From a virus, in the IMG/VR virus record IMGVR_UViG_3300047510_001096, positions 1 through 24,450 of that record: DNA of 24,450 nucleotides. One strand, written 5' to 3'. The notes beneath the pieces are model-generated. The model worked only from the letters and a program-made list of their open reading frames with translations. It was not told the origin of the DNA and searched no databases. The position numbers and the translations under genes were made by a program. Below, piece by piece: positions 1 to 24,450 of the stretch (positions within the stretch are counted from its first letter, which is position 1; each line of letters opens with the position of its first letter).

Positions 1-1969
1 TGGATAGCTCAAAACCGCGCTCCACGTAGGCATATTTACTGGCGTTGTACAAAAGCCCCGTAATGTCGTACAAATTGCCGTCTTTCTCCCTGACGGTCAA
101 AACGCGATATTGCTGCGTTTGAATTGCTGTGGTTTGCAGGATCCAGACGCTATTGGCGTTTGGTGCAGTTGTATAAGCGGAGGAAACCGTGATTGCCGTT
201 CCAGTGCGGCTGGAAACATCGCGGGTTTCTAAGGTGCCATCTGGCAAAAGTACCGACAGGGTGGCGCTGCTGCTAGGTAAGCCGTCTGCGTTATCAACGG
301 TGATGATTGTTGTGGTGGCGCTGCTGATCCTGCCGCCATAACGCACCCCAGCGCGTACAGGATCTTGTACGTCGATGACAGCGCCAGGGCGGATCAATGC
401 GCCTGCATCAATCGAAGCGGTGAAGCTGATAACCTCCGTTTCGTTTTGCTCGGAGTAAAGGATCCACTGCCCAAGACGGTTAGCTTGACCGCGTGACGTA
501 CAGGCAAAAGCTTTAATTTCAGTGGATACCCAGCCATACTTTTCAATGGCGTCACGGTCTTCGACGACTTCGTAATTTTGCTCGCGGGTGTTGAGATCTA
601 GGTAACTGACAACAGCAACAGTGTGACGGGTTTTTAGGTCTGAACCGGCATAACTGAAGCCAGGTTCCAGCACATTGGAACGGTTAAATAGATAGGTGGA
701 ATCTGTTGGTTTGTCCTGTGTGATCGTCAACGCGCCGGTTGACCAGTACGGTTGGCAGCGCATCACACTGCACAGGTCGTTAATCAGCTTGTACGCCTCG
801 TACTGGTTTTGAATCAGGGCGTTACAGCTAAACCGCGCTTCCGTGCTGCCGTCGCCCAAGCCAGTATCAACAAGCTCGTTGGCGTACACACTGGCGGCAT
901 AGAAGGCAAACTTATCGAGCTGTGCTTCTGCAACATGATCGCCAAAGCCGTAGCGCTTGTTAATCAGTAGGTCGTACAGGATCCACGCCGGGCAGGTCGT
1001 CCATTGGGCAGCGCCAAAAGTGCCGGTCCATGTGCCTGCATAAGTCAGCCTGCCGGTGTTGCTATCAACGGTGGCGTTGTTTGGAATTTTGACCTTGATG
1101 CCACGGATTCGATATGAACGGGCTGGGATATTGTTGAATTGTTCTGCCTGGAAGCGAACTGCAGCAAGGGCGCTGTTGGGATAACGCAGTTTTTGATAAA
1201 TCAGTTCGGTATAGGCAACGAAATAAGTTGGGTTGACGTTGGTATCAGTGCTGTCGGCTGAGACACGCACCACACGCAAATCAACAGGGAATGATCCGCT
1301 GATATCGACGAGATAATCCCGCTCGTATTTATCCGCCGTGCGACCGCTAATCGTGTCGGTCTTGACTGTTGTATAACCACCGCCGTTGTATTGAAGTTGG
1401 ATGCTGATTGTTACGTCAGTACCGAGAACGTCGCCTTCTGCTGTGCCGCGTTCCAGCCTCGGGATTGCAATGCTGACGCGAACTGCATCGACATTGGTAT
1501 CAGTAATCTGCCGCGTTACTGGTGTTGCCTGTTTGACTTCGGTGTTGACGCTGATAACGTCTTCAACCGCCTCAAAACCGCTGATGTAATCCTGCGCGTT
1601 GGTGCCATAGCGCGTGGTGACAGTAACGCCTTTGAAGTTGTAGTCAGTCTCTGACAGGTTGGTTACGTCAGCGCCAGAGCGCAAGACTGGGGTATCAGTT
1701 AGATAAACGTCTTTGAGAAGAGCAAGGTTGTAATTTGTTGTGCCACGGGTATAGGCACGTGCTGAAGGAAAACCTTCAATTTCACCTTCACTTATCAGAT
1801 CGAGGATATTGGCAAACGCCGTGGACGCCAAGTTGTCTGACGTACGGATGGGTGTACGTACAGCGGGCGGGGCTGACTGCTGAACAACAACCGTTTGTTG
1901 GACAACTGTTTGACCGCCACCACCGCCACCACCGGCACCAATGATCTGTTTTTGTTTTTTGTCAGTCAT
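1..1969 (-). CDS. J: Tail tip / host-specificity protein J (TipJ-like), 3' end cut off by window edge
   Basis: An uninterrupted minus-strand frame runs from ATG at 1969 to the left edge (656 codons seen, no stop). The product starts MTDKKQKQ, then has a run of seven glycines (about residues 13-19) and a Gln/Val-rich linker. Next comes a segment with the motif ANILDLISEGEIEGF, which resembles the conserved N-terminal motif of lambda gpJ (DLLGEGPIEG-like). Proteins of this family form the central tip of the tail, plug the tube and bind the host receptor through their distal C-terminus. That receptor-binding part lies outside the window. The start is one base after the stop of the I-like gene, matching the lambda order K-I-J. 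Family assignment is confident from motif and position; host range cannot be judged. Confidence 0.93.
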   Translation of the reverse strand, partial: MTDKKQKQIIGAGGGGGGGQTVVQQTVVVQQSAPPAVRTPIRTSDNLASTAFANILDLISEGEIEGFPSARAYTRGTTNYNLALLKDVYLTDTPVLRSGADVTNLSETDYNFKGVTVTTRYGTNAQDYISGFEAVEDVISVNTEVKQATPVTRQITDTNVDAVRVSIAIPRLERGTAEGDVLGTDVTISIQLQYNGGGYTTVKTDTISGRTADKYERDYLVDISGSFPVDLRVVRVSADSTDTNVNPTYFVAYTELIYQKLRYPNSALAAVRFQAEQFNNIPARSYRIRGIKVKIPNNATVDSNTGRLTYAGTWTGTFGAAQWTTCPAWILYDLLINKRYGFGDHVAEAQLDKFAFYAASVYANELVDTGLGDGSTEARFSCNALIQNQYEAYKLINDLCSVMRCQPYWSTGALTITQDKPTDSTYLFNRSNVLEPGFSYAGSDLKTRHTVAVVSYLDLNTREQNYEVVEDRDAIEKYGWVSTEIKAFACTSRGQANRLGQWILYSEQNETEVISFTASIDAGALIRPGAVIDVQDPVRAGVRYGGRISSATTTIITVDNADGLPSSSATLSVLLPDGTLETRDVSSRTGTAITVSSAYTTAPNANSVWILQTTAIQTQQYRVLTVREKDGNLYDITGLLYNASKYAYVERGFELS

Positions 1970-1970
1970 G

Positions 1971-2630
1971 TCAGATCGTGTCAACGTCGATGCCTGCTGA
2001 GATGACTACAGATCCAACGATAGTTTCGCCGTAGACAACGGGAACGGGAATACCTTGACGGCTGGTGTTTTGAATACCGCTAAAGCTGTAGGACTCCTGC
2101 GGGTCGAGTTCCGTGGCTTCGGTTGTGGTTGTGCGGTTACCGATTGATGAAGTCGCCGGACCAAGCTGACCAAGTTGCGGGGTTGGCGATAGGAGCTGCG
2201 AAACACCACCAAGAACAAGAGCAACACCAACAGAGCCGATTGCTGTTGCAACGCCAGCGCCAACAATGCCAAGACCAGCGCCACCTAATCCAGCACCAAG
2301 ACCCAAGAAACCGCCAGCTACCGGACCAAGCACAATGGCAGCCGCAACTAATGCAACACCTGCTAAAACCTTCCCTACCCCACCACCGGCACCGCCCAGC
2401 ACCGGAACGATCTTGATGACTTGACTGGCGGGATAGTGGATCTCGTCTAAATCGCTCTCGTAGTTATCAACAATTACCTTGTAATGCTGGTCTGCCATGT
2501 GGCGTTCTAGTCCGGGGAAGTTTGCCAGCAGCATTCGGATTGCTTCGCCTGCGCTGCTGATCTCCGCTAAAAACTTCCGCTGACCGATGAACTTTGCCAG
2601 TGGACCGTAGAGCCTAACTTCCTTTTCCAT
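1971..2630 (-). CDS. I: Tail tip assembly protein I-like
   Basis: 219 aa. Residues 1-75 ([20 protein letters not shown], ending [10 protein letters not shown]) look like the beta-grasp, ubiquitin-like domain of lambda gpI. Then comes a long Gly/Ala/Val-rich hydrophobic stretch (about residues 77-145). The C-terminal tail (residues about 160-219, with [22 protein letters not shown]) is like the segment that docks on the J hub. In lambda, I is needed for tail-tip assembly. The gene overlaps the end of the K-like gene by 17 bases and ends one base before J, so the three are probably co-translated. The hydrophobic middle could be membrane-interacting, but that is inference. Confidence 0.9.
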
Positions 2631-3321
2631 GGCGCAAGACCCTACCGGTGCATTTTAGGAGCCACTCGCCCAATAAGTCACGGCTGGACAGGCGACCCCG
2701 CAAGTGATGCAACACCAATTGGTCACCGATGTAGACCCCGACGTGGTTGAGCTTGCCCGAGTCGATTGCCATCAGCATTGCATCACCCGGCTGCATCTCA
2801 GCAATGTCCACCTCGTAAAAGCCCGCTTCCCGCCAGCAGTCATCAAACATCGGGTTCTCATTGAACTGCTCCGGGGTGGTGGGTCGCTCCCAATCTGGGA
2901 GGTGCAAACCTTGTTCGGCATACCAGTCCCGTACCAGCGTCCAACAATCACTGACGCCCCAGACCCACGTCCGCCCAATCAGCGGTGCTTTGTAGCCTTC
3001 AGGCGACAGCTCGCCCCATTGCTCCGTTTTGGGGTTGACGATGTACCAGGGCAAGCCGGACTTTTCGCAGGCAACGCGATCTGCCTCACTGGGGATTGGC
3101 GGGGTGATTGGGTGGCTATGAACGACGCCCACAACTTCGCCCTTGTCTTCGGCGGCGGCGTAATCCGCTGGGTCGAGGATGAAAAACTCGTTGCCTTCTG
3201 CCAAGTTGCGGCAGGGGATGTACCGTTTGCGCCCCTTGATGACCACCAGCAGCCCGCAGGCTTCACGCGGGTCTTCCGTTTTGGCGTGTTCCAGTGCTTC
3301 AGCCTTGGTGGTTTTATTCAT
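2614..3321 (-). CDS. K: Tail assembly protein K-like: JAMM (MPN) protease plus NlpC/P60 peptidase
   Basis: 235 aa with two enzymatic domains. The N-terminal half has a complete JAMM zinc-metalloprotease signature: E20, HSH at 68-70, S78 and D81. The C-terminal half has an NlpC/P60 cysteine-peptidase layout: C126 in SDCW, H193 in LNHVGVYIG, and a candidate third residue at H205. This two-domain build is that of lambda gpK, a tail-tip assembly protein. The NlpC/P60 half may cut peptidoglycan cross-links during DNA injection and the JAMM half may act in tail maturation; both roles are inferred. All key residues are present, so both domains could be active. The ATG shares the ATGA overlap with the stop of the L-like gene. 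Confidence 0.94.
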
Positions 3322-4058
3322 CCGTTGAACGCGCCGATACCAGGAAAGCCACCGAACGGTAAGGCGTTGGTCGAGCCAAAGCGCACCTGGCAGCTACTCA
3401 GGCGTTTGCCGCACTTGTCCGCGCTGCTGCTGGTAACTGTATTGTCGTTTTCGTCGAAGTAATTGCTGCCGCTATAGCCGCACTCTGAACCCTTGTAAAT
3501 CCATGGACAAAGGTTGGCGTTGCATTGCCGCTTGGGACTACGAACACCAGCTAGGTCAAAACTAGCGCTGAGTTCAAACTCAACAAGGTCACGATTTTCA
3601 GAGACTTTTCGGGCGACGTAATAGATCTCGTCGGGCAGCTTGGCGGTTGCGTCTGGGGTGCCGTAAGGATTGGTGCCGCCTGAGAAGTTAGCGCCGTCGA
3701 TGTAGCGCACCAATGTACGGATGCGGGTCAGTTTCGCGCCGGTTAAATCGTTGCCGGGATTGCCTGCATTAACGCCCAGCAAGATTGTGGTGATCGTGCC
3801 AAACAGATTGGAAACACGGATCGTGGGACGGGGCAGACTGCCGCTTTCGGCGTTGTAATCAAAGCCGTCAACCTCAATCGGAAACTTGCTGTAGGTATTG
3901 CTATTCCAAACCAGATCGCCAGTGCCTACGTCGTTGGTGCCAGCGTGAAAGCGGTACGTTGTGGCTGAGCCATGCAGATTGGCGTAGGTTTCCAGCTCAA
4001 ACAGCTCAATGATGCTGCTTGGGTTGATCTTCTGGAGTTCTGAGGTTGGGACTGCCAT
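3318..4058 (-). CDS. L: Minor tail protein L-like, probable Fe-S cluster protein
   Basis: 246 aa. The N-terminal two thirds is beta-rich and resembles lambda gpL, which joins the tip complex to the tube-side distal tail protein. The C-terminal part holds five cysteines at residues 179, 184, 193, 216 and 223 ([27 protein letters not shown]). Lambda gpL binds a [4Fe-4S] cluster through four C-terminal cysteines, and the spacing here fits such a site with one cysteine to spare. Position between M and K supports the call. It starts in a TAATG overlap with the M-like gene, so coupled translation is likely. Cluster binding is inferred from the family. Confidence 0.93.
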
Positions 4059-4408
4059 TAGGGCTCGAAGACCTGGCGGAAGGTGGCGCTGATCGTGGCG
4101 CGGTTGTTATATGTGATTGTTTTACTCCATTCAGCACAAACCCACTTGTAGGCCGTTGCCTCATCTGGTGGCGTCCAATCAAAGCTTGCGCCGTCTTCTG
4201 CCCTTGCGTTCAAAAACGTCTCAATCGTGTCGGCATTGGCTTCAGTAATGTTCTGCCACGCAAGGCTCCATTCCTTCGGGTTCATGTGCGAAGGGATGCC
4301 GTACATCAGCCGCTGTTCGTAGCCATCGCCAAACTGAACAGAGCGGACCTTAGGACGGCTGGTCTTTTGAGCGCCGTAACTTGCGGTGATTGCCGGGAAA
4401 GTAGCCAT
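4058..4408 (-). CDS. M: Minor tail protein M-like (distal tail region)
   Basis: 116 aa, the usual length of lambda gpM (Phage_min_tail family). The N-terminus FPAITASYGAQKTSRPKVRSV and the segment VQFGDGYEQRLMYGI are typical of the family, and the middle carries the W-x-x-P and W-S-x-T motifs usual near the end of these proteins. In lambda, M acts where the tape-measure end meets the tip, before L, K, I and J are added. It is framed by TAATG overlaps on both sides (tape measure upstream, L downstream), as expected for a coupled tail operon. No anomaly seen. Confidence 0.93.
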   Translation of the reverse strand: MATFPAITASYGAQKTSRPKVRSVQFGDGYEQRLMYGIPSHMNPKEWSLAWQNITEANADTIETFLNARAEDGASFDWTPPDEATAYKWVCAEWSKTITYNNRATISATFRQVFEP

Positions 4409-6822
4409 TACGAGAGCAAGCCTCCTGGGCGCTTCTGTTTAATCAGTTCTTGACGGATGGCAACACCAATGGCCTCGCCAAGACGTTTGGAATCATCTGA
4501 GTTGCCTTGAACGCTGCTGCCGGTTGCGTCCACATTAACCACGATATTTGCACCGCCAATCGAGCCGTTTGGAGCAATGCCGCCGCTACGTCCAGGAGTG
4601 AACAGTTCAGGCCCACGCTCGCCAACCATGTAGGACTGACCAGCCATCACAGAACCACCATTGGCACGTCCAGGCAACATGCCACCAGAAATACCGGGAA
4701 GAATGCCGGGTTTAGCAAGGGCACCAAGACCGCTTAAACCAGCAGGCACAGCCCCTCCAATGCCAAAACTAAATCCGCCAAGTTGAGGGAACAGGCTTTG
4801 AATGATTTGCAGTGATTGCATCTTGATTGCTGCCACAAGAATTTGAGCAGCCATATCCAAGAAATGATTGGCGACAGAACGGAAGAAATTAGCTAAGGCT
4901 TGCTGGGCCGTCATTGTTCCGTCAATTATTCCCTTGAACGAATTGCCAAACGCATCGCCAATAGCATTAACAGCTTCAACAATCTGATACGAAGGGTTGA
5001 GGAGCTTTCGCATTTCCTCTTGCAGCGTTTTGATTGCTTCAGGCAGTGTTTGATCGGTAACGCTCTTTGTGAATTCATCAGCGCCGAAATATCCGCCCGG
5101 AGCCAGCTTTAAGCGTTCTTCCAGCAGCTTATTGATTTGTGCGTCAGCTTCTAGTTGATCTTGCGTAATTCCAAGTTCAACACTGCGGCGCTCTTGCTGC
5201 AGCAACAACAATTCAGCCGATATAGAACGAACGCCATTTTCAAGCGTCGCATATTCGATAGATGTTCTGCTAAGCCTGTTTTGCTTGGCTTTGCCCAGAT
5301 TGATTAACTCAGTTAGGGTTTCAATCCGAGTATCAATTTCAATATATTTACGCTGTTCTTCAAGGCCCTTTTTGACTTCGGCGTTGCCAGCTTTAATAGC
5401 CTTATTGATTAGCTCTTGATTTTCGTTCAGCCTTGCCTGAATAGTAGCGCGAACAATATCCGCATTCTGAGCGCCAATGATTTGCTCAAATGTTTTCTTC
5501 CTTGCCTTGGCTTCCTTGTCAGCTTGAGCCGCTGGATCGCCAACAGCACCGCCACCACTGGGAAGCTGAAATTTGCCGACATTTGCCAGCATTTTTTGCA
5601 TTTCAGCAATCGTGCCTTCAAACTCTTCTTTGATCTTCCCGATGCCCATGACAGCGCCTGCTCCAAGCGCGCCAGCGGCTAACAGGGTCAAGCCTTTTAC
5701 CTGAGGTGGGCCTGCCATGCCCGCTGCAAACAAGCCGCCCATCTTTTTGGCACCGGCTGCAATACCACTGGCAGCAAGAGCAGTATTAAACACCGCCAAA
5801 GCCGCGACAGCGCCAAGGATCGCCAAACCAATAGACGTAAATGCCGCCGCAAAGGCCAAAAGATCTGGCGGAGCCTTGGATACCTTTTGGATTAGTGCAG
5901 TGATCTTGGGTAAAACTGCTGTTCCAATCACCGCTGCTACGCCGCCACCAAGCAGACGCAACTGATCCATGGCCTGATTAAATTCGGCCTGTTTACTCAG
6001 GTAATCAGTAAAACCGGTCCCATATAGGGCATCTAGCTTTGCCTTGAGAACATCATTGATCCCAATAAAATCGTTGATCGTTAATTTGCCATCGTCAATC
6101 AGTTTGTTGAACTCAGATTGAGTAACACTTCCGCCTTTATATGCCTGCCGGAATAATTCAAGGGCGCCAGGTAATGCATCGCCAAGCTGTCCGCGCAATT
6201 CCTCAGCGCTAACCTTGCCCTTGCTCATCATTTGCTGAAGGGCATAAACAGCCTTTTCGGCTTGATATGAGCTGCCGCCAAATGCAACAGTCAACATCTG
6301 AAGCTGTTCAAATGTCTGCGCTGCCTTAGCACCTTCAAATGCAGTACCCTTGGCAGCCACCAACAAAGAGGTCATGCGTCGCGCAAGCTCCATGGTGCTT
6401 TCACCGGTTAAAGCTTGAACCTTGTAAACGCTGCTCAAAGACGCCTGAAAAGCGTTCGTATCTCCAACGGTGGCGTTGATTGCCGCCCCTAATCGCTTGA
6501 ACTGCGTATAACTACTTGCTAGTTGATTTATGCCAGTAATCGCCGCGCCAAGAGCAAATCCAGCACCAATGCCACGGATGCTGTCAGCCATCTGCTTGGC
6601 TTGCTTGCTCGCCTGCTGGGTTTGTTTGCCAAACTCGTCAAACTTGCGAGCTGCTTGCCCTGCTGCCTGCCCCGCCTTGCCAAATTCTGAACCAACCTTG
6701 TTGGCAATATCCTCAACACCCTTTAGGGTTGCGCCCAGCCGCTTGCTAGCCTCGTCCGCCTTATTCAGCGGATTGATCATCCGCGTGGCGTCAACAATTA
6801 GCTGAACAACGGATTGCGCCAC
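4408..6822 (-). CDS. Tail tape measure protein
   Basis: 804 aa starting at GTG (6822). A GAGG Shine-Dalgarno at 6833-6836 lies 10 bases upstream. Residues about 60-260 contain the tape-measure N-terminal domain, including the diagnostic segment KGKVSAEELRGQLGDALPGA. Long Ala/Gly-rich hydrophobic stretches follow at about residues 285-400, then an alpha-helical, charged coiled-coil region (about 430-600), and a glycine-rich C-terminus containing SYMVGERGPELFTPG, a motif common near the ends of such proteins. The tape measure sets tail length and passes into the cell envelope on DNA ejection. At about 0.15 nm per residue it predicts a tail near 120 nm, which is an estimate only. It lies directly after the G/GT chaperone genes, the universal order. 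Confidence 0.95.
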   Translation of the reverse strand: MAQSVVQLIVDATRMINPLNKADEASKRLGATLKGVEDIANKVGSEFGKAGQAAGQAARKFDEFGKQTQQASKQAKQMADSIRGIGAGFALGAAITGINQLASSYTQFKRLGAAINATVGDTNAFQASLSSVYKVQALTGESTMELARRMTSLLVAAKGTAFEGAKAAQTFEQLQMLTVAFGGSSYQAEKAVYALQQMMSKGKVSAEELRGQLGDALPGALELFRQAYKGGSVTQSEFNKLIDDGKLTINDFIGINDVLKAKLDALYGTGFTDYLSKQAEFNQAMDQLRLLGGGVAAVIGTAVLPKITALIQKVSKAPPDLLAFAAAFTSIGLAILGAVAALAVFNTALAASGIAAGAKKMGGLFAAGMAGPPQVKGLTLLAAGALGAGAVMGIGKIKEEFEGTIAEMQKMLANVGKFQLPSGGGAVGDPAAQADKEAKARKKTFEQIIGAQNADIVRATIQARLNENQELINKAIKAGNAEVKKGLEEQRKYIEIDTRIETLTELINLGKAKQNRLSRTSIEYATLENGVRSISAELLLLQQERRSVELGITQDQLEADAQINKLLEERLKLAPGGYFGADEFTKSVTDQTLPEAIKTLQEEMRKLLNPSYQIVEAVNAIGDAFGNSFKGIIDGTMTAQQALANFFRSVANHFLDMAAQILVAAIKMQSLQIIQSLFPQLGGFSFGIGGAVPAGLSGLGALAKPGILPGISGGMLPGRANGGSVMAGQSYMVGERGPELFTPGRSGGIAPNGSIGGANIVVNVDATGSSVQGNSDDSKRLGEAIGVAIRQELIKQKRPGGLLS

Positions 6823-6849
6823 AAATCGACCGCCTCGCGTATCAGCAGT

Positions 6850-7388
6850 CTATCGCCGTGCCTTTGACTTAGCTTTTTCCATTTCCTCCCGTTCTCGCTT
6901 GCCCTTGATTTCGTAGTAGCCAGCAAACATGACAAATTCTGCCTCTGTCAACTGGCTCCTCAACTCACTAACCGTTTTGCCTAGTTCTGTTGCTAGGAAG
7001 AACTCAAAGTAAAGCCAAGAGTCTTCCTCTAATCGTTTTTTGCTTCGTCCAGCGTGGTCGGATTAGCAAGGCCAAACAGAAACAGCTCTAGATCGTTCAG
7101 GACCGCTTCGGGCAGTTCACGTTGAAGCTTGGCTGCATCAGCAGCGGCAAACGCCTTGGAGCCATCCTCTAGCTCCGCCATCTGGCACAGCATCTGTGTG
7201 CTGATCTCCAGTGCCTCATCAGACCCGGCAAGGGTGGTAGCCCGCTTACGGTCAGCACGGGTGATGGGCTTGAAGTACAAAGACAAAACAACAGCGCCAT
7301 CGGGACCTTTGATGTCAAACCGACGACGCTGATTCAAGTCAAACGCCCCGGTGAGCAGATCAACAGGGCGCTGATTGTTGGCTGGCAT
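6850..7388 (-). CDS. GT: Tail assembly chaperone GT fusion, made by -1 ribosomal frameshift
   Basis: The 0-frame G reading ends DEAKND-stop at 7029. Just before that stop is the slippery heptamer A_AAA_AAC (7041-7035), with AAA and AAC as the 0-frame codons. Slipping back one base re-enters at CGA (7035-7033) and reads 61 further codons without a stop to TAG at 6850. The extension begins RLEEDSWLYFEFFLATELGK and ends with a very basic, Lys/Arg/Glu-rich tail. This matches the lambda G-T arrangement, where a minority product carries the T domain that binds the tape measure. Predicted fusion is 179 aa (118 from G plus 61). The T part has no credible own start, which argues for frameshifting. Efficiency cannot be read from sequence. 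Confidence 0.85.
7029..7388 (-). CDS. G: Tail assembly chaperone G-like
   Basis: 119 aa, the unshifted product of the chaperone pair. The sequence is charged and helical, with segments FDIKGPDGAVVLSLYFKPITRADRK and LPEAVLNDLELFLFGLANPTTLDEAKND, consistent with tail chaperones that coat the tape measure before the tube polymerises around it. It starts in a TAATG overlap with the second tail-tube gene and is followed by the T extension and tape measure. Identification rests on size, position and the frameshift rather than on a strong sequence signature. Confidence 0.87.
   Translation of the reverse strand: MPANNQRPVDLLTGAFDLNQRRRFDIKGPDGAVVLSLYFKPITRADRKRATTLAGSDEALEISTQMLCQMAELEDGSKAFAAADAAKLQRELPEAVLNDLELFLFGLANPTTLDEAKND
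7035..7041 (-). promoter_or_regulatory. Programmed -1 frameshift slippery site A_AAA_AAC
   Basis: On the minus strand the bases GCA AAA AAC GAT TAG close the G gene, placing AAAAAAC in exact X_XXY_YYZ register four bases before the stop codon. The -1 frame is open for 61 codons downstream. Gene position (between tail tube and tape measure) is where tail-chaperone frameshifting is conserved across siphophages. No strong stimulatory hairpin directly downstream was evident by eye. Confidence 0.85.
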
Positions 7389-7807
7389 TAGATGCTCAGG
7401 GTCAGAGTTCCGCTAGAAACGAAATTGATGGTCACAATCTCGATCTCGCCAACCGTAGCGGAATACTCGGCGCTTGTCACGACGATGGTTCCCGTCAGCT
7501 TTTTGCTGCCAGATTCGTCCAAGTACAGCTCAACGGCTGCATCGGCTTCGTCCGTGGCTTGGTTGACATCGGTGAGCAGGTCAAGCTTGTCACCAGCACC
7601 GGGGGCGTCATACATCACCTCGATGGTGCCCGAACCGCTGATCAAACCACCGACATTGGCGCGATAGGTGGCGCCGTGGGCAGTGGTGTCATACGACTCT
7701 TTCTCCACGGTCATTGACCAGGAGCGCACTGCAGCGATCTCAGAAAGACCACCACTACCGGCCTTGTCAAAGAAGACCGTACCTTGTTGGCCGCGATAAA
7801 AAGCCAT
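7388..7807 (-). CDS. Tail tube protein, second paralogue
   Basis: 139 aa. The N-terminus MAFYRGQQG, the block ATYRANVGGLISGSG and the block TSAEYSATVGEIE are shared almost word for word with the protein encoded at 7810-8226; I judge about 60 percent identity overall by eye. The fold is expected to be the beta-sandwich tube subunit that stacks in hexameric rings to form the tail tube. The two genes are separated by two bases and arose by tandem duplication. Divergence is concentrated in the middle (residues about 63-110). Which copy forms the tube, or whether both do, cannot be decided here. Confidence 0.87.
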   Translation of the reverse strand: MAFYRGQQGTVFFDKAGSGGLSEIAAVRSWSMTVEKESYDTTAHGATYRANVGGLISGSGTIEVMYDAPGAGDKLDLLTDVNQATDEADAAVELYLDESGSKKLTGTIVVTSAEYSATVGEIEIVTINFVSSGTLTLSI

Positions 7808-7809
7808 GA

Positions 7810-8226
7810 TCAGATGTCCAGGGTGATGGCGCCGTTGGTCACGAAGTTCAGGGTAATGACTTCGATTTCACCCACGGTTGCGGAGTATTCAGCCGAGGTG
7901 ATGACACCATCAAAGCTGATCTTCTTGGTGCCGCTGGTGTCCAGATACAGCTCAAACAGAGCAGCACCCTCATCGTTCGCCGTATTGACGTGTTCGATGA
8001 AAACGTTGGTTTCGTCTGCGCTGGAAGCGGTGTAAAGGATTTCGCAGGTGCCAGAACCGCTGATCAGGCCGCCGACGTTTGCTCGGTAGGTAGCGCCCAG
8101 AGCGGTGGTATCCAGCGATTCCTTCTCAACGGTCAAAGACCAAGAGCGGGTGCTGGTGATAGCTGCAGCAGAAGAACCCGCGTCATCGAATTTGACGGAG
8201 CCTTGCTGTCCACGGTAAAAAGCCAT
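7810..8226 (-). CDS. Tail tube protein, first paralogue
   Basis: 138 aa, beta-rich, without long helices, as expected of a siphophage major tail protein. It follows the tail-terminator gene and precedes its paralogue and the chaperones, the standard location. The middle segment CEILYTASSADETNVFIEHV differs most from the second copy, while the N- and C-terminal strands are conserved, suggesting the ring-stacking interfaces were kept. ATG start three bases after the upstream stop codon ends. It may be the main tube subunit; the alternative is a mixed tube or a specialised collar or distal ring. Confidence 0.88.
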   Translation of the reverse strand: MAFYRGQQGSVKFDDAGSSAAAITSTRSWSLTVEKESLDTTALGATYRANVGGLISGSGTCEILYTASSADETNVFIEHVNTANDEGAALFELYLDTSGTKKISFDGVITSAEYSATVGEIEVITLNFVTNGAITLDI

Positions 8227-8228
8227 GG

Positions 8229-8654
8229 TTACAGATCCTCAAAGGTTTCAAAGGTCAATCTGACCTGTGTTTGGAAGAAACCCTCTGGAGATGGGTTAGC
8301 CACCACCTCGGGCCCAGTCGGGGGATCGAAGTGAACCCCACTTACGACGATTCTATTGTAAAGATCCCGAATCCTCTTTCCAACGGTCAGGTTGGCACCG
8401 GGGCCGATTCCCTTGGCGGTAAAGACATTGACGACAACAACGCCAACAATGCTGTTGCTGCTGCCTGTTGTGCCTCCCATCGTCAGGAAGGTGTTATTGC
8501 CAAAGGAGACCAAGCATTGAACCCAGGTTCCGTTATTCGGTGGGCTTGAGGCTTGGTTATGGAAAATGACAGGGATGACAGGCGACAAGGCCAGTTCAGT
8601 GGCTAGCCGACCTTCAATGGTGGAGCGGATCGTGTTGAGGTTAGCGGCGGCCAT
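8229..8654 (-). CDS. Tail terminator / tail completion protein (DUF4128-like, lambda U role)
   Basis: 141 aa. The start ANLNTIRSTIEGRLATELAL and the end FFQTQVRLTFETFEDL frame a compact alpha/beta protein resembling the small tail-terminator proteins (DUF4128 type). These form the ring that stops tube growth and joins tail to head. Its place between the gp10-like gene and the tube genes is exactly where this protein is expected. The start codon overlaps the previous stop (TGATG). The family name is from memory of the motif pattern; the role follows from gene order. Confidence 0.85.
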   Translation of the reverse strand: MAAANLNTIRSTIEGRLATELALSPVIPVIFHNQASSPPNNGTWVQCLVSFGNNTFLTMGGTTGSSNSIVGVVVVNVFTAKGIGPGANLTVGKRIRDLYNRIVVSGVHFDPPTGPEVVANPSPEGFFQTQVRLTFETFEDL

Positions 8655-9100
8655 CAGAGCTTCTTGAGTTCACTTTCAGCGATTTGCTGAATGCGCTTTT
8701 CCATCATTTTGGCAACAAGATCAACCCATCCCGCAGGCGCTTGAGTCGAATGCCCATTAGCGAGCGGTTCCGCGTAAGGCAAGCTGTTGAACAGGTGATA
8801 CGAATTGCCTGCCGTTTCTGTTTGAGGCGTGTAGTTAATGCCGACCGGTGGGCCAGCGGCGGGCTCTGGCGGCGGGCTTGTTTTGCCTTTGTTGGCCCCT
8901 GTCGCTTCTTGTTGAGCCCCGCCGTCATATTGACCAGCCTGGTTTTGTCCAATCGCCCAGCTCGCACGAAAGCGGCCTGTATCCACTGGGCTACGTGCCT
9001 TTAATTCAGCATCGGTTTCTAAAACGGTGGCTTGAATAATCGCGTCTGCGCGTTCCTTCAGCAATCCGCCAAGTTGATCTAAGCGGATATTCCTTGCCAT
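8654..9100 (-). CDS. HK97 gp10-like neck/tail component
   Basis: 148 aa. The segment KARSPVDTGRFRASWAIG is the signature of the HK97 gp10-like family, and the later motif SLPYAEPLANGHSTQAPAGWVD is also typical (the usual Y-A-x-x-x-E/N-x-G-x-S block). Residues about 65-100 form a Pro/Gly/Gln-rich insertion. Family members sit at the head-tail interface or help tail completion. It lies between the head-closure protein and tail terminator, in standard order, with a two-base gap upstream and a one-base overlap downstream. Confidence 0.9.
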   Translation of the reverse strand: MARNIRLDQLGGLLKERADAIIQATVLETDAELKARSPVDTGRFRASWAIGQNQAGQYDGGAQQEATGANKGKTSPPPEPAAGPPVGINYTPQTETAGNSYHLFNSLPYAEPLANGHSTQAPAGWVDLVAKMMEKRIQQIAESELKKL

Positions 9101-9102
9101 CG

Positions 9103-9459
9103 TCAGACCCTCAGGAACAGCTCAACAGCAATAGCCGTGTTGTCTTGTTCAATGACGTTGATCTTGACGATCTGATGCACGGTGCCGCTAATTACAACGC
9201 GGTCAGACAGGCTTGGTGTAATCGTCAGGTCAGATGCGGCAATAATTAGCTTTTTGTCCTGTTCGTGAATGAGTTCGTTCAGCTCCTGTTTCCGAACCGC
9301 ATCCAAAACACCCTTGATCGTGGTGTCAGTTTCGGTTTCGGTGATCGCTCCGGTCGTTGTGTTGTAGGAACCCCCGCTGACCTGCCGATAGGTAATCTCG
9401 CCACCAAAGCGGCTGATGACTTTACTGGCAGTTTTACGGAGCGAGGTAGCGAGTGCCAT
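9103..9459 (-). CDS. Head-closure / head-tail joining protein
   Basis: 118 aa. Features of the small head-tail joining family: an N-terminal helix (LATSLRKTASKVISRFGGEI), then a beta-barrel with YRQVSGGSYNTTTGAITETETD, IKGVLDAV and a C-terminal stretch ending ELFLRV. Proteins of this type (HK97 gp7/SPP1 gp16 role) plug the connector after packaging and receive the tail. The gene follows three unusual small genes and directly precedes the gp10-like gene. Assignment is by size, fold impression and order. Confidence 0.82.
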   Translation of the reverse strand: MALATSLRKTASKVISRFGGEITYRQVSGGSYNTTTGAITETETDTTIKGVLDAVRKQELNELIHEQDKKLIIAASDLTITPSLSDRVVISGTVHQIVKINVIEQDNTAIAVELFLRV

Positions 9460-9468
9460 AGAAATAGA

Positions 9469-10002
9469 TTAGGCCACCTGTACGGCGGTAACAATGATTC
9501 CGGGAACAGACGGGTGGGCTGGACCGGATGGAGCAGACGGCAGGGATTGGATGCTGGCCGCGACATTTGTTGTTGACCAAATAAGCTCCAAGTAGTCATT
9601 GGCCACAAGTTTTAATACGTAATTCACGCAACCAATAACGTGACCATCAATGCCGCCATGGCTCGAAATAATACTGAACTTGCTATCCGATGCCGCAACG
9701 TCTCCACTGGCGCCGCTATCGTTCTTGCGCAACCAAACATTAATATCGTGAATTGCGGTGCTTGTGTTTACGAATTGAATTGAGTAGGTAATGCTGTAAA
9801 CGCCACCCCTAGAAAATGTGATCCGCGAGCCCGAGGCAATACTGATCCCACGACTGTCGGGGTCGGTTGAATTGATGCCAATCGAATAATCAGTATTGGC
9901 AAGCGTCGCAACCTGTTGAGTCGTATCGTAAAACGACCCCCATAGCATTTGATTGCGGACTGTATCAAGCTGACTGGTAAACGGATTGAGCTTGAATGCC
10001 AT
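9469..10002 (-). CDS. Possible virion fibre/decoration protein with C1q/TNF-like jelly-roll
   Basis: 177 aa. The first residues MAFKLNPFTSQLDTV resemble a short tag (NPFTxxLD) that I associate with the N-termini of phage virion-displayed proteins. The remainder (about 30-175) is beta-rich: DYSIGINST, SRITFSRGGVYSITYSIQFVN, INVWLRKND, VNYVLKLVANDYLELIWST. That alternation is typical of C1q/TNF-like trimeric jelly rolls, in which FxxxGxYxxxxxxxF and DYLELxW are characteristic. It lies inside the neck gene cluster but is not a known neck protein. A surface fibre or decoration trimer is inferred. Confidence 0.7.
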   Translation of the reverse strand: MAFKLNPFTSQLDTVRNQMLWGSFYDTTQQVATLANTDYSIGINSTDPDSRGISIASGSRITFSRGGVYSITYSIQFVNTSTAIHDINVWLRKNDSGASGDVAASDSKFSIISSHGGIDGHVIGCVNYVLKLVANDYLELIWSTTNVAASIQSLPSAPSGPAHPSVPGIIVTAVQVA

Positions 10003-10005
10003 TGC

Positions 10006-10221
10006 TCAACTCCGCGTTACTGTCAAAAGATTATTGTTGCCGTCATAAGTCATCGTGAGCGTGGCAACAACCTTGCCGCTAGATCCGCCGCGCTTATAAA
10101 TTGCGGTCAGCAGGTTATTAGCCCCGTCGTAAGTATTCACGATGTAATCATGCGACGGGATATTAAAACCACCGCCAGACGTGGCATCACCACCACCGGG
10201 AACGACGTAATAAGCCATCAA
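10006..10221 (-). CDS. Small protein with two TYDGxNNLLT repeats
   Basis: 71 aa. It contains a Gly-rich N-terminus (YYVVPGGGDATSGGG) and two copies of a ten-residue motif, TYDGANNLLT at about residues 30-39 and TYDGNNNLLT at about 58-67, separated by a basic linker. The repeats look like YD/beta-hairpin repeats. The start shares an ATGA overlap with the stop of the upstream 78-aa gene, and the next gene begins three bases after this stop codon, so it is part of the same operon. Function unknown; a minor virion component is plausible from position. No enzymatic motif seen. Confidence 0.68.
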   Translation of the reverse strand: MMAYYVVPGGGDATSGGGFNIPSHDYIVNTYDGANNLLTAIYKRGGSSGKVVATLTMTYDGNNNLLTVTRS

Positions 10222-10454
10222 ATTTTGTAAGCGATGATTTTGCCCGACGCCAAGGTAACGCTAGTAAACACGCCTTCGATCTCATCACCCTTGCCAAGCG
10301 GCACAGAGCTAAAGGTATTGCCACTGGCGTTCTGCACGGTGGCAGTGCTGATCACAGCGTCAGCCACGGCATACAGCTTCCAAAATCGACCGGTATGAGC
10401 AGCGGTGTCGCTGATGTACTCAAAGCCGATGTTGTAGGCGTCGTTGTCGGCCAT
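10218..10454 (-). CDS. Small beta-rich neck-region protein, unknown
   Basis: 78 aa. Predicted beta strands throughout (AYNIGFEYISDTAAHTGRFWKLYAV, ATVQNASGNTFSSVPLGKGDEIEGVF, SVTLASGKIIAYKI). The pattern of a short adhesive beta-barrel with the phrase LGKGDEIEGVFTSVTLASGKIIAY recurs in small phage structural proteins of unclear role. Two bases separate it from the connector gene upstream, and it overlaps the next gene by four bases. Probably a virion-associated decoration or fibre-base protein, from its neighbours only. Confidence 0.68.
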   Translation of the reverse strand: MADNDAYNIGFEYISDTAAHTGRFWKLYAVADAVISTATVQNASGNTFSSVPLGKGDEIEGVFTSVTLASGKIIAYKI

Positions 10455-10456
10455 GG

Positions 10457-11023
10457 TCAGCTACGGCGAATGGCAAAGTTGCCCGGTCCACTAATTCTAA
10501 GCCCAGTCAAATATCTTTCAAAGATCGGGGGCACGCGGTCGGCGCCGGTAGCCGAGGCACTAGCACCAGCATTGACCACGCTGAGGCTGCCAATGGTGAC
10601 CGACTTGTAATCCTCCATGCCGCTCAGGCCAAGGCCATCCTTGTTGTTGTTCAAGTAAACAGCCAGAACGCACTGAGCCTTTTTGATCTGATCAGGGATT
10701 TCAGTCGTCGTGTAATAGTCCGTGGTGATACGGAACGGGAAGCCAACCGCGTAGGTGTTGATATAGGTGTCAGGCTTACGAACCCCATCACGGGGCCATT
10801 GCAACGCTTGAGTATCAGTGGCGCGAGCACCAAGGAACCGCTCACGATCAAGGCGCTGGGTAGCGGAATACAAAGCGCGATTTTTTTGATCAGTGGTGGC
10901 TGATGCCCAGGCCGTTACGTCGTCGTCCTGAACGAAGCCTTCAATGATCAGTTCCGCTGCCGCCAGCGTCAGGTAGGAGTTTGCGTTTGCGCCCCCCACT
11001 GTTGCGTCGATTGTTATTGCCAT
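10457..11023 (-). CDS. Head-tail connector (adaptor) protein, DnaT_2-like
   Basis: 188 aa. The start ITIDATVGGANANSYLTLAAAELIIEG and the blocks WASATTDQKNRALYSATQRLDRERFLG and ALQWPRDGVR match the family annotated as putative DnaT-like (DnaT_2), which is a phage head-tail connector in gene-order terms. Such helical adaptors bind under the portal ring. The C-terminal part (about 120-188) is likely to contact the portal or closure protein. It follows the capsid and decoration genes as expected. The ATG at 11023 lies inside the frame of the upstream 68-aa gene and lacks a strong Shine-Dalgarno. Confidence 0.85.
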   Translation of the reverse strand: MAITIDATVGGANANSYLTLAAAELIIEGFVQDDDVTAWASATTDQKNRALYSATQRLDRERFLGARATDTQALQWPRDGVRKPDTYINTYAVGFPFRITTDYYTTTEIPDQIKKAQCVLAVYLNNNKDGLGLSGMEDYKSVTIGSLSVVNAGASASATGADRVPPIFERYLTGLRISGPGNFAIRRS

Positions 11024-11147
11024 CGTTTGACAGCGCAGGGGTTTTCGTTACTTCAAGTTTAGGAGTGGGCTCTGCAATAGGGAAAGAGGCCCCAGCCGTA
11101 GCCAGAGCCTCCGATTCACGCAGTCGCCGGAAAGCGAACAACCCCAT
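10941..11147 (-). CDS. Small protein between decoration and connector genes, unknown
   Basis: 68 aa, starting in a TGATG overlap with the upstream stop. The N-terminus MGLFAFRRLRESEALATA is amphipathic and charged, then Pro/Lys-rich. This start resembles short proteins encoded just after capsid genes in various phages. The last 83 bases overlap the start of the connector gene in another frame, and the C-terminus (DGNNNRRNSGGRKRKLLPD) is basic and low-complexity, so only the first 40 residues look selected as protein. It may mainly provide translational coupling to the connector. Could be a spurious frame, but the exact stop/start overlap favours a real gene. Confidence 0.55.
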   Translation of the reverse strand: MGLFAFRRLRESEALATAGASFPIAEPTPKLEVTKTPALSNDGNNNRRNSGGRKRKLLPDAGGSGTDH

Positions 11148-11515
11148 CAGGCAGCAGCGGCCTTAATGATGGCGTAGTTGAGCACAAGAGCTTCACTAGC
11201 GGTGCTGCCCAGATTGGACAGGGTGACAGTGAAGGATCCAGCAGCAACAGCGCTGACGCTGGCCACATAAGTTCCAGTGCTGGCACCAGATTTGACGGCC
11301 ACAACGGGCACATCAGAAGCAGCAACAAAGCTGTTGGTGACAACAAAGCTAACTTCAGCAGCACCAGCAAGCTCAGCGTCATCGGTGGTGATGGCGCCAC
11401 AAACAGCGTTAATGGTCACGCCGGTTGCTTTGCTGGTTTCTTGAGTCACGGCACTGCCGAGACCGGTGGGATAGCCAATCGCCTTACCGGCGGTAGCTTC
11501 AAAAACGGATGCCAT
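11147..11515 (-). CDS. Capsid decoration-like protein
   Basis: 122 aa, preceded by the strongest ribosome binding site seen in the window (AGGAGG at 11524-11529, eight bases from ATG). The protein is Ala/Thr/Val/Ser-rich with no Trp and few charges, predicted all-beta. It has an N-terminal GYPTGLGSAVTQETSKATGVTINA followed by an Ig-like or adhesin-like strand pattern (EVSFVVTNSFVAASDVPVVAVKSG, SFTVTLSNLGS). Its position directly after the major capsid gene and its strong translation signal suggest an abundant capsid surface (decoration) protein. No cysteine bridge or enzyme motif. Confidence 0.75.
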   Translation of the reverse strand: MASVFEATAGKAIGYPTGLGSAVTQETSKATGVTINAVCGAITTDDAELAGAAEVSFVVTNSFVAASDVPVVAVKSGASTGTYVASVSAVAAGSFTVTLSNLGSTASEALVLNYAIIKAAAA

Positions 11516-11523
11516 TTTCAGTT

Positions 11524-11529
11524 CCTCCT
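11524..11529 (-). promoter_or_regulatory. Strong Shine-Dalgarno AGGAGG of the decoration-like gene
   Basis: On the minus strand AGGAGG lies eight bases before the ATG at 11515, starting just after the capsid stop codon. Most other genes here have weak or no such site, so this one marks a highly translated product. Confidence 0.8.
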
Positions 11530-11530
11530 A

Positions 11531-12553
11531 TCAATCGAAGTTGGAAGTGATGGTGGCACGCACGATTCCAATGTTCTTGGTTTCGTACACCTTGCTCCAG
11601 TTGCCAACAGTGGCGAGCTGAGCGCGGGTGGGGTTCGTGGTGGTCACGGCCCACTTAGCGCCAACGGGGTGGTACAGGTAGTGCATGTCCAGAGACATTG
11701 CATCCGATTTGGCCAGGATGTCCCGGTCAACTTCGGTGCGCATTGCAGCTTGCTCACCGGAGGCAATGGCGCCAGCAGTGAAGAAGTAACAAGCGTAGTT
11801 ACCAGCGGAATTGGTGATGTCGTCCGAAACGATCACGTTGAGCCCCATATATTGAGGCACTCGCACATCGCCGTAGGCAGCAGCCACAGAGCCACCAACA
11901 GCGTTGATGGTGCTAGCGCCGGTAGCAGGGGTGGACAGGCGGGCTTCCGTGTTGGTCACGTAGTCAATCGCCTTGCGCTCCACGAGGTCGTAGTAGCAAG
12001 CCGAGTGCATAGCCACAGCGGTCAGCTTGTCGCCTTGATCGCCCAGGATTGCGCGAGCCTTAGCCACCTGACGGGGACCGAGGGCAGTGGCGCCGCTGGT
12101 GTCAAAACGCAGAGCGTCAAAGGCAGGGGAGTCAGAGCCGGTCAGGCTACCGAACACACCTTCCAGGCACTTATAGAGGTCAGCCTGCTGCTGGTTAGCA
12201 ACGTACTCACCAACTTTGGCGCCAATGGCGGCCATGGGATCAGAACCTGCGGCCAGAGCAGCAAGGTCACGAGCCTCGAAGGCACGACCACGGTGCAGGA
12301 TCACGCCGATTTGCTTATCAGCAGTGATTTTGCCGGGGGTCAGGCTGGAAGAATCAGACAGGACTTCCAGATCGCCAGACAGGTTGGCCTTCCAGAAAGG
12401 CACGTTGACGAAATCACCACCTTCGGTTGCATTCAGTTCCGCCATGGGCTGCACAACGCCGCTGGCAAGAAACTGGTTCCGCTGGGTCGATTGCTCGATC
12501 ACATACGGAGTAAAAACCTCAGGGATGATCACGTCGGAGCGAAGAGTCGCCAC
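11531..12553 (-). CDS. Major capsid protein
   Basis: 340 aa from GTG at 12553 with GGAGA at 12561-12565, seven bases upstream. The N-terminus ATLRSDVIIPEVFTPYVIEQ and the blocks GGDFVNVPFWK, LHRGRAFEARDLAALAAGSDPMAAI and HYLYHPVGAKWA are typical of the coat family found with separate scaffold proteins. HK97-type fold is expected. No N-terminal delta domain or protease gene is visible, so the capsid is probably built on the separate scaffold rather than matured by cleavage. It follows the scaffold gene with an 83-base spacer and is followed by the decoration-like gene. This is the most confident head assignment. Confidence 0.93.
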   Translation of the reverse strand: MATLRSDVIIPEVFTPYVIEQSTQRNQFLASGVVQPMAELNATEGGDFVNVPFWKANLSGDLEVLSDSSSLTPGKITADKQIGVILHRGRAFEARDLAALAAGSDPMAAIGAKVGEYVANQQQADLYKCLEGVFGSLTGSDSPAFDALRFDTSGATALGPRQVAKARAILGDQGDKLTAVAMHSACYYDLVERKAIDYVTNTEARLSTPATGASTINAVGGSVAAAYGDVRVPQYMGLNVIVSDDITNSAGNYACYFFTAGAIASGEQAAMRTEVDRDILAKSDAMSLDMHYLYHPVGAKWAVTTTNPTRAQLATVGNWSKVYETKNIGIVRATITSNFD

Positions 12554-12636
12554 GATGAAATCTCCAAAAATGGTTTACAGATGCGGGCGTAACCCAATGA
12601 CGGACGGCGTAGCCATTCACGTCTAACGGTTACATA

Positions 12637-13332
12637 TTAAGCATTGTTTGCGGCGGCCTTCAAGCGTTCGTACATATCACGGTCGGTTTTGTAGAGCCGT
12701 GATTGCTCCGTCAGGTTGAAATGCTCGCGGGTGAAGGGGTTCTTCATGCCTGCGGGAACCTCGTTGGACATTGGCTTGATGCCCACAGGAGCGCCAGAAC
12801 CCTTGACGTTGGGTGCCCTGAACAGATAACCGCGTTCGGCCTTGAGGCGTTCAACCCATTGATCCATGGGAACCTCGTTGTAGCCATCAACGGCCACAGG
12901 GTTGCCGGATTCATCCAGCTTCAACTGATCACGGACAAGGCGCAATGCATCGTGAGGGTTGTGGGCACCCTGTTCGGCAAGGATGGCAACCACCCGATTG
13001 TCCAGTTGATTGACGGTCAGCTTGGATTCAAGTTCAGCAATCCGTTTTTTGTAACCGTCTTCCCGTTCTTGAAATTGCTGGGCGTATTGCTTCAGGGCCT
13101 CGTCGTACTTGCCCTTGGATTCGAGTTCTTCTTGTTCCTTGCGACGTTTGAACTCAAGCAATTCCTGAATATCAACGCCATCAGGCAATGACGGCGCCTT
13201 TTCCTTTTGTTCCTTGAGTTTGCCGATCAACTCAAAGTTTTTGCGCTCTAGCCCTTCAATGCTGCGCTTAAGCTTTTCAAGTTCATCGTTGCCAGCAGTC
13301 TGCGTAGCTTCCTGCAGTTGTTCTTCAGACAT
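12637..13332 (-). CDS. Scaffolding protein
   Basis: 231 aa, highly charged and helical. Residues about 15-115 form a long Lys/Glu/Gln-rich coiled coil (EKLKRSIEGLERKNFELIGKL, EFKRRKEQEELESKGKYDEAL, EREDGYKKRIAELESKL). The C-terminal part contains the phrase PFTREHFNLTEQSRLYKTD, typical of phage scaffold C-termini that contact the coat protein. Scaffold proteins direct procapsid assembly and leave before DNA packaging. It lies directly upstream of the coat gene. ATG start with no strong Shine-Dalgarno. The 53 bases before it hold only a short ACCC-TAC-GGGT inverted repeat. Confidence 0.92.
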   Translation of the reverse strand: MSEEQLQEATQTAGNDELEKLKRSIEGLERKNFELIGKLKEQKEKAPSLPDGVDIQELLEFKRRKEQEELESKGKYDEALKQYAQQFQEREDGYKKRIAELESKLTVNQLDNRVVAILAEQGAHNPHDALRLVRDQLKLDESGNPVAVDGYNEVPMDQWVERLKAERGYLFRAPNVKGSGAPVGIKPMSNEVPAGMKNPFTREHFNLTEQSRLYKTDRDMYERLKAAANNA

Positions 13333-13389
13333 TGTGACCCGTAGGGTTTACCACCAGACTGTATTAGTAAATGATGGTTTTTGCACGCG

Positions 13390-13584
13390 ATGTCACGGCG
13401 GGAATGGAATACGCCGGTTCGTGAACCGTGGAATCCTGTGATCTATTCGCTTCTGAAGGCCATCGACCTGCATACGCAGCAGTATTTGAAGACGGGTGAC
13501 CGATGGCACGCGGACAATGCCAACGCGCTGCGTAAGTACGTGGCGGAGCTAAAGGATCGGATTCACAAGGCGGAAGGTCGGTAG
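13390..13584 (+). CDS. Small helical protein on the opposite strand, unknown
   Basis: 64 aa from ATG at 13390 (a TTG at 13381 could add three residues). It is the only plausible plus-strand gene inside the late minus-strand block and it fills an otherwise empty 250-base gap. The sequence reads like a real protein: MSRREWNTPVREPWNPVIYS, then an amphipathic part with LKAIDLHTQQYLKTGDRWH and ADNANALRKYVAELKDRIHKAE, with conserved-looking Trp and a charged helical end. It converges on the DUF6321-type gene, with one base between the two stops. No Shine-Dalgarno and no clear promoter seen. I do not know the family, though similar small proteins appear familiar from cyanophages (memory only). Confidence 0.62.
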   Translation: MSRREWNTPVREPWNPVIYSLLKAIDLHTQQYLKTGDRWHADNANALRKYVAELKDRIHKAEGR

Positions 13585-13585
13585 A

Positions 13586-13858
13586 TCACCATTTTTCGTT
13601 GGCAGACCACCACGCCGCTGACATTTTGCCTTTGGCGATGTTTGCCGCATGGCGTGCCTTGAATGATGCCCTTCTGGCCTTGTCCGCTGCTGATTCTCCT
13701 TTTCGCGGTGGTGAGCCTGACACGCCCTGCTGACCGAAACGAATAAGTTTTACCTTGTCGCCTTCCTTGGCTAGGACCACATGGGATTTGGTCGGATGGT
13801 CTGGTGTCCGCTTGGGTTTGTTGTAACCCTCGAATTTCTCGCCTCGGTATTCAATCAT
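13586..13858 (-). CDS. DUF6321-type small basic protein
   Basis: 90 aa if started at ATG 13858, which has GGAG at 13868-13871 nine bases upstream; ATGs at 13864 and 13876 would add two or six residues. The body KPKRTPDHPTKSHVVLAKEG, KLIRFGQQGVSGSPPRKGES, and the end SFKARHAANIAKGKMSAAWW match a recurrent phage protein family that I recall as DUF6321. It is Lys/Arg-rich (likely nucleic-acid or capsid-interior binding, inferred). Overlaps the stop of the upstream acidic-tailed gene by eight bases. Function unknown. Confidence 0.8.
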   Translation of the reverse strand: MIEYRGEKFEGYNKPKRTPDHPTKSHVVLAKEGDKVKLIRFGQQGVSGSPPRKGESAADKARRASFKARHAANIAKGKMSAAWWSANEKW

Positions 13859-14033
13859 CGTCATCGTCTCCGTCATCGGTGCAGGTGATCACTTCAACGC
13901 CCTCGGCAAGGCGACCCATCAAGGCGCCAAGGATTTCAGGGCTATTGGGCGTTGGGAAGATGAAGCGACCCTCAATCATGCCGTCAGCACATTTGAGATA
14001 GGTGCAACTGCCTTCCCAGATCCTGCCGTTCAT
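13851..14033 (-). CDS. Small protein with acidic tail, unknown
   Basis: 60 aa, starting in an ATGA overlap with the stop of the DUF2945-type gene. The body MNGRIWEGSCTYLKCADGMI then GRFIFPTPNSPEILGALMGRL appears globular, with two cysteines (C10 and C15) spaced like a small metal site or disulfide. It ends in an eight-residue acidic run (DDGDDDDD). The acidic tail pairs oddly with the strongly basic neighbours. The overlap with genes on both sides supports translation. Family not recognised. Confidence 0.6.
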   Translation of the reverse strand: MNGRIWEGSCTYLKCADGMIEGRFIFPTPNSPEILGALMGRLAEGVEVITCTDDGDDDDD

Positions 14034-14266
14034 GGCTTCCGCTTCGGAGCTTCTTTTAATTCTGATCGCTTCTTAAGAACTGGGTTACCGGTTGATTCCG
14101 ATTCAATTCTTAGGACGGGATCTTCATCAGTGCCAACACGGGTGACCTGCCCGCCAGATGGCCCGGTGATGGTGGCACGTTTACCAGCCTTGCCAGTCAC
14201 CACGCCGTAGGTGGTTGTGCCTTGATAAGTCCAGCTAACGCGGGAACCGATGCCGATAGCCATCAC
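14030..14266 (-). CDS. DUF2945-like Tudor/SH3-type domain protein
   Basis: 78 aa. The segment GSRVSWTYQGTTTYGVVTGK is the start of the DUF2945 (HVA1 Tudor-like) fold, and the closing block DPVLRIESESTGNPVLKKRSEL fits its end (DxPxYxIE...LKKxSEL pattern). Such Tudor-like beta barrels are short and often occur as single-domain proteins; their function is not well known. It overlaps the stop of the DUF6496-type gene by four bases and starts the acidic-tailed gene with another four-base overlap, so the three are coupled. Presence within a phage head cassette is notable. Confidence 0.78.
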   Translation of the reverse strand: MMAIGIGSRVSWTYQGTTTYGVVTGKAGKRATITGPSGGQVTRVGTDEDPVLRIESESTGNPVLKKRSELKEAPKRKP

Positions 14267-14448
14267 TTTTTGCCTTTGGGTTTACGGGTTTTGCCAGCTT
14301 CCGACAGGGCAATGGCGATGGCCTGCTTACGGCTTTTTACGGTTGGACCTTTGCCGGGGCCGGGCTTGCCGCTTTTCAACGTACCCGCCTTGTATTCGCT
14401 CATTACTTTGCCGATCTTCTTTTCGGCCTTGGTCGGTTTCTTGGCCAC
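14263..14448 (-). CDS. DUF6496-type small basic protein
   Basis: 61 aa from GTG at 14448. The sequence AEKKIGKVMSEYKAGTLKSG and GPTVKSRKQAIAIALSEAG is the hallmark of the DUF6496 family (E-x-K-x-G-x-L-x-S-G, then KSRKQAIAIALSEA). Nearly a third of residues are Lys/Arg, so nucleic-acid binding is likely, though not shown. There is no Shine-Dalgarno; the start lies within the still-open upstream frame, so translation must be by re-initiation, coupling, or a +1 slip (see findings). It overlaps the next gene by four bases. Confidence 0.8.
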   Translation of the reverse strand: MAKKPTKAEKKIGKVMSEYKAGTLKSGKPGPGKGPTVKSRKQAIAIALSEAGKTRKPKGKK

Positions 14449-14617
14449 GGGGGAAGGGCAAGTAATCCAACTTTAGGCCGGACTTATCAACCCAGCCGAT
14501 TGTTCCATCATCAAGCTTTTGAAGTCTGGCTTCAATGATCGCTTCGCCGCAGGGAACATCAACCCAATCGGATTGAACGCGACCATCTAGGTAACGCCTA
14601 ATTACCGGCAGATCCAT
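14327..14617 (-). CDS. Small protein overlapping DUF6496-type gene, unknown
   Basis: 96 aa as read. Residues 1-57 (MDLPVIRRYLDGRVQSDWVD, then ARLQKLDDGTIGWVDKSGLKLDYLPF) look like a genuine small beta-rich domain. From about residue 58 the frame runs through the DUF6496-type gene in another phase and becomes a low-complexity Arg/Gln/Lys string, so the last 40 residues are probably not selected. Its start lies 20 bases inside the minor head gene. The long 122-base overlap is unlike the four-base overlaps around it. Options: a real 96-aa protein, or a 57-aa domain joined to the DUF6496 product. Confidence 0.62.
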   Translation of the reverse strand: MDLPVIRRYLDGRVQSDWVDVPCGEAIIEARLQKLDDGTIGWVDKSGLKLDYLPFPRGQETDQGRKEDRQSNERIQGGYVEKRQARPRQRSNRKKP

Positions 14618-15911
14618 AGCGTTGCTGAAGCTGCTTCAGGGTAACTTCGCTGCCATCTTCTCGCACCATGCGGCTAAGGGCATCTTGGGGGCCATATTTA
14701 TCAGAGAGCTTGGTGAAGTAAGCGGCGCGATTTTTGCCTAGAACTTCATCTTGATACGCCTTCGGCTGTTGTTTGAGCCATTGCCCATAGGTCAGGCTGC
14801 CTTTTACTGGCCCGTCAGCACTGGCGCGAACCGATGGACCTGTACCCCAATCCGGCGGTGGGATACCCAAACCTTTGTAATCAATGATTGGGATCGTTGT
14901 TGAACGGCAGTTGAAATGAACGGGAGGAACAGGGCCTTTGCCGTAAACGTATTCCTTGCCGTCAAGGCTGCGGCAGATCGCAGAGGTTCGACTGTCGAGC
15001 GTGGCAACGTAGCGGTATTTCTTGGTTATATCGCCGTTAGCGCGGTAGACCTGTTCACTAGCGGCATTGGCGACTTGTTGGACACTTGTACGTACAACGG
15101 TCAACACCTGATGGTCAGCCATGCGGGTTAGTTCACCACCAGCTAACGCTTGTTGCCGTGCGGTTTTGGCCAGATCACCAAACTCAAGGTTGCCGACAAG
15201 GCGGTTGGCGATTTGCGCGGTGGGTTCGCCCGTCAAGATGCCCGTTCTGACGATGGCATTAAATCGCTGAGCCTGGGATTCAGCTAATCCGCGAAACGCC
15301 TTTTCGACCACCTCGCCATTGGGAAGGGTGATGGCTGCACCTTGGCCTGCGGTCAGATTGAACCCACCAGTTCCGGGCAGCGTGAAATTTAAATCAGTGG
15401 GGTCGATTGACGCGACACTGGCAGCAAAGTTCGGCGCAACCTGAACGGTGTTGACCTGGGCTAAGGCATTGACCTGTGAAGGCAGCAGTTCGCGCCCATC
15501 AGCAACGCCACCAGTTAGCGCAAGCTTGATTTGATCAGTGACAAATTCAGTTTGCAGCTCCGCCAAACCCTGCAGTTCAGTGGCGACATATCCTGTACTG
15601 CGTCCCGCCCATCCGTCCAAGGATTCCTTGAGCTGGGCAAGGATTACGCGGAGCCGTTGAGCCTGAACAGATGCAGGGCTAACAATGCCCGCACCTGCTG
15701 TTGCCTGACCAAAGTTGATGCGGCGTAGATCATCAACCGCACTCAAAACAATGTCGTTGTAATCGCGGACAATTTGACGCGCTACGGCATTGCTGAAACG
15801 GTTTAGATCAATGGCATTGCGGTAGATATTGGCAACAGGATCTTTGCGGTTGATGCGCCGCTTGAATTGCTCAACATTGAGCAGGCGAGGGGTAACGCCT
15901 GATTGCGTCAT
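14598..15911 (-). CDS. Minor head protein (Mu gpF / SPP1 gp7 family)
   Basis: 437 aa. Residues about 295-345 contain the family signature: YRYVATLDSRTSAICRSLDG, then PPVHFNCRST, with C313, H332 and C335 in the usual spacing (a likely metal or structural site). The N-terminal half is helical, consistent with binding inside the procapsid at the portal. In SPP1 and Mu this protein associates with the portal and affects DNA ejection or head morphogenesis. It starts in a TAATG overlap directly after the portal gene, as in other phages of this kind. C-terminal about 90 residues are family-variable. Confidence 0.93.
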   Translation of the reverse strand: MTQSGVTPRLLNVEQFKRRINRKDPVANIYRNAIDLNRFSNAVARQIVRDYNDIVLSAVDDLRRINFGQATAGAGIVSPASVQAQRLRVILAQLKESLDGWAGRSTGYVATELQGLAELQTEFVTDQIKLALTGGVADGRELLPSQVNALAQVNTVQVAPNFAASVASIDPTDLNFTLPGTGGFNLTAGQGAAITLPNGEVVEKAFRGLAESQAQRFNAIVRTGILTGEPTAQIANRLVGNLEFGDLAKTARQQALAGGELTRMADHQVLTVVRTSVQQVANAASEQVYRANGDITKKYRYVATLDSRTSAICRSLDGKEYVYGKGPVPPVHFNCRSTTIPIIDYKGLGIPPPDWGTGPSVRASADGPVKGSLTYGQWLKQQPKAYQDEVLGKNRAAYFTKLSDKYGPQDALSRMVREDGSEVTLKQLQQRYGSAGN

Positions 15912-17401
15912 TATTCAGGCAGAACAACGGGGGTTTGATCATCTTCCTGAATCATCTCTTCGCCTGTGATGTCTTCACTGCCAAGATTTTCAGGGCCACC
16001 CATTTCGATTAACCCGCCCGATTGCGTAGCTTCCAGTTCCTCCTCAACGTCAAAATCGTCGCCTAGGACTTCGCCTTCGGCAAGTTGATCAAGGAGGGTC
16101 TTTTGGCTGATGACACCAGCGGTGTAGGTCTGAAGCAGTGCAAGGATTTCAGCAGGCTCCATCCGTGCGGCGATGAAGTCACGGTTGACAAAGCTGCTAC
16201 CTGATTGCGGAAGGCCAAGGTAATCAGCGTGGAACCGCAGGCAGTTGTCAATCAGATCTTGCACCTGCTGAGCAATCACCATCATGGTGCTGTCACCTTG
16301 GCTGCGATCAATACGCTTTGCCTCAGCGGTTTCAGCGCTTAGCTTCTGGCCCAACACGGCGGACAGGCCAAGTTCGTTGATCTGGGCTGCAAGCTGCTCC
16401 AAGCGGCGGAACTGCGCTTCAAAGCTACGGCCACCAGGCTCGATGTATTCAGCCCGACCCTCAGACGGCAATGCCAGAGCTTCAGATGGCCCGGCGCTGA
16501 TCTCTTCAGCAGAGCTGGGGAAGCCAAACAACGCCAGCATCGGCACGGCGCTGATGTGCAGCATGTTGTCCAGATCGCTCTGAATCTGGTAGGTCTTCAG
16601 GTTCAGCTCGGCAATATCTTCCAGCGGTGGGCGAGATTCAAGAAGGCCAACACGGTTGGAATAGGCGACAGCAAAGGGGATGTAATCAAGGCTGGTGTTG
16701 CCATCAGCGATCTTCTCAAAACTGCCCTTCGTGTCGTCTTGCCTAAAGACTTCATAGGAGCCTGGGCGCAACACGCGAATTTGCTCAACGTATTTTTCGC
16801 CAAAGTCACCATCAGGAACAACAACACGCTCCATCAGGCGCAACATGGTCAGACGTTGAGCGCCATTGGAAACTTCAGACCGCCAGCCCAAAATATCGCG
16901 TGGGGTATAGGTCACCCAATAGGGACGAAGATTGGCCGCGTCAGTAATGTTCTGCAGCTCATCTTCAGAGTCAGAAGGGAAGTCAACAAGAACGCCAGCA
17001 TGGCCATAGCGGACCATTTTGCGGGCTAATTCATAAATAAAGATGTTGAGATCGTTGCCCTGTAGATCTACGTCAAACAGTTGCTCACGCAGAACATCAG
17101 GTACGTCATCAAGGCGTACAGGCTTTCTGGTCAACATGCCTGCCAGCATCCGTTCAAGGCGCTGGTAGTAAGGCGGGCAAACGGAACGGGCTAGGCGGTT
17201 GTCGTAGGACTCGTCTTGTTCACGAGGTTCCTGGGGGAGGTAACGGCGATGCTTGCGACGCATCCCATAAGTGCCCTCCATCAAATCTTCAATCAGGATC
17301 CAATGGGCTTCCTGAGCGGCCCAAGCACTATTCGGATCTTGAACCTGCGTGGCTGTACGCGCCAAGTTCCGGTCGTAATGCCTGAAACCGGTGTAAGTCA
17401 T
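15911..17401 (-). CDS. Portal protein (DUF4055 type)
   Basis: 496 aa. The N-terminus SAWAAQEAHWILIEDLMEGT, the block YLPQEPREQDESYDNRLARS and VCPPYYQRLERMLAGMLTRK match the DUF4055 portal family. The portal is a dodecameric ring at one capsid vertex through which DNA is packaged and ejected. It is followed, in coupled TAATG fashion, by the minor head protein, the usual order. The C-terminal stretch is strongly acidic (EEELEATQSG, EEMIQEDDQT). It has no close DUF1073 or lambda B motif. Family name is from memory; portal role is well supported by context and size. Confidence 0.9.
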   Translation of the reverse strand: MTYTGFRHYDRNLARTATQVQDPNSAWAAQEAHWILIEDLMEGTYGMRRKHRRYLPQEPREQDESYDNRLARSVCPPYYQRLERMLAGMLTRKPVRLDDVPDVLREQLFDVDLQGNDLNIFIYELARKMVRYGHAGVLVDFPSDSEDELQNITDAANLRPYWVTYTPRDILGWRSEVSNGAQRLTMLRLMERVVVPDGDFGEKYVEQIRVLRPGSYEVFRQDDTKGSFEKIADGNTSLDYIPFAVAYSNRVGLLESRPPLEDIAELNLKTYQIQSDLDNMLHISAVPMLALFGFPSSAEEISAGPSEALALPSEGRAEYIEPGGRSFEAQFRRLEQLAAQINELGLSAVLGQKLSAETAEAKRIDRSQGDSTMMVIAQQVQDLIDNCLRFHADYLGLPQSGSSFVNRDFIAARMEPAEILALLQTYTAGVISQKTLLDQLAEGEVLGDDFDVEEELEATQSGGLIEMGGPENLGSEDITGEEMIQEDDQTPVVLPE

Positions 17402-17455
17402 CTTCTGCGCCTAGCCATGCACAAATTCTATGGCTCTAGGTTAGGGCGGATTGAA

Positions 17456-17517
17456 TGCTGGGCCTCCGATACCGCCACACCACGGCGTTCAGCCTTACGG
17501 GTAGAACCGACCCAGCA
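17456..17517. repeat. 7-bp inverted repeat TGCTGGG / CCCAGCA, 48 bases apart
   Basis: TGCTGGG (17456-17462) and CCCAGCA (17511-17517) are perfect inverted copies that would pair across a 48-base loop in the gap before the portal gene. The outer arms resemble a tRNA acceptor stem, but the total span is 62 bases and no T-loop or anticodon arm is recognisable. Could be a leader structure affecting portal expression, or chance. Confidence 0.35.
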
Positions 17518-17519
17518 AA

Positions 17520-17711
17520 TTAAATTTCCTCTTCAGCGCGGAAGATTTCTTCGTCAAGGGCATCAGCGGCGTCATCAAAGCCTTCCTCATAAAGCCATTG
17601 TTGGATGACGGAAAGGATTGCGGCGGCTGATGCGCTGAAGTTATCAGAATCGTCTACATCATGAGCGGCGTCAAAGGCGGCCTCGATTTCGTGCCAAAGG
17701 TAGGTTGCCAT
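17520..17711 (-). CDS. Small acidic helical protein, unknown
   Basis: 63 aa, Asp/Glu/Ala-rich (AFDAAHDVDDSDNFSASAAA, then DDAADALDEEIFRAEEEI). It is very acidic, helical and has no signal, so a DNA mimic or a partner of a basic protein are possible ideas without further support. It is located between the secreted DPBB gene and the portal gap. Start ATG at 17711 has a weak upstream AGCAA. Not recognised as a family. Confidence 0.55.
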   Translation of the reverse strand: MATYLWHEIEAAFDAAHDVDDSDNFSASAAAILSVIQQWLYEEGFDDAADALDEEIFRAEEEI

Positions 17712-17744
17712 CGTGTCATTGCTGCGTTTTCACAGTAGCGGCGA

Positions 17745-18065
17745 TCAGTAGGCAATACGAACTTTGGCGATGCCGTTGAGTGGGACGCCGAGACGGTGAG
17801 CGGCTGCTGCTGAAAGGTCGATCGAATTGCAGTCGCAGCGGTCGGTTATGGGTACGGTCAAGGTGCGGCCTTGATGCGAGACACGAACACGGGTTCCGCA
17901 TGGAAGCCAAGGATGGGCGGCAGTGATTGCTCCCCAATGACGGTAGGTTTGCCCGCAATAGGTTGCACGGCCATCAAACCAAGGGTGATAGACGGTGGCG
18001 GTGACTGTGCGAGCAGAGGCGGGGCCGTTGAAGAGAAGGGCCACGGCGAGCAGAAGTCGCTTCAT
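17745..18065 (-). CDS. Secreted RlpA-like double-psi beta-barrel protein
   Basis: 106 aa. A Sec signal peptide is clear: K2 R3, hydrophobic core 4-12, cleavage site ASA-R at 16-19. The mature part is a single double-psi beta-barrel as in RlpA: YHPWFDGRATYCGQTYRHWG, then PITDRCDCNSIDLSAAAAHR with D75, D83 and the C-terminal GVPLNGIAKVRI. Four cysteines (37, 56, 77, 79) probably form disulfides in the periplasm. RlpA is a septal lytic transglycosylase that cuts peptidoglycan; this protein lacks an SPOR domain. A role in wall degradation or lysis is inferred. Its gene lies in the packaging region, 33 to 28 bases from its neighbours. Confidence 0.85.
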   Translation of the reverse strand: MKRLLLAVALLFNGPASARTVTATVYHPWFDGRATYCGQTYRHWGAITAAHPWLPCGTRVRVSHQGRTLTVPITDRCDCNSIDLSAAAAHRLGVPLNGIAKVRIAY

Positions 18066-18093
18066 GGTGTGGGTGGATTGCTAGCGAGGTGAA

Positions 18094-18291
18094 CTAAGGG
18101 AGCGGTGGGGAACTATCTGGAGATTCCGGAGAGTTGACCAGCCCACAGCGACCCCAATAGCCGCGTTGCGATAGGGGGTTTTCTTGGCGCCTGTTTGATG
18201 CGGGATAGCGCGTGTCCGCATTGACCCAGCGGATGTTGCCGATCTTGCCCGCGTGGCTGGAAATGTAAATAAAGAATGGAAACTCGGTCAT
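18094..18291 (-). CDS. Small coupled protein, unknown
   Basis: 65 aa. I start it at 18291 (MTEFPFFIYISSHAG), where its ATG shares an ATGA overlap with the stop of the 56-aa gene just upstream; the same frame stays open further upstream, but that part reads as a shadow of the upstream gene. The sequence KIGNIRWVNADTRYPASN is followed by a Ser/Pro-rich tail (ESPDSSPPLP). No enzymatic motif seen. It ends 28 bases before the signal-peptide gene. Function unknown; the precise overlap supports it being translated. Confidence 0.6.
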   Translation of the reverse strand: MTEFPFFIYISSHAGKIGNIRWVNADTRYPASNRRQENPLSQRGYWGRCGLVNSPESPDSSPPLP

Positions 18292-18458
18292 TGGGGGAGA
18301 GAGGTCAAGCAGTTGCTTGGCATAACTGGCACCCACCATTTCACGTAGGTGTAATGACCTCCGGTCCGCATCACGCGCTGCTCCCAGACAACGCACAAGC
18401 CGGAGCCGTCGTGGTTCATCTTGAAACAGCCAGGCGAACAGTTGGCCGCCTCTTCCAT
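18288..18458 (-). CDS. Small Cys-containing protein, unknown (56 aa)
   Basis: A 56-residue frame, ATG at 18458 to TGA at 18290-18288. The product begins MEEAANCSPGCFKMNHDGSG and continues with LCVVWEQRVMRTGGHYTYVK and WWVPVMPSN. Three cysteines (7, 11 and 22) in the first half could chelate a metal. The aromatic-rich second half looks like a compact beta domain. It follows a hairpin after the upstream 90-aa gene and is coupled by an ATGA overlap to the 65-aa gene. Real-looking composition, but no family recognised. Confidence 0.6.
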   Translation of the reverse strand: MEEAANCSPGCFKMNHDGSGLCVVWEQRVMRTGGHYTYVKWWVPVMPSNCLTSLPQ

Positions 18459-18498
18459 GCTGAGTAGGTGAGCGCCATCACAGGATGGAACAAAGAGG

Positions 18499-18514
18499 GG
18501 GGGCTTGCGCCCCC
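18499..18514 (-). terminator. GC-rich hairpin with GCAA loop, weak terminator
   Basis: On the minus strand GGGGGC-GCAA-GCCCCC forms a six-pair stem closed by a GNRA-type loop ten bases after the stop of the 90-aa gene. The following bases (CCTCTTTGTT) give only a broken T tract, so it may slow rather than stop transcription, or protect an mRNA end. Confidence 0.5.
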
Positions 18515-18523
18515 GTTTGAGAA

Positions 18524-18796
18524 TCAGTTGATGGCACGGTTGGCGAGCATGGTGTCGGCGGTAGTGAGGCGTTGCATCAGTTGGGGGAGGATGTGGAAGT
18601 GACCCTCACGCTTGGCGGCTTCAATCATGTTCAGGGTCTCAGCGCGGAACTCTTGCCATTGCTGACGCTGGGAGGGTTTGGCAGGAGAGGTGATGGTGTG
18701 ATTGATGTGAGCGGAAGGCTTGGCGTTGACCGCGAGGTTGGCTGCCTTAAAAGCGGCGATCTCGGCTGCGGTGCGGGTGGGGTTGAAGCGGGTCAT
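18524..18796 (-). CDS. Hypothetical protein after TerL
   Basis: 90 aa, basic and helical (MTRFNPTRTAAEIAAFKAAN, SPAKPSQRQQWQEFRAETLN, EAAKREGHFHILPQLMQRLT). No known motif. Ninety-three bases separate it from the TerL stop, and this gap holds two GC-rich palindromes. A hairpin lies ten bases after its stop. It could be a packaging accessory or an unrelated moron; only its position is informative. Confidence 0.6.
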   Translation of the reverse strand: MTRFNPTRTAAEIAAFKAANLAVNAKPSAHINHTITSPAKPSQRQQWQEFRAETLNMIEAAKREGHFHILPQLMQRLTTADTMLANRAIN

Positions 18797-18811
18797 TGTC
18801 TTGTGTGTGGT

Positions 18812-18849
18812 GGGGTCGCCCCCTGTCCCTTAATTATGGGGTATACCCC
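18812..18849. repeat. Two GC-rich palindromes between TerL and the next gene
   Basis: GGGG-TCG-CCCC (18812-18822) and the perfect 12-base palindrome GGGGTATACCCC (18838-18849) lie 15 bases apart in the 93-base gap after the TerL stop. Neither has a T tract in either orientation. Possible uses are processing or pausing structures, a protein-binding site, or part of a packaging site near the terminase genes; none is demonstrated. Confidence 0.45.
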
Positions 18850-18889
18850 TACCGCTTGGCAAGCACCCAGGTGGACAGCTTGCAGATCG

Positions 18890-20230
18890 TCAGTACAAGC
18901 GGATGCCCGTGCTCCGTCCCGCGTTCGCCTGCAATGGGTTGAACTCACGCCACACCACATACCCCAAGGCATCAACCATGTGATCGTGCCCCGCCTCCTT
19001 GTCCGGCTCGCCCTTCTCCGTCCAGCTCTGCAGCTCCAAGCACTCGATCAACTTCGGGCAGCCCTGGCCCACCGTCAGCCTTACCTGCCCTTTCCCGTTT
19101 TCCAACAGAGCTTGAACAGCAGCCACCCGATCACGAACGGCAGGATTAGACCGACCGGACTGGTTGCTAAAGCCATAGGACTCAAGGATTTGAATATCTG
19201 TTCTTGAGGCGTTTGTGGAGCGATTGCCGCCCGAGGCGTCAGGATATACATAGATACGGTGATCGGGATAACGGCGCTTGATCTCTTGAGCCAGGGCGTC
19301 GGTGTCATGGGCTCCACTGATCTCATCAACGACAGCCAGCCTGTCGCCACTCCGCACCGTAACCACGGCGGACATGTTGCCCACGTTGAAGTCCACGCCA
19401 ATTCGCAAAGGTTCACGGGAGAAATCGGCAAGGGTCGCCACCACATGCTTAGCCCTGTCGAACCTGTCGTAAACCTGTCCCGTATTGAGATTGACCCACT
19501 GGCCTTCGAGGTACGACTTGATTAACTGCGGCGGGTAGTTCGCCATCAGGCTGTCCACAAACCCATCAGGCAAAAATGGGTTATCCATCGTGCGGGCACG
19601 GATCAGCGCGGTATCTTCCCCGGCATTACGGTCAAACGTGTCAAACGCCCAGCCATAACCCTCAGGCGTCGTAGCGGCGTAAAACTGCTGCACGTTGCCA
19701 GCACGAAGACGGGCAAGGGCCATCCGTGTTGCCTGCTCTGCTACGCGCTTGTTCGCCGTATCCGCCTCATCGAATCCAATGGCGCAAAGGTTCTGACCAC
19801 GAATCCGGTTCCACGTTTCCATCGTCCTCAGAAGGATGGTGTGACTGCCCTCCGCGAAATGGAGCTGATATTCCGGCAACGGGCTGACGCGGAAGTCAAA
19901 CGGGATTTCCCATTCCTCTAATAGGTCATCCATCGTGCGCTGCAGGATGTCGCGCAGCATCGGGGCGACCGGCTCAAACAGGGCGGACACGTAGCCGATG
20001 TTGAGGGCTGCCATATGAACAGCCTTGGCAACGAGGCCATGGGTCTTGCCAGCACCGAACCCGCAGACAAGGGCAAGCTTGCGATGATCCGTGTCATCAC
20101 AGAAGGCGAGCTGATGCGGCAAGAGCGTTTGCCGAATGCGAGCTAGGGCTTCGGTAGCGGGCGGGCCAGTGAGCTGAGCAGTTGGCGGTTCAAGGAGATT
20201 GCCACCAGGCGCGTTAGCCAACAGGCTCAT
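18890..20230 (-). CDS. terL: Terminase large subunit (ATPase and nuclease)
   Basis: 446 aa. Walker A is GFGAGKTH (residues 57-64) and Walker B is IGFDEAD with D154 and E155. The coupling motif ATTPEGYGW is at about residues 186-194. The C-terminal RNase-H-like nuclease shows D280 (RIGVDFN), D331 (YVYPDASG) and the closing DHMVDALGY (416-424), the three positions expected for metal-binding acidic residues. TerL binds the portal, pumps DNA into the procapsid and cuts the concatemer. It overlaps the small subunit-like gene by four bases (ATGA). All key residues are intact. Confidence 0.96.
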   Translation of the reverse strand: MSLLANAPGGNLLEPPTAQLTGPPATEALARIRQTLLPHQLAFCDDTDHRKLALVCGFGAGKTHGLVAKAVHMAALNIGYVSALFEPVAPMLRDILQRTMDDLLEEWEIPFDFRVSPLPEYQLHFAEGSHTILLRTMETWNRIRGQNLCAIGFDEADTANKRVAEQATRMALARLRAGNVQQFYAATTPEGYGWAFDTFDRNAGEDTALIRARTMDNPFLPDGFVDSLMANYPPQLIKSYLEGQWVNLNTGQVYDRFDRAKHVVATLADFSREPLRIGVDFNVGNMSAVVTVRSGDRLAVVDEISGAHDTDALAQEIKRRYPDHRIYVYPDASGGNRSTNASRTDIQILESYGFSNQSGRSNPAVRDRVAAVQALLENGKGQVRLTVGQGCPKLIECLELQSWTEKGEPDKEAGHDHMVDALGYVVWREFNPLQANAGRSTGIRLY

Positions 20231-20544
20231 AAATCAAAGCCGATGAGCTTGGCTTGAAGTTGAACGGCGTTGACGGCTACTTGCGTTTGGCCGCGTTTAT
20301 AAGCCGATTGTTCGTAGGTACGAAGTCTGCCGAGGGCTTCAGCGAGCCAAGCAGGTCGCGCCATATCTGCATCTTGTTCAAGGCGAATACGAGCGCGTTG
20401 AATGTATTCATCTGTTTGACGATTTGATAGGCCCCATTGGTTAGCGCCGAATTGAACAATTTGGCCACGTGATTGTCCTTCGGTCAAAAGACCGTAAATG
20501 GTGTCAACACGGAAGTTGACTTCAGCGGCGGTAGAACGCGCCAA
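20227..20544 (-). CDS. Probable terminase small subunit
   Basis: 105 aa from TTG at 20544 (no ATG or GTG in frame upstream, no Shine-Dalgarno). Residues about 12-55 read as a helix-turn-helix-like region (VDTIYGLLTEGQSRGQIVQFGANQ, then LSNRQTDEYIQRARI), followed by a helical region ending AVQLQAKLIGFDL. Small terminases recognise the packaging site; they are often encoded just before TerL, with overlap as here. Shorter than the usual 130-180 aa. The alternative is a generic DNA-binding phage protein, but the pairing favours TerS. Confidence 0.75.
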   Translation of the reverse strand: MARSTAAEVNFRVDTIYGLLTEGQSRGQIVQFGANQWGLSNRQTDEYIQRARIRLEQDADMARPAWLAEALGRLRTYEQSAYKRGQTQVAVNAVQLQAKLIGFDL

Positions 20545-20694
20545 GTTTGCGGGAAAAGCGATGCAAACAGGATAAACCCAAAAGATGCATTCGGTGCGAG
20601 TGAGACAGATTTGAGACGCGGAGGAGACCCAAGCTTTGCCGAAATCGCGTGTTGCAGGGGCTTGCCAGCCAAAAAAATCAGACTAAGGTTGACC

Positions 20695-20774
20695 CGCAGA
20701 TTTCCGGGATTTGCCGGAGATTGCCGTAATCTTCCGAGATTTGCCGCAGATTTCCGGAATTTGCCGGACTGTGC
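20695..20774. repeat. Array of eight 10-bp tandem repeats in the divergent region
   Basis: Eight head-to-tail units of exactly 10 bases: CGCAGATTTC, CGGGATTTGC, CGGAGATTGC, CGTAATCTTC, CGAGATTTGC, CGCAGATTTC, CGGAATTTGC, CGGACTGTGC. Positions 1-2 (CG), 8 (T) and 10 (C) are invariant, and units 1 and 6 are identical. Ten bases is one helical turn, so all units face one side of the helix. It lies between the divergent late and early operons, 36 bases before the first plus-strand gene. Such arrays act as replication iterons or as operator clusters. The 23-base stretches at 20696 and 20746 match at all but one position, 50 bases apart. Confidence 0.85.
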
Positions 20775-20810
20775 CCCAAACCCATTGCAGCGACTGACTT
20801 TTCAAAACCG

Positions 20811-21533
20811 ATGCCTAAACGCCTTGAGCTTCGCTTACCCGACGAGGTGATTGAAGATGTGCTTAGACACAAGCCCAGAACCCTGTCCCTGCCTCAGTTT
20901 TGCCTGTTTTTGATTGAAATAGGGGTTGACAGGGAGGCTAAGCTACCCGCGTACCGTGTCGGTGCGGGAAACACAAGTAACCTCTCAACGGAGCAGGTGA
21001 AAGTTACGCCTGCATCACCGGAACCTTCAGACGAATCAGAAGATTCAGGCTTGCAGGCTCTTGGCTGTTCTGCTCCTGAAGATTTTGGTTTTGAACTAAC
21101 TAATTTCTTGGGGGATGGTGTCGGGAGGGAGTCTGAGGGAACCCCTAGGAAGGCCCCTTCTTTAGTTGTGCCGCAGGCAAGAAAACCTGTGGAAAAACGC
21201 CATCGGACGGAGTACGCCCCTGAGTTTCAAAAATGGTGGAAGCTGTATCAGTCGTCTCCTTCTAGGGCGTCAAACCAGAGCAAGCCACGAGCGTATGAGG
21301 AATGGAAGGTGGCAAAAGGTGGCCATGGCGCCGAGTGTTTGCTGTCCGCCCTTGAACGGAACATCAACGATCAGAAAGCAAATTTGAAATCAGGCAACTT
21401 CTGTTCCCCCTTGCCCGATGCCTTCCGTTGGATCCGTGACGGGCGTTATGAGGTTTGGCTTGAGGAGCACAAGGTCCAAGCTGCCGGGCGTCAATGGAGC
21501 GCTGAGCTGGGCTGCTGGATTGAAAACGACTGA
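20811..21533 (+). CDS. Putative replication initiator/helicase-loader-like protein with RHH-like N-terminus
   Basis: 240 aa. The N-terminus KRLELRLPDEVIEDVLRH then RTLSLPQFCLFLIEIGVD (about residues 3-40) has the strand-helix-helix look of a ribbon-helix-helix DNA-binding domain. A disordered Ser/Glu/Pro linker follows (50-130). Residues about 135-220 (FQKWWKLYQSSP, PRAYEEWKVA, LLSALERNINDQ, FCSPLPDAFRWIRDGRYEVW) resemble the C-terminal module of phage O/DnaA-loader type proteins (W-x-x-Y-P, AWxAW, LLxAL, PxPxxWLxxxRW). It is the first gene after the repeat array, which it may bind. No Shine-Dalgarno. Role as initiator is inferred; a repressor is the main alternative. Confidence 0.68.
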   Translation: MPKRLELRLPDEVIEDVLRHKPRTLSLPQFCLFLIEIGVDREAKLPAYRVGAGNTSNLSTEQVKVTPASPEPSDESEDSGLQALGCSAPEDFGFELTNFLGDGVGRESEGTPRKAPSLVVPQARKPVEKRHRTEYAPEFQKWWKLYQSSPSRASNQSKPRAYEEWKVAKGGHGAECLLSALERNINDQKANLKSGNFCSPLPDAFRWIRDGRYEVWLEEHKVQAAGRQWSAELGCWIEND

Positions 21534-21538
21534 TCGCC

Positions 21539-21826
21539 ATGAAACTGTATTCACCAGAGGCCAAGGGCAAATACGTGTGGCAGGTGGCTGACTCGAAGAC
21601 CAAACAGGTCAGCTACAGCGTCACTACGACCCGTACGGCCCCGCCAGACGCCTGCTATGGGCATCCCATCGGCAAATACGACGACGAGGGCCTGTACCTG
21701 ACCTTCTGCCCGAACGTGGGCGCAGATGACCCCAAAAGCCCGCTTGCCGCTCGCTACGTGATCCACCCGCTTGCCAGGGCTGATCAGGAGAGATCCCAAC
21801 GGGAGAGGCTGTGGAGGGAAATTTGA
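21539..21826 (+). CDS. Hypothetical protein of the early operon
   Basis: 95 aa, six bases after the start of the gap following the preceding stop, so probably co-transcribed. The sequence MKLYSPEAKGKYVWQVADSK then YSVTTTRTAPPDACYGHPIG, DEGLYLTFCPNV looks like a compact beta domain with two cysteines; the C-terminus is a charged helix (DQERSQRERLWREI). No known motif. Function unknown; early expression is inferred from location. Confidence 0.65.
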   Translation: MKLYSPEAKGKYVWQVADSKTKQVSYSVTTTRTAPPDACYGHPIGKYDDEGLYLTFCPNVGADDPKSPLAARYVIHPLARADQERSQRERLWREI

Positions 21827-21840
21827 GTGCCAATACAAAA

Positions 21841-21908
21841 ACCGTCATCCGTGCGCTCTTAAGCGTATAGATGGTCTGTACGGTAAGCAGCACGCAGAGA
21901 CTTCTGCG
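21841..21908 (+). promoter_or_regulatory. Possible structured leader before the 196-aa gene
   Basis: The 100-base gap between two early genes contains nested inverted repeats: ACCGT (21841-21845) with ACGGT (21880-21884); inside it CGCT-CTTA-AGCG (21854-21865); then CGCAGA-GACT-TCTGCG (21893-21908), which ends 18 bases before the ATG at 21927. The last could be an operator or sequester the translation start. No convincing promoter boxes found. Confidence 0.35.
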
Positions 21909-21926
21909 ATCAACGAGCCCACTGCC

Positions 21927-22517
21927 ATGACAATTACTCTTCCCAGGCGGGAAAAACCCGCTGCCAAGGTCGGCCCACGTCTTGAAATCTCACCCTTGGA
22001 ACTCAAGGATTGGCTGAAGCTTGAACACGGCCTTAGCAAGTTGCTTACCGAAGCAGAATCGTGGGAGCCGTTTGCATGGAAGGGCAACGACCTTTCCGCT
22101 CCGCTCCGCGCCCTTTATGTGGCCGAAAGTCGCGGCCTTCTCTCCCGGCGTGCTGATCGCGCTGTTGAAGTCGCTATTGCTGACATCGCCGCTGACATCA
22201 ACGGTTACCTCACGTCTTTCGGCAAAATTCCGATCACTGAAAACACGGTGCTCAATAATCTGCGCTTAGCTTCGCAGTATGTCTCAGCCGCTGTTGGCGT
22301 TTCGATTATTCCCGACCGTGGATCAATGAGTGTTCGTCTTGTTGATCAATATGAAACCGTTGGAAATATCGAGCGTTATTTCGAGCAGATGAAGCCAAAG
22401 CTCAAGAAATTGAGTTCACAGCTTGATCACGCCGTTTCCTGTGGTTACGACATCAGCCACGTCCTGACAGCCTCTGAAGAAACCACTGGCCTCAAGGTTC
22501 TTCGCGCAGCAGCTTGA
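21927..22517 (+). CDS. Hypothetical helical protein of the early arm
   Basis: 196 aa. The frame is open from 21771, but the first 52 codons read as a shadow of the preceding gene and leader, so I start at ATG 21927 (MTITLPRREKPAAKVG). The body is helical (LELKDWLKLEHGLSKLLTEA, RALYVAESRGLLSRRADRAV, NIERYFEQMKPKLKKLSSQL) with a short beta patch about RGSMSVRLVDQYE. It ends with a strong intrinsic terminator ten bases after its stop. No family recognised; charge and helicity suggest a protein- or DNA-binding role. Confidence 0.68.
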   Translation: MTITLPRREKPAAKVGPRLEISPLELKDWLKLEHGLSKLLTEAESWEPFAWKGNDLSAPLRALYVAESRGLLSRRADRAVEVAIADIAADINGYLTSFGKIPITENTVLNNLRLASQYVSAAVGVSIIPDRGSMSVRLVDQYETVGNIERYFEQMKPKLKKLSSQLDHAVSCGYDISHVLTASEETTGLKVLRAAA

Positions 22518-22526
22518 TTTGTCCCG

Positions 22527-22550
22527 GCCCTCTTCACGGGGGCTTTTTCT
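22527..22550 (+). terminator. Intrinsic terminator
   Basis: GCCCTC-TTCAC-GGGGGC (22527-22543) forms a six-pair stem with one G-U pair, followed directly by TTTTTCT. This is the best rho-independent terminator in the window. It closes the first early operon and ends ten bases before the next gene's ATG. Confidence 0.85.
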
Positions 22551-22560
22551 TGTTCCCACC

Positions 22561-23574
22561 ATGACAACTGCAATCATCCCCGAGGTTCTTACTACCTCAA
22601 CCCAAATCCTTGAAACCTCTCCGATGACTGAATCGGAAGAGAAGGAATTAGTGATTGTCAAAACGGCAATCCAAACCGCTTACGCCGACAAACTTGAACG
22701 CGATTTAGCTATTGGCGCCGGTTTGCTACAGATTTTCCGCCGCAAGCTCTATCGGGGCGTAAGAGGCGGGCGTAGCTGGAAAGAGTGGCTAACCGAAGAA
22801 TCTGCCGACCTAACAGCAGGACGCGGCGCGCTTGGTGAAGACACAGCCCAACGCCTACGAGGCTTTTATCAATTCCGTGTCGAACTGTTACAGGCGTCCG
22901 CCCATGGGCGGGCGGGAGTTTCCTTGCCCACAAGCCCAAGGCAAGTTCGCCCCCTGTTAGGCCAGCTTGATAGCCACCCAGAAGCCGCCATTGAAATGTG
23001 GAAGGCTGCCTGTGCCCAAGCTGGCAAGGGTAATGTTCCTACTTTTGATCAGGTCAATCGGGCCGCTCTTGCGTATAAAGCAAACCAAGACAATCACGCT
23101 CGAAGATTAAGCGAAGCTCAGCAAACGGCTCAGCGAATGGCGGTTCAAGCATCAATCAATAGCCGTGAAGTCTTGAACGACAAAGAAGAAGAGGTAGAAA
23201 CTTTTGCGTTTACTCCTCCGCGTCCAACCTCCCCTGCGCCCTCTATACCGGCCTGGGAGCTTGAAAAAGATGACAGCAGTATTGACGCCGTTACCGAATG
23301 CAGGCGCATTACATCAGCGCTAAACGATGCGTTCAAATCAATTTCAACGTTGCGCGGCATTCTTTACAGCCAGATCAATCGCCACGGTGATGAATACTTG
23401 CAATTCCTGCGTCAGGTTGATGCTGGTGTTTACAGCCTGAGCAACATCGACGACCAGATCGCCCAGCTAGGCGAAGACGTTGAATTTGTACTTGACCTGC
23501 TGCAAACCAGTGTTGGCGTTGGCGAGCTTGCTAAAGCAACGATTGATGTTAGTTCAATTCCCTCGCGCCAATAA
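22561..23574 (+). CDS. DUF3102/ParB-like helical DNA-binding candidate
   Basis: 337 aa from ATG 22561 (the same frame upstream reads through the terminator, so earlier starts are unlikely). Residues about 45-110 (ERDLAIGAGLLQIFRRKL, SWKEWLTEES, EDTAQRLRGFYQF) resemble DUF3102, and the block LPTSPRQVRPLLGQL (about 122-136) with EMWKAACAQAG resembles the HTH-containing part of plasmid and phage partition or regulator proteins. A disordered Pro/Glu segment follows (about 205-240), then a helical region (about 255-320). DNA binding is inferred. No Shine-Dalgarno and only a short leader. Confidence 0.68.
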   Translation: MTTAIIPEVLTTSTQILETSPMTESEEKELVIVKTAIQTAYADKLERDLAIGAGLLQIFRRKLYRGVRGGRSWKEWLTEESADLTAGRGALGEDTAQRLRGFYQFRVELLQASAHGRAGVSLPTSPRQVRPLLGQLDSHPEAAIEMWKAACAQAGKGNVPTFDQVNRAALAYKANQDNHARRLSEAQQTAQRMAVQASINSREVLNDKEEEVETFAFTPPRPTSPAPSIPAWELEKDDSSIDAVTECRRITSALNDAFKSISTLRGILYSQINRHGDEYLQFLRQVDAGVYSLSNIDDQIAQLGEDVEFVLDLLQTSVGVGELAKATIDVSSIPSRQ

Positions 23575-23578
23575 AAAG

Positions 23579-23594
23579 GGGGCGAAACCGCCCC
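23579..23594. terminator. Hairpin GGGGCG-AAAC-CGCCCC, T tract on the minus side
   Basis: A six-pair GC stem follows the stop of the 337-aa gene by four bases. On the plus strand it is preceded by AAAAA and not followed by T; read on the minus strand it is followed by CTTTTTATT. It is therefore a good terminator for minus-strand (antisense) transcripts and a modest one for the plus strand. Confidence 0.6.
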
Positions 23595-23605
23595 TCGTCA
23601 GAGTT

Positions 23606-23641
23606 CCCACTGCTGACATACCCATTCTGCCCCACTGCTGA
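23606..23641. repeat. 11-bp direct repeat CCCACTGCTGA upstream of the winged-helix-like gene
   Basis: CCCACTGCTGA occurs at 23606-23616 and again at 23631-23641, a 25-base period, ending six bases before the GTG start at 23648. Perfect copies at that spacing just before a putative DNA-binding protein's start suggest an operator, but chance cannot be excluded. Confidence 0.45.
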
Positions 23642-23647
23642 TGTTCT

Positions 23648-24127
23648 GTGAACAACTCAACCAAAACCCGCATACGAAATGCCGTTCTTGACGCTCTCAG
23701 CGACGGTGATGACATAGCCGCCCATGAAATTCTTGGTCTATTGGTGTCGCAGCCACAAAAGGATCAAGGCGCAACAGTAGTACAGCAACTGGCTTTGCCG
23801 GGCGCCAAGATTATTGTTGATGGCCCAGCGCGAGACTATCACTATTGGATGAGATTCATACGAGAAAAATTTATACCATTTATGCATAGAAATGGACGCG
23901 AGCAGTTTACTAGTTATGAAGTGCTTAGTTGGCTCTGCAACTGTGGCAATCTTCAGCTAACAGCAGGTGATACTGAGGTGCTTGCTAATGGCAAAGAGGT
24001 ATGGAGGAATCAAGTTTATAGTGCCCTTTCAAACCTTAAGCAGATGGGAGTATTAGATGCAGAGCGTTTTGCGAAGTCCTATACGATCAAAGGCGTAAAG
24101 GGAGTTGAGGATGAAACCAGCGTTTGA
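23648..24127 (+). CDS. Putative winged-helix DNA-binding protein
   Basis: 159 aa from GTG 23648. The N-terminus is helical (KTRIRNAVLDALSDGDDIAA, then EILGLLV). The C-terminal half (REQFTSYEVLSWLC, WRNQVYSALSNLKQMGVLDA, KSYTIKGVKG) shows the order expected of a winged helix: helix, recognition helix in RNQVYSALSNLKQMGVL, wing. That reading is inference. It overlaps the next gene by 17 bases and follows the 11-bp direct repeat. No Shine-Dalgarno. Regulation of early or late transcription would fit. Confidence 0.6.
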   Translation: MNNSTKTRIRNAVLDALSDGDDIAAHEILGLLVSQPQKDQGATVVQQLALPGAKIIVDGPARDYHYWMRFIREKFIPFMHRNGREQFTSYEVLSWLCNCGNLQLTAGDTEVLANGKEVWRNQVYSALSNLKQMGVLDAERFAKSYTIKGVKGVEDETSV

Positions 24128-24450
24128 GCTGGCAGAGGTCCGGCGTTTACTTCGTCGTGGGGTAGACGCTGGCCACTGGACCATTCAGGATTTAGACGTG
24201 CCATCTCAGGGTTGGCGCATCAGTATGGAAGACGCCAAGCGCATCCCCGGCTTTACACCCCCTCCCTACCGCAACCTTCTCAGAGATGAGCCCACACCAA
24301 CAGAGCGCGTCGAAATCGTCAGCCCCCGAGACTTCGCGGTGGTTGAAGCCCCTCCCAATCACATTCAACGAGGAGGCACACCGCTATCAATGGGAGCCGA
24401 CCGGGCAATGGTTGAGCCATTCGGTCACGAAGGTCTGCAAGGGCACGAAG
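24111..24450 (+). CDS. Hypothetical protein, cut off by right edge
   Basis: ATG at 24111 with GGAG (24101-24104) six bases upstream; 113 codons open to the right edge. The start MKPAFELAEVRRLLRRGVDA, then WTIQDLDVPSQGWRISMEDA, reads as a helical domain with a basic patch; then a Pro-rich stretch with TPPPYRNLLRDEPTPTERVE. No family recognised. Its start lies within the last 17 bases of the winged-helix-like gene, so it is probably co-translated with it. Confidence 0.6.
   Translation, partial: MKPAFELAEVRRLLRRGVDAGHWTIQDLDVPSQGWRISMEDAKRIPGFTPPPYRNLLRDEPTPTERVEIVSPRDFAVVEAPPNHIQRGGTPLSMGADRAMVEPFGHEGLQGHE

Follow-up and report, generated by a model that had tools for sequence, protein, structure and literature searches.

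The initiator O of bacteriophage lambda comprises an N-terminal DNA-binding domain, a linker and a C-terminal part that recruits the replisome, with the repeats and A+T-rich block of the origin located at the gene itself. Plasmid iterons are around 20 bp long, and some plasmids autorepress through these repeats. Ribbon-helix-helix (RHH) proteins such as Arc, MetJ, CopG and omega sit side by side as dimers on short repeated sites, where their strand residues read the bases. In the iteron plasmids P1, RK2 and pSC101, a direct-repeat array lies beside the rep gene together with DnaA boxes and an unwinding element, and the Rep proteins use winged-helix domains (PMC4980987).

The locus described here has its closest known counterparts in these systems. 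It was found in a window of 24,450 bases, the whole stretch of an IMG/VR virus record, which is likely to come from a cyanophage-like siphovirus of unknown host, as its terminase region shares approximately 70% DNA identity with the marine Synechococcus siphoviruses S-H1 and KBS-S-2A. The locus resembles ori lambda and O in the domain order of the initiator and in having repeats at the initiator gene, where most relatives also carry a block rich in A+T that is weak in the window, but differs in its RHH-like domain in place of a winged helix, its 10-bp rather than 18–19-bp units, and the position of its repeats before the gene instead of within the linker. The repeat array at the initiator gene is likewise shared with the iteron plasmids, whose Rep proteins are of the winged-helix type and whose iterons measure some 20 bp. 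Arc, MetJ, CopG and omega differ in being repressors or partition proteins that are not fused to an initiator, with units of, for example, 7 or 8 bp. The replication initiation protein of Prochlorococcus phage MED4-184 (YP_007674067.1) has a C-terminal domain homologous to that of the window's initiator, but its N-terminus is a winged helix. We found no described RHH-type phage initiator in the open literature, subscription journals being outside our coverage.

The 10-bp array and the divergent region

The structural genes of the window run leftward on the minus strand up to approximately 20544 and the replication side runs rightward from 20811, with a divergent intergenic gap of about 266 bp between them. 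Within this gap, on the plus strand, eight head-to-tail units of exactly 10 bp (CCGnnnnnTn) occupy positions 20694–20773, with a terminal CC extending the array to 20775. In order, the units are CCGCAGATTT CCGGGATTTG CCGGAGATTG CCGTAATCTT CCGAGATTTG CCGCAGATTT CCGGAATTTG CCGGACTGTG, and C1, C2, G3 and T9 are invariant in all eight. An earlier note, made from this DNA alone, had reported eight exact, in-phase 10-bp units, and this observation is confirmed. A run of eight in-phase CCGs is found nowhere else in the window on either strand (the runner-up has three), and the maximum in 200 first-order random windows was two in 180 cases and three in the remaining 20. In addition, the 100 bp before the initiator gene give a lag-10 autocorrelation of z = 4.4 against dinucleotide shuffles; together with the random windows, this rules out chance or low complexity as the origin of the array. 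A protein-coding repeat can also be dismissed, because the unit keeps a DNA period of 10, which is not a multiple of 3.

The extent of the array required correction. The earlier note had placed it at 20695–20811 and described it as filling the divergent gap; as it ends at 20775 rather than 20811, 35 bp separate it from the ATG of the initiator gene, and it covers only 82 of the approximately 266 bp. The remainder contains a promoter-like site and a second array. The promoter-like TTGCCA-N16-TAAGGT (20662–20689, plus strand) is a consensus match only; it immediately precedes the 10-bp array and is kept in nearly all relatives of the RHH types A to D described below. The leader between array and ATG (20776–20810, plus strand) is conserved within the window's own type. 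The second array, three GAGAC units spaced 11 bp apart (20602–20628, plus strand), is conserved whatever the RHH type, with relatives carrying GRGAC units at similar spacing independently of that type, and is probably a site for another protein. It lies upstream of a possible leftward −10 element (TATCCT, 20574–20569), and might for this reason serve the late operon as a site for an activator or repressor.

On the leftward side, the gene at 20227–20544 (minus strand) encodes a 105-aa protein that matches phrog_34910, a family of unknown function; its position adjoining the terminase large subunit suggests that it may be the small subunit. Separately, a pattern scan of viral contigs for the array alone returned five contigs (L155–L159) with an exact CCGnnATTTGCCGnnATTTnCCG match.

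A phage initiator with an RHH-like N-terminus

The gene downstream of the array (20811–21533, plus strand) encodes a protein of 240 aa, P0001, whose residues 61–230 match the phrog_270 replication initiation protein in a profile search (E 4e-7). The phrog_270 C-terminus was found in every RHH member tested, with E values from 3e-4 to 2e-10 among the RHH relatives; the profile scan matched nine of nine RHH relatives and one winged-helix relative. The conserved C-terminal domain itself (21215–21473, plus strand) is common to winged-helix phage initiators of the MED4-184 type, where it follows an HTH_36 winged helix. HTH_36 was absent from P0001 in the profile search, and is present at E 3e-9 in L058, a relative of MED4-184.

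The RHH-like DNA-binding domain occupies codons 1–40 (20811–20930, plus strand), with a strand KRLELRL and helices at residues 11–20 and 27–40. AlphaFold2 models the first 47 residues with a pLDDT of 82.8, placing these two helices after an alternating polar/apolar stretch; the model was made without a dimer or DNA complex, and an RHH strand needs the dimer. RHH_5 was the best and only recurring Pfam family for the N-termini, in 10 of 20 members, with a best E value of 0.0063 that remains below the curated cut-off. The window's own N-terminus is subthreshold when searched alone against RHH_5 (E 0.15, 12.2 bits against a cut-off of 26). Fold searches returned nothing significant, either with the full-length model of P0001 (pLDDT 52) or with the N-terminal model, for which the five weak matches included NikR and the TraM DNA-binding domain. 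Sequence profiles compared with solved structures likewise gave no significant match, the best being NikR with the N-termini of the Q type described below (E 0.25). Taken together, the phrog_270 match, the recurrence of RHH_5 and the AlphaFold2 helices support the proposal that an RHH-like N-terminus is joined to a phage initiator C-terminus, and we hold the assignment of the N-terminus as an RHH domain with high confidence.

Further along the replication side, positions 23648–24127 encode a 159-aa protein with a weak, below-cut-off match to Mrr_N (E 0.0017). In one relative, the downstream genes include an exonuclease, a RusA resolvase, a Sak-like annealing protein and a dCTP deaminase, and no helicase or loader was detected among the ten downstream genes scanned there. 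Recruitment of the host helicase is therefore a natural inference.

Repeat classes and their exchange with the RHH domain

Scans of viral contigs identified seven close relatives (84–100%) and many distant ones; none was found in bacterial genomes or plasmids, and no isolated phage with the RHH form of the initiator was found. All close relatives keep an array of 8–9 units just downstream of the conserved promoter, subgroups differing by about one unit, and the array is conserved in L003 and L005–L008. Arrays do, then, precede the gene in these relatives, and their absence would have counted against the reading of initiator and array as a pair. A strict 10-bp CCG or CCCG array occurs once per genome in the three near-whole relatives of these classes.

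The wider relatives were sorted into RHH types by their strand sequence. In type A, to which the window belongs, the strand triad R-[E/D]-R accompanies the repeat TTnCCG; type B pairs R-E-Q with CCCG, type C R-D-R with TTTCCGC and type D x-F-R with GCAA, while one type E member has a GTnACC repeat. Types A and C thus share a TTnCCG core and an R-[E/D]-R triad, with N-termini that are only about half identical. Over the 100 bp before the gene, autocorrelation was strongest at lag 10 (mean z of 4.6 in A, 3.1 in B, 4.0 in C and 3.2 in E), the GCAA arrays of type D being the least regular (mean lag-10 z of 1.1). Within each of the types A, B and C, the distance from promoter to gene varies by about 10 or 20 bp (131/139, 55/65 and 60/80), and in types B–D the array abuts the start codon. 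By the same lag-10 measure over 100 bp, no 10-bp array precedes the gene in the Q-type relatives (L026–L063), which have an N-terminus VPxINVRIT, a Q-N-R triad, an 11/22-bp upstream periodicity and a different promoter region. The Q-N-R triad equals the strand triad of Arc.

The repeat class of the leader, called from DNA alone, agrees with the RHH type in 35 of 35 non-redundant loci across the four types A–D; the GCAA criterion is loose, being also satisfied by eight of nine Q-type loci. A tree of the C-terminal protein following the RHH domain (37 loci) requires 15 changes of RHH type (shuffled mean 18.6, minimum 4), with rough bootstrap values. The boundaries of exchange are visible in 13 pairs of different type whose C-termini are at least 88% identical. 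These pairs show approximately 70–90% identity between −190 and −80 and only 36–56% from −40 to +20, where same-type pairs retain 72–90%. Different-type pairs with near-identical C-termini thus diverge between about −80 and about codon 40 and resemble each other on either side. In L190 and L199 the contrast is sharpest, with 96–100% identity down to −180, 23–26% in the array and 100% from codon 40 onwards.

Judging from these sequence comparisons, phages exchange the RHH domain and the array together, as a single specificity cassette. Simple linkage accounts for part of the concordance, since array and RHH codons are adjacent; it would explain joint transfer, but not the placing of one boundary at the array and the other where the RHH domain ends, which points to co-adaptation. 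That the repeats change together with the DNA-reading end of the initiator suggests that they are its docking site for starting DNA replication. A more tentative extension, which we consider somewhat less probable than its negation, is that diversified cassettes are shuffled almost freely between near-identical cyanophage-like genomes under origin competition or incompatibility, with the strand residues forming a readable code. The drivers of such shuffling could be superinfecting phages, satellites or origin decoys.

Origin, operator or another role for the array

We favor a model, to which we assign a probability of roughly 0.7, in which the array is an iteron-like origin and operator bound by the RHH initiator, a protein of the lambda O kind whose DNA-binding domain has been exchanged and whose sites match. 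In this model, RHH dimers of the initiator would occupy the 10-bp units in succession, at steps of one helical turn and along a single face of the DNA. As the array lies just downstream of the initiator gene's own promoter, binding should also silence that promoter, so that the initiator would shut off its own expression. The tethered C-terminal domains would then recruit the replicative helicase, and the DNA would open at the A+T-rich linker within the initiator gene, possibly with host DnaA. The initiator would thus work like lambda O, with an RHH domain replacing the winged helix and iterons before the gene rather than inside it. The earlier suggestion that initiator and array form an origin or autorepressor unit is supported by the available tests, most directly by a repeat that follows the RHH type in every A–D locus; binding, autorepression and helicase recruitment are all inferred, without binding data.

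Origin activity is also inferred, there being no replication data, and the sequence evidence on it is mixed. Across each locus, up to approximately 5.6 kb long, A+T content peaks in the initiator-gene linker in 27 of 37 RHH cases, and in most relatives this block is about 80% A+T. The window has a weak counterpart of only 60%, the A+T-richest part of its initiator gene (21050–21109, plus strand), as a candidate unwinding element. The cyanobacterial DnaA-box consensus is TTTTCCACA (PMC4674748); boxes of this type occur in 15 of 37 rep loci and not at all in 172 kb of flanks. The sole copy in the window lies inside the initiator gene (21188–21196, minus strand), and the box just upstream is missing there. 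The earlier note had also proposed GC skew as a means of mapping the origin, and this failed to place it: the window's skew peak is 0.8 kb from the array, but in relatives the peak is 3–6 kb off or absent, with no turn at the array in most. GC skew was consequently set aside.

It is possible, though in our view unlikely, that the initiator binds the array merely to repress its own promoter and that replication starts elsewhere. In favor of this, a conserved promoter lies directly before the array, most known RHH proteins act as autorepressors, and GC skew lends no support to an origin exactly at the array. Yet the gene encodes an initiator, the array is unique in the relatives' genomes of the CCG and CCCG classes, and A+T-rich block and DnaA boxes concentrate at the initiator locus; it is the in-gene block and the boxes of the relatives that make us lean towards a combined origin and operator. 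Far less credible is that another phage or host regulator occupies the array, with the RHH domain recognizing a different target and the two moving together only as neighbors. They are indeed physically linked, and the adjacent GAGAC array hints at other proteins binding between these genes, but the downstream exchange boundary coincides with the end of the RHH domain instead of the gene end, and the sequence of the array varies with the strand residues expected to contact DNA. An RNA element controlling translation or attenuation in the mRNA leader seems to us the least plausible of all, even though the array is probably within the transcript and, in types B–D, reaches the start codon: a period of 10 bp, that of the DNA helix, makes no obvious sense in RNA, no inverted repeat was found at the array, and an RNA family was rejected in the absence of any Rfam match.

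Should the combined origin and operator be correct, the RHH fold would join the short list of phage-initiator DNA-binding domains, and an initiator would be seen to switch DNA specificity, in step with its origin, by replacing a domain. Copies of the lambda origin supplied in trans block lambda (PMC4488673), and the natural series of RHH–array pairs makes both origin incompatibility and the rules of RHH recognition directly testable, while supplying candidate origins for a poorly studied phage group. A further candidate, lambda-like by analogy, is found in the winged-helix relative L117, where the middle of the initiator gene (2862–2985) holds three 18-nt repeats and, after them, three A-rich 15-nt repeats, matching the layout of ori lambda.
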